Shown here piece after piece: positions 1 to 64,000 of a DNA stretch of 64,000 nt. The notes under the pieces are model-generated. The model did not search any database and was not told the DNA's origin. It worked only from the letters and a program-made list of their open reading frames with translations. Both the position numbers and the translations under genes were made by a program. Every line of letters begins with the position of its first letter. Positions within the stretch are counted from its first letter, which is position 1. Source of the DNA: Bradyrhizobium sp. Ash2021 (GTDB lineage Bacteria; Pseudomonadota; Alphaproteobacteria; Rhizobiales; Xanthobacteraceae); NCBI RefSeq assembly GCF_031202265.1, contig NZ_CP100604.1:3392501-3456500 (forward strand), read 5' to 3'.

Positions 1-2
1 AT

Positions 3-167
3 CTCGGCAAGGAGATTGAGCTTGCCTCCGGCATCGCCCCCGACGACCGCGTCATCACCGCGCCGCCCGACGGCATCGCCGACGGCGATCCGGTGCGCGT
101 CGTCGGCGCCGGCGCCAAGGGCGCAAAACCCACGACGGCGTCGGAAAAGCAGGACGTGAAGGGGTAG
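3..167 (+). CDS. RND efflux periplasmic adaptor (HlyD/MFP family), C-terminal end only
   Basis: The window opens inside this gene; 54 codons are visible before a TAG stop. The peptide reads SGIAPDDRVITAPPDGIADG followed by DPVRV and a Lys/Thr-rich tail, the usual last beta-barrel strand and tail of membrane-fusion adaptors that link an inner-membrane RND pump to an outer-membrane channel. The N-terminal signal, lipoyl and hairpin domains lie outside the window, so substrate and partner pump cannot be judged. The family call rests on a short tail. Confidence 0.5.
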   Translation, partial: LGKEIELASGIAPDDRVITAPPDGIADGDPVRVVGAGAKGAKPTTASEKQDVKG

Positions 168-210
168 GGGCGGGCCGACCTCTACCATCCGTCATGCCCG
201 GGCTTGACCC

Positions 211-1481
211 ACGGCTGTCCGGTTTAATTTTGGTGGACATGGCGCATGGCATTGATTCTTCTGTGTTCCAAGCGTTTGGCGACGTTTTGGGACACGGAGA
301 AGGATCAAGCCATGCAGCATCACAATAGTGTATTCCACAGCGTATTGAAGCAGGTTCCGTGGCATCGCTTTGATCAGCTTGTGGATGAGCACGGGGCCGA
401 CAAGCATGTTCGCACCCTGACGACGAAGAGCCAATTAATTGCGCTGATGTACGCACAATTGTCGGGGGCGCAGAGCCTGCGAGAGATCGAGGCCGGTCTG
501 CAGAGCCACGCCACCAGGCTCTACCATTTGGGCAGCGATGAGGTGTCGCGCTCGACGCTTGCGGATGCCAACGCACAGCGGCCCTGGCAGGTGTTCAGCG
601 GCCTGTTCGCGCATTTGGTCGGGCAGCTCACGCGTGGGCTCAAGCGCAAGACCGGCGAAGCGGTGCACCTGATCGATTCGAGCAGCCTTCGTCTGAGCGC
701 GCTGAGCAAGGACTGGGCGAGGTTCTCGGCAGGTGTCTGCGGCGCCAAGATGCACATCGTCTATGACCCCGACGCCGTTTGCCCGATCTATGCCGCTGTC
801 ACGCCGGCCAACATCAATGACATCACTGCCGCCAAGGACATGCCGATCGAGGCCGGGGCCACCTACGTGTTCGACCTCGGCTATTATGACTACTCCTGGT
901 GGGCCAAACTCCACGCCGCGGACTGCCGGATCGTGACCCGGCTCAAGAGCAACACCAAGCTTCACGTGGTCCACAAGAATGCAGTCGCGGCAGGCTCAAA
1001 TATTCTTTCTGATCGCATCGGCCATCTGCCGCAACGTATGGCACGCAACCGTCAAAACCCGTTCCAGGATCCCGTCCGCGAGATCCGCGTGCGCATCGAC
1101 ACCGGAAGGATCCTGCGCATCCTCACCAATGACCTCGATCTACCGGCAACCGATATCGCCGATCTCTATAAACGCCGTTGGCAGATTGAGCTGTTCTTTC
1201 GTTGGGTCAAGCAGACCCTCAAAATCAAGCAGTTCATTGGACGCTCCGAAAATGCCGTGCGCATTCAGATCGCAGTGGCTCTGATCGCCTTCCTACTGCT
1301 GCGCCTGGCACACACCGCCCAGCGAGCCGTTCACAGCCTGCTCACCTTCACCCGTCTGGTGCGCGTAAACCTTATGCACAGACGACCGATCAACAGGCTG
1401 CTCCTTCCACCGCCTCCGATCATCAAAGATCAGCGACAGTTGAGCCTCAGCCTATGCTAAAATTAAACCGGACAGCCGTGA
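211..1481 (+). mobile_element. IS4-family insertion sequence
   Basis: Perfect 22-bp terminal inverted repeats are visible: cacggctgtccggtttaatt at the left (210-231 in full) and its complement at the right (1459-1480). One transposase gene fills the interior. The 10-bp direct repeat ggcttgaccc lies at 201-210 and 1482-1491 and is probably the target duplication, which puts the ends near 211 and 1481, uncertain by a base or two. Joining the flanks restores cccgggcttgacccgggcat, a palindromic intergenic repeat, so the element landed in that repeat. Confidence 0.85.
312..1460 (+). CDS. IS4-family DDE transposase
   Basis: A 382-residue transposase catalysing cut-and-paste transposition of the surrounding element. 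An N-terminal DUF4372-type segment (FHSVLKQVPWHRFDQLVDEH) is followed by the RNase H-like DDE core. The first Asp lies in HLIDSSSLRL, the second in FDLGYYDYSWW, and the Glu in the IS4-type YREK signature (YKRRWQIELFFRWVKQTLK). The ATG at 312 is chosen over an upstream ATG at 246 because family members start MQHHNSVF-like just before DUF4372. The frame is intact and stops one base after entering the right inverted repeat, so the copy could be active. Confidence 0.85.
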   Translation: MQHHNSVFHSVLKQVPWHRFDQLVDEHGADKHVRTLTTKSQLIALMYAQLSGAQSLREIEAGLQSHATRLYHLGSDEVSRSTLADANAQRPWQVFSGLFAHLVGQLTRGLKRKTGEAVHLIDSSSLRLSALSKDWARFSAGVCGAKMHIVYDPDAVCPIYAAVTPANINDITAAKDMPIEAGATYVFDLGYYDYSWWAKLHAADCRIVTRLKSNTKLHVVHKNAVAAGSNILSDRIGHLPQRMARNRQNPFQDPVREIRVRIDTGRILRILTNDLDLPATDIADLYKRRWQIELFFRWVKQTLKIKQFIGRSENAVRIQIAVALIAFLLLRLAHTAQRAVHSLLTFTRLVRVNLMHRRPINRLLLPPPPIIKDQRQLSLSLC

Positions 1482-1600
1482 GGCTTGACCCGGGCATCCA
1501 CGACTTACTTTCTTTCGGTTCAACAAAGAACGTGGATGGCCGGGCATAGGCGAGCGGAAGCGACGCCGTCCTTCGGACGGCTAAGCCCGGCCATGACGGA
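1482..1600. repeat. Palindromic intergenic repeat, right half plus second hairpin
   Basis: The sequence restarts with ggcttgacccgggcatccac, the half of the palindromic repeat cut off by the IS4 element (other half 191-210). It is followed by a hairpin pairing atggccgggc (1536-1545) with gcccggccat (1585-1594). This is typical intergenic REP-like material between convergent genes and could also act as a bidirectional terminator. Confidence 0.6.
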
Positions 1601-1608
1601 GAGGATGT

Positions 1609-3123
1609 TCACCCCACCCGCCATTCCAGCACGCTATCCTCGGCCGTGACGATATTCCCGACCGTCCCCACCGGCGTGCGGTCCATGTTGCGCAGATGCG
1701 CCAGCGTCTTCGCGTCGCTGGCGGGAATTCGTCCCAATGTCCGCGCGTCGTTCGCGGTGCGCAGCATCACCACGCCGTGCTCGATCTCGCCTTTGCCGCC
1801 ATAGATCACGGTAAAGCTTTCGACCTTGCCCTTGCCGCCGGCTTCGGTGACGAACTCCGGCACGGCGCCCTTGCGGCGGTCGGCTGCGGCCTGCACGCTG
1901 GTGTCCTGCGCGAGCGCTTGCCTTGGCGCCGCGCGCGACAGCACCAGGCCGTGATGCTTGGTGACGAAGCCACCCTGGCCGTAGAGCAGGCCGAGCTTTG
2001 CCCCATTCCGCAGCTTGCGCACCATCGCGCAGGCCGCGTGCGTCATGTAGGTGTTGAGCGGCGCGCCAAAGAACGTCAGCCCGCCGGTCACGGTCGGCTG
2101 CACGTCAGCACCTAAGCCCAGCGTCCGCCGCGCCATCTTGGGCACGCAGGGAAAGCAGCTGTACAATTCGATCGCATCGAAATTTTTGCCGTCGCCTTCG
2201 ACCAGATCCATCACCGCTTTCAGCACGGCATTCTGCGGATGGCTCTCGTAAAACTGGTCGCGGACCAGATAATCGCGCGGCTCTTCCGCCGACGCGCCGC
2301 CCCAGGCGTAGACGATGCGATCTTCGCGGACGCCCGCCGCGCGGGCCTTGGCGAGGCTGGTCATCAGCAGCGCACCGCCCATGTTCACGGTCGGATTGGC
2401 CACCATCAGTTTTGTATACGGCCACGCGATCAGCCGGTTATCGGGCGAGGGCGTGGTGATTTCGTCCGGCGTGAAATGTTTTTTCAGCCATGAATTGGGA
2501 TTTTGCGAAGCGACATCCGAATAGGTCGACCACAGGCTACCCGACTCCGCCAGCGCCTCGCGCGGCGTCTGGCCCCAATACGCCGACGTCGCGGATTCAT
2601 ACAGCGGATAGACCGTGATCGGCCGGAACACGCCGAGTTTCACGGCAAGCGGCTTCTGGAACACCGCGCCGCGCTTCGGCTCCTCGACGTCATGCGCGAA
2701 CGGCGTCCATGGCAGGTCGATACCAGCGCGCTGCGCCTTGGTCGCGGTCGATTGCGCTTCGGCGCCGCAGACCGCGGCCACGCTGCACTCGCCGCGCGCG
2801 ATACGTTGCGCGGCCTCGTGCAGATACCGGATCGGGCTCTCGCCGCCGACCGGGCCGTAATAGAGATGTGAAGGCTGGACGCCAATACGCGCCGCGAGCT
2901 GTTGCTCGGGATCGCGGTAGCGCCAGCTCAGGAAATTGACGACGTCGAGCGAGCCGATCTCGCCAAGCAATTTTGCGCCTGAGTCCGCCTCCGCGCGCTT
3001 CAGTGCCTGCTCCAGCAAGGTGAGCGGCTCGAGGCCCGCGGTGGGTTCTTTCGGGCGATCGACGATTTCGCCGACGCCGACGATAACAGGAATGCGGTCT
3101 TCGGGGAGGGGGGATTTTGTCAT
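1609..3123 (-). CDS. Thiolase-like protein, TLP1 type (annotated elsewhere as acetyl-CoA acetyltransferase)
   Basis: 504 residues with a thiolase fold over about residues 10-400 and an extra C-terminal domain (about 410-504, containing YGGKGEIEHGVV and GRIPASDAKTL) like the additional domain of the SCP2-thiolase-like TLP1 proteins. The nucleophilic-Cys position reads GPVGGESPIRYL, without Cys. The usual HDCF motif reads ELYSCF, with Tyr for His. The protein therefore probably binds acyl-CoA but may not perform ordinary thiolysis. It sits 131 bp upstream, in genome order, of a co-oriented flavin oxidoreductase gene, with a palindromic repeat between. The start is the only good ATG, with a GAGAG-type ribosome site. 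Confidence 0.75.
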   Translation of the reverse strand: MTKSPLPEDRIPVIVGVGEIVDRPKEPTAGLEPLTLLEQALKRAEADSGAKLLGEIGSLDVVNFLSWRYRDPEQQLAARIGVQPSHLYYGPVGGESPIRYLHEAAQRIARGECSVAAVCGAEAQSTATKAQRAGIDLPWTPFAHDVEEPKRGAVFQKPLAVKLGVFRPITVYPLYESATSAYWGQTPREALAESGSLWSTYSDVASQNPNSWLKKHFTPDEITTPSPDNRLIAWPYTKLMVANPTVNMGGALLMTSLAKARAAGVREDRIVYAWGGASAEEPRDYLVRDQFYESHPQNAVLKAVMDLVEGDGKNFDAIELYSCFPCVPKMARRTLGLGADVQPTVTGGLTFFGAPLNTYMTHAACAMVRKLRNGAKLGLLYGQGGFVTKHHGLVLSRAAPRQALAQDTSVQAAADRRKGAVPEFVTEAGGKGKVESFTVIYGGKGEIEHGVVMLRTANDARTLGRIPASDAKTLAHLRNMDRTPVGTVGNIVTAEDSVLEWRVG

Positions 3124-3164
3124 TTTTTTTGTTTCACTCTCTCAGATCGTCAATTCGTTACATC

Positions 3165-3250
3165 CGTCATTGCGAGGAGCGAAGCGACGAAGCAATCCAT
3201 TCTTTCCTTCCGCGGAGAGATGGATTGCTTCGCTTCGCTCGCTATGACGG
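3165..3250. repeat. Palindromic intergenic repeat, cgtcattgcgag family
   Basis: Long imperfect hairpin: cgtcattgcgaggagcgaag on the left pairs with cttcgctcgctatgacg on the right, with inner arms around gaagcaatccat and atggattgcttc. Related copies occur at 6382, 14506, 20101, 26765 and 61938. Confidence 0.8.
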
Positions 3251-3254
3251 GCAC

Positions 3255-4388
3255 CTACTCCGCCACCAGCGCATTCATGTGCTCCACCGCCTCGACAAAA
3301 TCTTCCTTGAACTCCTGCACCACCGCGCCCGCCGACTTCACGCTGTCGATCAGGCCGACGCCCTGGCCGACGAAATAGCTGACGAGATCGCGCGCCTGCG
3401 TATTGCCGGCTGCGGCTGCACGATCGATCGAGTTGAAGGCGTCGCGGCTGATGATGCTCTGCAGCGGCATCGGCAGCGCGCCGGGGCTGTCGGGCCCGCG
3501 ATCCCAGGCGTCGGTCCACACCGAACGGAGTTGCCGCGCCGGTTTTCCGGTGCGGCCCTTGGAGCGGATCGCGTCGCGCGAGGACGCCGCGATCATTTTC
3601 TCGCGGAAGATTTCGGTGGTCTCGGACTCGACAGTGGCAAGCCACACCGAGCCGGTCCAGGCGCCGGCGGCGCCCATCGCCATGCACGCCGCCATCTGGC
3701 GCCCGGTCATGATGCCGCCCGCCGCCAGCACCGGCACGTCGCGGATCGGCTTGATCGCCTTGATCACCTCGGGCACCAGCACCATGGTCGAGACCTCGCC
3801 GCAATGGCCGCCGGCCTCGGTGCCCTGCACGACCAGAATATCGACGCCGGCCGCGACCTGGCGCAGCGCATGTTCCTTGGCGCCGACCAGTGCGGCGACC
3901 GGCACATTGTGCTTCTTGCCGCGATCGATCATCGCCTTCGGCGGCACGCCGAGCGCGTTGGCGATCAGCCGGATCGGATGATCGAAGGAGACGTCGAGCA
4001 GTTCCAGCGCGCGCTGCGCGTCGAACGGCTGCGGCTGATTGTCGGCGACATTGGTCGTCGTCAGTTCGATGCCGTACTTCTTCAGGAGGTTGCGGGTGAA
4101 GTCGCGATGCGCGGGCGATATCCGCGCCTCCAGGCTCTTCCAGGTGACGTCCTTTTCGCCCGCTGTCGAAATGTTCTCGGGGATCAGGACATCGACGCCG
4201 TAGGGTTTGCCGTCGGCGTGATCGTCGATCCATTTCAGCTCCCGCTCCAGCGTTTCGGGCGAGTGCGCGGTCGCACCCAGCACGCCGAAACCGCCGGCGC
4301 GGCTGACGGCTGCCACCACGTCGCGGCAATGGCTGAAGGCCAGCAGGGGGAATTCAATTCCCAGCATGTCGCAGATCGGTGATTTCAT
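3255..4388 (-). CDS. NAD(P)H-dependent flavin oxidoreductase / nitronate monooxygenase family
   Basis: 377-residue FMN-binding TIM-barrel protein of the nitronate monooxygenase (2-nitropropane dioxygenase) family. The N-terminus PICDMLGIEFPLLAFSH and the phosphate-binding region GTEAGGHCGE and PVLAAGGIMTGRQM are typical. Members oxidise nitronates or act as NAD(P)H:quinone or enoyl reductases, so the substrate is not fixed by sequence. The ATG at 4388 is chosen because GGGAG lies about 12 bases upstream; an in-frame ATG at 4430 has no ribosome site. It is divergent from the Baeyer-Villiger monooxygenase gene at 4716, which suggests shared control from the 327-bp gap. Confidence 0.82.
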   Translation of the reverse strand: MKSPICDMLGIEFPLLAFSHCRDVVAAVSRAGGFGVLGATAHSPETLERELKWIDDHADGKPYGVDVLIPENISTAGEKDVTWKSLEARISPAHRDFTRNLLKKYGIELTTTNVADNQPQPFDAQRALELLDVSFDHPIRLIANALGVPPKAMIDRGKKHNVPVAALVGAKEHALRQVAAGVDILVVQGTEAGGHCGEVSTMVLVPEVIKAIKPIRDVPVLAAGGIMTGRQMAACMAMGAAGAWTGSVWLATVESETTEIFREKMIAASSRDAIRSKGRTGKPARQLRSVWTDAWDRGPDSPGALPMPLQSIISRDAFNSIDRAAAAGNTQARDLVSYFVGQGVGLIDSVKSAGAVVQEFKEDFVEAVEHMNALVAE

Positions 4389-4715
4389 GGTTTTGTTCAC
4401 TCCCTGCGGCAGCGTTTTGGTGCTGCTCATTTCGTTTCGAATTCACGCGTTGTTGCCGGACGCTAGCGCATCGAGGGTGTGCATGCCAAGTCTCCGACCT
4501 CATCCTGAGGAGCGGCGTCGTCGCCGCGTCTCGAAGGATGGGCCACGGGCCTCATGGTTCGAGACGGCGCAAGTGCGCCTCCTCACCATGAGGAATGAGC
4601 ATTCCACGCTGCAGAATATGCAGCCCGGAACGACGGTTTTGTCTCTTGCGCTTTGGCTGGCCGAAGGGAATGCTGCTCTGCAAATCGACAAGAAATCCTT
4701 GGGGAGCCCGCCTTC
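4389..4715. other. Divergent intergenic region with one palindromic repeat
   Basis: 327 bp between divergent genes. It holds a palindromic repeat of the catcctgagg family (4499-4595: catcctgaggagcggcgtcg on the left, cctcctcaccatgagga on the right; relatives at 8459 and 47868). The remaining roughly 120 bp at each side must carry both promoters, but no convincing -35/-10 pair stands out. Confidence 0.55.
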
Positions 4716-6380
4716 ATGTCCGCCGCCTTGCCATCCGTATCCGGTAAAGCTTCCGAGACCTACGACGTCGTCGTGGTCGGCGCCGGCTTTGCCGGCATGT
4801 ACATGCTGCACCGGCTGCGCAAGCAGGGAATGACGGCGCGGGTCTATGAGCAGGGCGATGGCGTCGGCGGCACCTGGTACTGGAATCGCTATCCCGGCGC
4901 ACGCTGCGACGTCGAGAGCATGCAATATTCCTACTCGTTCTCCGACGAGCTGCAGCAGGAATGGGACTGGAGCGAGCGCTACGCGCCGCAGCCCGAGATC
5001 CTGAAATACGCCAACCACGTCGCCGACCGTTTTAATCTCCGCCCCGATATCCAATTCAACACCCGCGTCGAACGGGCCGAGTTCGACGAGAGCGCCGGCG
5101 TCTGGTCGGTCGCCACGTCCGGCGGCAAGACTGTGACCGCTAAGTACGTCGTGCTCGCGACCGGTTGCCTCTCGAACGCGAAGATGCCCGACATCAGGGG
5201 TCTCGATGGCTTCAAGGGCAAGGTTTATCACACCGGCCACTGGCCGCACGAAGCGGTCGATTTCACCGGCCAGCGCGTGGCCGTGATCGGCACGGGATCG
5301 TCGGGCATCCAGTCGGTGCCCATCATCGCCGAGCAGGCCAGCCATCTTACGGTATTCCAGCGCACCGCGAATTTTTCCATTCCCGCCCGCAACGCTGTTC
5401 TGACCGAAGACGAGCGACAACGGTTCCGCGAAAAATATCCGGAAATAAGGCGCTTTGCCCGCGAGGAGGCGCGCAACGGCATCTATACCGATCTGCCCGA
5501 TCGCGGCGCGCTTGACGACGGCGACAACGAGCGCCGCGCCAAATATGAATCACGCTGGAGCAAGGGCGGGCTGACCTTCATGTCGGTCTACAACAACCTC
5601 GCGCTCGACAAGACGGCCAACGACACCGCCGCCGATTTCGTCCGCGAGAAGATCGCCGAGATCGTGAAGGATCCGCAAACCGCAAAACTGCTGCAGCCGA
5701 ACAACCACCCGATCGGTTCGAAACGCATCTGCATCGACACCGATTATTTCGCGACCTTCAATCGGGCGAACGTGACGCTGGTCGACATCAAGTCCAGCCC
5801 GATCGAGGAGATCACCGCGAATGCAGTGCGCGCCGGCGATAAGGACTTTGAGGTCGATGCTTTGGTGCTGGCGACCGGCTTCGATGCCATGACCGGCTCG
5901 GTCGCAAAAATCGACATCCGCGGCCGCAACGGACAGGCGCTGAACCAGAAATGGGCCGAGGGTCCAAAAACCTATCTCGGCCTGATGAGCGCGGGTTTTC
6001 CAAACCTGTTCATCATCACCGGTCCCGGCAGCCCGTCGGTACTGTCCAACATGATCGTTTCGATCGAGCAGCATGTCGACTGGATCGCCGATTGCGTCGC
6101 CTATATGCGCAACCACGGCCTCCAGACGATGGAAGCGGACAAGGACGCCGAGGACAAGTGGGTGGCCCATGTCAACGAGGTTGCCTACACCACGCTCTAT
6201 CCGCAGGCCAATTCCTGGTACATGGGCGCCAACGTGCCGGGCAAGCCGCGGATCTTCATGCCCTATATCGGCGGCGTCGGACCGTACCGGCAGATCTGCA
6301 ACGACATCGCGGCGAAGGGCTATGAGGGGTTTGTGATGGCGGGCGCGGAGCAGAAGCGGAAAGTGGCGGCGTCTCAATGA
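4716..6380 (+). CDS. Flavin-containing Baeyer-Villiger monooxygenase (cyclohexanone/cycloalkanone type)
   Basis: 554-residue FAD and NADPH enzyme inserting oxygen beside a ketone to give an ester or lactone. The FAD Rossmann motif GAGFAGMY is near residue 19, the BVMO fingerprint is FKGKVYHTGHWP (family consensus FxGxxxHTxxW), and the second nucleotide motif is VIGTGSSGIQ. Length and the GGTWYWNRYPGARCD segment match type I cycloalkanone BVMOs. The ATG at 4716 is chosen for the GGGGAG at 4701-4706; an in-frame ATG at 4653 lacks a ribosome site. The neighbours are CoA-ester enzymes, so a lactone-forming step feeding beta-oxidation is plausible; the actual ketone is unknown. Confidence 0.88.
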   Translation: MSAALPSVSGKASETYDVVVVGAGFAGMYMLHRLRKQGMTARVYEQGDGVGGTWYWNRYPGARCDVESMQYSYSFSDELQQEWDWSERYAPQPEILKYANHVADRFNLRPDIQFNTRVERAEFDESAGVWSVATSGGKTVTAKYVVLATGCLSNAKMPDIRGLDGFKGKVYHTGHWPHEAVDFTGQRVAVIGTGSSGIQSVPIIAEQASHLTVFQRTANFSIPARNAVLTEDERQRFREKYPEIRRFAREEARNGIYTDLPDRGALDDGDNERRAKYESRWSKGGLTFMSVYNNLALDKTANDTAADFVREKIAEIVKDPQTAKLLQPNNHPIGSKRICIDTDYFATFNRANVTLVDIKSSPIEEITANAVRAGDKDFEVDALVLATGFDAMTGSVAKIDIRGRNGQALNQKWAEGPKTYLGLMSAGFPNLFIITGPGSPSVLSNMIVSIEQHVDWIADCVAYMRNHGLQTMEADKDAEDKWVAHVNEVAYTTLYPQANSWYMGANVPGKPRIFMPYIGGVGPYRQICNDIAAKGYEGFVMAGAEQKRKVAASQ

Positions 6381-6381
6381 C

Positions 6382-6503
6382 CGTCATTGCGAGCCAACGG
6401 GTCGCGCGAATGCGCGCCCGATGACAGGCTCCGCGAAGCAATCCATCCCACCACGAAAAGAAAGAATGGATTGCTTCGTCGCTGCGCTCCTCGCAATGAC
6501 GGG
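6382..6503. repeat. Palindromic intergenic repeat, cgtcattgcgag family
   Basis: Inverted arms ccgtcattgcgag at the left and ctcctcgcaatgacggg at the right, with the paired inner arms gaagcaatccat and atggattgcttc. This copy carries the extra internal segment aacgggtcgcgcgaatgcgc, also present in the copy at 20101. Confidence 0.8.
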
Positions 6504-6520
6504 GTAAAAAAATCGGGTCT

Positions 6521-6608
6521 CGTAGGCTGGGCAAAGCGAAGCGCGCCCACCATCTAGTGCGGAGCTTGGGTGGTGGGCAGGGCGCAAGCGCCTTTGCCCA
6601 CCCTACGA
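6521..6608. repeat. Palindromic intergenic repeat, gtaggctgggcaaag family
   Basis: Arms gtaggctgggcaaagcg and gcgcctttgcccaccctac pair around a second hairpin (gcccaccatc with gggtggtgggc). A shorter relative lies at 9330-9367. It is directly upstream of the yghU ribosome site. Confidence 0.75.
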
Positions 6609-6631
6609 ATTCACAATCAGGAGCTAACCGA

Positions 6632-7531
6632 GTGACCGACGCACCCGTGACTGAAACCCCCGCCTACGAGCCGCCAAAAGTCTGGACCTGGAACAAGGGG
6701 AGCGGCGGCCGCTTTGCCAGCATCAACCGCCCGATCGCAGGCGCAACGCATGACAAGGAGCTGCCGGTCGGCCGTCATCCGATGCAGTTGTATTCGCTGG
6801 CGACGCCGAATGGCGTCAAGGCGACCGTGATGCTGGAAGAGCTGCTCGCGCTCGGGCACAGCGGCGCCGAATACGACGCGTGGCTGATCAAGATCGACGG
6901 CAACCAGTTCGGCTCTGGCTTCGTCGCGGTCAATCCGAACTCGAAAATCCCGGCGCTGATGGACCGCAGCGGACCGACGCCGATCCGGGTGTTCGAATCC
7001 GGCGCGATCCTGGTGCATCTTGCGGAAAAATTCGGGGCCTTGCTGCCATCGGGCGGTCAGGCGCGCGCGGAATGCCTGTCGTGGCTGTTCTGGCAGATGG
7101 GCAGCGCGCCGTTTCTCGGCGGCGGCTTTGGCCATTTCTATGCCTACGCGCCGGAAAAGATCGAATACGCCATCGACCGCTACGCGATGGAGGTGAAGCG
7201 CCAGCTCGACGTGCTCGATCGGCGGCTTGCGGACAACGAATATCTCGCAGGCCACGACTATACGATCGCCGACATCGCGGTATGGCCCTGGTATGGCTCG
7301 CTGGTGAAGGGCGTGCTCTATGGCGCGGGCGAATTTTTATCCGTGCAGGACTACAAGAACGTGCAGCGCTGGACCGATGCGATTGCCAAACGCCCAGGCG
7401 TGCAGCGCGGCCGCATGGTGAACCGCACGTGGGGCGATCCCGCCAGCCAGTTGCACGAGCGCCACGACGCCAGCGATTTCGAAACGAAGACGCAGGACAA
7501 GATTGGAGAGGTCGTCAGCGCGTCGCCGTAG
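6632..7531 (+). CDS. yghU: Glutathione S-transferase family, YghU-type disulfide-bond oxidoreductase
   Basis: 299 residues closely matching Escherichia coli YghU along its length: PPKVWTWNKGSGGRFASINR, then PVGRHPMQLYSLATPNG, AEYDAWLIKIDGNQFGSGF, APFLGGGFGHFYAYAPEKIE and the tail QLHERHDASDFETKT. YghU binds two glutathione molecules (or glutathione disulfide) per subunit and shows disulfide-bond reductase activity. The start is the GTG at 6632, preceded by CAGGAG at 6618-6623; longer in-frame readings enter the repeat upstream. Role here is probably redox protection beside flavin monooxygenases; no partner gene is obvious. Confidence 0.9.
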   Translation: MTDAPVTETPAYEPPKVWTWNKGSGGRFASINRPIAGATHDKELPVGRHPMQLYSLATPNGVKATVMLEELLALGHSGAEYDAWLIKIDGNQFGSGFVAVNPNSKIPALMDRSGPTPIRVFESGAILVHLAEKFGALLPSGGQARAECLSWLFWQMGSAPFLGGGFGHFYAYAPEKIEYAIDRYAMEVKRQLDVLDRRLADNEYLAGHDYTIADIAVWPWYGSLVKGVLYGAGEFLSVQDYKNVQRWTDAIAKRPGVQRGRMVNRTWGDPASQLHERHDASDFETKTQDKIGEVVSASP

Positions 7532-7569
7532 GGCGCACGTAGCGGCCAAGAAACTGATCAGGGGGGCCG

Positions 7570-8436
7570 ATGATGGATCCGATCAGACGCACCATACTGA
7601 CCACGGGCGCCGCGGTGACGGCGATCGCCACAGCACCGCGCGCGTTCGCGCAGCAGACCGGGCAGGGAGGAGCCGCCATGAGCTTTTTTGAAAAAGGCGC
7701 CGTACGCATCCACTACGAGGAGGCCGGTTCCGGCTACCCGCTGCTGCTGATTGCGGGCGGCGGATTGAACTCGACGATATCGGGCCTCAGCGGCAGTTAC
7801 CCGCCCTTCGACTCCTTCGTGGAATTCAAGGGCGAATACCGCTGCATCGCCGCGGATCTGCGCAACGCCAATGCCGGCCAGTCCACCGGCCCGCTCGAGA
7901 TCGAGCGTCCCTGGGATTCTCACACCGACGACCAACTCGGTCTGATGGATCATCTCGGTATCGACAAGTTCATGGTGCTGGGCTTTTGCATCGACGGCCC
8001 CATGATCTGGAACCTGTTGCGGCGCGCGCCAAATCGCATCGTCGCCGCGGTGCTGGCGCAGCCCAGCGGCTCGCGCCCGGAAATGCGCAACCTGTTCTAC
8101 GACAACAATATGAAAGGCTGGGGGCCCGAGCTGGTCAAACGCCGGTCCGAAGTCACGATGGAGACGGTGGAGAAATTCCTGACCAGGATGTACCGCACCA
8201 ACCCCGATTTCGTCTTCACCGTGACGCGCGACTTCGTCCGCCAGTGCCAGACGCCGGTGCTGATCCTGCCCGACGATGTCCCGGCCCATCCCTATGCGGT
8301 CGCGATGGAAGCGGCGATGCTGGCGCCGAACGCCGAAGTCAGCATGTTCCCGTGGAAGGAGCCCCAGGAGCGGATTCCGCTCGCGGTGCGGCAAATCCGT
8401 TCCTTCCTGCGGGCGCATCGGCCGGCTGCGGCGTAG
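7570..8436 (+). CDS. Alpha/beta hydrolase with possible Tat signal and Cys nucleophile
   Basis: 288 residues from the ATG at 7570. The first 27 look like a Tat signal: RRTIL, a hydrophobic stretch and RAFAQQ. The hydrolase domain starts at MSFFEKGAVRIHYEE; that Met, at 7678, also has a strong ribosome site (GGGAGGAG), so a shorter cytoplasmic form or an alternative true start is possible. The nucleophile elbow reads LGFCIDG, with Cys140 where Ser is usual, as in dienelactone hydrolases. The C-terminal region (SMFPWKEPQERIP) lacks the GHF-type catalytic His. The gene is 38 bp after yghU. Lactone or ester hydrolysis fits the neighbouring monooxygenase, but the altered triad makes activity uncertain. 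Confidence 0.75.
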   Translation: MMDPIRRTILTTGAAVTAIATAPRAFAQQTGQGGAAMSFFEKGAVRIHYEEAGSGYPLLLIAGGGLNSTISGLSGSYPPFDSFVEFKGEYRCIAADLRNANAGQSTGPLEIERPWDSHTDDQLGLMDHLGIDKFMVLGFCIDGPMIWNLLRRAPNRIVAAVLAQPSGSRPEMRNLFYDNNMKGWGPELVKRRSEVTMETVEKFLTRMYRTNPDFVFTVTRDFVRQCQTPVLILPDDVPAHPYAVAMEAAMLAPNAEVSMFPWKEPQERIPLAVRQIRSFLRAHRPAAA

Positions 8437-8458
8437 GGCGGCAGCCGTGTCTGTGTTC

Positions 8459-8556
8459 CGTCATCCTGAGGTGCGCGCCCTTGCGCGCCTCGAAGCATGA
8501 GCACGGCCCGTGGCCCATCCTTCTAGGCTCGCTACGCTCGCACCTCAGGATGACGG
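8459..8556. repeat. Palindromic intergenic repeat, catcctgagg family
   Basis: Arms cgtcatcctgaggtgcg and cgcacctcaggatgacgg flank an imperfect stem between convergent genes. Related to 4499-4595 and 47868-47962. The position suggests it may also terminate transcription from both sides. Confidence 0.75.
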
Positions 8557-8586
8557 CTGCGCTGATTTCACCCAAGCCATCACGCT

Positions 8587-9309
8587 CTAATCCGGCAGCG
8601 TCTCTCCGGAACCGCCGAGCTCCGCCGGCAAATCCCTGTACTTCGGCAGGCCGTCCTTTACGGAAACCATCTTGCTCCCGTAATTCGCATGCAGGGTCGG
8701 CGCATGCGTGTAGCCCTGCAGCAGATTGGCATAGACATCGATCAGCCGCATGCGCGGATGGTCGGTCATGATGTGGCCGCCGCAGACCTTGCAGAATTTC
8801 CGGTAGGAATTTTCGGTCTTGTGAAAAGTGCCGATTTCGGCTTCGCCCTTGGTGATCCGCACATCATCCGACTTCCACAGGCTGAAGGCGTTGATCGGCG
8901 CCGCCGACCAGGCCTGGCAATCCCCGCAATGGCAGTAGCCCGTGAACACCGGCGTGCCCGTCACCTCCACCTCGACCGCGCCGCAAAAGCAGCCGGCCTT
9001 GTAGGTGGCCGCATTCGTTTTCGCTGCCTCGCCGTCGGCCAGCAGATCGTTGTATTCGGCGTGCTTGGTCATGTAGTTGCGGATGAAATCGCATTCGACG
9101 GAAAGTTTTCGTCCCTGCGCCCGCACCGCATCGAGCGTCGCGCGTCCGAGTTTCGAGCCGACGCCGCGGCCGCCCAGTTCCGGCGGCACTTCGGTGTGCA
9201 CCAGCGTGATGGCGCCGGGCGATTTGCGGTAGGTGACGAAGGCGATCGTGCCGTCGACATCGAGTTCGAACCGATCGCGCGCTTCATTGTCGCTGAAATT
9301 GTCGGTCAT
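8587..9309 (-). CDS. GNAT (YjdJ-type) - GFA zinc domain fusion protein
   Basis: 240 residues with two domains. Residues about 8-88 form a small YjdJ-type GNAT acetyltransferase (LVHTEVPPELGGRGVGSKL is the acetyl-CoA loop). Residues about 100-200 form a GFA (glutathione-dependent formaldehyde-activating-like) zinc domain with cysteines in AGCFCGAV, GYCHCGDCQAW and CKVCGGH. GFA proteins bind zinc, and some act on S-hydroxymethyl-glutathione adducts. Each domain normally occurs alone. The ATG at 9309 has AGGAG seven bases upstream and is preferred over an in-frame start at 9369 inside a repeat. Substrate unknown. Confidence 0.78.
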   Translation of the reverse strand: MTDNFSDNEARDRFELDVDGTIAFVTYRKSPGAITLVHTEVPPELGGRGVGSKLGRATLDAVRAQGRKLSVECDFIRNYMTKHAEYNDLLADGEAAKTNAATYKAGCFCGAVEVEVTGTPVFTGYCHCGDCQAWSAAPINAFSLWKSDDVRITKGEAEIGTFHKTENSYRKFCKVCGGHIMTDHPRMRLIDVYANLLQGYTHAPTLHANYGSKMVSVKDGLPKYRDLPAELGGSGETLPD

Positions 9310-9329
9310 GGGCGCTCCTGTTTTGGATC

Positions 9330-9367
9330 GGTGGGCACGGCGCAAAACGCGCCTTTGCCCACCCTGC
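9330..9367. repeat. Short palindromic repeat, relative of the gtaggctgggc family
   Basis: gtgggcacggcgcaaaacgc followed by gcctttgcccaccctgc forms an imperfect hairpin between the GNAT-GFA gene and the flavin reductase remnant. Confidence 0.55.
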
Positions 9368-9370
9368 AAA

Positions 9371-9709
9371 TTAAGTCGCCACTACCCCCTGCGCCGGCGG
9401 AAACACCATTCGGTCGTCGGTGCGGCAATAGCGGTCGGCGAACATGCGGCCGACCGGGTGATAGCGGTCCATATGCACGCGCATCGTTTTGCTGTCCCAC
9501 AATTCGTCGCGGATGTGGAAGTTGATGCCTTCGCCCATGATGAGCTGGCGGTCGCCGTTCACGTCGATGGTTTTCCAGGTCCTGCATTCCATCGCCCATG
9601 GCGCGTCGGCGAGCCGCGGCACCGCGATCTTGGTCGAGGGCGCGAGCTCGCGCTGGGTGAGATCGCCAGGGGCGTATTGCATGGTGTATTCCGTTGAGGC
9701 GGGATCCAC
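9371..9709 (-). pseudogene. Flavin reductase-like family protein, N-terminally truncated remnant
   Basis: An open frame of 112 codons resembles only the last half of a flavin-reductase-like (FMN-binding split barrel) protein: the core PRLADAPWAMECRTWKTID, then MGEGINFHIRDELWD and PVGRMFADRYCRTDDR. Family members are about 190-210 residues, so the FMN-binding N-terminal half is missing. The matching part begins around residue 24 (APSTKIAVPRL), and just upstream is a repeat-rich stretch (9718-9846), which suggests deletion at the repeat. It could still be translated from an internal Met but should not bind flavin. Confidence 0.6.
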
Positions 9710-9717
9710 TTGCTTAC

Positions 9718-9846
9718 CTCGCCCCGCTTGCGGGGAGAGGTCGGATCGCCCTTAGGCGATCCGGGTGAGGGGGACTCTCAGCGAGCGAGCCCGTGGAGAG
9801 TCCCCCTCATCCCGACCTTCTCCCCGCAAGCGGGGAGAAGGAGAAG
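9718..9846. repeat. Palindromic intergenic repeat, ccccgcttgcggggag family
   Basis: Arms ccccgcttgcggggagaggt and ccttctccccgcaagcgggg pair over about 120 bp, with inner arms gagggggactctc and gagagtccccctc. It abuts the broken end of the flavin reductase remnant. Confidence 0.8.
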
Positions 9847-9851
9847 CTAGC

Positions 9852-11126
9852 CTACGGCATGCTCAGTTCATGCCGCCCGACCACCATCCAGTGCACTTCA
9901 TCCGGACCGTCGGCGAAGCGGAGGTGGCGCACGTCCTGGTACATTTCGCCGAGCGGCGACCATTGCGAGATGCCGGTGGCGCCGTGCATCTGGATCGCCT
10001 GGTCGATGATCTTGCAGGCGCGCTCGGGCACCATCGCCTTGACCATGCTGACCCAGGTGCGGGCTTCCTTGTTGCCGAGCACGTCCATCGCCTTGGCGGC
10101 CTTCAGCACCATCAGCCGCATCGCCTCGATCTCGCAGCGCGCCTGGGCGATGATCTGCAAATTGCCGCCGAGATGCGCGATCTTCTTGCCGAAGGCCTCG
10201 CGGGTCAGGCCGCGCGAGACCATCAGGTCGAGCGCCTTTTCCGCCTTGCCGATGGTGCGCATGCAGTGGTGGATGCGGCCCGGTCCGAGCCGGACCTGCG
10301 AGATCTCAAAACCGCGGCCTTCGCCGAGCAGGATGTTCTCCTTTGGCACCCGGACATTGTTGAAGCGCAGATGCATGTGCCCGCGCGGCGCGTGGTCGTG
10401 GCCGAACACGTGCATCGGCCCGATGATCTCGACGCCGGGCGTGTCCTTGGGAACCAGGATCTGCGACTGCTGCTTGCTTGGTGCAGCGTCCGGACTGGTC
10501 TTCACCATCACGATCATGATCTTGCAGCGGGGATCGCCGAGGCCGGAGATGTAGTATTTCTCGCCGTTGATCACCCATTCGTCGCCGACCAGTTTTGCGG
10601 TCGTCGAGATATTCTTGGCGTCGGAGGAGGCGACATTCGGTTCGGTCATGGCGTAGGCGGAACGGATTTCGCCGGCCAGGAGCGGCTTCAGCCACTTCTC
10701 CTTCTGCTCCTTGGTGCCGACGCGCTCGATCACTTCCATGTTGCCGGTATCCGGCGCCGAGCAGTTCATGGTTTCCGAGGCCAGCGGGCTCTTGCCGAGT
10801 TCGGCGGCGATATAGGCGTAGTCCAGATTCTTCAGGCCTTCGCCGGTCTCGGCGTCGGGCAGGAAGAAGTTCCACAGGCCGACTTCCTTGGCCTTCGCCT
10901 TGGCCTTGCCCAGCACCTCGAGCTGCTCCGGCGTGAAGCTCCAGCGGTCGGTCTTTTTCTCGCCATGCCGGTAAAACTCGACCGACATTGGCTCGACCGT
11001 TTCACGGATGAATTTTTTCACGTGGTCGTAGAGCGGGCGGACCTTCTCCGACATCCTAAGATCGTTGAGTTCGTCTTCCGGATTGAGCGTATAGGTCGTG
11101 GTGCGGGGTATGTAGGCGTGTTTCAT
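9852..11126 (-). CDS. Acyl-CoA dehydrogenase, ACAD10/11 (LvaC-like) type
   Basis: 424-residue FAD acyl-CoA dehydrogenase. Flavin-site motifs are AYAMTEPNVASSDAKN and KYYISGLGDPRCK. The C-terminal active-site segment reads LRFADGPDEVHW, with Asp in place of the common EG(T/S)-E(E)I sequence; this DGPDEVH form is typical of the ACAD10/ACAD11 group. In that group the enzyme works with a kinase that phosphorylates the 4-hydroxyl of 4-hydroxyacyl-CoA, and the dehydrogenase moves the oxygen toward C3. A matching kinase and DUF6285 gene lie at 13122-14484. The start ATG has GGGAGG 6-10 bases upstream. Other branched or long acyl-CoA substrates remain possible. Confidence 0.85.
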   Translation of the reverse strand: MKHAYIPRTTTYTLNPEDELNDLRMSEKVRPLYDHVKKFIRETVEPMSVEFYRHGEKKTDRWSFTPEQLEVLGKAKAKAKEVGLWNFFLPDAETGEGLKNLDYAYIAAELGKSPLASETMNCSAPDTGNMEVIERVGTKEQKEKWLKPLLAGEIRSAYAMTEPNVASSDAKNISTTAKLVGDEWVINGEKYYISGLGDPRCKIMIVMVKTSPDAAPSKQQSQILVPKDTPGVEIIGPMHVFGHDHAPRGHMHLRFNNVRVPKENILLGEGRGFEISQVRLGPGRIHHCMRTIGKAEKALDLMVSRGLTREAFGKKIAHLGGNLQIIAQARCEIEAMRLMVLKAAKAMDVLGNKEARTWVSMVKAMVPERACKIIDQAIQMHGATGISQWSPLGEMYQDVRHLRFADGPDEVHWMVVGRHELSMP

Positions 11127-11312
11127 GCAGTCCTCCCATTGGGGCAGATCGTTCGTTCCCGTTCGCTCGGGCGATCTGTCTGAAACGCTTGTTTCTGGTC
11201 GTCACTGTAAACGTCCGCTTGGCCTTTGCACAGGCAAACGACGCTGTGGTTTTTCCGCCCCGTGGAAGGTACGTGCCTGCCCGGCGGGCAAAAAATCAGC
11301 GAAACTCCATCC

Positions 11313-11370
11313 ACGTCGTCCCGGCTCCTGATGCGCAATTGCGCATATGGGCCGGGACGACGAGCTGCGT
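11313..11370. repeat. Short palindromic repeat with gacgacg ends
   Basis: acgtcgtcccggctc and gggccgggacgacgagc pair around tgcgcaattgcgcat, itself a perfect palindrome. It lies in the gap between two co-oriented genes; the rest of this gap (11127-11312) shows nothing I recognise. Confidence 0.6.
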
Positions 11371-11385
11371 ATGACGACCTCGATC

Positions 11386-12165
11386 TCAAAACGCCGTATA
11401 CCCGCCGTCGATCACGAAGCAATCCGCGGTATGATACGACGAGGCCTTGCTCATCAAATACACCGCGATGCCGCCGAAGTCCGAGGGCTCGCCGAAGCGC
11501 CGCACCGGAATCCGCGGCATCACATTGGCGACGAATTTGTCGTTCGCCATGATGTTCGCGGTCATGTCGCTCTTGATCCAGCCGGGCAGGATCGCGTTCG
11601 CGGTGACGCCGTATCGGGCGAGTTCCACCGCGAGCGCGCGGCACAGCGCGTTCAGCGCCGCCTTGGTGCCGGCATAATGCTCGTTGCGCGCGGTGCCGAA
11701 CAGCGAGGCGAGGCTCGAGGTCGCCACCAGCCGGCCGAATTTGTCGCCGGCGTCGGCGCGCTCGGTCATGTGGCGCGCGGCGGCCTGGAACACATGGAAG
11801 ACACCGTCGAGATTGGTCGCGAACATTTTTCGCCATTCCTCCTCGGTGCGGTCGATGAAGGCGCGCCGTCCGCCGCCGCCGATGCCGGCATTGGCAAAGC
11901 AGCCGTCGACGCGGCCGAAGGTGTCGAGCGTCGCCTTCATCGCATCCTTGACGGAGGCGGGATCGGCGACGTCGCAGATGCGGGTGTCGACCTTGCCGGG
12001 ACCGGCCGCCATGGTGGCCGCGGCATTTTTGTTCTTCTCGGCGTTGCGGCCCCAGATCGAGACGTTGCAGCCGGCGGCGTTCAGCGCCTGCGCGATGCCA
12101 AGCCCGATGCCGCCATTACCGCCGGTGATGATGGCGACGCGGCCGGAGAGGTCGAAGATGCTCAT
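11386..12165 (-). CDS. SDR family NAD(P)-dependent oxidoreductase
   Basis: 259-residue classical short-chain dehydrogenase. The cofactor motif is TGGNGGIGLGIA near residue 14, with NAG in CFANAGIGGGG. Catalytic Ser is in VATSSLASLFG and the YxxxK is in EHYAGTKAALN. The Arg in IWGRN after the second strand hints at NADP preference (inference). The ATG at 12165 follows GGAAA by about six bases; an ATG at 12177 is less well placed. Between an ACAD10/11-type dehydrogenase and a crotonase gene, it may oxidise a 3-hydroxyacyl-CoA or a hydroxy acid, as LvaD does in the levulinate operon. Confidence 0.82.
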   Translation of the reverse strand: MSIFDLSGRVAIITGGNGGIGLGIAQALNAAGCNVSIWGRNAEKNKNAAATMAAGPGKVDTRICDVADPASVKDAMKATLDTFGRVDGCFANAGIGGGGRRAFIDRTEEEWRKMFATNLDGVFHVFQAAARHMTERADAGDKFGRLVATSSLASLFGTARNEHYAGTKAALNALCRALAVELARYGVTANAILPGWIKSDMTANIMANDKFVANVMPRIPVRRFGEPSDFGGIAVYLMSKASSYHTADCFVIDGGYTAF

Positions 12166-12333
12166 GGGTGTTTCCATTTGGTATGGCGCACGTTAGGTCG
12201 TGCGTTCAATGATGGCCAGATGTTCAGAGCCAACCATGGACAAGGCTATCAGAAAAATCAAATATGGGCCGAGATGGCAGATTCAATCTGCCGCGCAACG
12301 CAATAGCGCGTAAACACAAGTCATGAGGAAACA

Positions 12334-13125
12334 ATGCAGTTCAAGCACGTCACGCTCGACATCGATGGACCGGTCGCCGTTCTCAGGCTCGACCATCAGG
12401 AGGTCATGAACGCGGTCTCGATGGACATGCTGGGCGGCCTTGCCGAGGCGCTCGACACCATCGACGAGAAGAAATCCGAAATTCGCTGCGTGGTGCTGAC
12501 CGGCGCGGGGCGCGCGTTCTGCACCGGCGCCAATCTGCGGGGCCGCAACAACCAGAAGCCGGGCAGAAGCAACGCCGGCGCCTCGCTGGAAATCGGCTTT
12601 CACCCGTTCCTGCGCCGGTTGCGCAATCTGCATTGCCCGCTCGTCACCGCGGTCAACGGCCCGGCCGCCGGCGCCGGGATGAGCTTTGCGCTGATGGGCG
12701 ACATGATCCTGTGCGCGCGCTCGTCCTATTTCCTGCAGGCGTTCCGCCGCATTGGCCTCGTGCCGGATTGCGGATCGACCTGGCTGCTGCCGCGGCTGAT
12801 CGGCAAGGCGCGCTCGGTCGAGCTGTCGCTGATGGGCGAGCGGCTGCCGGCGGAAAAGGCGCTGGAATGGGGGCTGGTCAACCGCGTCCATGACGATGCG
12901 GCTTTGATGGAGGAGGCCATGAAGCTCGCGCATGAGCTCGCCAACGGTCCGACGATTGCGCTGTCGCTGATCCACAAACTGTATTGGGACAGCCCGGAGA
13001 ACTCGTTCGAGGAGCAACTCAACCTCGAGTTCGAGTCGCAGCGCACCGCGGGCGCGGCGGAAGATTTCAAGGAGGGCGTCACCGCCTTCCTCGAAAAGCG
13101 CCCGGCAAAGTTCAAAGGCAAATGA
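12334..13125 (+). CDS. Enoyl-CoA hydratase/isomerase (crotonase) family protein
   Basis: 263-residue crotonase-fold protein. Oxyanion-hole segments are GAGRAFCTGANLRGR (CoA-binding) and GPAAGAGMSFAL. The usual first hydratase Glu of ECHS1 falls in a region reading FLQAFRRIGLVPDCGSTW, where Asp after P is one of two acidic positions; isomerase or hydratase activity cannot be separated by eye. It starts at an ATG with GAGGAAA upstream. Its TGA overlaps the ATG of the following kinase gene (ATGA), so the two are translationally coupled in one operon with the DUF6285 gene. Confidence 0.85.
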   Translation: MQFKHVTLDIDGPVAVLRLDHQEVMNAVSMDMLGGLAEALDTIDEKKSEIRCVVLTGAGRAFCTGANLRGRNNQKPGRSNAGASLEIGFHPFLRRLRNLHCPLVTAVNGPAAGAGMSFALMGDMILCARSSYFLQAFRRIGLVPDCGSTWLLPRLIGKARSVELSLMGERLPAEKALEWGLVNRVHDDAALMEEAMKLAHELANGPTIALSLIHKLYWDSPENSFEEQLNLEFESQRTAGAAEDFKEGVTAFLEKRPAKFKGK

Positions 13126-14108
13126 TCGAGCAGGAACTCGGACGCTGCGTCGCCGCCTTCTATCCGGGCGCGACCGGCATTGCCGGCGCGGCAAAACTCT
13201 CCGGCGGCGCCAGCCAGGAGACCTGGTCGTTCGACATCGTCCATCCCGGCGGTGTCATCGGCGCGATCCTGCGCCGCGCGCCGCCGGGCTATGGCGCCTC
13301 GCCGGGGCGGGCCGCCGGCCTCGATGCCGAGGCGACGCTGATGCAGCTCGCGTTTGACGCCGGCCTGCCGTCGCCACGCGTGATGCATGTGCTGCAGCCG
13401 GAGGACCACCTCGGCACCGGCTTCATCATGCAGCGGATCGAGGGCGAAACCATCGCGCGCAAGATCCTTCGCGATGAACAATTTGCAAAAGCGCGGCCGA
13501 TGCTGGCGCGCCAACTCGGCAAGGTCATCGCCGGCATCCACGGGCTCGACGGCTCGAAACTGCCAAAACTGCGGCAGATGACGTCGACCAAGGAGATTGC
13601 CGATCTCGAGCGCGAATACCGCAGCTTCGACTGGCCGCGGCCGGTGTTCGAACTGGCGCTGCGCTGGCTCAAGCGCCACGATCCCGGCCCGTCGGCCGAG
13701 GTGACGCTGGTGCATGGCGATTTCCGCCACGGCAATCTAATCATCGGCCCCGACGGCGTCCGCGCGGTGCTGGATTGGGAGCTCGCGCATCTGGGCGATC
13801 CGATGGAGGATCTCGGCTGGATCTGCGTCAATTCCTGGCGCTTTGGCGAGATCGACAAGCCGGTCGGCGGGTTTGGCACGCGCGAGGATCTGTTTGCGGG
13901 ATACGAGGAAGCCGGCCGCCGCGCCGATCCGGATCGCGTGATGTTTTGGGAAGTGATGGGCACACTGCGCTGGGGCGTGATGTGCTGCGGTATGATGCAG
14001 CGGTTCCGCAGTGGTCCCGATCATTCGATGGAACGCGCGATGATCGGGCGGCGTTCGTCGGAGACGGAGATCGATTTGCTGCGGCTACTTGCTCCACGGG
14101 GGAGATGA
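13122..14108 (+). CDS. APH-type phosphotransferase, ACAD10-kinase / LvaA-like
   Basis: 328-residue protein with the aminoglycoside-phosphotransferase kinase fold. The N-lobe carries SGGASQETWSFDI; the catalytic loop is LVHGDFRHGNLIIG (Brenner motif HGDxxxxN) and the metal-binding motif is VLDWELAHLGDP. The closest recognised relatives are the kinase domains of ACAD10/11 and bacterial LvaA, which phosphorylate 4-hydroxyacyl-CoA rather than antibiotics. It starts at the ATG overlapping the previous TGA. Next to DUF6285 and in the same cluster as an ACAD10/11-type dehydrogenase, its CoA-ester kinase role is well supported by context but unproven. Confidence 0.82.
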   Translation: MIEQELGRCVAAFYPGATGIAGAAKLSGGASQETWSFDIVHPGGVIGAILRRAPPGYGASPGRAAGLDAEATLMQLAFDAGLPSPRVMHVLQPEDHLGTGFIMQRIEGETIARKILRDEQFAKARPMLARQLGKVIAGIHGLDGSKLPKLRQMTSTKEIADLEREYRSFDWPRPVFELALRWLKRHDPGPSAEVTLVHGDFRHGNLIIGPDGVRAVLDWELAHLGDPMEDLGWICVNSWRFGEIDKPVGGFGTREDLFAGYEEAGRRADPDRVMFWEVMGTLRWGVMCCGMMQRFRSGPDHSMERAMIGRRSSETEIDLLRLLAPRGR

Positions 14109-14109
14109 G

Positions 14110-14484
14110 ATGCAGGACGAGCCGACACCCACCGAACTGATCAAGGCGGTCGCGGAGTTTCTGCGCAACGAAATCACGCCTGTGATTAAAGGCCACAACG
14201 CCTTCAAGCTCCGCGTCGGCATCAACGCGCTCGATCTGGTGACGCGGCAACTGGCGCTGGAGAGTGACGGCGATGCCGCCGAGGCCGCACGGCTGAAGCA
14301 ATTACTCGGCGCGGACGGTTCGCTGAAGGAGCTTAACCGCGCGCTGTCGGACAAGATTGCAAAAGGCGAGATCGACCTGCAGACGCCGGGATTATCGCAG
14401 CATCTATGGCAAACCACGATGGACAAGCTCGCCGTCGATCAGCCGAATTATGCGTCGTACAAAAGGGAGCTGGGGACGAAGTGA
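14110..14484 (+). CDS. DUF6285 (LvaB-like) small protein
   Basis: 124-residue soluble, mostly helical protein starting MQDEPTPTELIKAVAEFLRN and ending LAVDQPNYASYKRELG. Proteins of this kind follow APH-type CoA-ester kinases; in the Pseudomonas lva operon the analogous small protein LvaB is needed with LvaA for phosphorylation. The ATG at 14110 is two bases after the kinase stop with GGGGGAG upstream, so co-translation is expected. An alternative TTG at 14089 would overlap the kinase gene and has no ribosome site. No catalytic motif is visible, so it is probably an accessory subunit. Confidence 0.78.
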   Translation: MQDEPTPTELIKAVAEFLRNEITPVIKGHNAFKLRVGINALDLVTRQLALESDGDAAEAARLKQLLGADGSLKELNRALSDKIAKGEIDLQTPGLSQHLWQTTMDKLAVDQPNYASYKRELGTK

Positions 14485-14505
14485 TTAGCGCCAGTCTTCC
14501 ATCCT

Positions 14506-14591
14506 CGTCATTGCGAGGAGCGAAGCGACGAAGCAATCCACTCTTTCTTTACGCGGAGAAATGGATTGCTTCGCTTCGCTCGCAATGACGG
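14506..14591. repeat. Palindromic intergenic repeat, cgtcattgcgag family
   Basis: Near copy of 3165-3250: cgtcattgcgaggagcgaag on the left and cttcgctcgcaatgacgg on the right. It sits between convergent genes, so it may serve as a bidirectional terminator. Confidence 0.8.
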
Positions 14592-14597
14592 CGGAGA

Positions 14598-15377
14598 TTA
14601 CTTCCCCACCCACTTCGGCGCGCGCTTTTCCGAAAATGCCTTTGGTCCCTCGATATAATCCTGCGACGCCGCCATCGCCTTTACGGCCGGGTATTCGCGC
14701 TGCTCTGATATCGCCTGCTCCAGCGAGACCTCGAGGCCCTTCTGGATCGCCTGCTTGGAGGCGCGGATCGACATCGGCGAATTTTTGCAGATCGTCTCCG
14801 CCCAGCGTTCGGCCGCGGCCAGCGCTTCACCCTGCGGCACCACCTCGTTGACGAAGCCGAGCTCTTGCCCTTCCTTGGCCGAGACGTGGCGCGCGGTCAG
14901 GATCATGCCCATGGCGCGCTTGAGGCCAATCTGCCGCGGCAGCCGGTGCACGCCGCCGGCCAACGCTGCAAGGCCGACGCGCGGCTCGGGCAAGGCGAAC
15001 GTCGCATTCTCGGCGGCGATGATGAGGTCGCAGGCCAGCGCGATCTCGAACCCGCCGCCCATCGCAACGCCGTTGACGGCGGCGATGATCGGCTTGTCGC
15101 AGTCGAAGCGCGAGGTCAGGCCGGCAAAACCGCCCTTGTCCCAGCCGCGTTTGCCGCCGGCGGCCTGCCACTTCAGATCGTTGCCGGCGCAGAACGCCTT
15201 GTCGCCGGCGCCGGTGACGATCGCGACCCATTGCTCGGGGTCCGCGGAGAAATCGTCGAACACCTTGTTGAGTTCGAAATGCGCGTCGATATGCAGCGCA
15301 TTGTACACTTCCGGCCGCGACAGCGTCACGATCGTGATCGGCCCCTTGCGCGTCACCTTTGAGAATTTCAGATCCAT
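14598..15377 (-). CDS. Enoyl-CoA hydratase-related protein (carnitinyl-CoA dehydratase-like)
   Basis: 259-residue crotonase-fold protein. CoA/oxyanion segments are GAGDKAFCAGNDLKWQA and NGVAMGGGFEIALACDLIIA, followed by FALPEPRVGLAALAGGVHRL with the catalytic Glu in LPEPRVG. The C-terminal EGPKAFSEKRAPKW tail is standard. The pattern resembles CaiD-type hydratases, but the substrate cannot be set by eye. The ATG at 15377 is chosen for GGGAG eight bases upstream; an in-frame ATG lies at 15389. It faces away from the acyl-CoA dehydrogenase at 15600, which may share a regulatory gap. Confidence 0.83.
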   Translation of the reverse strand: MDLKFSKVTRKGPITIVTLSRPEVYNALHIDAHFELNKVFDDFSADPEQWVAIVTGAGDKAFCAGNDLKWQAAGGKRGWDKGGFAGLTSRFDCDKPIIAAVNGVAMGGGFEIALACDLIIAAENATFALPEPRVGLAALAGGVHRLPRQIGLKRAMGMILTARHVSAKEGQELGFVNEVVPQGEALAAAERWAETICKNSPMSIRASKQAIQKGLEVSLEQAISEQREYPAVKAMAASQDYIEGPKAFSEKRAPKWVGK

Positions 15378-15599
15378 GTTTGCTCCCATTTCGATTTTCT
15401 GTGGCGAAGAATATTGGCCGGATATTAGCGGCGTGGCCGCTGCCCGATACCATCCAATTACGCAAGGCGCCCGCGCGTGCCAAGCCTTATCCGGTTGCTT
15501 GACTTGGACAGCATCTTCTCACCTTAATCGATCGATCAAAAAGGCCCGTAGCGCCTTAACGCAAAACGACAATAAGCGACATTTTCGGGAGAGACTGCC

Positions 15600-16874
15600 T
15601 TGGATTTCAACCTGCCGGCTGACCTCGTTGCCTATCTCGACGAACTCGATCGTTTCATCGCGCGCGAAATCAAGCCGCTGGAAGAGGCCGACGACAACAT
15701 CCGCTTCTTCGACCATCGCCGCGAATGGGCGCGCACCGATTTCGACAAGGGCGGCCTGCCGCGGCATGAATGGGAAGCGCTGCTGCGCAAGGCGAAAAAT
15801 CTCGCCGACGCCGCCGGCCATTTGCGCTTTGCGATCCCGAAACGTTACGGCGGCAAGGACGGTTCCAATCTCTGGATGGCCGTGATCCGCGAACATTTCG
15901 CGGCCAAGGGTCTCGGGCTGCACAACGATCTGCAGAACGAGCATTCGATCGTCGGCAACCTCCCGATCGTGACCATGCTGGATCGCTACGGCCGCGACGA
16001 CCAGAAAGCGATGATCGACGGTTCCATCACCGGAAAGTACCGCATCACCTTTGGCCTGACCGAGCCCGAGCACGGGTCGGACGCGACGCATATGGAAACC
16101 CGGGCGGTGCCGGCGACCCGCGACAACGTCAAGGGCTGGATCATCAACGGCCAGAAGATGTGGACCACCGGTATGCACGTCGCCACGCATTGCGCGCTGT
16201 TCGCGCGCACCAGCGGCAATGACGGCGATGCGCGCGGCATCACCTGCCTGCTGGTGCCGGCCAAAGCCGAGGGCGTGAAGGTCGAGGAATATATGTGGAC
16301 CTTCAATATGCCGACCGATCATCCGCGGGTCAGCTTTACGGATGTGTTCGTGCCTGACGACGCGCTGTTCGGCGAAGTCGGCCGCGGCCTCTCATTGGCG
16401 CAATGCTTCGTGCATGAGAACCGGATCCGCCAGGCGGCAAGCTCGCTGGGCGCTGCGGTCTACTGCATCAACGAGAGCGTCAAATACGCGCGCGAACGCA
16501 AACCGTTCGGCAAGGCGCTTTCCGAGAACCAGGCGATCCAGTGGCCGCTGGTGGAACTCGCCACGCAAGCCGAGATGCTCAGGCTATTGATCCGCAAGAC
16601 CGCCTGGGAGATGGACCAACTCACCCAGGCCCAGGTCGAGCACACGCTGTCCGACAAGGTCTCGATGTGCAATTTCTGGGCCAACCGTCTCTGCTGCGAG
16701 GCCGCCGACCGCGCCATGCAGGTGCACGGCGGCATGGGCTATTCGCGCCACAAGCCGTTCGAACACATCTACCGCCACCACCGCCGCTACCGCATCACCG
16801 AAGGCAGCGAGGAAATCCAGAAGCGGAAGGTGGCGGGATTTTTGTTCGGCTATATGGGGGCGGGGAAGCATTGA
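15600..16874 (+). CDS. Acyl-CoA dehydrogenase family protein
   Basis: 424-residue FAD acyl-CoA dehydrogenase using a TTG start (GGGAGAGACTGCC precedes it). Flavin-contact motifs are FGLTEPEHGSDATH and GQKMWTTGMHVATH. The C-terminal QVHGGMGYSRHKPFEHIYRH and ITEGSEEIQKRK carry the canonical active-site region, unlike the DGPDEVH form in the enzyme at 9852. The two dehydrogenases should therefore act on different acyl-CoAs in the same region. It is not followed by a co-oriented metabolic gene, because an IS110-family element comes next. Confidence 0.86.
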   Translation: MDFNLPADLVAYLDELDRFIAREIKPLEEADDNIRFFDHRREWARTDFDKGGLPRHEWEALLRKAKNLADAAGHLRFAIPKRYGGKDGSNLWMAVIREHFAAKGLGLHNDLQNEHSIVGNLPIVTMLDRYGRDDQKAMIDGSITGKYRITFGLTEPEHGSDATHMETRAVPATRDNVKGWIINGQKMWTTGMHVATHCALFARTSGNDGDARGITCLLVPAKAEGVKVEEYMWTFNMPTDHPRVSFTDVFVPDDALFGEVGRGLSLAQCFVHENRIRQAASSLGAAVYCINESVKYARERKPFGKALSENQAIQWPLVELATQAEMLRLLIRKTAWEMDQLTQAQVEHTLSDKVSMCNFWANRLCCEAADRAMQVHGGMGYSRHKPFEHIYRHHRRYRITEGSEEIQKRKVAGFLFGYMGAGKH

Positions 16875-16900
16875 GGGAGACGAGCGCACGTTCTCTCAAC

Positions 16901-17004
16901 CCGTCGTCCCCGCGAAAGCGGGGACCCATAACCACAGGACGCGGTGTGAGGCACACTGATCAAACAAGGCAACTAACACTTCCCATTCAACAAACCGCAC
17001 GGCG
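16901..17004. repeat. REP-like palindromic element, left part (interrupted by the IS110-family element)
   Basis: Starts cgtcgtccccgcgaaagcgg then gggacccataaccacagga, identical in its first 45 bases to the inverted end of the complete element at 23725-23842. The matching right end (tatgggtcctggccttcgca, ending gggacgac) is found at 18384-18412, beyond the insertion sequence. The element was therefore split by insertion. Confidence 0.8.
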
Positions 17005-17082
17005 TGATGGTGTGGACGGCCCCCTACGGCATCGATTGTGCCAGAATGAGGTTGTTTCAAATCTCAGACAAGGGAGCCGTCC

Positions 17083-18123
17083 GTGGACCAGATTATCCGC
17101 ATTGGAATGGATACGTCGAAGCATTTTTTTCAGCTGCACGGGGTGGATGCCGCCGAGCGGCCGGTGTTGCGCAGGAAGCTGCGACGCAACGAGGTGTTGG
17201 CGTTTTTTGCCAAGCTGCCGCCAACCGTGATCGGGATCGAGGCCTGCGGCGCGGGGCACTACTGGGCGCGGGAGTTGCGCAAGCTCGGCCACGAGGTGAA
17301 GCTGATGGCGCCGCAGCACGTGAAGGCCTACATCAAGCGCAACAAGAATGACGGACGCGACGCCGAGGGGCTGTGCGAGGCGATGAGCCGGCCGACGATG
17401 CAGTTCGTATCGGTGAAGACCGAGGAGCAGCAGGCGGCGCTGATGCTGATAGGGGTCCGCCAGCAACTGATCGCCAGGCGCACCCAGCTTGGCAACGCGA
17501 TCCGCGGCTATGCGACGGAGTTCGGTCTGATCACCGCCAAGGGTCTCGACAAGCTCGAGCCGCTATTGGCGCGGATCGCTCAGGAAGAGAGATTGCCAGA
17601 GCTGGCGCGCGAGATGTTTGCGGCGCACGGCAGGGAGTATGCGCGACTGCAGGCCGAACTGAAGGCGATCGAGGCCAGATTGATGGCTTGGTACCGCGCC
17701 AATGCCGACAGCCGACGTCTGGCAAAGATTCCGGGGATCGGGCCGATTGGCGCCACCGCGCTGGTCATGAAGGCGCCGGATCCTCGCCTGTTCCCTTCCG
17801 GCCGGCACTTTGCGGCCTGGATCGGGCTGACCCCGAAAGACCATTCCACCGCCGGCAAGACCCGGATCGGCAAGATCACCCGCGCCGGAGATGAGATGCT
17901 GCGTAGCGTGCTGGTGGCGGGAGCAACCGCCGTGATCCAGCAAGCCAGAAAAAGCCGCGGCCGTGCGTCGCCCTGGCTCCTTGCGCTGCTGGCGCGCAAG
18001 TCGCCAAAGCTCGCAGCGGTGGCGCTCGCCAACAAGATTGCCCGCATCGCCTGGAAGCTGTTGGTGACGGGCGAGAGTTACGACGGCGCGCGGATGCCTG
18101 ACGCATCCGCACTCGCCGCTTAA
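17083..18123 (+). CDS. IS110-family transposase (DEDD recombinase)
   Basis: 346 residues. The N-terminal RuvC-like DEDD domain shows Asp in IRIGMDTSKHFFQL, Glu in VIGIEACGAGHYW and the Asp pair in RNKNDGRDAEGLCEA. The C-terminal Tnp_20 domain has KIPGIGPIGATALVMKAP and the Ser motif GLTPKDHSTAGKTRIGK. These recombinases use an element-encoded RNA to pair donor and target DNA. The start is GTG with GGGAG nine bases upstream. The frame is intact, so the element could be active. Confidence 0.9.
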   Translation: MDQIIRIGMDTSKHFFQLHGVDAAERPVLRRKLRRNEVLAFFAKLPPTVIGIEACGAGHYWARELRKLGHEVKLMAPQHVKAYIKRNKNDGRDAEGLCEAMSRPTMQFVSVKTEEQQAALMLIGVRQQLIARRTQLGNAIRGYATEFGLITAKGLDKLEPLLARIAQEERLPELAREMFAAHGREYARLQAELKAIEARLMAWYRANADSRRLAKIPGIGPIGATALVMKAPDPRLFPSGRHFAAWIGLTPKDHSTAGKTRIGKITRAGDEMLRSVLVAGATAVIQQARKSRGRASPWLLALLARKSPKLAAVALANKIARIAWKLLVTGESYDGARMPDASALAA

Positions 18124-18369
18124 GAGATCAGTCGGGCGGCGGGTTCGCCGCACCGGCTGAGCCGGAGCTGCAAGAGGAGACAGATGGTAGGATCGATCGA
18201 TCCGAGGTGCGAGACAATCCGTGGGACCCATTGGCCCGTAAAGGTCGCTGGCGTGTTTGGAACTCGCGTCGCGGAAAACCATCTTGGCCAGCGGCCACCA
18301 ACCGCATCAACAGGCCGGACATATGGATGCAAGCGATCCGATCAAACCGTCAAAAAGCTCTTGCGGCAC
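18124..18369 (+). ncRNA. Candidate bridge/seek RNA region in the 3' end of the IS110-family element
   Basis: 246 bases of non-coding sequence between the transposase stop and the right inverted repeat. It can fold: gcggcggg-ttcgccgc and ccggctgagccgg are adjacent hairpins near 18134-18168, and ggatcgatcgatcc is a perfect palindrome near 18190-18203. At 18223-18231 it contains gggacccat, identical to the conserved part of the REP element in which the IS sits (gggacccata at 16921-16930). In IS1111-type elements the guide RNA is encoded in this position. Exact RNA ends are unknown. Confidence 0.5.
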
Positions 18370-18383
18370 GGGGGCCGTCCACA

Positions 18384-18447
18384 TATGGGTCCTGGCCTTC
18401 GCAGGGACGACGCTGAGGGTGTGTCGTCGTGTTCGCCGGGACGACGG
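18384..18447. repeat. REP-like element, right part, plus a second short repeat
   Basis: 18384-18412 is the right end of the REP element split by the insertion sequence. 18420-18447 (gtcgtcgtgttcgccgggac, ending gacgg) is a further related hairpin fragment directly before the downstream ligase gene's stop. Confidence 0.65.
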
Positions 18448-18449
18448 AG

Positions 18450-20030
18450 CTAATTCACCTGCCGGTCTTTCCCCGCCCAATAGGGATCGCGCAGATGGCG
18501 CCGCAAGATCTTGCCCGACGCATTGCGCGGCAACGCCTCGATGAAGTCGACCGTCTTCGGCGTCTTGAAGCCGGCAATGCGCTCGCGGGTAAAATTGATG
18601 ATGTCGGTCGACGTCGCCTGCTTGCCCGGCTTCATCACCACGATCGCCTTGACGGCCTCGCCCCATTTGTCGTCGGGGACGCCGACCACCGCGACTTCGG
18701 CGACATCGGGATGATCGCAGATCGCGCTCTCGACTTCGGCGGGATAGATGTTCTCGCCGCCGGAGATGATCATGTCCTTGATGCGGTCATGGATATAGAG
18801 GTAGCCGTCGCTGTCCATGTAGCCGGCGTCGCCGGTGCGCAGCCAGCCGTCGCTGTCGAGCGTTTTAGCGGTGGCCTCCGGCAGGTTCCAGTAGCCGACC
18901 ATGTTGGAGCCGGAGCGGGTGGCGATCTCGCCGACTTCGCCCGGCGGCAGGCGCTTGCCGTCGGCGTCGAGGATCGCAAGTTCAATGCCGGGCAGGGCCT
19001 TGCCGGCCGAGCGCATCCGGTCCAGTCCCTCGATATGGTCTTCCGGCGGCAGTGCCACGATGGTGCCGGTCGTCTCCGTCATGCCGTACATCTGCACAAA
19101 GCCGCATTTGAAGACCTCGATGCATTCCTTCAGCAGCGCCGCCGGAATCGGCGAGGCGCCGTAGAGCATGTATTTCAGCCGCGAGAAATCGACCTGACGG
19201 GCGCGGGGCTGCCGCACCACGAACTGCATCGCGGCCGGCACCATGAACAATTTGGTGATCCCGGACTGCTCGAAGAAGTCCAGCACCTTGGTCGCATCGA
19301 ACTCGCGCGCGATCACGCCTCTCGCGCCGTGATAGAGGCTCATCACGCCCCAGCCGGAGCCGCCGATATGGAAGATCGGCATCGCCACCAGCGAGACGTC
19401 GTCGGTCGTCCATTTGTTCCACTCGGGCTTTTCGGCCTCGTTGCCGGTCTGAACCAAATTGAGGAAATTGGCGTGCGACAGCATCGCGCCTTTTGGCTTG
19501 CCTGTTGTGCCGGAAGTGTAGAGCTGGATCGCGATGTCTTTCGAACTGATGGGCACTTTTGGGTCGTCGCCGCTCTGGGCGTCGCGCCAGGCCGTAAAAT
19601 CCTGCCATTCCGCCGCGCCGCCTTCGGTCGTGATCACGGTGCGCACATCAGCCAATTGCGCCTTGATGTTGCCGACCTGGGTGATGAATTCGGGCCCGAC
19701 GAACAGCACCGGCGCCTTGCAGTCGGCGACGATGAAGGCGACCTCGGGGCCGGCGAGGCGCCAGTTCACCGGCGCCATCACCACGTTGGCTTTTATCGCG
19801 CCGAGCAGCAGCTCGAAATAGATGTCGCTGTTCTTGCCGAGATAAGCGATGCGCTCGCCGGGCCTGACGCCCATCGCGATCAACGCGTTAGCAACGCGGT
19901 TGGTCTTGACGTCGAACTCGGCGAAACTGGTCTCGCGTCCCTCGAATTCGTAGGCTACCGCATCGCCGCGGCTCCTGGCGCGGTCGCGCACCATGTCGGC
20001 AAGGTTCGTCAGTTGCTGGGCAGCGGACAT
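18450..20030 (-). CDS. Acyl-CoA synthetase (AMP-forming, long-chain-fatty-acid-CoA ligase type)
   Basis: 526-residue ANL-family ligase that activates a carboxylic acid with ATP and joins it to CoA. Motif A3 is IQLYTSGTTGKPKGAML, the A5 region is YGMTETTG, A7 is WLRTGDAGYMDSDGYLYI, A8 is DRIKDMIISGGENIYPAEVE and the A10 lysine is in PRNASGKILRRHLRD. The ATG at 20030 follows GGGAGAAAC. The frame stays open far upstream but runs through repeats and an SDR gene in another frame. An intact paralogue role to the frameshifted ligase at 22181 is possible. Specificity unknown. Confidence 0.88.
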   Translation of the reverse strand: MSAAQQLTNLADMVRDRARSRGDAVAYEFEGRETSFAEFDVKTNRVANALIAMGVRPGERIAYLGKNSDIYFELLLGAIKANVVMAPVNWRLAGPEVAFIVADCKAPVLFVGPEFITQVGNIKAQLADVRTVITTEGGAAEWQDFTAWRDAQSGDDPKVPISSKDIAIQLYTSGTTGKPKGAMLSHANFLNLVQTGNEAEKPEWNKWTTDDVSLVAMPIFHIGGSGWGVMSLYHGARGVIAREFDATKVLDFFEQSGITKLFMVPAAMQFVVRQPRARQVDFSRLKYMLYGASPIPAALLKECIEVFKCGFVQMYGMTETTGTIVALPPEDHIEGLDRMRSAGKALPGIELAILDADGKRLPPGEVGEIATRSGSNMVGYWNLPEATAKTLDSDGWLRTGDAGYMDSDGYLYIHDRIKDMIISGGENIYPAEVESAICDHPDVAEVAVVGVPDDKWGEAVKAIVVMKPGKQATSTDIINFTRERIAGFKTPKTVDFIEALPRNASGKILRRHLRDPYWAGKDRQVN

Positions 20031-20100
20031 GTTTCTCCCGAGGGTCTTTTGTTGTTTTACCTTCGGGATGATATTGGCTCGGAGCACGCAACGCAATCGT

Positions 20101-20246
20101 TCGTCATTGCCTGCGACAAACGCGAAGCGTTTGCGCAAGGGAGCGCAGCGACGAAGCAATCCATGCTTCCTTCGCGGTGCGATGGATTGCTTCGCGGAGC
20201 CTGTCATCGGGCGCGCATTCGCGCGACCCGTTGGCTCGCAATGACG
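20101..20246. repeat. Palindromic intergenic repeat, cgtcattgcgag family, long form
   Basis: Arms tcgtcattgc and gctcgcaatgacg, inner arms gaagcaatccatg and gatggattgcttcg, and the optional segment gggcgcgcattcgcgcgacc also seen at 6382-6503. Confidence 0.75.
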
Positions 20247-20254
20247 TGGAGAGA

Positions 20255-21127
20255 CTATCCCCGTGCCGCGCGGTCCTTTTCGTTCTGCGCCTTGATCGAG
20301 TCGCGGGCCTTGGTCCAGTCGTCGTCGCTCCAGTCGCGCAGCTGATAGAAATTGCCGCCCATGGCGAGCGCCTGGGCGCCGTCCATGGCGATGGTCTCGC
20401 CGTTGATCCAGTCGCAGCCGCCGGAGATCAGGAACACGGCAAGGTTCTGCAATTCCTCCATGGTGCCGACCCGGCCCATCGGGTTCTGCGCCCTGGTGCG
20501 CGCGCCGGCTTCGTCGCCGGGCTTGATGCGCTTGCTCATGCCCTCGGTCGGAATTTCGCCGGGCGCGATGGTGTTGAGACGGATGCCGTATTTGCCCCAT
20601 TCGACCGCCAGCGACATCGTCATGGCGTGGATCGCCGATTTGCTCATCGCCGACGGCACCACATAAGGCGAGCCGTTGCGCACCCAGGTCACGGTGATCG
20701 ACACCACATTGCCGGGCTGCTTGTCGGCGATCCAGCGCCGGCCCACCGCATGCGTCACATAGAAGGTGCCGTGCATCACGATGTTGGCGACCGCGTCGAA
20801 GCCGCGCGGGGAGAGTTCTTCCGAGCGCGAGATGAAATTGCCGGCGGCGTTGTTGATGAGGTCCGTGAGCGGCCCGCCGGTCCAGATCGACTGGATCATT
20901 TCGTCGACCGCGAGCGAATTGCGGATATCGACGCCGTGGCTCACCACACGTCCGCCGTGCAAATCCATCAATTCGGTTGCGGTCTCGTCGCAGACGCTCT
21001 TGCGGCGGCCGCAGATATGGACCTCGGCGCCGAGGCTGAGGAATTTCGAAGCCATGGATTTGCCGAGGCCGGTTCCGCCTCCGGTCACGAGGATGCGCCG
21101 CCCGGCGAGAAGTTGATCGTTGAACAT
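20255..21127 (-). CDS. SDR family oxidoreductase, 2,4-dienoyl-CoA reductase-like
   Basis: 290 residues. The cofactor motif ILVTGGGTGLGKSMA is followed by ICGRRKS, typical of NADP-using dienoyl-CoA reductases, and by NNAAGNFI. In place of the classic YxxxK the active region reads VVSITVTWVRNGSPYVVPSAMSK in pieces, with Ser-Ala-Met-Ser-Lys keeping the lysine but not the Tyr at the usual spacing; this is characteristic of DECR-type SDRs, which use a different arrangement. The ATG at 21127 (MFNDQLLAG) has GGGTGG upstream; a GTG at 21136 is the alternative. Likely role: reduction of an unsaturated acyl-CoA beside the ligase and crotonase. Confidence 0.78.
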   Translation of the reverse strand: MFNDQLLAGRRILVTGGGTGLGKSMASKFLSLGAEVHICGRRKSVCDETATELMDLHGGRVVSHGVDIRNSLAVDEMIQSIWTGGPLTDLINNAAGNFISRSEELSPRGFDAVANIVMHGTFYVTHAVGRRWIADKQPGNVVSITVTWVRNGSPYVVPSAMSKSAIHAMTMSLAVEWGKYGIRLNTIAPGEIPTEGMSKRIKPGDEAGARTRAQNPMGRVGTMEELQNLAVFLISGGCDWINGETIAMDGAQALAMGGNFYQLRDWSDDDWTKARDSIKAQNEKDRAARG

Positions 21128-21235
21128 CGTTTCCACCCAAAGGAATTGTTGTTAATTGGTCGATTGACTAAAAGCGGACAACGGCCTTTCTGTAAAGCGG
21201 CAAACAAAGAATAACAGCAGCGGAGGAACATTCTC

Positions 21236-22051
21236 ATGGAGCAACGCGTCTCGATATCGATTTCGGACGGTGTCGCCGATGTCCGGCTGGTGCGGGCGGA
21301 CAAGATGAACGCGCTCGATGCCGCGATGTTCGACGCACTGGTGGCCGCGACCGGACGGCTTGCCCATGAGAAAGGGGTTCGAGCGGTAGTATTGTCCGGC
21401 GAGGGACGGGCGTTCTGTGCCGGCCTCGATATGGGACGCTTCGCCGCCATGAAGGATCAAGGCGGTAACGGGATAGCCGGCGGCGAGAAGCGCGACCTGA
21501 CGGAGCGCACCCATGGGCAAGCCAATTTTCCGCAGCAGGCAGTGTGGGGCTGGCGGCAGCTCCCGGTACCGGTGATTGCCGCGATCCACGGCGTGGCGTT
21601 CGGCGGCGGCTTTCAGCTCGCGCTCGGCGCCGACATGCGGTTCCTCACGCCGGACGCGCGGATGTCGATCATGGAGATCAAATGGGGGCTGGTGCCGGAC
21701 ATGGCGGGCACACCGATCCTGGCCAGCCTCGTGCGCGACGATATTTTGCGGGAGCTGACCTATACGGGACGGATTTTTTCGGCCCAGGAAGCCCTGAGCT
21801 ACGGGCTCGCAACCCGGATCTGCGACAACCCGCGCGCTGCCGCCTTCGAGCTTGCGCGCGAGATCGCGGGCAAGAGTCCGGACGCGATCCGCGCCGCCAA
21901 GCGCATGCTGAACAATCTGTCGGTCGATCCCGGCCCGGCGCTGCTCGCGGAGTCAGTGGAGCAGCAGAAGCTGCTGGGCAGTCCGAACCAGACCGAGGCG
22001 GTCCGCGCCAACATGGAAAAGCGCGCGCCGCGGTTTGCGGAGGCTGGATAA
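21236..22051 (+). CDS. Crotonase/enoyl-CoA hydratase family protein
   Basis: 271-residue crotonase-fold protein with GEGRAFCAGLDMGRF (CoA loop) and HGVAFGGGFQLALGADMRF (oxyanion hole). Further along, MEIKWGLVPDMAGT occupies the active-site segment with Glu in SIMEIKWG. The pattern is common for proteobacterial crotonases of unassigned substrate. The ATG follows CGGAGG by about eight bases. It diverges from the SDR at 21127 over 108 bp and is followed by a palindromic repeat and the frameshifted ligase. Confidence 0.84.
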   Translation: MEQRVSISISDGVADVRLVRADKMNALDAAMFDALVAATGRLAHEKGVRAVVLSGEGRAFCAGLDMGRFAAMKDQGGNGIAGGEKRDLTERTHGQANFPQQAVWGWRQLPVPVIAAIHGVAFGGGFQLALGADMRFLTPDARMSIMEIKWGLVPDMAGTPILASLVRDDILRELTYTGRIFSAQEALSYGLATRICDNPRAAAFELAREIAGKSPDAIRAAKRMLNNLSVDPGPALLAESVEQQKLLGSPNQTEAVRANMEKRAPRFAEAG

Positions 22052-22059
22052 ACAACCTT

Positions 22060-22141
22060 CGTCATTCCGGGATGGTCCGAAGGACCAGACCCGGAATCTC
22101 GAGATTCCGGGTTCGATGCTTCGCATCGCCCCGGAACGACG
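22060..22141. repeat. Palindromic intergenic repeat, cgtcattccggg family
   Basis: Hairpin with arms cgtcattccgggatggtcc and the complementary cccggaacgacgg, and a perfect central palindrome cccggaatctcgagattccg plus ggg. Close relative of 29296-29376. Confidence 0.8.
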
Positions 22142-22180
22142 GCATGGCATCCTAACCCGACGAGAGATCGGAAAACGACA

Positions 22181-23721
22181 ATGTCCTCCCAACCCTTCCT
22201 CGGCATCATCAGCGGCCAGCGCAGGCGCGATCACGCCGAGGTCGCCGATCGCGCCGACCGCATCGCCTCCGGACTGCAGAAGCTCGGCGTCAGCCAGGGC
22301 GACAGCGTCTGCATGCTGATGCGCAACGATATCGCCTTCATGGAGGCCGCCTATGCCGCGATGCGGCTCGGCGCCTATGGCGTGCCGATCAACTGGCACT
22401 TCAAGCCGGAAGAGATCAACTACGTACTGAAGGATTCCGGCTCGACGGTCCTGATCGCGCATGCCGACATGCTGCATCAATTGCGCGATGCGATTCCGTC
22501 CGGTGTCACCGTGCTCAGCGTTCCGACGCCGCCGGAGATTTTGGCCAACTACAAGATCAATCCCGATCATCTCGCGACGCCCGATTTCGCGATCGATTTT
22601 GAGCAATGGCTGAACGTTCAGCCGCGTTATGACGGGCCGGCGGTGCCGCAGCCGCAGAACATGATCTACACCTCGGGCACGACGGGCCATCCCAAGGGCG
22701 TGCGCCGCTTTGCGCCGACGCCGGAGCAGACCGCGAACGCCGAAGCCATGCGCGGCATGATCTATGGCCTCAAGCCGGGCGCGCGGGCGATCCTGCCGGG
22801 GCCGCTCTATCATTCGGCGCCGAACTCGTTCGGCCTGCGCGCCGGGCGTCTCGGCGGCGCGCTGGTGCTGATGCCGCGCTTCGACGCGGAAGAATTTTTG
22901 GCGCTGATCGAGCGCGAGCGGATCGACACCATCTTCATGGTGCCGACCATGTTCATCCGGCTGATGAAGCTGCCGGAAGCGGTCCGCCGCAAATACGACA
23001 TGTCATCGCTGCGCCACATCATCCATGCCGCGGCACCGTGTCCGGCCGACGTCAAGCGCGCGATGATCGAGTGGTGGGGGCCGGTGATCTATGAATTCTA
23101 CGGCTCGACCGAATCGGGCGCGGTCACCTTTGCCAATTCCGAGGACGCGCTGAGGAAGCCCGGCACCGTCGGCAAGATATCGCCCGGCGCGGAACTGCGT
23201 TTCATCGGCGACGACGGCAAGGAGTTGCCGCAGGCCAGATCGGCGAAATCTATTCGCGGATATCCGGCAATCCGGATTTCACCTATCACAACAAGCCGGG
23301 AAAGCGCGCCGAGATCGAGCGCGAGGGTTTTATCACCTCGGGCGACGTCGGCTACATCGACGAAGACGGCTATGTCTTCATCTGCGACCGCAAGCGCGAC
23401 ATGGTGATCTCGGGCGGCGTCAATATCTACCCGGCCGAAATCGAGGCGGCGCTGCACGCGGTGCCCGGCGTGCACGATTGCGCGGTGTTCGGCATTCCCG
23501 ACGAGGAATTCGGCGAGGCGCTGATGGCGGTCGTAGAACCGCAGCCTGGGGTAACGCTGGACGTCGCCTCGGTCCGCGCCCAGCTCCGGACGTCGCTGGC
23601 CGATTACAAGGTGCCGAAACACGTCGAAATCCAGGCCAGTTTGCCGCGCGAGGATTCCGGCAAGATCTTCAAGCGCCGGCTGCGCGACCCGTATTGGGAG
23701 CGGGCGGGGAGAAGGATTTGA
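22181..23721 (+). pseudogene. Acyl-CoA synthetase (AMP-forming), single-base frameshift
   Basis: The first part (22181 to about 23233) encodes ligase motifs MIYTSGTTGHPKGVRR and EFYGSTESGAVTF in one frame. After KELPQ the frame changes: the second part (about 23236-23721) reads QIGEIYSRISGNPDFTYHNK, later TSGDVGYIDEDGYVFICDRK, ISGGVNIYPAEIE and SGKIFKRRLRDPYWE. One G appears missing in ccgcaggccagatc (23228-23241); adding it restores an approximately 513-residue protein. Either the gene is inactivated in its C-terminal domain, which carries the catalytic lysine, or this is a sequencing error in a G run. Confidence 0.85.
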
Positions 23722-23724
23722 TCT

Positions 23725-23842
23725 GTCGTTCCTGCGAAAGCAGGAACCCATACGCCGTGTCCTCTCGTTTGGCGCTCTGGGGAGAGACCTTTTTGAGCCC
23801 GGCGTCCTGTGGTTATGGGTCCCCGCTTTCGCGGGGACGACG
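23725..23842. repeat. Complete REP-like palindromic element
   Basis: Ends gtcgttcctgcgaaagcagg and ccgctttcgcggggacgac are inverted copies over 118 bp. The right half (ggcgtcctgtggttatgggt then ccccgctttcgc) is the exact complement of the left part of the element at 16901. It gives the uninterrupted form of the target of the IS110-family element. Confidence 0.8.
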
Positions 23843-23944
23843 AGGGAGGAAGGTCAAGTGTGCGCCGCCTCCATCTTTATCTTGCACTGCGGCAAAAAAG
23901 TTGCAGACTGCTAACTTGCCGGGCAGCCTCTGGAGTAGCCAGCC

Positions 23945-26743
23945 ATGTCACCCCAGACCATGCCTTCCGAGACCGAAGTCCGTCCCAATCGCATGGAGGA
24001 TGCGCAGGCACTGGAGGCCGACGCGCGGCTTCGCGAGGACATTCGGCTGCTCGGACGCATCCTCGGCGACACCGTGCGCGATCAGGAGGGCGCCGACGTG
24101 TTCGACCTGGTCGAGCGCATCCGGCAGACCTCGATCCGGTTCCACCGCGATGACGACAAGCCGGCGCGCCGCGAGCTCGAGCTTATTCTCGACAGCATGT
24201 CGATCAGCCAAACCGTGCGCATCGTGCGCGCCTTCAGCTATTTTTCGCATCTCGCCAATATCGCCGAAGACCAGAACAACATAAGGCAGATGCGGGCCCG
24301 CTCATCCGCCGCTGGGACGCCGAGGCCAGGAACGCTGGCGCTGACACTGTCGCATGCGCGCGCCGCCGGCTTTAGCGGGGCTGACTTGCGCAAATTCTTC
24401 GCCGAAGCGCTGGTCAGTCCGGTTCTGACCGCGCATCCGACTGAAGTGCGCCGCAAGAGCACGATCGACCGCGAGATGGAGATCGCGGCACTGCTGGACC
24501 GGCGCGAACGGGTCCAGTTGACGCCTGAAGAAGCCGAGGCGAGCGACGAGCAGCTGCGCCGCGCGGTGCTGACATTGTGGAAGACCAACCTGTTGCGCCG
24601 CACCAAGCTGACCGTGCTCGACGAGGTCGCCAACGGGCTTTCTTTCTACGATTACACTTTCCTGCACGAAGTGCCCCGGCTGCATTGCACGCTGGAGGAC
24701 CGGTTGAACGAGGGCGACAGCGTGGCGCAGGGCGAAGTGGGGTCCTTCCTGAGAATGGGCAGCTGGATCGGCGGCGACCGCGACGGCAATCCGTTCGTGA
24801 CGGCGGAAGTGATGCGCGGAACGCTGCGCCTGCAGAGCAGCCGTGTGCTGCGCTTCTATCTCGAAGAGCTGCATTTGCTCGGCGCCGAGCTGTCGCTCGC
24901 GGCGCATCTTGCCGATGTCTCCAAGGATCTGCGGGCGCTGGCCGAACGCTCGCCCGACACTTCGCCGCATCGAAGCGGCGAGCCGTACCGGCTGGCGGTG
25001 TCCGGCATTTACGCGCGGCTCACCGCTACCGCTGCGAAGCTGGACGTGGAAACCACCCGGCCGCCGGTCGGTGCCGCCGCGCCCTATGCCGATGTGGGGG
25101 AGTTCAAGGCCGATCTCGATACGCTCTATCGCTCGCTGATATCGAACAATTCGCGCGTGATCGCGCGCGGACGGCTGCGGCACTTGCGCCAGGCGGTGGA
25201 TTGCTTCGGTTTCCATCTGGCCTGTCTCGATATCAGGCAGAATTCGGCCGTGCACGAGCGCACGGTTGCCGAGCTGATCGATGCGGCGATGCCTGGCATG
25301 TCGTATCTGGCGCTGAACGAAGAGGCGCGGATTGCGCTGTTGTCGGGCGAACTGCGCAATGCACGGCCGCTGACGTCGGCCTTCGTCAAGTACAGCGAAG
25401 AAACGATCGGCGAACTCGCGGTCTTCCATGCGGCGGCCGAAGCCCACGCCAAATTCGGCGCCGACGCGATTCCTCAATGCATCATCTCCATGTGCAAGGG
25501 GATGTCCGACATGCTGGAGGTCGCGCTGCTGCTGAAGGAGGCCGGCCTGGTCGACCCCTCGGGCCGCAGCGCGATCAATATCGTGCCGCTGTTCGAGACC
25601 ATCGAGGATCTGCAGGCGTCGAGCGGCATCATGGACCGGATGCTGTCGCTGCATGATTACCGCAAGCTGGTGGACAGCCGCGGCGGCGTGCAGGAAGTGA
25701 TGCTCGGCTATTCCGACAGCAACAAGGATGGCGGCTTCGTTACCTCGGGCTGGGAACTCTACAAGGCCGAGATCGGCCTGATCGAGGTGTTCGAGCGCCA
25801 TCACGTGCGGTTGAGGCTGTTCCACGGCCGCGGCGGCTCGGTCGGCCGCGGCGGCGGGCCGAGCTATGAGGCCATCATCGCGCAGCCGGGCGGCGCGGTA
25901 AATGGCCAGATTCGGATCACCGAACAGGGCGAAATCATCTCCAGCAAATATTCCAACGCCGAAGTCGGCCGCAACAATCTGGAGATTCTCGCCGCGGCGA
26001 CGCTGGAAGCGAGCCTGCTGCAGCCAAAGCACAGCGCGCCGCGTGAGGAATATCTCAAGGCGATGGAGCAATTGTCGGCGCTGGCCTTCAAGGCCTATCG
26101 CGGGCTGGTCTATGAAACCGAAGGATTTGCCGATTACTTCTGGTCTTCCACCGTCATCACCGAAATCGCCACGCTGAACATCGGCAGCCGCCCGGCCTCG
26201 CGCAAGAAAACCCGCGAGATCGAGGACCTCCGCGCCATTCCCTGGGTGTTCAGCTGGGCCCAATGCCGGCTGATGCTGCCGGGCTGGTATGGTTTTGGCA
26301 GCGCGGTGGAGACCTGGATCAAGGAGCATCCCGACAAGGGCATGCCGTTCCTGCAGGAACTCTATCGCGAATGGCCGTTCTTCCGCACCCTGCTATCGAA
26401 CATGGACATGGTGCTGGCGAAAAGCTCGATCGCGATCGCCTCGCGCTATGCCGAGCTGGTGCCGGACGAGGCGCTGCGGGAAAAGATTTTCGGGCGCATC
26501 CGGCAGGAATGGCAAACCTCGATCGACATACTGTTGAACATCATGGAGCAGGAGCGGCTGCTGCAGGGCAACCCGCTGCTGGAGCGCTCGATCCGCAACC
26601 GCTTTCCCTATCTCGATCCGCTCAACCACGTGCAGGTCGAGCTGCTGAAGGAGCATCGCGCGCAGAATCCCGACGAAGCGGTGCTGCGCGGCATCCAGAT
26701 CACCATCAACGGGATCTCGGCGGGGTTGCGCAATAGCGGGTAG
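23945..26743 (+). CDS. ppc: Phosphoenolpyruvate carboxylase
   Basis: 932-residue enzyme that carboxylates PEP to oxaloacetate, replenishing the citric acid cycle. Signature one, [13 protein letters not shown], carries the catalytic His; signature two is [14 protein letters not shown]; the glycine-rich catalytic loop is [14 protein letters not shown]. The C-terminus ends GLRNSG, close to the RNTG end of the family. Length matches bacterial PEPC. The ATG at 23945 has CTGGAG upstream. The gene is monocistronic between repeats and is a core-metabolism gene amid accessory catabolic genes. Confidence 0.96.
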
Positions 26744-26764
26744 GCAAGAGGTGAAAATCTCACC

Positions 26765-26850
26765 CCGTCATTGCGAGCGAAGCGAAGCAATCCATCTTGC
26801 AGCGTAAAGAAAGAATGGATTGCTTCGTCGCTTTGCTCCTCGCAATGACG
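26765..26850. repeat. Palindromic intergenic repeat, cgtcattgcgag family
   Basis: cgtcattgcgagcgaagcga at the left and gctcctcgcaatgacgg at the right, with the gaagcaatccat / atggattgcttc inner arms. Just downstream of ppc. Confidence 0.8.
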
Positions 26851-26861
26851 GTGCTAGCCCC

Positions 26862-26939
26862 TCAACAATTATGCGCGCCCTGGGTCTCCACATAGACCGC
26901 GTAGAGCGACTGGCTCGCGGTCATGAACAGGCGGTTTCG
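26862..26939 (-). pseudogene. C-terminal remnant of a second SMP-30/lactonase-like gene
   Basis: On the minus strand 25 codons read RNRLFMTASQSLYAVYVETQ then GAHNC and a stop. This aligns with the true end of the adjacent gene at 26969 (RNRLYICGSTSLYAVYTSVQ then GAMKP). An in-frame TAG precedes the fragment, and the sequence beyond it is the repeat-like ggcgaatagggagtggcg, so nothing more of the gene survives here. It is best explained as the tail of a lost tandem paralogue. Confidence 0.65.
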
Positions 26940-26968
26940 CTACTCGCCACTCCCTATTCGCCAACCGA

Positions 26969-28120
26969 TCATGGCTTCATTGCGCCCTGTACACTCGTGT
27001 ACACGGCATAGAGTGACGTCGAGCCGCAGATGTAAAGTCGATTTCGTTGCTGGCCGCCGAAGCACAGGTTGGCGACAGTTTCCGGGATGTGGATCTTGCC
27101 GAGCAGTTCGCCGCCAGCGGTGTAGCAGCGCACGCCGTCCTCCTTGGGGTCGCCCCAACCTACGGAGCACCAAACGCGCCCCTCGGTGTCGCAACGGACG
27201 CCGTCGGTAATGCTGGGCTTGGGCATTTCGGCAAAGACTTTGCTGTTCGATGCCTTTCCTGCCCCAACATCCAGGTTGAACGCGCGGATATGCGACGGAT
27301 TGTCCGGCCCGTCCGTGAAGCCGGTGTCGATGACATAGAGCGTCTTCTCGTCGGGCGACAATGCGATACCGTTAGGCTCCACGAAGTCATCGACGACAAC
27401 CTTGATATCACCGGATTTAGGATCGACCCGGTAAACGTTGTGCTTCTCCTGCTCAGGCTCGGCTTTGATGCCCTCATAGAAGCCGCCGATGCCGTAGACC
27501 GGATCGGTGAACCAGATTGCACCATCGGAAGTGACAACCGCGTCGTTCGGCGAGTTCAGCTTCTTGCCGTTGTACTTGTCGGCGATGACTGTGATGGAGC
27601 CGTCGAGTTCGGTCCGGGTGACCCGTCGGCCGCTATGTTCGCAAGTGATCAGGCGTCCTTCCCGATCAATAGTATTGCCGTTCGAGTTCATCGACGGCTG
27701 GCGGTATACGCTCAGGTGACCGTCGTCCTCCGAAAACCGCATGATGCGGTTGTTGGGAATGTCGCTGAACAGCACGTAGCGTCCAGCCGGGAAGTAGACC
27801 GGGCCCTCGGCCCAGCGCATCCCCGTTGCGACGCGCTCAACCGCCATGGTGCCGGCGAAGGCCGGGAAGTCGGTGGGCCCGAACGAAAGCTTGGGATTGG
27901 CGGACTCCAGATGGGAATCTGGATAGCGGCTTCCCGGGAGCGGGCCCAAGGGCAGCGGTTCCGTTGACAGCGTTGGAGCGCCGGTTTGGCCGAGAGGCGC
28001 CACCGTTGCCGCAGAGGCCGCTTTCATCGTCGCGGCCGTTGCGGCGAGCGCCGCCGCGCCTCTGATCAGGTTGCGGCGGTTGAGAGATTGGTTATCGGGA
28101 AAGGTCAGTGGTGCAGTCAT
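26969..28120 (-). CDS. SMP-30/gluconolactonase/LRE family protein, Tat-exported
   Basis: 383 residues. A Tat-type leader (NRRNLIRGAAALAATAATMK then AASA) predicts export to the periplasm. The rest is a six-bladed calcium beta-propeller of the SMP-30/gluconolactonase family. Metal-site regions are RWAEGPVYFP (Glu), LNSPNDAVVTSDGAIWFTDP (Asn, Asp), VEPNGIALSPDEKTLYVIDT and SITDGVRCDTEGRVWCS (Asp). Members hydrolyse sugar lactones and other lactones. The ATG at 28120 has GGGAGG upstream; a 37-residue longer reading has no ribosome site. It could open a lactone produced by the BVMO, but a periplasmic location argues for an external substrate. Confidence 0.82.
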   Translation of the reverse strand: MTAPLTFPDNQSLNRRNLIRGAAALAATAATMKAASAATVAPLGQTGAPTLSTEPLPLGPLPGSRYPDSHLESANPKLSFGPTDFPAFAGTMAVERVATGMRWAEGPVYFPAGRYVLFSDIPNNRIMRFSEDDGHLSVYRQPSMNSNGNTIDREGRLITCEHSGRRVTRTELDGSITVIADKYNGKKLNSPNDAVVTSDGAIWFTDPVYGIGGFYEGIKAEPEQEKHNVYRVDPKSGDIKVVVDDFVEPNGIALSPDEKTLYVIDTGFTDGPDNPSHIRAFNLDVGAGKASNSKVFAEMPKPSITDGVRCDTEGRVWCSVGWGDPKEDGVRCYTAGGELLGKIHIPETVANLCFGGQQRNRLYICGSTSLYAVYTSVQGAMKP

Positions 28121-28235
28121 GGTTTCCTCCCGTTTTTTTGTTGGGAGGGGAACCATCTGCCCGCAATCCGGCATAAAGCGGGCGAAGTCTTGGAAAACAA
28201 CCTGAGATGGCGGGATGACGCGCACGCTCAACTCT

Positions 28236-28358
28236 CGTCATTCCGGGATGCGCCGCTTGGGCGCAGGCCCGGAATCCATACTCACGATGGCGGTTATGGA
28301 TTCTCTGATGTGCAATTGCACATCATAGCTCTCCGCTTCGCGTCGCCCCGGAATGACG
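28236..28358. repeat. Palindromic intergenic repeat, cgtcattccggg family, long form
   Basis: cgtcattccgggatgcgccg at the left and cgccccggaatgacgg at the right, with an internal arm gcaggcccggaatccat and the palindrome tgtgcaattgcaca. A relative with the same internal segment is at 52283-52385. Confidence 0.75.
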
Positions 28359-28359
28359 G

Positions 28360-29274
28360 CTAAATCGCGTCCCAGTTAAAGATGTCCGCCGAGCGGTCGA
28401 GCTTGTAGAACGACGACTTCAGCGCGGGCATCGCATGTTCGGCGACGGTTTGCGGTGTCCAGCCTTCGCCCCGATGCACCGAGCGCAGCGGGCGCGACTG
28501 GCCCATCAGGAAGATCTCGTTCATGCGCACGGCGAAGATCTGTCCGGTGACGTCCTTGGCGGCGTCGCTGAGCAGGTAGGCGCAGACCGGCGCGATCTTC
28601 TCCGGTCCCATCTGCTGGATTTTTGCGACGCGCGCCTTCTCTTCCTCGGTCTCGGTCGGGATGGTTCCGATCAGTCGGCTCCAGGCGAACGGCGAAACGC
28701 AGTTCGAGCGCACGTTGAAGCGGTTCATGTCGAGCGCGATCGATTTCGACAGGCCGACGATGCCGAGTTTGGCGGCGGCATAATTGGCCTGGCCGAAATT
28801 GCCGACGAGGCCCGAGGTCGAGGTGAAGTGCACGAACGAGCCGCTTTCCTGCTCACGGAACAGCCGTGCCGCGGCATGCGCGACATAGAATGAGCCCATC
28901 AAATGCACCTTAATGACGGATTCGAAGGCTTCCACGCTCATGCGATGGAAGATCATGTCGCGCAAAATGCCGGCATTGTTGACGACGCCATCGAGCTTGC
29001 CGAAATGATCGGTCGCCATCTTGACGATCTTGCTGGCCGGAATCGCTTCCGCGACTGTCTCGAAATTCGCGATCGCCGTGCCGCCGCGCTTCTTGATTTC
29101 CTCGACCACTTCTTCGGCCGGTGCTGCGCTGGTTCCCGAGCCGTCGGCGGCGACGCCGGGATCGTTGACCACGACCTTGGCGCCTTCGGCCGCGCAGAGC
29201 AGCGCGATTTCCTTGCCGATACCGCGGCCGGCGCCGGTGACGATGATGACTTTGTCCTGCAGTGATTTGGCCAT
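28360..29274 (-). CDS. SDR family oxidoreductase, 3-hydroxyacyl-CoA dehydrogenase-like
   Basis: 304 residues. The cofactor motif is VTGAGRGIGKEIA, an Asp-containing segment VVNDPGVAADGSG follows, then NNAGILRD, catalytic Ser in FTSTSGLVGNFG and Tyr/Lys in NYAAAKLGIVG. The N-terminal part resembles the (3R)-hydroxyacyl-CoA dehydrogenase domain of MFE-2/HSD17B4-type proteins. The ATG at 29274 is chosen for GGGAGAA upstream; a start at 29301 lies in a repeat. It forms a co-oriented group with the thiolase-like and Zn-ribbon genes, suggesting consecutive steps in degrading a side chain or fatty acyl-CoA. Confidence 0.83.
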   Translation of the reverse strand: MAKSLQDKVIIVTGAGRGIGKEIALLCAAEGAKVVVNDPGVAADGSGTSAAPAEEVVEEIKKRGGTAIANFETVAEAIPASKIVKMATDHFGKLDGVVNNAGILRDMIFHRMSVEAFESVIKVHLMGSFYVAHAAARLFREQESGSFVHFTSTSGLVGNFGQANYAAAKLGIVGLSKSIALDMNRFNVRSNCVSPFAWSRLIGTIPTETEEEKARVAKIQQMGPEKIAPVCAYLLSDAAKDVTGQIFAVRMNEIFLMGQSRPLRSVHRGEGWTPQTVAEHAMPALKSSFYKLDRSADIFNWDAI

Positions 29275-29295
29275 TGATGGTTCTCCCGCTGTTTT

Positions 29296-29376
29296 CGTCA
29301 TTCCGGGGCGTGCGAAGCACGAACCCGGAATCTCGAGATTCCGGGTTTGGTGCTACGCACCATCCCGGAATGACGA
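29296..29376. repeat. Palindromic intergenic repeat, cgtcattccggg family
   Basis: cgtcattccggggcgtgcga at the left and gcaccatcccggaatgacga at the right, with the central palindrome cccggaatctcgagattccg. Same family as 22060-22141. Confidence 0.8.
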
Positions 29377-29382
29377 AGGTGA

Positions 29383-30522
29383 TTACTTCTCGTTCGTAAA
29401 AATGATCGTGCCTGACGCGGCGAACATGCCGCCGACGCCGTGGCAGACCGATATCTTGGCGCCCTGCACCTGCGCCGGCGCGATGCCGCGCATTTGCCGC
29501 ACGCTTTCCTGCAGCGCGTACATGCCGTACATGCCCGAATGCATGTAGCTCAGGCCGCCGCCATTGGTGTTGAGCGGCAATTTGCCGCCGGGGCGGGTGT
29601 TGCCGTCGGCGATGAATTTTCCGGTCTCTTCATGCGGCATGAAGCCGAGATCGCCGAGGCCATACAGCGGCAGATGCGCAAAGGCGTCGTAGATCATGAG
29701 GTGATCGACGTCCTTGTGAGCAATGCCCGCTTCCTTGAAGGCGAGGGGGCCCGCGGTCCTGAAGGCGCGTGAACTGTCAAACGTCTTCATCTGGCTGACC
29801 ATCGGCGTTTCCACGCTCTCGCCGGTGCCTGATATGTAGACCGGCTTCCGCGGAAAGTCCTTGGCGCGATCGGCCGAAGTCAGGATTAGCGCGCCGCCGC
29901 CGTCGGTGACGAGGCAGCATTGCAGGATGCGGAACGGGTAGGCGATCATCCGCGAGTTCAGGACGTCCGCAACCGTGATCGGGTCCTTCATGGTGGCGCG
30001 CGGATTCTTCGCGGCCCATTCGCGCTGCACCACCGCGACCGAGGCGATCTGCTCGTGGGTGATGCCGTGGGTCTTCATGTAGCGCAGCACCGGAATCGGG
30101 AACATGCTGGGCGGGCCGTAGACGCCGAACGGCTGTTCGAACTGGCCGTTGAGGCTGTCCGCAGGCGTCGAGCGCGGCTGCTTGCCGATCATCGACTTGC
30201 CGCTTTCGGCATGCGTGATCAGCACGGTCTTGCACATACCGGCCTCGATCGCCGCCGCAGCGTGCCGGACATGCAGCATGAACGAGCAGCCGCCGACCGA
30301 GGTGCCGTCTACCCAGGTCGGCGTGATGCCGAGGTAATGCGCGATCTGCTGCGGGGTTTCCACCGCGGTGGCGATGCCGTCGATGTCGGACAATTTCAGT
30401 CCGGCATCGGCGATGGCGTTGAGCGCCGCATCGGCGTGCAACTGGATCTGCGACATGTTCGGGATGACGCCGAGCTCGGTGGTTTCGGCAGCGCCGACGA
30501 CGGCGACCTGGTTTCTGCGCAT
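29383..30522 (-). CDS. Thiolase family protein, SCP2/Ltp-type
   Basis: 379-residue thiolase-fold protein. The nucleophile region reads TSVGGCSFMLHVRHAA and keeps Cys. The usual His motif (HDCF) reads MIYDAF, with Tyr for His, and the GHPxGATG loop reads SYMHSGMYGMY. Tyr substitutions of this kind are known from Ltp2-type retro-aldolases of steroid side-chain degradation, so the enzyme may be a thiolase or a CoA-ester aldolase. The 5-bp gap to the upstream Zn-ribbon OB-fold gene supports a two-subunit complex, as in Ltp2 with ChsH2/DUF35 proteins. GAAGGG provides the ribosome site. Confidence 0.8.
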   Translation of the reverse strand: MRRNQVAVVGAAETTELGVIPNMSQIQLHADAALNAIADAGLKLSDIDGIATAVETPQQIAHYLGITPTWVDGTSVGGCSFMLHVRHAAAAIEAGMCKTVLITHAESGKSMIGKQPRSTPADSLNGQFEQPFGVYGPPSMFPIPVLRYMKTHGITHEQIASVAVVQREWAAKNPRATMKDPITVADVLNSRMIAYPFRILQCCLVTDGGGALILTSADRAKDFPRKPVYISGTGESVETPMVSQMKTFDSSRAFRTAGPLAFKEAGIAHKDVDHLMIYDAFAHLPLYGLGDLGFMPHEETGKFIADGNTRPGGKLPLNTNGGGLSYMHSGMYGMYALQESVRQMRGIAPAQVQGAKISVCHGVGGMFAASGTIIFTNEK

Positions 30523-30527
30523 GGTGC

Positions 30528-30941
30528 TTAGCCCTTCGCCGGACGGAACAGGGGAAGGGTGATCTTGTCGTCGAGTTTTTCGAACGCGACTTCAAGCTTC
30601 ATGTCGAGCTCGAGTGCCTCCGGCGTCTGCGGACAATCGATGATGTTGCTCATCATGCGCGGACCTTCGTCGAGTTCGACGATCGCGATCGCGTAAGGCG
30701 GCGTGAAGCCGGGCGCGGCGGGCCGGTGGTTGATGACGTAGCTGTAAAGTGTGCCCTTGCCGCTGGCCTTGAACACGCTGACCTTGCGCGAGGCGCAGGA
30801 CGGGCAGAACGGGCGGGGCGGGAAATACACATTGGCGCAGGCGTCGCAGCGCTGCAGGCGCAACTCACCGGCCTGCGTGCCGTCCCAGAAATGCTGGGTT
30901 TCCGGTGTCGGCTTTGGTTTAGCGCGCGCTGGCTCCGCCAT
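30528..30941 (-). CDS. Zn-ribbon OB-fold protein (DUF35 family)
   Basis: 137 residues. An N-terminal helix is followed by a rubredoxin-like zinc ribbon (LQRCDACANVYFPPRPFCPS then C) and an OB-fold with GTLYSYVINHRPAAPGF and PYAIAIVELDEGPR. DUF35 proteins bind and position acyl-CoA partners and channel substrates into thiolases, HMG-CoA synthases or aldolases. The start has GGAGG nine bases upstream, and the gene precedes the thiolase-like gene by five bases. It diverges from the ABC importer operon at 31148; the 206-bp gap holds both promoters, but no box is convincing. Confidence 0.88.
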   Translation of the reverse strand: MAEPARAKPKPTPETQHFWDGTQAGELRLQRCDACANVYFPPRPFCPSCASRKVSVFKASGKGTLYSYVINHRPAAPGFTPPYAIAIVELDEGPRMMSNIIDCPQTPEALELDMKLEVAFEKLDDKITLPLFRPAKG

Positions 30942-31147
30942 GTCGGCAATTCCTCCCTGGATCGGCCCGTTTGGCCCGTTTGTTCCAATCTTGATGCGAC
31001 ATTGGACGGCTCGGCGTCAACGGTCCAGCGCATACTCCCGCATGCCGCGTCCCGGTAGGCGCATAGGGGATGAAGCGGGAATGCTTGTATCTCTCCAAGC
31101 CGGCGCGGTAGAAGGGCGGCCAGATCGAAGAAAATCCGGAGGATTCC

Positions 31148-32395
31148 ATGTTCAAGTTGACGGGCACAGTGCTGGCCGCAGGATTGGCATTTGGCGCACA
31201 AGCCTTTGCCGCTGATGCGCCGGCCGAGATCAAGATCGGCACGCTCTATGCCTCGTCGGGGCGCTATGCGTCGATCTCGATGCCGGTTTTCAGCGCTCTC
31301 AAGCTCTGGGTCGATCAGAAGAATGCCGACGGCGGCACCTATGTGAAGGCCTTCGACAAGAAAATCCCGATCAAGCTCGTCGCCTATGACGACCAGAGCA
31401 ATACCGCGACTGCTTCCACGCTCTATAATCAGCTCATCACGCAGGACAAGGTGGACCTTCTGGTCGCGGATTCTGGTTCGGTGCTGACGGCGCCGGCGGT
31501 GGCGATCGCGCGCGACCGCAAGATGTTCCTGTTCGACCAGACCGGCACCGGCGCCAGTTTTTTTTCCAAGGACAATCCCTACATCGCGCTGATGGCCGAT
31601 CCGGTTTCGACCGTATGGCCAAAGCCGGTGGCGGACTTCGTTTCGCATGACGGCCCGGGCCTCGGCATCAAGAAGGTCGCGATCCTCTATTCCACCAACG
31701 AATTCACCGGCACGCAGGCCAACGCATTCCGCAAATTCGTCAAGGACTCCGGCGCGCCGATCGAGATCGTCTACGATCAGGGCATCCCGACGGAAACCAC
31801 GAACTACACCGTGATCATCAACAATATCAACAACACCAATCCGGACGCGGTGATTCACTTCGGTTACGCGCCGAACGATATCGCGTTCCTGCGCAATGTT
31901 CAGGATGTCGGTGTCAAGTTCAAGATGCTGTTCTGCATCTATGCCGGTCTTGAGACCGAGCTTCTGGAGAAGAACGTTGGCGAGAAGGGCCTTGAGCACG
32001 TCTTTACCTACGTGCCGCCTTCAGAACTCGAATACCCCGTCGAGTTCGGGATGAGCATGAAGGATTACCGGGCCGCGTGGGACAAGAAATATCCTGACGG
32101 CAAGATCGAGTTCGGTTTTAATGCGGTTGCCGGATACACCACGGGTCTCGTGATCGAGAAGACGCTGTCGGTTGCGAGCAGCCTCGATCAACTTGAACTG
32201 CGGCGTGCGGTGTTCAGCCTGTCGGGCAATCTCAAGACGCTGGACGGCACCTTCGCACTGGATGAAATGGGCGGCCAGATCGGCGAACTGACGCCGCTCG
32301 GCCAGCTCGAGTTGAACGAGCACGAACACATCAAGTTCATCTCGATCTATCCGCACGAAACCGCCACCGGCAAGCCGGTCTATCCGCGTCCATGA
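31148..32395 (+). CDS. ABC transporter substrate-binding protein, branched-chain amino-acid (LivK) type
   Basis: 415 residues with a Sec signal peptide (MFKLTGTVLAAGLAFGAQAF then AA) and a mature type I periplasmic binding fold beginning IKIGTLYASSGRYASISMPV. There is no lipobox Cys, so it is a soluble periplasmic protein. It binds the ligand and delivers it to the importer encoded just downstream. The family takes up amino acids, amides, urea and aromatic acids, so the ligand is open; the downstream amidase and AtuA genes suggest an amide- or terpenoid-like acid. Strong GGAGG ribosome site. Confidence 0.86.
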   Translation: MFKLTGTVLAAGLAFGAQAFAADAPAEIKIGTLYASSGRYASISMPVFSALKLWVDQKNADGGTYVKAFDKKIPIKLVAYDDQSNTATASTLYNQLITQDKVDLLVADSGSVLTAPAVAIARDRKMFLFDQTGTGASFFSKDNPYIALMADPVSTVWPKPVADFVSHDGPGLGIKKVAILYSTNEFTGTQANAFRKFVKDSGAPIEIVYDQGIPTETTNYTVIINNINNTNPDAVIHFGYAPNDIAFLRNVQDVGVKFKMLFCIYAGLETELLEKNVGEKGLEHVFTYVPPSELEYPVEFGMSMKDYRAAWDKKYPDGKIEFGFNAVAGYTTGLVIEKTLSVASSLDQLELRRAVFSLSGNLKTLDGTFALDEMGGQIGELTPLGQLELNEHEHIKFISIYPHETATGKPVYPRP

Positions 32396-32438
32396 CGCGG
32401 ATTGCAATCCCGAACCGGACGACCGGAGCGACGCGCTG

Positions 32439-33365
32439 ATGCTGGTCTATGCGCTCGTCGCCGGCGTTCTGTTCGGGCTGTATTTCAGCCTGGTCGGCAT
32501 CGGCCTCAATCTGGTGTTCGGCGTCATGCGCATCGTCAATCTTGCGCATGGCGACTTCCTGATGCTCGGCGCGTTCGTCGCGTTCGGCGTCGTGACGCTG
32601 GCCGGCATCGATCCGCTGTTTGCGGTGCCGCTGGCGTTTGTGATCTTCCTGCTCGTCGGCCTGCTGCTCTATTGGGTGCTGGTGCCGCGGCTGCAGGGAT
32701 CGGTCAATCCCGAAATGCTGTCGATTATCCTGTTCTTCGGGCTGTCGCAGGTGATCGAGGCCGTCACGACGATCTTCTTCGGCACCAGCGAGCGCTCGAT
32801 CCAGAGCCGTTTGCTCGGCACGGTATTTCAGACCATCAAGGTCAAGCTGTTCGGCGGCAAACCGGATGGTTCCGGCCCGATCCAGATTTTTGGCCAGGGA
32901 TTTCCGGCGCCCTGGGTGATCGCGGCAGTGACCAGCCTGATCGCGATCGCGCTGGTTTATGTCTATTTGTACCGGACACGCCTAGGCACGCTGACCCGCG
33001 CGGTGATGTCGCGTCGCGATGAAGCGCTGGCCACCGGCATCGACGTTGACCGTGTTTCGGCGGCGGCCTTCGGCATTGGCCTCGGGCTCGCCTCGCTGGC
33101 GGGCGTGTTCGCGCCTTTCATGTTTGGTTCGGTGACGCCGGCTTTCGGCGCGGATGCTACCGTCACTTCATTCGCGATCGTGGTGCTGGGATCACTCGGC
33201 AACCCGCTGGGCACCGCGCTTGGCGGCGTCGTCTATGGTGTCTGCTACATGCTGGTGCAGACCTATCTCAGTTCCTGGGCGGATCTTCTGCCCTATGTGC
33301 TGCTGATTTTCATCCTGCTGTTGCGTCCGAGCGGTCTGCTCGGAAGGCGGGTGCGCGTTGCCTAG
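32439..33365 (+). CDS. Branched-chain amino-acid-type ABC permease (LivH)
   Basis: 308-residue membrane protein with about eight hydrophobic segments. The N-terminal LVFGVMRIVNLAHGDFLMLG and the cytoplasmic loop RTRLGTLTRAVMSRRDEALA are LivH signatures. The C-terminal GSLGNPLGTALGGVVYGV segment is also conserved. It forms the transmembrane channel with the LivM protein. It starts 43 bp after the binding-protein gene and its stop overlaps the next start by eight bases, so translation is coupled. Confidence 0.9.
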   Translation: MLVYALVAGVLFGLYFSLVGIGLNLVFGVMRIVNLAHGDFLMLGAFVAFGVVTLAGIDPLFAVPLAFVIFLLVGLLLYWVLVPRLQGSVNPEMLSIILFFGLSQVIEAVTTIFFGTSERSIQSRLLGTVFQTIKVKLFGGKPDGSGPIQIFGQGFPAPWVIAAVTSLIAIALVYVYLYRTRLGTLTRAVMSRRDEALATGIDVDRVSAAAFGIGLGLASLAGVFAPFMFGSVTPAFGADATVTSFAIVVLGSLGNPLGTALGGVVYGVCYMLVQTYLSSWADLLPYVLLIFILLLRPSGLLGRRVRVA

Positions 33366-34278
33366 CATCCTCAGACATCTGCTGTTCATTGTCGTGCCGC
33401 TGATCGCTGTGTTTGCGGTGCTTCCCGGTGTCTATCAAAACCATCTGCTGCTGTTCAACTTCGTCATTTTCCTGACCTTGGCGCAGGGCGTGAACATCAT
33501 CTACGGCTTCACCGGCTATCTGCCGTTCGGCTATGTCGGATTCTTCGGCGCCGGCGCTTACGGTTTTGCGATCATGGTGATGCACTATCAATCGCCGGCC
33601 GTGATCGCGGTGCTGGTCGGGGGGCTGGTCGGCGTCGCGCTGGGACTGTTGCTGACGCCGCTGTTGCGGCTTTCGGGCGCGTATTTTGCGATCGCCAATC
33701 TGGCCGCGTCGCTGGCCGTGCTTCACTTCGTTGCCAATCCGGCGCTCGAAAATATCACACGCGGGCCGTACGGTGTTTCGCTGACGGGCACATTCAATCC
33801 CGATGACGCTTACACCGCCGCACTTGTCGTGTTGACGCTGACGCTTGCTGCGGTCGTGTACCTGAAGAACTCGAGCTTCGGTCTGGCGTTGCAGGCGGTG
33901 CGTGAAGATGCCGTCAGCGCGTCGATGGCAGGCGTCAGCGTCGTCAACATGCGCGTGATCGCGTGGCTGGCTTCGGCGCTAGTCGCGGGTCTCGCCGGCG
34001 GCGTCTATGCCTGGTATGTGTCGGTGTTCTATCCCGACAATGTCTTCAGCGGCGATTTCAGCATCTTTGCGATCGTGTTCGCGCTGTTCGGCGGCGTCGC
34101 CACGATCACCGGGCCGATCGTCGGCGTCATCATTCTCTATGGCGTCTACAATCTGATCGGCTTCACCACGCCGCAATATTTCCAGCTAATCTATGGGCTG
34201 TTGATCATGGGGCTGGTGTTGTTTTTGCCGGCCGGCCTGGTTTCGCTGGCGACGCGGAGGGGATGGCATGTCCCCTGA
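33358..34278 (+). CDS. Branched-chain amino-acid-type ABC permease (LivM)
   Basis: 306-residue multi-pass permease using a TTG start inside the end of livH. Signatures are QGVNIIYGFTGYLPFGYVGF near the N-terminus, the EAA-like loop LKNSSFGLALQAVREDAVSA and the C-terminal FALFGGVATITGPIVGV. Its gene overlaps livH (8 bp) and the following ATPase gene (11 bp), showing a tightly packed operon. Confidence 0.9.
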   Translation: MPSILRHLLFIVVPLIAVFAVLPGVYQNHLLLFNFVIFLTLAQGVNIIYGFTGYLPFGYVGFFGAGAYGFAIMVMHYQSPAVIAVLVGGLVGVALGLLLTPLLRLSGAYFAIANLAASLAVLHFVANPALENITRGPYGVSLTGTFNPDDAYTAALVVLTLTLAAVVYLKNSSFGLALQAVREDAVSASMAGVSVVNMRVIAWLASALVAGLAGGVYAWYVSVFYPDNVFSGDFSIFAIVFALFGGVATITGPIVGVIILYGVYNLIGFTTPQYFQLIYGLLIMGLVLFLPAGLVSLATRRGWHVP

Positions 34279-34999
34279 CAACGCGCCGATCCTCGAGGTA
34301 ACCACGCTCGTCAAACGCTTCGGCGGCTTTCACGCGCTCGACGGGCTGAGCTTCCACGTCACGTCTGGCGAGATCCTGGGGTTGGTCGGGCCGAACGGCT
34401 CGGGCAAGACCACGGCGATCAACGTGATTTCTGGTCTCTATGCGCCTGACGGAGGCGAGGTGGCGCTCGATGGTCATTCGATCGGTGGCGTTGCATCCCA
34501 CAAACTGGTTCATCGTGGCATCAACCGCACCTTCCAGATTCCGAAACCGTTTCTGTCGCTGACGGTGCGCCAGAATATCGAGGTCGCACTCGCCTATGGC
34601 CGTGCCGGGGTGGCGCCGCCGGCGATGGCGGCGCTACTGGAAGAGTACCGGTTGACTGAAGTCGCCGACCGTCCTGCCGCCGACCTCAACAGCGCGCAGC
34701 AGAAGATGCTGGACCTGGTCCGGGCGCTGGCCACCGGTCCGCGGCTTTTGCTGCTCGATGAGCTTGCTGCCGGCCTCAATCCGGCGGAACTCGACTGGAT
34801 TGCCGAAAAGATCAAGGCACTGGCCAGCACGGGCATGGCGATCATCGTGGTCGAGCATCTGATGGGATTTATCGAACACATCACCGATCGCGTCATCGTC
34901 CTCAATGCGGGCAAGGAGATTTTCGAAGGCACGCTCGCGGTTGCCGTCAAGGTGCCGCAGGTGATCGAAGTATTCCTGGGAGGCGAGCATGCCGCCTGA
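34268..34999 (+). CDS. ABC transporter ATP-binding protein (LivG)
   Basis: 243-residue ATPase. Walker A is LVGPNGSGKTTAIN and Walker B is LLLLDELAAGLNPAE, with the switch His in IIVVEHLMGF. The ABC signature is degenerate: DLNSAQQKMLDLVRAL in place of LSGGQ; LivG proteins often vary here, but this is further off than usual. It pairs with the LivF protein encoded next, and the genes overlap by 11 bases. Confidence 0.88.
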   Translation: MSPDNAPILEVTTLVKRFGGFHALDGLSFHVTSGEILGLVGPNGSGKTTAINVISGLYAPDGGEVALDGHSIGGVASHKLVHRGINRTFQIPKPFLSLTVRQNIEVALAYGRAGVAPPAMAALLEEYRLTEVADRPAADLNSAQQKMLDLVRALATGPRLLLLDELAAGLNPAELDWIAEKIKALASTGMAIIVVEHLMGFIEHITDRVIVLNAGKEIFEGTLAVAVKVPQVIEVFLGGEHAA

Positions 35000-35708
35000 G
35001 ACGATTTCACTTCTGGAAGCGTCCGGCGTCGATGCGGGCTACGGCACCATGCAGGTGCTGTGGGGCGTCGATCTCGACGTCCGCGCCGGCGAAACCGTGC
35101 TGCTGCTCGGCGCCAACGGGGCGGGCAAGACCACCTTCCTCAAATCGCTGGTTGGATTGATCGAGGCGCGGCACGGCAGCATCAAGCTCGGCGGCGAGGA
35201 TGTGACGCGGACGCGCTCCAGCGATCGCATGAAGCGCGGCATGACCTACATGTCCGAGCTTGCGGTGTTCCCCGATCTGTCGATCGAGGAAAACATCCGC
35301 GTCGGCGCGCAGGCGCTCGGCCATGCCGATCCCGGTGCGCGCGTCGAGGAACTCTATGGTCTTTTTCCCGTGCTCCGCGACAAGCGGCGTGCCGCCGCAT
35401 CCAGTCTTTCCGGCGGCCAGCGCAAGATGCTCGGGATTGCCAAGGCGCTTGCCGCCGAGCCGAAGCTTTTGGTGATGGACGAGCCGTCGGCCGGACTGTC
35501 ACCCCTTTTCGTCAAGGAAGTCATTCGTATCCTCAGCGAACTGCGTGGGCGCGGGCTGGCACTTCTGATCGCCGAACAGAATATCGGATTTCTCGAAGTC
35601 GCCACCCGCGTGTTCGTGCTCGAAGGTGGCCGTATCAAGTTTTCCGGGACGGTTGCGGAAATGACCGACAATGAAGCGCTGCGGCGCGCCTATTTCGGAT
35701 TGAAATGA
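34989..35708 (+). CDS. ABC transporter ATP-binding protein (LivF)
   Basis: 239-residue ATPase with Walker A LLGANGAGKTTFLKS, a canonical signature SSLSGGQRKMLGIAKAL, Walker B LLVMDEPSAGLSP and switch region LIAEQN. The length and LSPLFVKEV segment mark it as LivF. Its stop codon overlaps the start of atuA-like gene 35705 (ATGATG), which ties the importer to the downstream catabolic genes. Confidence 0.9.
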   Translation: MPPETISLLEASGVDAGYGTMQVLWGVDLDVRAGETVLLLGANGAGKTTFLKSLVGLIEARHGSIKLGGEDVTRTRSSDRMKRGMTYMSELAVFPDLSIEENIRVGAQALGHADPGARVEELYGLFPVLRDKRRAAASSLSGGQRKMLGIAKALAAEPKLLVMDEPSAGLSPLFVKEVIRILSELRGRGLALLIAEQNIGFLEVATRVFVLEGGRIKFSGTVAEMTDNEALRRAYFGLK

Positions 35709-37048
35709 TGCGAACGATCCGGATCGGCTCAGGGGCGGGCTATTCGGGCGATCGCATCGAGCCCGCGGTCGAACTCGCCGAAAATGGCGACATCCAGTAC
35801 CTCGTATTCGAGTGTCTCGGCGAGCGCACCGTCGCGCTGGCGCAACAGGCGCGGATGAAAAATCCGGAAGGCGGCTATGACCCGCTGCTGGAAGAACGGA
35901 TGCGCGCGGTGCTGGCGGTTTGCGCCGCCAAGGGTATCAAGATTGTCACCAATATGGGCGCGGCCAATCCGGAGGCCGCGGCGAAAAAGACCGCGGAGAT
36001 CGCCAGATCGCTAGGGCTTTCGTCGCTGAAGATCGCGGCCATCGTCGGCGACGATGTGCTCGAGGCCTGCAAGGACGGCGATTTGCCGATCATGGAATTT
36101 GAGAGCACGATCAAACAGCTCGGCAACCGCCTCTTGTCGGCTAATGCCTATCTCGGTGCCGCGCCGATGGCGGAAGCGTTGAGCGCCGGCGCCGATATCG
36201 TCATCACCGGGCGCGCGTCCGATCCGGCGCTGTTTCTGGCGCCGATGATTGACGCCTTCGGCTGGGCGATGGACGACTGGAATCTGTTGGGGCAGGGCAC
36301 CGTCGCCGGGCATTTGCTGGAATGCGCGGGCCAAATCACCGGCGGCTATTTCGCCGATCCCGGCTACAAGGATGTGCCCGATCTGGCGCGGCTCGGCTTT
36401 CCCATCGGTGAAGTCGGCGAGGATGGCTCGCTTGTCATCACCAAGGTCAAGGGTTCGGGAGGCGCGGTGACGGCGCAAACCTGCAAGGAGCAGTTGCTTT
36501 ACGAGGTGCATGATCCCGCCAAATACGTCCAGCCCGACGTGGTCGCGGATTTTTCGCATGTGAGGGTCGAGGAGATCGGCCCGGATCGCGTCCGCGTCAG
36601 CGGCGGTCGTGGAACGAAGCGCACCGATACACTGAAGGTCTCGGTCGGCTATGTCGACAGCTATATCGGCGAGGGCCAGATTTCCTACGCCGGCCCCGGC
36701 GCGCTCGCGCGCGGGCGGCTGGCACTGGAGATCGTCCGCGAACGGCTGAAGCTGATCGGCGTCGCGTCCAGCGAATTGCGGTTTGAACTGGTGGGCGTCG
36801 ACGCGCTACACGGTGCAGAAATCTCCGCGCACGCCAATGAACCCTATGAGGTTCGCGTTCGCGTCACCGGGCGCACCGAAAACCTCCGCGAGGCCGTCAG
36901 GATCGGCAACGAGGTCGAGACGCTCTACACCAATGGCCCGGCCGCCGGCGGCGGCGCATGGAAGTCGGCGCGCGATGTGGTCGCGGTGGCATCGGTGCTG
37001 CTGCCGCGCGAGGTGGCGAAGCCGCAAGTCCGCTTCGTGGGAGCGTGA
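35705..37048 (+). CDS. AtuA family protein (DUF1446; acyclic terpene utilization-like)
   Basis: 447 residues beginning IRIGSGAGYSGDRIEPAVEL, the signature of the AtuA/DUF1446 family, with later ADIVITGRASDPALFLAP, a GQGTVAGHLLECAGQITGGY segment and YVDSYIGEGQISYAGPGAL. In Pseudomonas, atuA is in the citronellol/geraniol catabolic operon, but its biochemical role is not settled. The start overlaps livF; a second ATG follows at 35708. With an AtuA-like small protein, amidase and DUF2848 downstream, the set probably processes one imported compound. Confidence 0.87.
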   Translation: MMRTIRIGSGAGYSGDRIEPAVELAENGDIQYLVFECLGERTVALAQQARMKNPEGGYDPLLEERMRAVLAVCAAKGIKIVTNMGAANPEAAAKKTAEIARSLGLSSLKIAAIVGDDVLEACKDGDLPIMEFESTIKQLGNRLLSANAYLGAAPMAEALSAGADIVITGRASDPALFLAPMIDAFGWAMDDWNLLGQGTVAGHLLECAGQITGGYFADPGYKDVPDLARLGFPIGEVGEDGSLVITKVKGSGGAVTAQTCKEQLLYEVHDPAKYVQPDVVADFSHVRVEEIGPDRVRVSGGRGTKRTDTLKVSVGYVDSYIGEGQISYAGPGALARGRLALEIVRERLKLIGVASSELRFELVGVDALHGAEISAHANEPYEVRVRVTGRTENLREAVRIGNEVETLYTNGPAAGGGAWKSARDVVAVASVLLPREVAKPQVRFVGA

Positions 37049-37049
37049 G

Positions 37050-37370
37050 ATGAAGCTGCGCGAGATCGCCCATTCCCGCACCGGCGACAAGGGCAACACT
37101 TCCAATATCTCCGTGATCGCCTATGACGCGAGGCACTATCCGCTGCTGCTGGCGCAGGTCACCAGCGCGCGGGTGAAGGCGCATTTTACCGGCGTGGTCG
37201 AAGGCGAGGTGGTTCGCTATGAACTGCCCAATCTGTCCGCGCTGAATTTCGTGATGGCCAGCGCGCTCGGCGGCGGCGTGACGCGTTCGCTGGCGCTCGA
37301 CGCCCACGGCAAATCGCTGAGTTCGGCGCTGCTTGATCTCGACATTGAGCCCGGTTCGGACGACAAGTAG
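37050..37370 (+). CDS. AtuA-like C-terminal domain protein (ferredoxin-like fold)
   Basis: 106-residue protein starting MKLREIAHSRTGDKGNTSNI, with the conserved ELPNLSALNFVMASALGGGV segment and TRSLALDAHGKSLSSALLDL near the end. In many organisms this domain is fused to the C-terminus of AtuA; here it is a separate gene one base after the atuA stop. It is probably a subunit of an AtuA complex. The start ATG at 37050 sits in TGAGATG with GGGAG upstream; longer readings overlap atuA in another frame. Confidence 0.85.
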   Translation: MKLREIAHSRTGDKGNTSNISVIAYDARHYPLLLAQVTSARVKAHFTGVVEGEVVRYELPNLSALNFVMASALGGGVTRSLALDAHGKSLSSALLDLDIEPGSDDK

Positions 37371-37395
37371 CGCTCAAAGAAGCGAAGAGAACACC

Positions 37396-38748
37396 ATGCC
37401 GAACCATCCGACACTTGCCTCCCTCGCCACCGACCTCGACAGCGGGGCGACCTCCGCCCGCAAGCTGGTTGAGGAATGTCTCGCCAAAATCGCCGATCCC
37501 AAAGGCGAAGGCGCGCGTGCGTTCATCCATGTCGACAAGGACGCTGCGCTCGAGGCGGCGGACGCGATGGACCGGCTGCGCAAGGCGCAGGCGGCGCCGT
37601 CGCCCTATGCCGGCATTCCGGTCTCGATCAAGGACCTGTTCGACATCAAGGGGCAGGTGACCCGCGCCGGTTCCCGTGCGCTGGAGGAGGATTGTTGTCC
37701 GGCAGACGCCGATGCGCCGGTCGTGGCGCGGCTGCGCCGTGCCGGTTTCATCGTGATCGGCCGCACCAACATGACCGAGTTCGCCTATTCCGGCATCGGC
37801 ATCAATCCGCATTACGGCACGCCGAGAAGTGTTTGGAACCGCAGCGTCGGCCATGTGCCGGGCGGCTCATCGTCGGGCGCGGCGGTCTCGATCGCCGATG
37901 GTATGGCGCATGGCGGGCTCGGCACCGATACCGGCGGCTCGTGCCGGATTCCGGCGGCCTTCAACGGCATCGTCGGCTTCAAGCCGACGCAGCGCCGCAT
38001 ACCGCTCGACGGCGGCGTACCGTTGTCGTTCTCGCTCGACAGTTTTGGGCCGCTGGCGCGGACGGTCGGATGCTGTGCGGTGCTGGATGCCGTGCTCGCC
38101 GACGAGCCCGAGCAGCCCTTGCAGCCGCATCCCGTCAAGGGCATGCGGCTGGCGGTACCAACCACGGTTGCGCTCGACGATCTCGACGAAGCGGTGGCGA
38201 AGACTTTTGAGCGCGCGCTGGAGACGCTGTCGCGTCAGGGAGCGCTGATCGAGCGGATCGAGGTGCCGGAATTCCTCGACGTCGGCGTGATGAATTCCAA
38301 GGGCGGTTTTGCTGCCGCGGAAAGCTTTGCCTGGCATCGCTATCTGATCGTGAGCAAGGGCGATTTCTACGATCCCCGCGTTTACGTGCGCATCCTGCGC
38401 GGCGAAGGCATCAGCGCGGCCGACTATATCGATCTCATCAACGCGCGAAAATCCTTCATCGCGCGGACCGAAGCGCGCATCGCGCCCTATGACGCGCTGG
38501 TGTTGCCGACCACGGCCAACACGCCGCCAAAAATCGCCGATCTCGCCGACGACAAGGCGTTTGCTGCAGAAAATTCGCGCGCGCTGCGCAATTGCACGTT
38601 GATCAACATGCTCGATGGCTGCGCGATCTCGCTGCCGGCGCATCGCGAAGGCGAGGTGCCGGTCGGCCTGATGCTTGCATCGTCGGGCGGATCGGACCGC
38701 CGTATCTTCGAACTCGCGGCCGGAATGGAGGATCTCATCCGTGTTTGA
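37396..38748 (+). CDS. Amidase signature family hydrolase
   Basis: 450-residue amidase with the Ser-cisSer-Lys triad: Lys in GIPVSIKDLFDIKG, cis-Ser in GGSSSGAAVSIAD and the nucleophile Ser in GLGTDTGGSCRIPAAFNG. It hydrolyses a carboxamide, carbamate or ureide C-N bond; the exact substrate is unknown. The ATG at 37396 follows AAGAGAA. Its end overlaps the start of the DUF2848 gene by eight bases. A role on the molecule imported by the upstream Liv-type transporter is inferred from operon structure. Confidence 0.9.
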   Translation: MPNHPTLASLATDLDSGATSARKLVEECLAKIADPKGEGARAFIHVDKDAALEAADAMDRLRKAQAAPSPYAGIPVSIKDLFDIKGQVTRAGSRALEEDCCPADADAPVVARLRRAGFIVIGRTNMTEFAYSGIGINPHYGTPRSVWNRSVGHVPGGSSSGAAVSIADGMAHGGLGTDTGGSCRIPAAFNGIVGFKPTQRRIPLDGGVPLSFSLDSFGPLARTVGCCAVLDAVLADEPEQPLQPHPVKGMRLAVPTTVALDDLDEAVAKTFERALETLSRQGALIERIEVPEFLDVGVMNSKGGFAAAESFAWHRYLIVSKGDFYDPRVYVRILRGEGISAADYIDLINARKSFIARTEARIAPYDALVLPTTANTPPKIADLADDKAFAAENSRALRNCTLINMLDGCAISLPAHREGEVPVGLMLASSGGSDRRIFELAAGMEDLIRV

Positions 38749-39427
38749 TCTTACTTTTACCGTCGACGACAACGGCGCGGCCACCTACCTCACGCTGCCG
38801 ATCGATCGCGCCGTGATCGCCGGCTGGACCGGGCGCGATCCGGTGGCGCGCGACAAGCACATTGCCGAGCTGGAAGCGATCGGCATCGCGCGGCCGGCTT
38901 CGACACCGATCTATTATCGCGTCTCGGCGCGGCGGCTGACCATGGCCGACGCGATCGAGGTCTGCGGCGAGAACTCCAGCGGCGAGGTCGAGTTCGTGCT
39001 CATCGGCTGGCAGGGCCGCATCTTTGTCGGCTGCGGCTCCGACCACACCGACCGCAAGGTCGAGGCCTATAGCGTCACGGTGTCAAAACAGATGTGCGAC
39101 AAGCCGATCGCCTCCGAACTGTGGGAACTGGAGGACGTGATCGGCCACTGGGACCAGATGATCCTGCGCTCCTATGCCTTCATCGACAGCGCAAAGGTGC
39201 TGTACCAGGAAGGGACGCTCGACGGCATGCTTCCCGTAAAAGACCTGATCGCAGGCGGCTTCGGCGGCAAAGGATTGCCCGACGGCTGCGCGATGTTCGG
39301 CGGCACCTTTGCCGCCAAGGGCGGCATCCGCCCCGCGAGCCGGTTCGAGTTCGAACTGGAGGATCCCGTGCTGAAGCGGACCATCCGCCATGGCTATGAC
39401 GTGATCACGCTGCCGATGCTGGGTTAG
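38741..39427 (+). CDS. DUF2848 family protein
   Basis: 228-residue soluble protein from a GTG start (GGAGG about nine bases before), overlapping the amidase gene. Conserved stretches are YYRVSARRLTMADAIEVCGE, FVGCGSDHTDRKVEAYSV and LPDGCAMFGGTFAAKGGIRP. The fold and the GSDHTDR-like acidic patch recall fumarylacetoacetate-hydrolase-type metal enzymes (inference). DUF2848 genes are often found with amidases and Liv importers. No biochemical function is known to me. Last gene of the operon that begins at 31148. Confidence 0.82.
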   Translation: MFDLTFTVDDNGAATYLTLPIDRAVIAGWTGRDPVARDKHIAELEAIGIARPASTPIYYRVSARRLTMADAIEVCGENSSGEVEFVLIGWQGRIFVGCGSDHTDRKVEAYSVTVSKQMCDKPIASELWELEDVIGHWDQMILRSYAFIDSAKVLYQEGTLDGMLPVKDLIAGGFGGKGLPDGCAMFGGTFAAKGGIRPASRFEFELEDPVLKRTIRHGYDVITLPMLG

Positions 39428-39887
39428 CAGGCAGCATGGGTTGAGCTTGCGAAACCCCTCATGTCCCCAACCGCAAACGATGGGTATGCCGATCCCAGGC
39501 CTCAACTCGCTTTAAGGGACAGCGTAGAAAAACTTGTCGGAACGTCGCAGACAGCGGGCGTTTCGCATCGCTGGAGGACGATCATACGATATGGCCGCCG
39601 TATCGTGGCACGGACAGGGTGATGGAGCGTTGGTCCGCTCATGTCTCTTCATGGCACCTTTGATTATGCCCGCCTGTCCTGAAAATGTCCGTTCACCGGG
39701 GTAGACCGAAAGTCGCCGGTGCTCGATCAAAACGACGCTTTTGACCCACTTCGGACATTAGCCGTCGGGCGCAGAACAATTAAATGGCCGTCCCATCCGC
39801 GTGCGATGTTTGCATTTCCGTTTCCAGCAGGGAGCCGGATGTGGCATCATTAAATGACCAAGCTCCGACGGATCGGCAGTAAGAGCG
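39428..39887. other. Gene-poor stretch at the left edge of the accessory island
   Basis: 460 bp with no credible gene. It contains a degenerate inverted repeat (39684-39759) with ends aatgtccg and cggacatt. Fragments such as gggttgagcttgcgaaaccc look like decayed palindromic repeats. Base composition is less GC-rich than the operon upstream. I see no terminator or promoter I can defend. Confidence 0.5.
39684..39759. repeat. Degenerate inverted repeat, aatgtccg...cggacatt family, copy A
   Basis: Ends aatgtccgttcaccggggta and gacccacttcggacatt. Related sequences at 40613-40683 and 44667-44742 also carry tgtcc- and ggtaaaccgga-type ends. All three lie in the accessory island. Confidence 0.45.
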
Positions 39888-40544
39888 ATGGGTCAGCAGG
39901 AGAGACACTCTCTGAACCTCATTGGCTTTGCCTTACCTGTTGCCGCTGCGTGGATGGGCTCGGCCTTCTGCGCGGCGCTCGGTCTGGCGGCTCTGGCGCT
40001 TGCAACACTGGGACCGGGAGAGCACGGCACCATCTTGGCACTAAAGGTAACCGCGCGGTTCTCGTTCCTGTTGTTTTGGCTGGCTTATGCCGCCGGAGCG
40101 ATGACGACTTTATTCGGACCAGCTTTCGAGCCCCTTAAACGGCGCGGGCGTGAGTTTGGCCTCGCCTTTGCTTCAGCGCACCTAGTGCACCTCGGGCTTG
40201 TCGCGTGGCTCACTTACATTGGCCACGCGCCAGCTCGCGGGGTATTTCTCTTTTTTGGAGTCGCCGCCCTGTGGACCTACCTTCTTGCGTTGTTCTCGAT
40301 CCCTCGTCTGCAAAAAGCGCTGGGGTCAAAGGGCTGGTGGTTCTTACGCGCGGTCGGGCTCAATTACATAGCCTATGCTTTTGCGACGGATTTTTTGGGA
40401 TACCCGCAATTTGGCAGTTTCAAGTATTTGGTAGGATACTTGCCTTTTGCCGCTCTTTCAGTCGTCGGACCACTGTTATGTCTTGCCGCATTCGTGCAAC
40501 GCGCTGCATGGTTGCGGAAAACTTCTTCAAGACAAACCGGCTGA
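39888..40544 (+). CDS. Ferric-reductase-like transmembrane protein
   Basis: 218-residue membrane protein with about six hydrophobic segments (roughly residues 11-40, 51-75, 90-110, 118-138, 150-170, 182-203). The segment LKVTARFSFLLFWLAYAAGA and the later GREFGLAFASAHLVHLGLVA resemble the haem-binding ferric-reductase/MsrQ-like domain. His98 and His101 could bind haem, but a second pair on a later helix is not visible, so haem binding is doubtful. No flavin-reductase or periplasmic partner gene adjoins it. The start ATG has only a weak ribosome site. Codon use is less GC-biased than the neighbours, consistent with acquired DNA. Confidence 0.6.
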   Translation: MGQQERHSLNLIGFALPVAAAWMGSAFCAALGLAALALATLGPGEHGTILALKVTARFSFLLFWLAYAAGAMTTLFGPAFEPLKRRGREFGLAFASAHLVHLGLVAWLTYIGHAPARGVFLFFGVAALWTYLLALFSIPRLQKALGSKGWWFLRAVGLNYIAYAFATDFLGYPQFGSFKYLVGYLPFAALSVVGPLLCLAAFVQRAAWLRKTSSRQTG

Positions 40545-40702
40545 TGGTCGTGCGGCATTCACCTGGGACCATTTTGAGGACGCGTTCGCACCTTGGCTAC
40601 AATGATCGTACTTCCGGTTCTGGCACCAAACGGACCAGCCCGACCGGTCTGATAATGTCCCTTGTTTGGGGTAAACCGGATGTGGCAGAGCTCGTAGCTC
40701 TT

Positions 40703-40776
40703 AGGGCGGAATAGCGTCAGCGTATTCCGCCGATTCACTTGCCTTTCGGAGCCATACGCTGACGCTATTGCGCCCT
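40703..40776. repeat. Palindromic repeat, agggcggaatagcgtcagcg family
   Basis: agggcggaatagcgtcagcg at the left is complemented by cgctgacgctattgcgccct at the right with one mismatch, across a 29-base loop that itself contains a repeated tattccgccga-type stretch. REP-like intergenic element. Confidence 0.7.
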
Positions 40777-40852
40777 GCGAACTGGAATGGGCCGGATAGC
40801 GGGCATGTTGCAGGCATGGCAACAACGACGCGAATGATAGACGCACTTCGCT

Positions 40853-40885
40853 GGGAGGGCACAGCGCGACCGGCTGTGCCCTCCC
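40853..40885 (-). terminator. Strong hairpin, possible terminator for the minus-strand genes
   Basis: A perfect 13-bp stem (gggagggcacagc / gctgtgccctccc) with a seven-base loop lies 11 bases past the stop of the candidate minus-strand ORF at 40896. There is no T-run on either side, so it may stabilise or process RNA and not terminate by the classical mechanism. Confidence 0.45.
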
Positions 40886-40895
40886 GCGCAGGGCA

Positions 40896-41039
40896 TCATT
40901 TCCTGTCAGTCAGCTGAAGAGCCGTGTTCCACGCGTGCAGCGTGTCCTGCACGGTGTATGTGATATGTCGCATTCCATCCTCACACTCTGCGCGGGCGGC
41001 GACGAGCTGCAAATGACACTTGATGAGATCATCGACCAA
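40896..41039 (-). CDS. Candidate small protein, 47 residues, no family recognised
   Basis: Minus-strand reading frame from a TTG at 41039 to a TGA at 40896. The product begins LVDDLIKCHLQLVAARAECE and ends DTLHAWNTALQLTDRK, an amphipathic-helix-like composition. The ribosome site is weak (AGGG about 13 bases before), and a stop lies seven codons beyond the start. It follows the cyclase gene in the same direction and precedes a strong hairpin, the main reasons for listing it. It may equally be chance. Confidence 0.25.
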   Translation of the reverse strand: MVDDLIKCHLQLVAARAECEDGMRHITYTVQDTLHAWNTALQLTDRK

Positions 41040-41092
41040 AGTGCGTAAAGCCCTGGAGTGCAGCTATCCCGCCACGCAAGAGGTGAACTGCA

Positions 41093-44000
41093 TCAGGTCA
41101 GCTCTTCGAGCAGCGCCCTGGCGTCCCGCAGGACCGGCGTGTCGAAGCCTTCGGTGAACGAGCCATACCCCAGCGCGAGGAGGTCACGAGCTTCCGTGCA
41201 CTTGCCTTGATCGCGCCACAGGCGGGCGAGGCTGGTCGTAGCGCGCAGCCCAAATGTCTTCGCGCTCTGGCGCTCCGCCACAGCGAGCGCTCGATGATAA
41301 CTCTGCTCGGCAGCGGCTTGGTCGCCTCGCGCATTCATCATATCGCCTCGAAGTCGATGCAGCTCGACCTCACCGGACCGCTCGTGGGTCGTCTCGATGA
41401 GCTGCGCAGCCTCGACGAGGCAATTCTGTCCCTCCTGCAGATGCCCGACCTTGGCGTGAGCCTCGGCGAGAAAGCAGAGCGCGCGCGGCGTGTGCACGAC
41501 GGCTCCGGCACCACGAAGCACCGAGAGCCCCTTCGCGAGCATCGCGAGGCCATCCTGCGCCTGTCCAAGTGCTGTCAATGAGCGACCATGCTGGAGAAGT
41601 CCGAGGCCCAACCAGAGTGGAAAACCGTGCTCGTTCGAGAGAGCGACCAGCTCTTCCGCGTGCCGCCGTGCGTCCTGCGGCAAGCCGGCGGCCGCCTCCA
41701 CCGCACATACCTTGCTCAACACAAAGGCCACCGTAAACGGATGGTCGAGCCCGCGGGCTTCCGACAACGCCTCGTCCACGCGCGCGCGTCCCTGATCGAT
41801 GTGGCCCAGAAGCGCCAATGTCAACGCCAGGTGACCCAGGCTCGCGGCGTACGGATCGGCCACCGCTATGGCGGCGCAAATCGCGCGAGCGGCCGGATCT
41901 TTCAGGCCATCACACAGCTCGAGAAGGGCGCGCGCTGTCACAAACTCCCCGCGAAAGTAGCAACTGGCGCCGTGGATATAGTGACCCAGCAGCAGAGCGA
42001 CCTGATCTTTTCTAGTCTCGCCAAATTTCTCCATCTGCTCGGCAAGGGACACCGCCAGTTCGTGCTCGGACCGAACCATATGGAAACCCCATTGGGAATA
42101 GAGCAGCGGAACGAGACGATCCGGCCGATCGAACCGCTCAGCAAGTGCTCGCGCCCTGACAAGCGTATCGCCCACCACCGGCGCCGAATACCCTCGAGCT
42201 GCCATCAGCGCCCGCCCGAGGGCAATTTGCAGGTCGAGTTCGTGCTGCACGGGCCGGGACTCCTCGGGCATGTTCGCCAGCAATTCCAGGCCCTTCTGCA
42301 ACTGTGCCACCGCTTCTGTCATCGCCGACCGCGCGACCGCCTGCTGGCCGGCCTTGAGCCGGTAGCCGACCGCCTTCTCGTTGAAACCGGCCTCGGCACA
42401 ATGGTGGGCCATGAGTTGCGGCTGAGCGGCCACGATTTCAGGGAACTGGCTTTCCAGCGTCGTCGCAACGCGGGCATGGATCTGCTGGCGTCGACCGCGC
42501 AACAGGGTGCTATAGACTGCGTCCTGCACCAGCGCGTGCTTGAAAGTGTACTCTGCATCGGGTGGGGTGCCCCGCTGGAAGACCAATTCGGCGCCTACGA
42601 GCTGCGCCAAGGCCCCGTCCACCTGGTGCTGCGGCACAGCCGCGACGGCGCTGATCAGCTCATGCGAGAACGACCGTCCGAGGGCCGCACCGATCTGCGC
42701 CATCTCGCGCACGGGTGCCAGGCGATCGAGCCGTGCCAGGAGCGAGGCCTGGAGCGAGGTAGGGATGGCAACCTGAAGCACGGGCCCTCTCGCATCAAAG
42801 CGGTCGCCCGCGTCGGTCAGCATGCCGCTCTCGATCACCGCCTTGGTCAATTCCTCGATGAACAGCGGTACGCCATCGGTCCGATCGATGATATGTTCGG
42901 CGATCTCCTGGGGCAACGCTTTGCCGCCGGTCACCCGCATGACCATCTCGGCGCGCTGTCGACGCGGCAGACGACCGAGGCTGATCTGTGTCACGTGCGA
43001 GCGCCCGATCCAGGCCGGCGCGAACTCTGGCCGGAAGGTGATGACCAACAAGGCCGGGAGGGTGGCCACCCGGTCGACGATGAGGTCCAACAGGTCGAGC
43101 GAGGTGGGGTCGATCCAGTGCACATCCTCGAACATCATCAGCACGGGCCGACGCGCCGCCAGTCCCTCGAGCTGGGCCAGGAGGGCCCGAAGCGTATTCT
43201 CCTTGCGCTTCTGTGGTGTGAGGCTGAGCGGTGGATAGCGATTGCCGATCGGCACGGACAGCAGGTCCGCGATCAGAGGGACGGCCTCGCTGAGGTCAAC
43301 GTTTGCCTCCGCGAGCAACGCTTCGAGCTTGTCCAACCGCTGCTGGTCCGTATCGTCACGCCGGAATCCCGCTGCCCGCTCGAGCTGTGAGATGGTCGGG
43401 AAAAGCGCGCTGTCCTGATGGTGCGGCGAGCAGAAACGGCGCAAGCGGATGTGTGGATCATCGCTCAGCCGCTCCACCGCGGTCTCGGCGAGGCGCGATT
43501 TGCCGATGCCGGGCTCACCCGATATCAGCACGACCGAGCCATCGCCGCGTTTTATCTGCTGCCAGCGGCACATCAGCAGCTCGATCTCTTCATCGCGGCC
43601 AAGCAGTGGCGTTCTGGCTACGCGCAAGGCCTCGAAGCGGCTATCGACCGCGCTTGCGCCCATGACTCGCCAGACCGGCACCGGGTCGCTGAAGCCTCTG
43701 ATGGACACGGTCCCGAGAGCGAGATACTCGAAGAGTCCCGCGACGAGGCGGCGGGTGCTGCCGTCGATGACCACCGTGTCCGGCTCGGCCAGGGCCTGAA
43801 GCCGCGAGGCCAGATTGGGGGTCTCACCGACCACCTCATGCTGCTGGGACGCGCCATCCCCGATGAGATCGCCGACGATCACCAACCCGGTGGCAATGCC
43901 AACTCGCACTCGCAATTTTGCCCCCGGACCGACATCGAGTCCTGCCACGGCCGCGACCAATGCCAGCCCGGCGCATACCGCGCGCTCAGCATCGTCCTCA

Positions 44001-44419
44001 TCCGCCCGCGGATAGCCGAAATATGCGAGCACGCCGTCGCCCATGTATCTGGCAACGAACCCGCCAAATTTCTCGATCTGCTCGGCGCAGCAGCGATGGT
44101 ACGCGCCCATGATTTCCTGCAAGTCCTCAGGGTCGAGCCTTGTCGAGAGCGCTGTCGAACCAACAAGATCAGCGAACATCAGCGTGAGATGACGTCTCTC
44201 GGCCGCGGTCCGAGGAGCAGGCGCGAGTCTCGGTCCGGCCTCATCAAATTCCGCAATCGCGCGCAATATTCTCCTGCGATGGCCGAGCGATACACCGATT
44301 TTTTCGAGGTCATGGTCGGTCAGATCGCGCAGAACGCTTGGATCAATGTCGTTCTCGGCAAAGCGCTGCGCGTATTGCCCGAGGCCAAGTGTGTTGAGCC
44401 AGTCCGCAATCTGCTGCAT
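41093..44419 (-). CDS. SAM - class III adenylate/guanylate cyclase - AAA - TPR regulatory protein
   Basis: 1108 residues. Residues about 3-58 form a SAM domain (IADWLNTLGLGQYAQRFAEN). About 76-235 is a class III cyclase: metal Asp in LMFADLVGSTALS, GDGVLAYFGYP, and VVGETPNLASRLQ. About 270-520 is an AAA/STAND-type ATPase with Walker A SGEPGIGKSRL and Walker B MMFEDVHWIDPTS. The remainder is alpha-helical TPR-like repeats. Such proteins make cyclic nucleotide in response to signals sensed by the ATPase/TPR part; the signal is unknown. The ATG at 44419 follows GGGGG; an upstream start at 44587 lacks support. It sits alone in the accessory island. Confidence 0.87.
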   Translation of the reverse strand: MQQIADWLNTLGLGQYAQRFAENDIDPSVLRDLTDHDLEKIGVSLGHRRRILRAIAEFDEAGPRLAPAPRTAAERRHLTLMFADLVGSTALSTRLDPEDLQEIMGAYHRCCAEQIEKFGGFVARYMGDGVLAYFGYPRADEDDAERAVCAGLALVAAVAGLDVGPGAKLRVRVGIATGLVIVGDLIGDGASQQHEVVGETPNLASRLQALAEPDTVVIDGSTRRLVAGLFEYLALGTVSIRGFSDPVPVWRVMGASAVDSRFEALRVARTPLLGRDEEIELLMCRWQQIKRGDGSVVLISGEPGIGKSRLAETAVERLSDDPHIRLRRFCSPHHQDSALFPTISQLERAAGFRRDDTDQQRLDKLEALLAEANVDLSEAVPLIADLLSVPIGNRYPPLSLTPQKRKENTLRALLAQLEGLAARRPVLMMFEDVHWIDPTSLDLLDLIVDRVATLPALLVITFRPEFAPAWIGRSHVTQISLGRLPRRQRAEMVMRVTGGKALPQEIAEHIIDRTDGVPLFIEELTKAVIESGMLTDAGDRFDARGPVLQVAIPTSLQASLLARLDRLAPVREMAQIGAALGRSFSHELISAVAAVPQHQVDGALAQLVGAELVFQRGTPPDAEYTFKHALVQDAVYSTLLRGRRQQIHARVATTLESQFPEIVAAQPQLMAHHCAEAGFNEKAVGYRLKAGQQAVARSAMTEAVAQLQKGLELLANMPEESRPVQHELDLQIALGRALMAARGYSAPVVGDTLVRARALAERFDRPDRLVPLLYSQWGFHMVRSEHELAVSLAEQMEKFGETRKDQVALLLGHYIHGASCYFRGEFVTARALLELCDGLKDPAARAICAAIAVADPYAASLGHLALTLALLGHIDQGRARVDEALSEARGLDHPFTVAFVLSKVCAVEAAAGLPQDARRHAEELVALSNEHGFPLWLGLGLLQHGRSLTALGQAQDGLAMLAKGLSVLRGAGAVVHTPRALCFLAEAHAKVGHLQEGQNCLVEAAQLIETTHERSGEVELHRLRGDMMNARGDQAAAEQSYHRALAVAERQSAKTFGLRATTSLARLWRDQGKCTEARDLLALGYGSFTEGFDTPVLRDARALLEELT

Positions 44420-44891
44420 GGCGGCCCCCACTGTCTTTGTGCGGCCTAAGCGAACCTTGGTGACTACGGAGACTATCACTTTCTTTTGTGGATGGCACGT
44501 ACGGTCGTTGGGACGTCTGTTGGCCCCTCGATGCAGCCGAGTTGGCTCAACGCGACCAACGGACACCGTGAAGCTGCGACCCGCCACTCAATCGCGGTAG
44601 CGGAAGCAGGGTCGCCGAGAGGTCCGCCTGTCATCCAGTTCGAACCGCCAGCTGCGGCTCCCCGGAAATGTCCGTTCATGGCACCAACCGGACCTCCGGA
44701 GAGATCCGAAGTTTCGATCGCTAACGGAGGTAAACCGGACATCGCGGGGATAGCCCAATTTGGGTCAAAATCGGTCTGATTGCCAAAAAACTGAACACTT
44801 TCCGGGCGCCGTTTATGCCAAGATAAACGCGCTCAAAAGGCCGCCCGCGACCGTGCGCCGCTTTTGACAGTAACCCCAGCGGAGATCGATC
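44420..44891. other. Intergenic region upstream of the cyclase gene
   Basis: 472 bp between divergent genes. It contains degenerate repeat copy C (44667-44742: aatgtccgttcatggcacca on the left, ggaggtaaaccggacat on the right). The rest should hold promoters for the cyclase gene and the 118-residue membrane protein gene, but no box is convincing. Confidence 0.5.
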
Positions 44892-45248
44892 TTGAATCTG
44901 ACGGACGAGGACAGCCCGATCGACGAGATTTCACGGATCGAAGCGCGGATCGAGGAGCTTGCCGACGTCGCCGAGCGATGCCGGAAGATCATTCTGGTTT
45001 CCAAGGCGGCCATCGCCGGCGGCGTCACATTGCTGCTCGTTGTGATGCTCGGCCTGGTCGGATCCAATCAGGTCACCGCTATCGGATCGATTGCTGTGGT
45101 GCTGGGCGGAACCGTGTCGCTCGGATCGAACGTCAGTACCTTGCGACAGACGATGGCCGCCATGACCGCCGCCGAGGTGCTCCGTTCAGAATTGATCGGC
45201 AGGATCGACCTTCGAGTAGTTGGTGACAGCACGATGAAACGGATTTGA
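44892..45248 (+). CDS. Small hypothetical membrane protein
   Basis: 118 residues from a TTG start with GGAG eight to eleven bases upstream. An acidic N-terminal helix with coiled-coil character (EISRIEARIEELADVAERCR) is followed by two hydrophobic segments (about 36-58 and 62-83) and a C-terminal helix. I do not recognise a family. The arrangement suggests a helical-hairpin inner-membrane protein with both ends in the cytoplasm. No operon partner: the next gene is on the other strand. Confidence 0.6.
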   Translation: MNLTDEDSPIDEISRIEARIEELADVAERCRKIILVSKAAIAGGVTLLLVVMLGLVGSNQVTAIGSIAVVLGGTVSLGSNVSTLRQTMAAMTAAEVLRSELIGRIDLRVVGDSTMKRI

Positions 45249-45349
45249 CGTATTGGCTCGTGCGGGCAGGCGTGCCAAAGCCGAAGCCATGTTCGCCTGG
45301 GAAGATCGCGCCGGCCGATGCGCGACGAAGAACGCGATTTGCGTCATCC

Positions 45350-45976
45350 TCAACCGTCGTCTGGCGGTTCCTCATCAGTCGAAACCTGGAGTAAGTCGCC
45401 GGATGGACCCAAATAAAAGGTAGCGAAAAAAGTGCCCCCGGCTTCAACTGTCGATTCCCAAAATGCCGTTCCTTCATATCCGTATGGTTGTGCGTTTCGC
45501 ACAAAGGCCCGGACCGTTGTGTGAGGGGTACCCGAAATAGACTGACCCGCACGTCGTTCGACGGACCGCAGGACAGCATCTATCTTCGTCTGGACATCCG
45601 CGGGTACCGCGCGCAGGACCGACGAGCTAAATCCCACGGAGCCACCTTCAAACAAGGCGAGGGTCGATTTGATGAACTTGAGCTGGCTTTTCGGCGGCAA
45701 CTTCGCAAACTTGTCCGCGGTCTCGATACCCTTGATCGCGGCGGCACCGATCGCAGCCTTATCTTCCGGGCTGGAAAAAATGTCGGGATGAATTTCGTTT
45801 CCTCCAAAGGTGGTCAATGCTTCCAACAGCAGAGAACGCGCTCTAATCGGGATGAAGCCGTTCTCGTCGGCCGCCGCGAGCATATCGACGACTTCCTGGT
45901 GGGTTATCTTTACCGTATCACTTGCATGGCTCCCGGTGTGGTCCCGGATAATTTTCAAAATTTGTGCGATGCTCAT
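45350..45976 (-). CDS. Hypothetical protein, 208 residues
   Basis: Starts MSIAQILKIIRDHTGSHASD with GGAG six to nine bases upstream. The N-terminal half is helical (QEVVDMLAAADENGFIPIRA and similar), the C-terminal quarter looks beta-rich (YEGTAFWESTVEAGGTFFAT). There is no signal peptide, membrane segment or known catalytic motif. I do not recognise the family. The base composition is lower in GC than the metabolic genes, in keeping with the accessory island next door. Confidence 0.6.
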   Translation of the reverse strand: MSIAQILKIIRDHTGSHASDTVKITHQEVVDMLAAADENGFIPIRARSLLLEALTTFGGNEIHPDIFSSPEDKAAIGAAAIKGIETADKFAKLPPKSQLKFIKSTLALFEGGSVGFSSSVLRAVPADVQTKIDAVLRSVERRAGQSISGTPHTTVRAFVRNAQPYGYEGTAFWESTVEAGGTFFATFYLGPSGDLLQVSTDEEPPDDG

Positions 45977-46175
45977 GGCTGCTCCGTGGCCAAGATTGTT
46001 AAATTGACCGGAGTATACCTAAAGTTACAGGTTATGCGAACCAAAGCGGACCTTCGCCAACGCCCCGCTGCCCATCCTGCGGGTTGCGCGCTGCGGCGAA
46101 TTTCGCGAAGTCTTTCAACTTTGACGATCGGAAATCGGGTGGCCTGCTGCAGAAAAGCTTGCGAAACTGCCGCCC

Positions 46176-46919
46176 ATGAAAGCGAACATGAAAAACCAGA
46201 TTGCGCCGGCATCCGACATCGCCGCCCGCGTCGAGGCCCTCGATTGGGCGCAGGCGACCGCCGATCTCGACGCGCAAGGCTGCGCCGTCCTCAAGGGGTT
46301 GCTCTCGCCTGAGGAATGCGACGCCCTCGCATCGCTGTATCCCGATGACAAACACTTCCGCAGCCGGATCGTCATGGGCCGCCATGGCTTTGGCCGCGGC
46401 GAATACAAATACTTCGCCTATCCACTGCCCGACCTGATCGCGGAGCTGCGGCCGGCGCTGTATACGCAACTCACCGGCATCGCCAATCGCTGGAACGAGA
46501 CCATGGGGATCGATATCCGTTATCCCCCGACGTACGAAGCATTCCTCAAGCGCTGCCACGACGCCGGACAGACCCGGCCAACACCGCTGCTGCTGCAATA
46601 TGGCGCCGGGGACTATAATTGCCTGCATCAGGATCTCTATGGCGAGCATGTATTCCCGCTGCAGGTCGCGATCCTGTTGTCGGAACCGGGCCGTGATTTC
46701 ACCGGCGGCGAATTCGTGCTCACGGAACAACGGCCGCGCATGCAGTCGCGGCCCGAGGTGGTGCCGCTTAAGCAAGGCGACGCGGTGGCTTTTGCTGTGC
46801 ATCACAGGCCGGTGCAGGGGACGCGCGGCTTCTACCGGGTTAATCTGCGCCATGGCGTCAGCCAAATCCGCTCCGGCCACCGTCATACCGTCGGCGTGAT
46901 CTTTCATGATGCGAAGTGA
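46176..46919 (+). CDS. 2-oxoglutarate/Fe(II)-dependent oxygenase
   Basis: 247-residue double-stranded beta-helix oxygenase. The HxD iron motif is in YNCLHQDLYGEHVFPLQVAI; the distal region FTGGEFVLTEQRPRMQSRPE and the C-terminal RVNLRHGVSQIRSGHRHTVG hold the third His and the 2OG-binding Arg. It resembles prolyl-hydroxylase-like (P4H) proteins. The substrate is unknown. Two start Mets are possible (46176 or 46188). The stop touches the GTG of alkB with no gap, so the two are co-translated and probably share a role in alkylation or oxidative damage response. Confidence 0.82.
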   Translation: MKANMKNQIAPASDIAARVEALDWAQATADLDAQGCAVLKGLLSPEECDALASLYPDDKHFRSRIVMGRHGFGRGEYKYFAYPLPDLIAELRPALYTQLTGIANRWNETMGIDIRYPPTYEAFLKRCHDAGQTRPTPLLLQYGAGDYNCLHQDLYGEHVFPLQVAILLSEPGRDFTGGEFVLTEQRPRMQSRPEVVPLKQGDAVAFAVHHRPVQGTRGFYRVNLRHGVSQIRSGHRHTVGVIFHDAK

Positions 46920-47585
46920 GTGCGATCCACTTTGACTGCGGACCTGTTCGAAGCCGTGCCCGATGTGCGCCCGTCGCGGGAAGTGATGGCGGATGGCGCT
47001 GTGCTGCTGCGCGGCTTCGCCAAGCCCATCGAAGCCAATCTGCTCTCGACGTTGCGCGAGATCGTCGCCCAGGCGCCGTTCCGGCATATGTTCACGCCCG
47101 GCGGCCACCGGATGTCGGTGGCGATGACGAATTGCGGTAATTTCGGCTGGGTCACCGATCGCAGCGGCTACCGATATGACGGTATCGATCCCGATTCCGG
47201 AAAACCATGGCCGGCGATGCCGCCGGCCTTTCGCGAACTGGCGTTGCGTGCGGCGGCCGCTGGGGGGTTCGATGGCTTTACGCCGGATGCCTGCCTGATC
47301 AACCGCTACGAGCCCGGCGCGCGGATGTCCCTGCATCAGGACAAGGACGAGAACGATTTCGGCGCGCCGATCGTCTCGGTGTCGCTGGGCCTGCCCGCGA
47401 TCTTCCTGTTCGGCGGCATCAAACGCAGCGACAAGCCGCGTCGGTTTCGGCTGGAACATGCCGACATCGCGGTATGGGGCGGGCCATCGCGCCTGTTCTT
47501 CCACGGTGTCGCGCCGCTGGCCGATGGCGAACACGCCGTGCTGGGCCGCCAGCGCGTCAATCTGACCTTTCGCAAGGCGCGCTAA
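46920..47585 (+). CDS. alkB: DNA/RNA oxidative demethylase AlkB
   Basis: 221-residue Fe(II)/2OG dioxygenase that removes methyl groups from 1-methyladenine and 3-methylcytosine. The nucleotide-lid region is MSVAMTNCGNFGWVTDRSGY; NRYEPGARMSLHQDKDE contains the HxD; the third His is in RLFFHGVAPLADGEH; the C-terminus RVNLTFRKAR is the classic 2OG-binding RxNxTxR motif. The GTG start directly follows the TGA of the upstream oxygenase gene. Confidence 0.93.
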   Translation: MRSTLTADLFEAVPDVRPSREVMADGAVLLRGFAKPIEANLLSTLREIVAQAPFRHMFTPGGHRMSVAMTNCGNFGWVTDRSGYRYDGIDPDSGKPWPAMPPAFRELALRAAAAGGFDGFTPDACLINRYEPGARMSLHQDKDENDFGAPIVSVSLGLPAIFLFGGIKRSDKPRRFRLEHADIAVWGGPSRLFFHGVAPLADGEHAVLGRQRVNLTFRKAR

Positions 47586-47959
47586 CGTGCGCGCTTTTTT
47601 CCTTCTCCCCTTGTGGGAGAAGGTGATCCTCGCGAAGCGAGGAGCGGATGAGGGGTCTCTCACCGCGCATTCGGTGTTCGCGGAGACAGACCCTCACTCG
47701 TCCGCGCTGCTTCGCATCGCGTCCACCGTCTTCCACAAGGGGAGAGGGAAGGAAGGTCGTCTTCCCATTCGAGTTTCGTCTGGTCTATGCTGGCGGGGCC
47801 GCGAGCCCGCCGCGTCGCGGGCGCAGCGGAGTATGTTGATGCGCCGGGTGTAATTCTCCTCATCCTGAGGAGCGGCCTTCAGGCCGCGTTTCGAAGGATG
47901 GGGCCCGGGCTTCATGGTTCGAGACGCTCTGAAGAAGCGCCTCCTCACCATGAGGACAG
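47586..47959. other. Intergenic region with two palindromic repeats
   Basis: 374 bp between convergent genes. The first repeat (47601-47756) has ends ccttctccccttgtgggaga and ccacaaggggagagggaagg. The second (47868-47962) is of the catcctgagg family with cctcatcctgaggagcggcc and cctcctcaccatgaggac. They are likely to end transcription of both genes; I see no gene here. Confidence 0.65.
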
Positions 47960-49585
47960 CTACGGCTTCGCCGGGTGAATGAACGCCCACGGGCTGACTT
48001 CGGAATCGGTCGGCACCTCCACCGAGATCACGTAAGGCCCGCCATCGGCCAGCGCTTTTTCCAAAGCGGTGCGGAAATGATCCGGCGAGGTGACGCGGGC
48101 AGCGCCGACGCCAAAGGATTCGGCAAGCTTGACGAAATCCGGATTGACGAGGTCGGACGCCACCACGCGGCCGTCAAAGCGCTCGCGCTGATCGCGCCGC
48201 ACATTGCCGTAGGCGTTGTTGTTGAAGATCAGCGTCACCACGGCGATCTTGAACTGCGCGGCGGTCGAGAGTTCCTGCACGCCGAACATGAAGCCGCCGT
48301 CGCCGGTGATGGCGACCACCGGCCGGTCCGGATTGGCGACCTTGGCGCCGAGCGCCGTGGGAAAGCCGGAGCCGAGCGTGCCCTGATAGCCCGAGGTGAT
48401 GAAGGTGCGCGGCTCGTAGATCGGAAAACCGTACCAGGAGGCGAAGCCTACCTGCGACAGTTCGTCGGTGACGATGGCGTTCGCGGGCAGCACCTCGCGC
48501 AGGATGTTCAGGTAAGCCATCTGCGGCTGGACTTTCTGGATTTCCTGATGCGCCGCGGCTGTGGCTTCACGGATCGCCGCACGCCGGCCGTTGGTCCTGC
48601 TGTAGCCGGCCTTTTTCACCGCGGCGACCAGGTCGCTGGTGCCTGCCCTGGAATCCGCGATCACGGCGGTATCCGGCGTGAACCGCCGCATCTCTACGGG
48701 ATCGATATCGATGCGAACGGATTTCAGCCCCTCGGGCCGGAACGGCCAGCGCGTCATTGTCGGCAATTCCAGCCGGGTGCCGATCCCGATCATGAGATCG
48801 GTTTTTGGCCAGAGCTTGTAGGCCGCTGCCATCGTCAACCCGAGTTCATGGGCGTTACTGACAATGCCGCGGCCGCTGCGGAACGCGACCACCGGCGCGT
48901 CGATCATCTCGGCCAGTTCGAGAGTTTCCTCACGCGCGTGGATGGCGCCGCTGCCGACGAAGATCATCGGCGTCTTGCTGCCCTTGATCAGCGCCGCAGC
49001 CGCCTTGATCCGGTCCGGATCGGGCTGCGGGGCGGGCAAGGGATCGAACACTTTTGCGGGGCCGACTTGCGCGCGCTGGGTGAACACGTCCCAGGGCATT
49101 TCCAGCGACACCGGTCCGCGTCGGCCCGACAGCATCTCCTGGAACGCGCGCGAGACCATGGCGGGCGCGATATCCGGATATTCGATGCGGTCGGCCCATT
49201 TCACAAAAGTGCGCAGCGTCGCCAGCTGATCCGGCATCTCGTGCAGATGGCCGCGGCCCTTGCCCAGAAATTGCGTCGGCACCTGGCCGGTCAGGCACAG
49301 CACCGGCTCGTTCGATCCGAATGCGGTGAGCAGCGCCGCACCGGCGTTGAGCACGCCGGGGCCGGGCACCACGCTGAACACGCCGGGTTTGCCGGACGAT
49401 CGCGCATAGCCATAGGCCATGTAGCCGCAGGCCTGCTCATGCCGCGCGCCGATCACCTTCAGCTGCGCCTGATGGAAGGCGTCGAACAGGCCGTAGATCT
49501 GCGCGCCGGGCAGGCCGAACACGGTGTCGACGCCATGCGCGACGAGGCCATTGACGATCGCTTCGCCGCCGGAAGTTGAAGTCAT
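47960..49585 (-). CDS. Thiamine-diphosphate-dependent enzyme (acetolactate synthase-like family)
   Basis: 541 residues. The N-terminal Pyr domain contains the catalytic Glu in VIGARHEQACGYMAYG, a central Rossmann domain follows, and the C-terminal PP domain carries the ThDP motif GDGGFMFGVQELSTA to FNNNAYGNV. Members include acetolactate synthase, benzoylformate decarboxylase and sulfoacetaldehyde acetyltransferase; which reaction applies cannot be set by eye. There is no small-subunit gene beside it, which argues against biosynthetic ILV enzyme. It is the last gene of the minus-strand hpa cluster. The ATG at 49585 is preferred to the GTG at 49597. Confidence 0.84.
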   Translation of the reverse strand: MTSTSGGEAIVNGLVAHGVDTVFGLPGAQIYGLFDAFHQAQLKVIGARHEQACGYMAYGYARSSGKPGVFSVVPGPGVLNAGAALLTAFGSNEPVLCLTGQVPTQFLGKGRGHLHEMPDQLATLRTFVKWADRIEYPDIAPAMVSRAFQEMLSGRRGPVSLEMPWDVFTQRAQVGPAKVFDPLPAPQPDPDRIKAAAALIKGSKTPMIFVGSGAIHAREETLELAEMIDAPVVAFRSGRGIVSNAHELGLTMAAAYKLWPKTDLMIGIGTRLELPTMTRWPFRPEGLKSVRIDIDPVEMRRFTPDTAVIADSRAGTSDLVAAVKKAGYSRTNGRRAAIREATAAAHQEIQKVQPQMAYLNILREVLPANAIVTDELSQVGFASWYGFPIYEPRTFITSGYQGTLGSGFPTALGAKVANPDRPVVAITGDGGFMFGVQELSTAAQFKIAVVTLIFNNNAYGNVRRDQRERFDGRVVASDLVNPDFVKLAESFGVGAARVTSPDHFRTALEKALADGGPYVISVEVPTDSEVSPWAFIHPAKP

Positions 49586-49615
49586 GTTACTGTCCACTCG
49601 TTCGAGAGATTTTTA

Positions 49616-50485
49616 TCAGGCTTCGTCGGCGACGCCGTTGCGTAAGGTGCCGACGCCTTCGGCTTCGACCTCGACGACGTCGCCGGGCTTGAGGTAGCGC
49701 GGCGGGTCGAACCGCGCGCCGGCGCCGGTCGGTGTTCCCGTGACGATGACGTCGCCGGGCGCCAGCGTCGTGAAGGTCGAGATGTAGTTGATGAGATAGC
49801 GGAAGCCGAAGATCAGCCGGCCGGTGCGGTCATCTTGCCGGGTCTCGCCATTGACGCGCGTGGTCAGGCGAACATCGGCGATCTGCGACTCGCTGCTGTA
49901 GGGGACCAGCCACGGCCCGAGGCTGCCGGTGGAATCAAAGTTCTTGCCCTGCGTGACGTTGAATTTCGCGTGCCGCACCCAGTCGCGGATGGTGCCTTCA
50001 TTGCACAGCGTGACCGCGGCGATGTGATCCAGTGCCGCGCTCTCCTGAATGTGACGGCCGGCCTTGCCTATGACCAGCACCAGTTCGCCCTCGTAATCGA
50101 GCTGCGGCGACGCGCGCGGCCGGACCAGCGGCGTGTCGTGCCCGACAAAGGAGCGCGGCGTGCGCAGGAACATGCTCGGATATTTCGGGGCGTCCGTGCC
50201 GTCTTTATATTCGGCGTTACGGTCGGGATAATTGACGCCGATGCAAATGATCTTTTCCGGCGCGGGGATCGGCGGCTGCCAGATGATCGCATCGAGCGCA
50301 TGGTCCGGCGAATGCCGCGCGGCATCCTCGGCCAGTTTCGAAAGCGCACCGGCGGCGATGGCTTCGCGCAGCGTCGGATAGTCGTTTCCGAAGCGCGCGG
50401 ACAGATCGACGATGCCGTTGTCGGTCACCGCGCCATATCGGGTGACGCCGCCGACGGTGTAGGTTGCGAGACGATGTGCGGTCAT
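49616..50485 (-). CDS. Fumarylacetoacetate hydrolase family protein (possible HpaG-type decarboxylase/isomerase)
   Basis: 289 residues. The C-terminal FAH fold shows the metal ligands in LDYEGELVLVIGKAGRHI (Glu residues) and the region IITVTGTPTGAG-like, here VIVTGTPTGAGARFDPP. The N-terminal YTVGGVTRYGAVTDNGIVDL is the usual lead-in. In an hpa cluster lacking another hpaG, this protein is the best candidate for the 5-oxopent-3-ene-1,2,5-tricarboxylate decarboxylase, though classical HpaG is a longer two-domain protein. AGGAA provides the ribosome site. The next upstream gene, a ModA-like protein, is 12 bp away. Confidence 0.8.
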   Translation of the reverse strand: MTAHRLATYTVGGVTRYGAVTDNGIVDLSARFGNDYPTLREAIAAGALSKLAEDAARHSPDHALDAIIWQPPIPAPEKIICIGVNYPDRNAEYKDGTDAPKYPSMFLRTPRSFVGHDTPLVRPRASPQLDYEGELVLVIGKAGRHIQESAALDHIAAVTLCNEGTIRDWVRHAKFNVTQGKNFDSTGSLGPWLVPYSSESQIADVRLTTRVNGETRQDDRTGRLIFGFRYLINYISTFTTLAPGDVIVTGTPTGAGARFDPPRYLKPGDVVEVEAEGVGTLRNGVADEA

Positions 50486-50497
50486 GAAAGTTCCTGT

Positions 50498-51247
50498 TCA
50501 ACCCGGATTCATTCCGGCGGCCTTGATCGCGGCCGCCGTTGCGGGGGTGCGTAAGTAGTCGATCAGCGCCCTGGCCGCGTCAGCTTCCTTGCTGTCGGCA
50601 GCGATGGCGGCGGTGAACACCAGTTCCTGCTGCAGCTCGGCCGGGAAGGGGCCGGCGAGCTCGACGCCGGGCGCGATCAACACATTGGTGAGGAACACGC
50701 CAAGCTCGACCTCGCCCTTGGCGATGGCCGGCGCGATTTGCGGCGGCCCGGCCTGCGCCCTGGTCCTGGCTTTCATCTCCTCGCCGATGCCGAGGCGCTC
50801 GAACACTTTTGTCACGTACGCGCCGGCGGCGCTGGCCGGCACGAACGCGATCGATGACGCGCTGAGCAGAGTCTTTTTCAACGCATCGGGTGTGGAGACG
50901 TCAGGTTTTGGTGCGCCGGCGCGGACGGCGACGCCGTAACCGACGCGTGCGATGTCGATGGTCGGTCCGGCCGCGAAATGAGTTTTCGCTTCAGCATTTT
51001 TGAACACATCGATCGGCACCACAACAAGATCGAACGGCGTTCCCGAGTTGATCCGGGTGATGATGTTGGGCGTGGAGTCGAAGTGGATTGAAAGCTTGTG
51101 CCCGCTGGCCTTCTCGAAGGGCGGGCCGAGTGCATTCAGCAAGCTGGTGATGGAGCCGCCGGCGATGATTTTCAGTTCACTGGCCATGGCGGCCGCCGAC
51201 AGCAGCGACAAGCCCAATGCGACGGCGATAGTCAGCGGCTTGCTCAT
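50498..51247 (-). CDS. ModA-like (molybdate-type) periplasmic substrate-binding protein
   Basis: 249 residues with a signal peptide (MSKPLTIAVALGLSLLSAAA then MAS) and a type II periplasmic binding fold: ELKIIAGGSITSLLNALGPP, then SGTPFDLVVVPIDVFKNAEA and FVPASAAGAYVTKVFERLGI. The family binds molybdate or tungstate or, in diverged members, organic anions. No ModB/ModC genes are nearby. Lying between ring-cleavage enzymes, it could be a solute sensor or an orphan receptor. The ATG at 51247 follows CGAGG; longer readings are unsupported. Confidence 0.78.
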   Translation of the reverse strand: MSKPLTIAVALGLSLLSAAAMASELKIIAGGSITSLLNALGPPFEKASGHKLSIHFDSTPNIITRINSGTPFDLVVVPIDVFKNAEAKTHFAAGPTIDIARVGYGVAVRAGAPKPDVSTPDALKKTLLSASSIAFVPASAAGAYVTKVFERLGIGEEMKARTRAQAGPPQIAPAIAKGEVELGVFLTNVLIAPGVELAGPFPAELQQELVFTAAIAADSKEADAARALIDYLRTPATAAAIKAAGMNPG

Positions 51248-51279
51248 GATATCCTCGTTGTGACCGGACCCGACGCACC

Positions 51280-52263
51280 CTAGTCCCCGATCGTGACGTC
51301 GGCGACAAAGGCCGGCTCGCGCACCTTTTGGCCTGCGAAGGGCGAGCCCTGCTCGAACCAGGAGCGTGGTGCCGGCGCCCCCCACAGCGTTTGCCGCCGT
51401 GGGTCCTTCAACGACCAGCGCAGCGGCTCATGGTCATGATCGCCGGTGAAATAATCGCTGGTGTAGAGTTCGAGACGGTGACCGTCGGGATCCCTGACAT
51501 ACAGGAAGAATGCATTCGAGATGCCATGACGGCCGGGCCCGCGCTCGATGTTATTGAGGAAGCCGCTGGAGGCCATGACGTCGCAGAGATGCAGGATGTT
51601 CATCGCCGTCGGCACCCAGTAGGCAAAATGGTGCAGGCGAGGGCCCTTGCCGTTGGTGATGGCGAAATCATGCACATTGCCCTTGCGGTGCATCCAGGCC
51701 GCCGCAATGCGCCCGTTCGGCCCGTCTTCCTCGCCATATTCGGTCAGCCGAAAACCCAGCCGCGCGTAGAAGTCGACGGTGTTCTGAACCTCGGCGGCGA
51801 AGACGTTGAAATGGTCGAGCCGCTGCGGGTGGCAGCCCTTGTAGAGGTCGTAGCGCCTGAGCAGATGCGGGCGCTTGTCCATCGATGCATACAACTCGAT
51901 CTGGAAGCCGAAGGGATCGGTGAATTGCAGCGTGCGGCCCTGGAACGGCTGCTCGGTGAAGGCGTAGGCGATGCCGTTCTCGGAAAAGAAGCTGGCTGCC
52001 TTGTCGAGATCGCCGTCATTGCCGACCTTGAAGCCCAGGCGATTGCAGGCCGCCACCGGCGCTTTGCGCAAGACGAGCGAGTGATGCTGATGCTCCTCGC
52101 TGCCGCGCAGATACACCGCCTTGTCGTCAGAGTCCTCGACATGGAGGCCGACGGTTTTTTCATAGAAGGCGCGGCTGGCGCGGAGATCGGTCACGTCGAG
52201 CACGGCGTGGCTGGAGCGGATGATGTTGAATGGCGGATCGAAGATGTGCTTTGGAACGGGCAT
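51280..52263 (-). CDS. hpaD: Homoprotocatechuate (3,4-dihydroxyphenylacetate) 2,3-dioxygenase
   Basis: 327-residue type I extradiol dioxygenase with two VOC domains. It opens the aromatic ring of 3,4-dihydroxyphenylacetate next to the hydroxyls. Metal ligands in the C-terminal domain are His in RLDHFNVFAAEV, His in GPRLHHFAYWVPT and Glu in HRLELYTSDYFTGD. The family pattern of HpaD with a C-terminal DHDHEPLRWSLKDPRRQTLW segment is clear. It is encoded directly after hpaE, with a repeat in between, and GGGAAA upstream. Confidence 0.9.
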   Translation of the reverse strand: MPVPKHIFDPPFNIIRSSHAVLDVTDLRASRAFYEKTVGLHVEDSDDKAVYLRGSEEHQHHSLVLRKAPVAACNRLGFKVGNDGDLDKAASFFSENGIAYAFTEQPFQGRTLQFTDPFGFQIELYASMDKRPHLLRRYDLYKGCHPQRLDHFNVFAAEVQNTVDFYARLGFRLTEYGEEDGPNGRIAAAWMHRKGNVHDFAITNGKGPRLHHFAYWVPTAMNILHLCDVMASSGFLNNIERGPGRHGISNAFFLYVRDPDGHRLELYTSDYFTGDHDHEPLRWSLKDPRRQTLWGAPAPRSWFEQGSPFAGQKVREPAFVADVTIGD

Positions 52264-52282
52264 GCTGTTTCCCTATTGAGTT

Positions 52283-52385
52283 CGTCATTCCGGGATGCGC
52301 CCCCTTGGCGCAGGCCTGGAATCCATACGCACGATCGTGGTTATTGATTCCGGGCTCGTCGCTGCGCTCCGCCCCGGAATGACGA
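52283..52385. repeat. Palindromic intergenic repeat, cgtcattccggg family, long form
   Basis: cgtcattccgggatgcgccc at the left and cgccccggaatgacga at the right, with an internal gcaggcctggaatccatacg as in 28236-28358. It lies within the hpa transcription unit between hpaE and hpaD, so it may affect RNA stability there. Confidence 0.75.
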
Positions 52386-52391
52386 CTGTTG

Positions 52392-53927
52392 TTAAATCCC
52401 CAGTCTCTGAATCTTGTGCGTCCCGCGCGCGAGCGAGACGTGTTTGGTTTCCATGTAGAAGTCGAACGAATAGTCGCCGCCGTCGCGGCCGATACCGGAT
52501 GATTTCATGCCGCCGAACGGGGTCGGCAGATGGCGGACGTTTTCGGAATTGAGCCAGATCATGCCGGCCTCCAGCGCATCCGCGACGCGCAGCGCGCGGC
52601 CCATGTCGCCGGTCCAGACGTAGCCGGTCAGGCCATATTGCACGCCGTTGGCGATCTCGATCGCGTCGTTCTCGTCGCGGAAGGGGATCACGGTCAGGAA
52701 CGGCCCGAACACTTCCTCCTGCGCCACCCGCATTTTCGAATGCGCTGACGTGACCAGTGTCGGCTGCACATAATGTCCGCCGCCGGGACCGTCATGCGGT
52801 TGGCCGCCGACCGCAATGGTGGCGCCGTCCTTGCGCGCGACGTCGAAATAGCTGCAGACCTTTGCCAGATGCCGCTCGTGGATCAGCGGCCCGATCTCGG
52901 TGACGGGATCGAGCGGATGCCCCACCTTGAGCGCCTTCACCCGCGCGGTGAGTTTTTCGATGAACTTTTCGGCGATGCCTTGCTGGACCAGCAGCCGGCT
53001 CGACGAGGTGCAGCGCTCGCCATTGAGCGAGTAAATCATGAACACGACCGCATCGAGCGCGCGATCCAGATCGGCATCGTCGAACACGATCACCGGGTTC
53101 TTGCCGCCGAGTTCAAAATGCACGCGCTTCAGCGTCGGCGCGCCCTGCGCCATGATCGCCGATCCCGTCGAACTTTCGCCGACGAAGCCGATCGCCTTGA
53201 TCGCGGGATGTTCGGTCAGCGCCTTGCCGGCTTCCTCGCCGATGCCGTGCACCGTATTGAGCACGCCGTCAGGCACGCCGGCCTGCTTTACCAGTTTCGC
53301 CAGCAGGTCGGCCGTCACCGGCGACCATTCGGCCGGCTTGTGTACGACGGTGCAGCCGGCCGCGAGCGCTGGCGCAATCTTCCAGGTCGACAGCATGAAC
53401 GGCGTGTTCCACGGCGTGATCACGCCGACCGGGCCGATCGGCACCCGGGTCGAGATATTCCAGTGCTCTTCGCTCGGCGTGTTGAGGCCGTCGCGCGCTT
53501 CGGCGCACTTGTCGGCGAAAAAGCGGAAATTTTCGGCCGCCCGGACCGCGGCCTTGGCCATGAAGCGATGGGCCTGGCCGGTATCGATGCATTCGAGCAC
53601 GGCGATATCGTCGGCGCGGTCCTCGATCGCGTCGGCCACCCGGTGCAGCAATTTCTTGCGCATGGTCGCCGGCATATCGCGCCAGGCCTTGAAGGCCAGC
53701 GCCGCCGCCGTGGCGGCGCGGTCGATGTCTTCGGCATTGCCGCGGGCGACGGAGGCCAGCAACGCGCCATCGACCGGCGATCTGGTCTCAAAGGTCTGGC
53801 CGGAGATCGACGGCACGATCTTGCCGTCGATCATGTGCCCGATGCCCTCGGCCTTCAATTTGGCGAGCAGCGGGGCTGCGCGGTCGCGGTTGGCCTGAAA
53901 CACATCTTTCGGCGCGATCTTATCCAT
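52392..53927 (-). CDS. hpaE: 5-carboxymethyl-2-hydroxymuconate semialdehyde dehydrogenase
   Basis: 511-residue NAD-dependent aldehyde dehydrogenase. The NAD region is KPAEWSPVTADLL, the glycine motif is FVGESSTGSAI, the catalytic Glu is in HFELGGKNPVIVFDD and the nucleophile Cys in LNGERCTSSSRLL. It oxidises the ring-opened product of HpaD. Family and operon position give the name. The gene starts at the ATG with GGAGAAAG upstream, overlapping the end of hpaF by eight bases. Confidence 0.92.
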   Translation of the reverse strand: MDKIAPKDVFQANRDRAAPLLAKLKAEGIGHMIDGKIVPSISGQTFETRSPVDGALLASVARGNAEDIDRAATAAALAFKAWRDMPATMRKKLLHRVADAIEDRADDIAVLECIDTGQAHRFMAKAAVRAAENFRFFADKCAEARDGLNTPSEEHWNISTRVPIGPVGVITPWNTPFMLSTWKIAPALAAGCTVVHKPAEWSPVTADLLAKLVKQAGVPDGVLNTVHGIGEEAGKALTEHPAIKAIGFVGESSTGSAIMAQGAPTLKRVHFELGGKNPVIVFDDADLDRALDAVVFMIYSLNGERCTSSSRLLVQQGIAEKFIEKLTARVKALKVGHPLDPVTEIGPLIHERHLAKVCSYFDVARKDGATIAVGGQPHDGPGGGHYVQPTLVTSAHSKMRVAQEEVFGPFLTVIPFRDENDAIEIANGVQYGLTGYVWTGDMGRALRVADALEAGMIWLNSENVRHLPTPFGGMKSSGIGRDGGDYSFDFYMETKHVSLARGTHKIQRLGI

Positions 53928-54318
53928 GGACTTTCTCCACTTTCAGGGCTTCGTGGATGTTGTTGCGCTTCCAGCTGGTTTCCTTGTCGTTGATCTGCAT
54001 GTCGAACGACAGCGCGAATTTGCTGTTGGCAAAGACTGGATCAAGATGGGCCGACAGCGCCTTAAAGATGTGTTCGCCGGCCTTCTTGCGGGTCGCGAGA
54101 TCGCGCCCCTCGCCAAGCCGCAGTACCATGTCGAGAAAGCCCAGGTTTTTCTGGCCATCGGCGATCGCATAATGTTCGCATTTGACAGCACGCACGCGGA
54201 TGCCGCCGAGCGGGAAGATGCCGGTTTCGACCGCGGCCTTGCGCACCAGTTCGACGACGTTGCCCATATCGACGAGGGCATCGAGATTGGCGGAATATTC
54301 GATCGTGAAATGGGGCAT
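53920..54318 (-). CDS. hpaF: 5-carboxymethyl-2-hydroxymuconate delta-isomerase
   Basis: 132 residues; the N-terminal MPHFTIEYSANLDALVDMGN shows Pro2, the catalytic base of this tautomerase-like trimeric isomerase. Later LGEGRDLATRKKAGEHIFKA fits the family. It converts the 2-hydroxymuconate to the oxo form for decarboxylation. GGAG precedes the start by seven to ten bases. It overlaps hpaE. Confidence 0.92.
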   Translation of the reverse strand: MPHFTIEYSANLDALVDMGNVVELVRKAAVETGIFPLGGIRVRAVKCEHYAIADGQKNLGFLDMVLRLGEGRDLATRKKAGEHIFKALSAHLDPVFANSKFALSFDMQINDKETSWKRNNIHEALKVEKVHG

Positions 54319-54351
54319 GGCCGGCTCACTCCTGCAATTGGTCTGAAACCA

Positions 54352-55158
54352 TCAAGCGAAGTAACAGCTCACCGAGCCGCAGGGACCATAATCGGCCTGG
54401 ATCGTGTCGCCTTTGCGGGTCTCGATCGGGCGGATGAAGGATCCCGCCAGCACCACCTGACCCGCTTCGAGCGCCAGTCCGTTCGGCGCGATCTTGTTGG
54501 CAAGCCAGGCTACGCTGGTCGCGGGATGATTGAGCACGCCGGCGGCAAGCCCGGTTTCTTCCAACTGGCCGTTGCGGAAACAAAGCGCGCCGATCCAGCG
54601 CAAATCGGCATCCATCGGCCGTATCGGGCGGCCGCCGAGCACGATGCCGGCATTCGCGGCGTTGTCGGCGATGGTGTCGAAGATCTTTCGGGTCGCTTTG
54701 GTCTCTCGGTCGACCCGCTCGATCCGCGTATCGAGGATTTCCAGCGCGGGCACCACGAAGTCGGTGGCGTTGAGGACGTCGAACATGGTGCAGTCCGGCC
54801 CCGCCAGCCGCGTCTTCATGACGAAGGCAAGCTCCGCTTCGACGCGCGTCGCGATAAAGCGATCGGTCGGGACCAGCCCGCCATCGGCAAAGAACATGTC
54901 GTCGAGCAGGATGCCGGAATCCGGTTCGTCGATATTGAGCGCGCTCTGCATCGCCTTCGAGGTCAGGCCGATCTTGTGGCCTTTGACGACGCGGCCCTGC
55001 GCCACCTTCATCTCGATCCACGCCTTCTGGATCGCGTAGGCGTCGGCGATATCGACGCCGGGATGCTCCAGCGAAATCTGCCGGATCTGTGTCCGGGTTT
55101 TCTCCGCGTGATCGAGCCGTTCGGCGGCGCTGCGGATTTCGTCTTTGGAGAGGGCCAT
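54352..55158 (-). CDS. hpaH: 2-oxo-hepta-3-ene-1,7-dioate hydratase
   Basis: 268 residues of the HpaH/MhpD hydratase family: GRVVKGHKIGLTSKAMQSAL, SGILLDDMFFADGGLVPTDR and the metal-site region VEAELAFVMKTRL with conserved Glu residues. The tail carries DYGPCGSVSCYFA. It adds water to 2-oxohept-3-ene-1,7-dioate to make the aldolase substrate. The ATG at 55158 is taken as start; a GTG at 55167 is the alternative. First gene of the minus-strand hpa operon, divergent from hpaR. Confidence 0.88.
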   Translation of the reverse strand: MALSKDEIRSAAERLDHAEKTRTQIRQISLEHPGVDIADAYAIQKAWIEMKVAQGRVVKGHKIGLTSKAMQSALNIDEPDSGILLDDMFFADGGLVPTDRFIATRVEAELAFVMKTRLAGPDCTMFDVLNATDFVVPALEILDTRIERVDRETKATRKIFDTIADNAANAGIVLGGRPIRPMDADLRWIGALCFRNGQLEETGLAAGVLNHPATSVAWLANKIAPNGLALEAGQVVLAGSFIRPIETRKGDTIQADYGPCGSVSCYFA

Positions 55159-55293
55159 GGGCGACACGCAAAAAGAGGATGCGGGGAGATGATTAACATG
55201 TTAAGTTTATCAGATCAAATCGAATTGACGTTGTTGCACTGCAAAACTTGCAGCCCGTCGAAACCGGCGTTTCCTGATCGCGGAAGGTTGACG
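55159..55293. promoter_or_regulatory. hpaH-hpaR divergent promoter/operator region
   Basis: 135 bp between divergent genes. A 12-bp perfect palindrome, ttaacatgttaa, lies at 55193-55204, where MarR-type repressors such as HpaR typically bind. On the minus strand TTGATC and TAATCA, 17 bases apart, form a plausible hpaH promoter whose -10 overlaps the palindrome, consistent with repression by steric hindrance. The promoter boxes are inferred; the palindrome is seen. Confidence 0.5.
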
Positions 55294-55830
55294 ATGGCAG
55301 GTAAGAAATCCCCGAACGGTCCAGGTTCGACCGCCGCAGAGACGTCCAGGGTTCGGCGGACACCGATGCGCGAATTCTCGCGTTCGCTGCCGATGTCATT
55401 GTTGCGCGCGCGCGAGGCGGTCATGCGCCAGTTCCGTCCGTCGCTGCGCAATCACGGCCTGACCGAACAGCAATGGCGGATCCTGCGCGCGCTGACCGCG
55501 GTGGACGCGATCGAGGTGACGGAACTGGCGCGGGTCGCCTTCCTGCTCGGCCCGAGCCTGTCGCGAATCCTGCGGGACCTCGAGGCGCGCCATTTGATCG
55601 AGCGACGCGCGGCCAAGGCCGATCTGCGCCGCGGCATGGTGTCGATTTCGGCAAAGGGATTGAAGCTGATTGAGGCGGTCGCGCCGACGTCAGAATCTAT
55701 TTATGCCGCTATCACCAAACTTTACGGTGCCCGCAAACTCAGCGAATTGCAGGACATGCTCAGCGCGCTGGAGGACAGCCTTTCGGGACTGGAAGTCGCT
55801 GGCGCCGGCGATGCCGAGGCGGACGAGTGA
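55294..55830 (+). CDS. hpaR: MarR-family homoprotocatechuate operon regulator
   Basis: 178 residues. The core matches HpaR: LLRAREAVMRQFRPSLRNHG then LTEQQWRILRALTAVDAIEV, winged-helix recognition LGPSLSRILRDLEARHLIER and RGMVSISAKGLKLIEAVAPT. A 35-residue basic N-terminal extension (GKKSPNGPGSTAAETSRVRR) is longer than in enteric HpaR. HpaR represses the meta-cleavage genes until the aromatic effector binds. The ATG at 55294 has GGAAGG eight bases upstream. Confidence 0.86.
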   Translation: MAGKKSPNGPGSTAAETSRVRRTPMREFSRSLPMSLLRAREAVMRQFRPSLRNHGLTEQQWRILRALTAVDAIEVTELARVAFLLGPSLSRILRDLEARHLIERRAAKADLRRGMVSISAKGLKLIEAVAPTSESIYAAITKLYGARKLSELQDMLSALEDSLSGLEVAGAGDAEADE

Positions 55831-55839
55831 GCGCAAATT

Positions 55840-55853
55840 TGCATGATAATGCA
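55840..55853. promoter_or_regulatory. Inverted repeat downstream of hpaR, possible operator
   Basis: tgcat-gata-atgca lies nine bases after the hpaR stop, within the 298-bp gap before the ABC importer genes. The rest of the gap (to 56128) shows no clear promoter or repeat. It could be an operator linking the importer to HpaR or another regulator, but it does not share sequence with the 55193 palindrome. Confidence 0.3.
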
Positions 55854-56128
55854 TAACGGGACGCATAGCTTGGGTTCGCTGCACGTTGTTTGAGCAGCCA
55901 AAGCGATTGCCGATCGCACGAAACGGCCGGGAATAGGCCGGGCAGTCAGGCGTTAATATTCTCTGGCCGTCGCATTCGGCGACACATCTGCACCGTTAGT
56001 CGAACTCCCCGCGATATCAATTTACTAAGGGCGCGAGAGTCCTTAAGACGCATCCGGTTACGCGTCCGGTCAAGGACCGCTAAAACCAAGAAAGGCCGAC
56101 GAAGAAGCCCGGCCTCAGGGAGGAATGG

Positions 56129-57274
56129 ATGAAGCTTACGAGACGCGATTTCGCGGCCGGTATCGTAGCCGGTATTGCCGCACCCCACATCATCACCAGT
56201 GCGAAGGCGCAGGGCGCCACTATCAAGATCGGCATGTGCGTGCCGGCGACGGGGCCCGCGGCCGAACAGGGGCTTTGGGCGCAGAACGGTGCAAAGCTTG
56301 CGCTCGCAGCCGTCAACAAGGCCGGCGGCGTGCTCGGCAAACAGGTCGAACTCGTCATCGAAGACGACCAAACCACCAATCCCGGTATCGTTCTGGCGTT
56401 TTCGAAACTGGCCGCGCAGAACGACATCGTCGCCTTCCTGGGTTCGATCCGCTCGACCCAGGTGCATGCCATGGCCCCCGACGTTCTCAAGCTCGGCAAA
56501 CCCGTCATGATCGGGGGAACCGATCCCACGCTCACCCATATGGGCAATCAATGGCTGTTCCGCTTCCGGCCCAATGACAGCTATTCCGGCCGCGTCATCG
56601 CCGACTACGGCGTCAACACGCTCGGCAAGAAAAAATGGGCGATCGTCCATTCGACCGACGCCTTCGGAACCGCAGGGGGAAAGGCCCTGGCCTCGGCGCT
56701 CGAAAAGCTCGGCACCCCGGCGGTGCTCGACCAGGGCTATGCCAACCAGAGCCAGGATTTCACGCCGGTCGTGCTGGCGGTGAAGCAGTCCGGCGCCGAC
56801 GTTCTCGGCACGTATTTTACCTTCGAAAACGATCTCGGGATTTTCGCCCGTCAGCTCCGTCAGCTCGGCGTCAACATTCCCTGGGTGGGCTCGCCCTCGG
56901 TGGTGGCGGTTTCGTCGACCAAACTGGCCGGCCCGGCGCTGTATGGCACCTATGGCGTGGCCGATTACGCGGAAGAATCCAGCGACGCCTCCAAGACCTT
57001 CGGCAAGGCCTATCGTGACGCCTACAAGACCGCGCCGGACAATCAAAGCGCATGGCCCTACGATGCCGTCACCATCCTGTCGGCGGCGATCAACAAGGCC
57101 GGCTCGACCGATCCCGGGAAAATCCGCGAGGCGCTGCTTGCCACCAAGAAAACCCCCGGTGCGGAAGGCGAATACAATTTCGACCAGAACGGCGATGGCC
57201 TGCACGGCTACAATGTCGTGAAGAACGACAAGGGAACTATCGTTTACGACAAGCACATCGACTTCAACGATTGA
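56129..57274 (+). CDS. ABC transporter substrate-binding protein, LivK type, Tat-exported
   Basis: 381 residues. The leader has TRRDFAAGIVAGIAAPHIIT then SAKAQ, a Tat-type signal. The mature protein begins TIKIGMCVPATGPAAEQGLW and shows the type I binding fold with ELVIEDDQTTNPGIVLAF and GSPSVVAVSSTKLAGPALYG. Members of this group bind amino acids or aromatic carboxylates. Position between hpaR and the permease genes suggests an aromatic or sugar-acid ligand; this is inference. The start has GGGAGG upstream. Confidence 0.86.
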   Translation: MKLTRRDFAAGIVAGIAAPHIITSAKAQGATIKIGMCVPATGPAAEQGLWAQNGAKLALAAVNKAGGVLGKQVELVIEDDQTTNPGIVLAFSKLAAQNDIVAFLGSIRSTQVHAMAPDVLKLGKPVMIGGTDPTLTHMGNQWLFRFRPNDSYSGRVIADYGVNTLGKKKWAIVHSTDAFGTAGGKALASALEKLGTPAVLDQGYANQSQDFTPVVLAVKQSGADVLGTYFTFENDLGIFARQLRQLGVNIPWVGSPSVVAVSSTKLAGPALYGTYGVADYAEESSDASKTFGKAYRDAYKTAPDNQSAWPYDAVTILSAAINKAGSTDPGKIREALLATKKTPGAEGEYNFDQNGDGLHGYNVVKNDKGTIVYDKHIDFND

Positions 57275-57281
57275 TCGCGAC

Positions 57282-57319
57282 GCGGGCTCCCTTCGCGTGA
57301 GGGGAGCCCGCGGGCTTTT
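57282..57319 (+). terminator. Stem-loop between the binding-protein and permease genes
   Basis: A perfect 10-bp stem (gcgggctccc / gggagcccgc) with a ten-base loop, then gggctttt. It lies eight bases past the stop of the binding-protein gene. Such loops often attenuate read-through or protect the upstream mRNA, giving more binding protein than permease. Confidence 0.55.
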
Positions 57320-57387
57320 GATGACCGGCTTCGCGCTGCTGCCGGTCGTCACATGGCCGCGAGCGAATTCTCCCACCGAGTGTTGTC

Positions 57388-58263
57388 ATGGATCTCGCAC
57401 TGCAACTGCTCTTTACCGGCATCGGCATCGGCGCCGTTTATGCGCTGGTCGCGCTCGGCTTCGTGCTGATCTTCCGCGCCACCAATGTGGTGAATTTTGC
57501 GCAAGGCGAATTCTCAATGGTCGCCGCCTATCTGATGGTGGTGTTCGCCGTCGATCTCGGCTGGCCCTATTGGCTGTCGTTCCTGCTCGCGCTCACCGGC
57601 ATGGCCTTGGTCGGCGTGATCTTCAATCTCGGGGTCTATTATCCGCTGCGTCATCGCACGTTCCTGCCCGTCATCATCGCGACCATCGGCGCTTCGATCC
57701 TGCTCGCCAATTCCGTGCTTGCGATCTACGGCCCGCAGCCGCAGGTGCTGCAGGGTTGGTTCGAGACGCCCGGCATCCAGCTCGGCCCGGTCTATCTCGA
57801 CAGCCAGTATCTCCTGATCATCGCAGTGACGTTTGCGCTGGTGATCTTCAACTACTGGTTCTTCGAGAAGACGCTGCTCGGCAAGAAGCTGCAGGCGACC
57901 TCGCAGGACAAGGAAATGGCCTCGCTGCTCGGCATTTCCGTTTCCACGATGATCATGATCACCTTCATCTATTCGGCCGTGCTCGGCGGTCTCGCCGGCA
58001 TCCTCGTCGCACCCGTGCTGTTCGTGTCGATCCAGATGGGCTCGACGATCGCGCTGAAAGCCTTTGCCGCCACCATCATCGGCGGCTTCGGCGATGTCGC
58101 GGGCGCGATCATCGGCGGACTGGCGCTCGGCGTGATCGAAACCTTTGGCGCGGCGTATATCTCCGTGCCCTACAAGGACGGCTTTGCGTTCCTGGTGCTG
58201 GTGGCGTTCCTGATCTTCCGGCCGCAGGGTATTTTTGGCGAACGCGTGGCGGAGAAAGCATGA
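57388..58263 (+). CDS. Branched-chain amino-acid-type ABC permease (LivH)
   Basis: 291-residue membrane protein with about eight hydrophobic segments. FRATNVVNFAQGEFSMVAAY is the LivH N-terminal signature; the loop FFEKTLLGKKLQATSQDKEM and IIGGFGDVAGAIIGGLALGV are also conserved. It forms the channel with the LivM half of the next protein. Its stop overlaps the next ATG (ATGA at 58260-58263). Confidence 0.9.
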   Translation: MDLALQLLFTGIGIGAVYALVALGFVLIFRATNVVNFAQGEFSMVAAYLMVVFAVDLGWPYWLSFLLALTGMALVGVIFNLGVYYPLRHRTFLPVIIATIGASILLANSVLAIYGPQPQVLQGWFETPGIQLGPVYLDSQYLLIIAVTFALVIFNYWFFEKTLLGKKLQATSQDKEMASLLGISVSTMIMITFIYSAVLGGLAGILVAPVLFVSIQMGSTIALKAFAATIIGGFGDVAGAIIGGLALGVIETFGAAYISVPYKDGFAFLVLVAFLIFRPQGIFGERVAEKA

Positions 58264-60041
58264 GCTCCCCCAGCGAAAATATGCCGGTTACCGTGTCCGT
58301 GCCGCGTTCGAAGCCGCTGCTGCTTCGGCATCTGCCGTATTTCATCGGCGCGGCTGCGCTCGTCGCGCTCGCCGCAACCATGCAGTTCGATGGTTACATC
58401 CTCAACATCCTGATGCAGGCGACCACGTTTGCAATCGCGGTGTTCGGCCTTTCGGTGGTGCTCGGCCTCTGCGGCCAGATCAATCTGGCGCAGGCGGCGT
58501 TCTTCGGTTTCGGCGCCTATGCCGTCGGTATCGGCACGTCAGACTACCACATCAGCTACTGGTTCTGCCTGCTGGCGGGCTGCCTGATGGCGCTGGTCGC
58601 CGGCGCGGTGTTGGGCATGTCGACGCTGCGTCTCGGCGGGCATTACCTCGCCATGGTGACGATCTCGTTCCAGCAGATCGTCACGCTGGTCATGATCAAC
58701 GCGATCTGGCTCACCCATGGTCCGGACGGCGTGTCGCGGATCGGCCGGCCTGATCTGTTCCAGAGTTCGCAATCCTATCTCGCGTTCTGCGTCGGCATGC
58801 TCGCGCTGGTCGGCTATTTCGTCTGGCATCTGCCGGACACGCGGCTTGGACGCGCGATGCGCGCGGTGCGCGACAACGAGCTTGCGGCCGGCGTCGTCGG
58901 CATCGACGTGTTCCGCACCAAGGTCTACGCGTTCGCGCTGTGCGCGGTGCTGGGCGGGCTGGCCGGCGGCCTGTTCGCCGGCGGATTTGCCTATGTCAGC
59001 CCGGATCAATTTTCGTTCGCCGAATCGATCGTGTTCCTCACGATGTCCTTGCTCGGCGGCGTGGCCTCTCCAATCGGCTCGGCGATCGGCACGGGGTTGT
59101 TGATCCTGATCCCGGAATGGCTGCGCTTCCTCAAAAGCGTTCCCGGACTTTATCTGGCGATCTACGGCCTGTCCGTGATCCTGATCATACGCTTCATGCC
59201 TGATGGTATCTGGGGCTTTGTCGCCGCCGCCTTTGAGCGATGGCGCGCGCAGCTCAAGACGCCGCCGGCGGCGGCCGCGTTGCAACTGAAGCCCGCGACC
59301 GTCGGCGGCGATATCGTGCTCGAAGTCACCGGGCTCTCGAAATATTTCGGCGGCCTCAAAGCGGTCGACGGCGTCGATATCGCGGTCAAGCGCGGCGGCG
59401 TGCATGCGCTGATCGGGCCGAACGGTTCCGGCAAGACCACGACGCTCAACGTGCTCTCCGGCCTCTACAAGGCAACCGCGGGCAAAATATTACTCGACGG
59501 CACCGACATCACCACCATGCCGCCGCATCAGCGCACGGCCGCGGGCCTCGGGCGTACGTTCCAGAACATCCGTCTGTTCCGCTCGATGACCGCGCTGGAA
59601 AACGTCGAGATCGGTGCCGAGCGTCCCGGCAACAAGATGATCGGCGAGGGCGGTGACGCCGCCCTGACCGAACGGGCGATGGAAGCGCTGACCTTCGTCG
59701 GTCTGGGCGGCCGCGCCAATGAACTGATCTCGGGCTTCTCCTACGGCCACCAGCGGCTGATCGAGATCGCACGCGCGCTCGCCGCCAATCCGACGCTGCT
59801 TTTGCTCGACGAGCCCGCGGCCGGCTTGAACTCGACCGAAAAACTCGAACTGCATGAACTGCTGAAGCGGATCGCAGCGCAAGGCCTCACCATCCTGATC
59901 ATCGATCACGACATGACGCTGGTCTCGGAAGCCGCCCAGCACATCACCGTGCTCAATTTCGGACGCCGCATCGCGGACGGCGAATCGATGGCGGTGCTGC
60001 GCCATCCCGACGTCGTCTCCGCCTATCTCGGAACCGAATAA
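58260..60041 (+). CDS. LivM-LivG fusion: ABC permease joined to ATP-binding domain
   Basis: 593 residues. Residues about 20-330 are a LivM permease (VLGLCGQINLAQAAFFGFGA; loop DTRLGRAMRAVRDNELAAGV). Residues about 350-593 are a LivG ATPase: Walker A LIGPNGSGKTTTLN, a degenerate signature FSYGHQRLIEIARALA, Walker B LLLLDEPAAGLNSTE and switch IIDHDMTLV. The linker is about 20 residues, rich in Pro/Ala. Fused forms occur in some alpha- and betaproteobacterial importers. The ATG at 58260 overlaps livH; the long open frame upstream is not used. The stop overlaps livF. Confidence 0.88.
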   Translation: MSSPSENMPVTVSVPRSKPLLLRHLPYFIGAAALVALAATMQFDGYILNILMQATTFAIAVFGLSVVLGLCGQINLAQAAFFGFGAYAVGIGTSDYHISYWFCLLAGCLMALVAGAVLGMSTLRLGGHYLAMVTISFQQIVTLVMINAIWLTHGPDGVSRIGRPDLFQSSQSYLAFCVGMLALVGYFVWHLPDTRLGRAMRAVRDNELAAGVVGIDVFRTKVYAFALCAVLGGLAGGLFAGGFAYVSPDQFSFAESIVFLTMSLLGGVASPIGSAIGTGLLILIPEWLRFLKSVPGLYLAIYGLSVILIIRFMPDGIWGFVAAAFERWRAQLKTPPAAAALQLKPATVGGDIVLEVTGLSKYFGGLKAVDGVDIAVKRGGVHALIGPNGSGKTTTLNVLSGLYKATAGKILLDGTDITTMPPHQRTAAGLGRTFQNIRLFRSMTALENVEIGAERPGNKMIGEGGDAALTERAMEALTFVGLGGRANELISGFSYGHQRLIEIARALAANPTLLLLDEPAAGLNSTEKLELHELLKRIAAQGLTILIIDHDMTLVSEAAQHITVLNFGRRIADGESMAVLRHPDVVSAYLGTE

Positions 60042-60769
60042 TGGCGCTGCTCGAAATCCACGATCTGGTGGTCCGCTACGGCGAAATCGAGGCGCTGCGC
60101 GGTATCTCGCTCAATGTCGAAGAGGGCCAGGTGGTGACCCTGCTCGGCGCCAACGGCGCCGGCAAGTCGACCACGCTGCGCGCGATCTCCGGTCTCGCCA
60201 AGCCTGCATCCGGCGACATCCTTTACGACGGCAAGCCGATCGCCGGTCTCGGACCGGAAGCGATCGTGCGCATGGGCATCTCGCACGTGCCGGAAGGGCG
60301 GCGGGTGTTCCCGGGCCTGACCGTGAAAGAAAACATCATGCTCGGCGCGTCCAATCGCCGGGTCGCAACGTCGCAATTGTCGCGCGAAGCGGACGCGATG
60401 TTCGACCTGTTTCCGGACATCCGCGCGTTCTCCAATGCGCTGGGCTGGACCTTGTCCGGCGGCCAGTTGCAGATGGTCGCGGTCGCCCGCGGGCTGATGG
60501 CGAAGCCGCGGCTGTTGCTCTTGGACGAGCCGTCGCTGGGGCTCGCGCCGGTGATCGTGCAGGCGGTGTTCCGCATTATTTCGCAGATCAGACAAGACAC
60601 CACGGTCTTGCTCGTCGAGCAAAATGCGCGCATGGGACTTTCAGTTGCCGATCACGGCTTCGTCCTGGAAACCGGACGGATCGTGCTGGGCGGCAAGCCC
60701 GACGAATTGTGGGGCAACGAAGCCATTGCCGCCGCCTATCTCGGCGGTCACGCCAAAGCAAGCGCCTAG
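60041..60769 (+). CDS. ABC transporter ATP-binding protein (LivF)
   Basis: 242-residue ATPase with Walker A LLGANGAGKSTTLRA, signature WTLSGGQLQMVAVARGL, Walker B LLLLDEPSLGLAPV and switch LLVEQN. The ATG shares its A with the stop of the LivM-LivG gene (taATG). It completes the second importer. Its own stop lies at the edge of a palindromic repeat. Confidence 0.9.
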   Translation: MALLEIHDLVVRYGEIEALRGISLNVEEGQVVTLLGANGAGKSTTLRAISGLAKPASGDILYDGKPIAGLGPEAIVRMGISHVPEGRRVFPGLTVKENIMLGASNRRVATSQLSREADAMFDLFPDIRAFSNALGWTLSGGQLQMVAVARGLMAKPRLLLLDEPSLGLAPVIVQAVFRIISQIRQDTTVLLVEQNARMGLSVADHGFVLETGRIVLGGKPDELWGNEAIAAAYLGGHAKASA

Positions 60770-60817
60770 AGCATGATCCGGAAAAGTGGGCACCGGTTTT
60801 CCGAAAAGATCATGCTC
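60769..60817. repeat. Palindrome gagcatgatcc...gatcatgctc
   Basis: gagcatgatccggaaaagtg on the left and ttttccgaaaagatcatgct then c on the right form a long hairpin. This element is widespread in Rhizobiales intergenic regions. It begins in the last base of the livF stop codon and may be a terminator or RNA processing site. Confidence 0.8.
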
Positions 60818-60843
60818 AAACCAAAGTAACGAGCTAACCATTC

Positions 60844-61929
60844 ATGGTCACGATCAAGGTTGAAAACCTCATCAATTTCGTTGCTGAGGTATTTTCGCAT
60901 TCGGAATCCTCGCCCGAGGAAGCCCGGCGCATCGCGACGTACCTTACAACCGCGAACCTGACCGGCCATGACAGCCACGGCGTGATCCGCGTGCCCGTTT
61001 ATGTCAGGTGGAAGAAGATGGGTTCGGTGGTTCCCAATCAGACCGCGGAGGTCGTGGTCGATACGCCGTCGCTGGCGGTGGTCGACGGCAAGTTCGGCTA
61101 TGGACAGACGGTGACGCCGCAGGCGGTCAGGATCGGCATCGAGAAGTGCAAGAAGGCGGGCCTTGCCGCCATTGCGCTGCGCAATGCCGGCCACATCGGC
61201 CGCGTCGGCGACTGGGCGGAGATGGCCGCCGCCGAAGGGCTGGTGTCGGTCCACTTCGTCAATGCCGCGGGTTCGCTTTTGGTCGCGCCGTTTGGTGGCG
61301 TGCAGAAGCGGCTGTCGACCGCGCCCTATTGCGTCGGCATTCCGCGCCAGGGCCAGGATCCGATCGTGCTGGATTTCGCGACCTCGATCGTCGCCGAAGG
61401 CAAGGTGCTGGTGGCCAGCCGCGGCGGCAAGAAATTGCCGAAGGGGGCGCTGATCGACGCCGACGGCACGTTGAGCGAGGACCCGGCGGTGCTGTACGGC
61501 CCGCACACCGCGGAAGGCCCGCGCGACCATACCAATGGGTCAGGCGCGATCCGCGCCTTCGGTGAGCACAAGGGCTCGGGGCTGGCCTTCATCTGCGAAC
61601 TGCTCGGCGGCGCGTTGACCGGCACCGGTGCCACCGCGCCGGACCGGCGTTTCGCTAACGGCATGCTGGCGTTCTATGTTGATCCCAAGGTGATCGACAC
61701 CAGCCATTTCTTCGACGGCGAAATCTCGCGCTATGTCGATTTCATCCGGGCCACCAAGCCGGTCGCGGGCGTCGATGCGGTGCTGATCCCCGGCGATCCC
61801 GAGCGGAAAATGCGCGCCGAGCGCACCAAAAACGGGGTACCCTTGCCTGACGACACCTGGGCGGCGATAGTGAATACCGCACGCGAGGTCGGCGTCAGCG
61901 AGGTCAGCATTCAGCGGGCAACGGCATAG
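60844..61929 (+). CDS. Ldh-family NAD(P)-dependent dehydrogenase (malate/L-lactate dehydrogenase-like)
   Basis: 361 residues of the Ldh_2/MDG family, which oxidises 2-hydroxy acids or reduces 2-keto acids. The motif LTGHDSHGVIRVPVYVRWKK carries the catalytic His, RNAGHIGRVGDWAEMAAAEG is conserved, and FGEHKGSGLAFICELLGGAL is the C-terminal signature. Members include 2,3-diketogulonate reductase and (R)-sulfolactate dehydrogenase (ComC). Followed by an aldolase and UxaA-type dehydratase, it probably belongs to a hydroxy-acid or sugar-acid pathway. Confidence 0.86.
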   Translation: MVTIKVENLINFVAEVFSHSESSPEEARRIATYLTTANLTGHDSHGVIRVPVYVRWKKMGSVVPNQTAEVVVDTPSLAVVDGKFGYGQTVTPQAVRIGIEKCKKAGLAAIALRNAGHIGRVGDWAEMAAAEGLVSVHFVNAAGSLLVAPFGGVQKRLSTAPYCVGIPRQGQDPIVLDFATSIVAEGKVLVASRGGKKLPKGALIDADGTLSEDPAVLYGPHTAEGPRDHTNGSGAIRAFGEHKGSGLAFICELLGGALTGTGATAPDRRFANGMLAFYVDPKVIDTSHFFDGEISRYVDFIRATKPVAGVDAVLIPGDPERKMRAERTKNGVPLPDDTWAAIVNTAREVGVSEVSIQRATA

Positions 61930-61937
61930 TTCGCACG

Positions 61938-61976
61938 TCATTGCGAGCGCAGCGAAGCGTTCCTCGCAATGACGCA
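61938..61976. repeat. Short palindromic repeat, cgtcattgcgag family
   Basis: acgtcattgcgagcgcagcg at the left and cgttcctcgcaatgacgc at the right; a minimal form lacking the gaagcaatcc core of the longer copies. Confidence 0.7.
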
Positions 61977-62005
61977 AAATTTGGACAACAGGGAAGGAAT
62001 CCAAA

Positions 62006-62782
62006 GTGGCAAATAACGTCAAGAAAGTATGGGCCTCGGGCAAGGCTGTGGTGAACGCCTGGCTTGCGATCCCGTCGGGCTTCTCCGCCGAGGTGATCGC
62101 GCAATGCGGGTTCGACAGCGTGACCGTCGACATGCAGCATGGCGTGCAGGATTACCTGTCGATGGTGCAGTGCTTCCAGGCGATGAACGGCCATCCGGTG
62201 ACGCCGATGGTCCGCGTGCCCTGGAACGAGCCCGGCATCATCGGAAAAGTGCTCGACGGCGGCGCCTATGGCGTGATCTGCCCGATGATCAATACGCCGC
62301 AGGAAGCCAAGAACCTGGTTGCCTATTCCAAATATCCGCCGAAGGGCACGCGGTCGAACGGCCCGATCCGTTCCGGCATGTACGGCTCGGCCGGCACCTA
62401 TCAGCAGACCGCCAACGACGAGATCGTGCTGCTGCCGATGATGGAGACCAAGACGGCGGTCGAGAACATGGAATCGATCCTCGACGTCGAAGGCATCAAC
62501 GGCGTCTATATCGGCCCGTCCGACCTCGGCTTCTCCTACGGCCTGGTGCCGAAGCTCGACCGTGACGAGCCGGAGATCCTCAAGATCTATGAGAAGATCG
62601 TCAAGGAATGCGGCAAGCGCGGCCTCTATCCCGGCATCCACTGCTCCGGTGCCGAGGGCGCGGTGCGCGCCATCAACATGGGCTTCAAGCTCGTGACGCT
62701 GTCGAACGAGAGCGGGTTGATGATGACCTACGCCAAGATGCAGGTGAACCAGACCCGGAAGGATTCCGCCGGCAAGGCGTAA
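62006..62782 (+). CDS. HpcH/HpaI aldolase family protein
   Basis: 258-residue class II aldolase. Catalytic His in TVDMQHGVQDY, Arg in TPMVRVPWNEPG and metal ligands Glu and Asp in LLPMMETKTAV and VYIGPSDLGFSYG. HpaI-type enzymes cleave 4-hydroxy-2-oxoheptanedioate to pyruvate and succinic semialdehyde, the last hpa step; related enzymes cleave 2-keto-3-deoxy sugar acids. DMQH replaces the usual DGEH of HpaI. The hpa cluster lacks another aldolase, yet direct neighbours point to sugar acids, so the choice is open. GTG start with GGGAAGGA upstream. Confidence 0.85.
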   Translation: MANNVKKVWASGKAVVNAWLAIPSGFSAEVIAQCGFDSVTVDMQHGVQDYLSMVQCFQAMNGHPVTPMVRVPWNEPGIIGKVLDGGAYGVICPMINTPQEAKNLVAYSKYPPKGTRSNGPIRSGMYGSAGTYQQTANDEIVLLPMMETKTAVENMESILDVEGINGVYIGPSDLGFSYGLVPKLDRDEPEILKIYEKIVKECGKRGLYPGIHCSGAEGAVRAINMGFKLVTLSNESGLMMTYAKMQVNQTRKDSAGKA

Positions 62783-62787
62783 CGTCA

Positions 62788-62912
62788 CGTGTCCCGGACG
62801 CGGTGCAGCGCTTCTTCAGCGGTGCACCGCAGAGCCGGGACCTGGATGCAGCACGAAGCGTGGGCCCCGGATCAGCAGCGCACCGCTTGCGCGCTGCGCA
62901 GCATCCGAGGCA
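62788..62912. repeat. Palindromic intergenic repeat, tgtcccggacgcggtg family
   Basis: gtgtcccggacgcggtgcag and gcggtgcaccgcagagccgg form a hairpin with a second arm pair (gcagcgcaccgcttgcgcgc with tgcgcagc). Intergenic repeat between the aldolase and UxaA-family genes. Confidence 0.6.
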
Positions 62913-62942
62913 CGATAGTTTTGGATACCAAGGAGATCCATC

Positions 62943-64000
62943 ATGGCCCCAGCACCCGTCATCCGCTTGCATCCTGACGATGGCGTGCTGATTGCGCGCT
63001 CGAGCCTGCCGGCGGGCCTGGTGGTGGCCGACGGCGTCACCACGGTCGAGCGGATTCCCGCGGGCCACAAGGTGGCGATCAGGCCGATCGCTGTCGGTGA
63101 GCCGATCCGGCGCTACGGCCAGATCATCGGCTTTGCGACCATCCCGATTTCGCCCGGCCAGCACGTGCATACGCAAAACTGCGGCATGGGCGATTTCGCC
63201 AAGGACTATGCCTACGGCGTCGACGTCAAGCCGGTGCCGAATTTCGATCTGCCCGCGACCTTCGACGGCATCCGCCGCGCCGACGGCCGGGTCGCGACCC
63301 GCAACTATATCGGCATTCTGACCTCGGTGAATTGCAGCGCGCATGTCGCCGGCATGGTCGCCGATATCTTCAAGAAGAATCCGTTCACCGGCGACAATCC
63401 GCTGGCCGATTTCCCCAATGTCGACGGCGTGGTCGCGCTCACCCACAAGACCGGCTGCGGCATGACCCAGGATGAGCCGCTGGCGTTGCTCCGGCGCACG
63501 CTCGGCGGCTATGCGCGGCATGCGAATTTCTCCGCGGTGGTCGTGCTGGGGTTGGGCTGCGAGGTCAACCAGATCGGCGGCCTGATGCAGGAACAGAAGC
63601 TTGCCGGACGTCTGCGCGCGATGGACATTCAGGAAGTCGGCGGCACCCGCAAGACCGTCGAGGCTGGCGTCGCCTTTGTGCGCGAGGCGCTGACGGATGC
63701 CAACAAGGTGAGGCGCGAGAAGGTCCCGGCCAGCGAATTGACGGTGGCGCTGCAATGCGGCGGCTCCGACGGCTATTCCGGCGTCTCCGCCAATCCGGCG
63801 CTGGGCGCGGCGAGCGATCTGTTGGTGCGCCATGGCGGCACCGTGATCCTGTCCGAGACGCCCGAAACCTACGGCGCCGAACATCTGTTGACGCGTCGCG
63901 CGGTCAGCCGCGAAGTCGGCGAAAAGCTGGTCGGGCTGATGCGCTGGTGGGAGGAATACACGGCGCGCGAAGGCGCCGAGATGAACGCCAATCCGAGCCC
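62943..64000 (+). CDS. UxaA-family (altronate/galactarate dehydratase-like) protein, 3' end outside window
   Basis: 352 codons from the ATG at 62943 to the window end, with no stop reached. Residues about 1-80 form a SAF domain (LHPDDGVLIARSSLPAGLVV; GQHVHTQNCGMGDFAKDYAY). About 100 onwards is the UxaA dehydratase core: GRVATRNYIGILTSVNCSAH, ALTHKTGCGMTQDEPL (with Cys), VVVLGLGCEVNQIGGL and LQCGGSDGYSGVSANPALGA. Members dehydrate altronate, galactarate or sulfolactate. GGAG lies about eight bases before the start. With the aldolase and Ldh-family enzyme it suggests hydroxy-acid catabolism. Confidence 0.86.
   Translation, partial: MAPAPVIRLHPDDGVLIARSSLPAGLVVADGVTTVERIPAGHKVAIRPIAVGEPIRRYGQIIGFATIPISPGQHVHTQNCGMGDFAKDYAYGVDVKPVPNFDLPATFDGIRRADGRVATRNYIGILTSVNCSAHVAGMVADIFKKNPFTGDNPLADFPNVDGVVALTHKTGCGMTQDEPLALLRRTLGGYARHANFSAVVVLGLGCEVNQIGGLMQEQKLAGRLRAMDIQEVGGTRKTVEAGVAFVREALTDANKVRREKVPASELTVALQCGGSDGYSGVSANPALGAASDLLVRHGGTVILSETPETYGAEHLLTRRAVSREVGEKLVGLMRWWEEYTAREGAEMNANPS

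Follow-up and report, generated by a model that had tools for sequence, protein, structure and literature searches.

An IS1111-type element in a Bradyrhizobium REP repeat and the predicted guide RNA of its 3′ end

The element and the repeat it interrupts

The window, the whole 64,000-nt stretch of DNA analysed here, carries an IS1111-type element on the plus strand, delineated from its subterminal inverted repeats, from comparison with empty sites and from the homologous ends of its relatives. Read with the extensions that serve as a criterion of the IS1111 group, 7 bp on the left and 3 bp on the right beyond the repeats (7/3), it spans 17005 to 18385, with the extensions TGATGGT on the left and ATA on the right; in an alternative reading the same element ends at 18383 instead of 18385. 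A first-pass annotation of this DNA had drawn the element from 17005 to 18412; its start agrees with ours, but the element extends only to about 18385 (or 18383) and the remainder to 18412 is target DNA.

Other features that this annotation had read from the sequence were borne out. The subterminal inverted repeats, TGTGGACGGCCCCC on the left (17011-17024, plus strand) and GGGGGCCGTCCACA on the right (18370-18383, plus strand), are identical in 14 of 14 bp, as is characteristic of the IS1111 group. The claimed intact DEDD transposase/recombinase is encoded at 17083-18123 (plus strand) by a reading frame of 346 amino acids with a GTG start and no internal stop, and matches PF01548 and PF02371 above cut-off and NF033542 at 323.7 bits. 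Proteins of the group combine a DEDD (RuvC-like) N-terminal domain with a C-terminal PF02371 domain over about 330-350 amino acids, an architecture and length found here, and carry near the C-terminus an S/T-G motif that reads SG, TG or occasionally TA. Here this motif is GLTPKDHSTAG at residue 248, in the TA form. The first match to the pattern, present in 151 of 153 relatives, reads TA in 81, TG in 47 and SG in 23. With T-A in place of S-G at about residue 256, as in those 81 of 151 relatives, the nucleophile may be a threonine. The 3′ non-coding stretch, likewise a feature of the group, runs from the stop codon to the right repeat (18124-18369) and has the 246 nt previously reported. Compared with empty sites, there is no target duplication, as no bases are repeated beyond one or three common letters.

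The genome of the host (9.7 Mb, two contigs) contains four full-length copies, namely the window element, a nearly identical one and two at 80% identity. All four have ATATGGGTCC as right flank, and their left flanks are GGCG/AGCG or TGGT, in agreement with their left guides (see below). A search of the same genome with the IS110-family model gave 17 matches, 11 of them above cut-off, including at least three other kinds of element. Rfam searched at gathering thresholds gave no match within the window.

The element interrupts a CGTC-type REP repeat with two arms; it sits in the right one, and the left one is whole. The arms (16902-16930 and 18384-18412) form an inverted pair with 86% complementarity. 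The uninterrupted left arm of this BIME-like repeat (16902-16934, minus strand) reads TGGTTATGGGTCC on the minus strand, located at C1:3409422-3409434 in the genome. CACGGCG (16998-17004, plus strand), the part of the interrupted arm to the left of the element, constitutes the left target; the right half follows the element at 18384-18412 (plus strand) as TATGGGTCC continued by a CGTCG-type palindrome, of which the first two bases, TA (18384-18385), may belong to the element rather than to the REP. In 5 of 29 related loci (L238, L239, L242, L243 and L244) the right arm lies uninterrupted, as GGCGTATGGGTCC, between the same two genes. By its right-hand gene, locus L235 is the closest relative (97%), but another repeat between the genes made it unusable as an empty site.

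Exact free sites are numerous in the host genome: 22 of GGCGTATGGGTCC and 30 of TGGTTATGGGTCC, compared with 1 and 0 for the backward-read controls. Among these sites we counted 7 mixed pairs, 4 TGGT pairs and 1 GGCG pair whose members face opposite ways at a distance of about 70 bp, in a BIME-like manner. The window element occupies the GGCG arm of its pair, and the TGGT arm is free of it. By description, we tentatively assign the repeat to the CGTC-tagged REP families of Bradyrhizobium (PMC3733652), which likewise start with CGTC and have paired arms; the assignment is our own.

A predicted two-loop RNA and its target guides

Relatives were drawn from 265 genomes of the genus, 391 genomes of the family and 80 named loci, supplemented by further copies that were fetched. 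The 232 locus/strand matches were reduced to 189 with recognisable ends, to 153 after removal of same-site copies, and finally to 151 non-redundant elements with a long enough 3′ region, which were aligned. The RNA structure alignment (A1) comprised 42 members with at least 54% identity and a short 3′ region.

RNAalifold on these 42 diverse members yielded a structure with two internal loops, a target loop formed by 18221-18231 with 18248-18258 and a donor loop formed by 18274-18284 with 18318-18327. Its 29 base pairs are kept in 96.1% of cells, structure and counts both stemming from the same alignment, whereas slid versions of the structure were paired in only 24.5-35.1%. The covariation score was 0.270 compared with 0.147 for shuffled alignments (0 of 500 shuffles as high), and the single-sequence fold of 18124-18383 had a z of -2.98. 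The element, this structure and both target guides are shown by sequence comparison. The predicted bridge/seekRNA spans 18168-18366 on the plus strand, which is the extent of the covariance model and not the transcript ends; we infer that it is transcribed, processed and bound by the transposase.

Both target guides lie inside one internal loop of this conserved structure. The 5′ side holds the right target guide GGGACCCAT (18223-18231, plus strand), complementary to the right-target positions RT8 to RT3, the core and the base before the core. This REP-identical stretch had already been proposed as the guide, on the understanding that a position outside the target loop would count against it; it would pair with the right half-site, and in relatives it follows their targets. 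The 3′ side holds the left target guide TGGCG followed by the core TG (18249-18255, plus strand), whose letters are those of the left target on its top strand. The first-pass annotation had rightly noted the REP match at the right junction, and its idea of RNA-guided REP targeting is supported, but the left junction CACGGCG is informative as well. It had overlooked the guide for the left target, those for the donor, and the choice of one REP arm type. The right guide precedes the left guide, the order of IS1111 seekRNAs, in which the complement of the top strand lies 5′ of the match to the bottom strand. GATGG at 18183-18187 was also considered as the left guide and rejected, as it is constant although left targets differ; it may pair inside the RNA with 18278-18283.

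We compared guides and flanks over 82 unique guide pairs. The right guide scored 6.93 against its own flank and 3.44 against permuted flanks, the left guide 4.02 and 2.61, each with 0 of 20,000 permutations reaching the observed value. Of the four crossed or wrong-strand controls, two did not exceed chance and two did so slightly: the right flank against the right guide left uncomplemented (3.50 vs 3.23; 59 of 20,000) and the left flank against the complemented left guide (2.74 vs 2.60; 1022 of 20,000). When all RNA columns were scanned blindly against all flank positions, using the 82 of 86 guide pairs left after removal of short flanks, two unbroken diagonals appeared, one joining LT-5 to LT-1 with the same letters at 18249 to 18253, the other joining RT3 to RT8 with the complement at 18228 to 18223. 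At any one guide position, 54-67 of the 77 unique guide sets used for per-position counts matched. Mismatches between guide and flank were seen on the right side in L067 and L070 and on the left side in L015; these may be off-target insertions or decayed, and in L067 and L070 the right guide was possibly altered after insertion.

Such agreement could merely reflect co-inheritance of guides and flanks within clades, without any pairing. Many of the elements are indeed related, and in the simple scan off-guide columns also reached z values of 5 to 7, for example with RE2. We therefore counted independent pairs, which remove shared ancestry, on a transposase tree of 138 elements; 8 further elements had been left out for their short flanks and 5 for an odd register of the left end (L015, L056, L143, L192 and L115). 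The diagonals stayed and the off-diagonal columns dropped out: at 11 of 11 guide positions the expected column ranked first among all columns. The ratios of own to partner's target were 14:0, 21:0, 19:1, 19:0 and 20:0 for LT-5 to LT-1, and 10:0, 13:0, 13:1, 11:2, 8:0 and 13:0 for RT3 to RT8. Both guides read LT-1, which immediately precedes the core (20:0 with 18253, 13:0 with 18231). LT-6 to LT-8 and RT9 to RT11 had no collinear column among the independent pairs. Identical elements also occur at many separate loci of one genome with the same half-sites, and we regard co-inheritance without pairing as scarcely credible.

The guides were further examined in elements outside the alignment. A covariance model (R1) built from A1 was tried on 31 further loci from the host genome and 398 genomes of the phylum and matched 25 of them. 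Among 26 matches, one was without ends and ten were dropped because the repeat did not start like [GAC]TGGA, leaving 15 elements, some of them related to alignment members (e.g. L281 and L283). Here the right guide scored 5.87 vs 3.32 against RT and the left guide 4.27 vs 2.99 against LT, both with 0 of 20,000 permutations as high; crossed controls were at chance. As the homologous RNA bases match other targets in the relatives and in these 15 outside elements, the match between guide and target goes beyond chance.

It could still be argued that the transposase protein itself reads the REP hairpin, and that the REP-like letters at the 3′ end are a relic of an earlier insertion or of ancestry shared with the repeat. 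Elements of other families are known to target REPs, and the interrupted repeat is palindromic. Yet the RNA bases shift with the target in relatives that do not insert in REPs, such as the L005 family at an MCNLYSIT-type gene start, the elements outside the alignment behave alike, and relics are not expected to face each other across a single conserved internal loop. As a general account of target choice this explanation is already refuted, and we consider it very improbable here.

We conclude from these comparisons that this IS1111-group element very probably relies on an RNA encoded at its 3′ end to select its target. In the mechanism that we propose, the 3′-end RNA with its two internal loops would find the target through the first loop, the right and left donor guides of the second loop would recognise the junction at which the ends of the excised element are joined into a circle, and the recombinase would exchange strands at the TG-type core, giving insertion in one orientation. 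The window element would be programmed for the GGCG-type REP arm, and sisters with another left guide for the TGGT-type arm.

An IS1111 element with a guide RNA is of a known kind, and the mechanism appears well supported. The closest counterpart is ISPa11, an IS1111-family element targeting a REP of P. aeruginosa, which according to PMC11187229 shares the type of element, the downstream non-coding region, the guide order in the RNA and a REP target. It belongs to another bacterial group and uses another REP family, the likeness being one of description, and its RNA was purified with its transposase (PMC11187229), whereas that of the window element is predicted. Unlike in ISPa11, the left guide of the window element tells two types of REP arm apart. 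In IS1111, the less studied branch, the relatives offer a test of RNA-guided target choice that nature has repeated many times.

Sister elements in different REP arms

Among 38 non-redundant elements with a transposase identity of at least 73%, the right flank was TGGGTCC in 33, TGGATTC in 3, TGGGCCC in 1 and TGATGGG in 1, and in the three with TGGATTC the guide was altered to match. The concern that other copies might lie at unrelated sites, raised beforehand as a possible refutation, was thus not substantiated.

The clade of the window element, defined by the left end TGATGG and at least 65% identity, comprises 47 insertions with a constant right guide and a variable left guide. GGCGTG guides were found in GGCG (5) and AGCG (2) arms (7 of 7), and GGTTG-type guides in TGGT (22), TGGC (2) and GGGT (2) arms (26 of 26). 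There was no crossing between the GGCG and GGTT classes (Fisher 2.3e-7, with insertions that are not independent of descent). The smaller guide classes agreed or nearly agreed with their flanks: GCGGTG guides had the flanks GCGG (2), GGGG (1) and GTGG (1), GGGTG guides GGGG (4), GAGTTG guides GAGT (1) and GAGC (1), GGAGTG guides GGAG (1) and CAAG (1), and GGCTG guides GGGC (1) and TGGC (1).

This difference in the left guide between sisters shows that the two half-sites are separately reprogrammable in nature. Altered guides with altered targets in relatives are likewise described for ISEc11 and ISXne4, a natural redirection within IS1111, in PMC11187229; there the whole target region is altered, whereas in the sisters of the window element it is the left guide alone. 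If the guide model is true, the preference among GGCGTATGGGTCC, TGGTTATGGGTCC and GGCGTGGGTCC targets is expected to move with 18249-18253. In PMC3733652, CGTC repeats were associated with transposase genes in only a few cases, regarded as fortuitous; in the present case an entire clade of insertion sequences appears tied to, and programmed for, CGTC-type repeats.

A related IS1111 clade is represented in the host genome at 1230-2590 of locus L005 (C1:1679.4-1680.7 kb), with the right flank TGCAATCT shared by L145-L147, L149, L151, L153-L156, L159, L177, L179, L206 and L207. Read in frame, the flank of L005 gives CNLYSIT, and the target resembles a gene start (ATG-TGC-AAT), presumably that of a SRAP/YedK-type gene. 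The left flanks of this clade often end in ATG, with L155, L177 and L207 as exceptions. In L194, ATATGATGGGTCC takes the place of ATATGGGTCC as the right flank; its additional TGA is similar to the left end of the element and may be the scar of an earlier event.

Element ends, donor loop and candidate handshake bases

By homology the element has the left extension TGATGGT and the right extension ATA, while the empty site implies either extensions of 7 and 1 bp (7/1) or the loss of 2 bp of target. In the 7/3 reading the junctions of the window element give GGCG-TGGGTCC, compared with GGCG-TA-TGGGTCC in the empty arm. As the uninterrupted arm has TA between the guide-matched halves, 7/3 restores the empty site only if 2 bp were lost. 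Elements of the L139 group lie in the same repeat with TA retained on the left, a clean 7/3 insertion. Together, these junctions and the empty arm indicate that the window element and its clade have 7/1 ends, or else lose the TA. That half-sites of the REP clade stand 2 bp further apart than the rule, through shifted ends or a dropped TA, forms part of a wider reading that seems to us evenly balanced.

That the element truly ends at 18383, with the right-hand TA being the REP's own, is the simpler account of the target, as no base is lost and GGCG plus TATGGGTCC equals the empty site of the five related loci, and TA occupies this position in 75 of 85 uninterrupted REP arms. We nevertheless find it somewhat doubtful. 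The right end ATA is identical in sister clades where it is owned by the element, as in the L139 group with its TA also on the left. A candidate -35 box, TTGCGG (18361-18366, plus strand; consensus score 8 of 12), would in a 7/3 circle stand 17 bp from a TATGAT that spans the joined ends and forms only in that circle (score 8 vs 6). Junctions scoring at least 8 were found in 44 of 44 REP-clade elements in the 7/3 reading, one clade and hence not independent cases, in none in the 7/1 reading and in 16% of shuffles (1.00 vs 0.16), and scores of at least 9 were no commoner than in shuffles (0.023 vs 0.018). The putative junction promoter is weak evidence in favour of 7/3. A search of 257 genomes of the genus for joined right and left ends (tandem, exact, spacing 2-14) found none. 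An excised circle would be the intermediate that the donor loop reads.

Within this loop, the left donor guide ATATG (18321-18325, plus strand) has the letters of the right extension and the core. Positions 18321-18323 equal the right extension (RE1 to RE3) in 75, 76 and 75 of the 77 guide sets. Outside the alignment, where 24 of the 26 matches were used (L294 and the second L282 match were left out), 5 of 5 letters of extension and core agreed in 21 of 24, which establishes this guide by comparison. The right donor guide ACCATC (18278-18283, plus strand), complementary to the left end GATGGT, has weaker evidence than the left one (LE7 with 18278, 8:1 of 22 independent pairs), and could also form internal pairs with 18182-18187. 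For three IS1111 members, donor guides have already been proposed in the legend of Extended Data Fig. 10 of PMC11208160.

Next to the left donor guide, a G at 18326 (plus strand) matches RT3 of the target and is a candidate handshake base of the donor loop. It equals RT3 in 52 of 77 guide sets (30.9 permuted), by 9:0 in independent pairs, and in 12 of 24 elements outside the alignment (6.2 permuted; 122 of 20,000). A second such base, RT4 with 18327, agreed in 36 of 77 and was outside the best columns. In the target loop the candidate is 18256 (plus strand), which equals LE3, the first donor base, in 55 of 77 (29.6 permuted) and by 4:0 in just 6 independent pairs; the window element itself has a mismatch, U against A.

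The bridge RNA of IS621 in the IS110 group likewise has two loops, two target and two donor guides, a core dinucleotide and handshake bases, but is encoded at the left end and has the left guide before the right guide (PMC11208160 and PMC11208158). Its handshake bases prolong the right guides and pair with top-strand positions 6-7, left of the core (PMC11208158). In the present RNA it is the left guides that are prolonged, and the handshake bases fit bottom-strand positions to the right of the core; after a turn of 180 degrees the two layouts coincide. There are therefore signs that IS1111 runs the reaction of IS621 with the strands swapped, as a mirrored handshake. In searches of open-access papers we found no report of a handshake in IS1111. 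Should the mirrored handshake prove true, it would account for the reversal of guide order between IS110 and IS1111, which the seekRNA authors left open, and it predicts which strand exchanges first; we infer the order of strand exchange in this sense. Against the model stand the few changes from which the evidence at the left end derives and the lack of own-loop avoidance at 18256: avoidance as in IS621 was not borne out in the target loop, where 18256 equals RT3 in 17 of 77 with 8.8 expected. The donor loop does lean toward avoidance (14 of 77, 19.6 expected).

Six elements (L006, L226, L227, L228, L114 and L287) have the core AG in place of TG, with the left end, the right flank and the guide letters in the RNA all altered to match, a natural change of the core.
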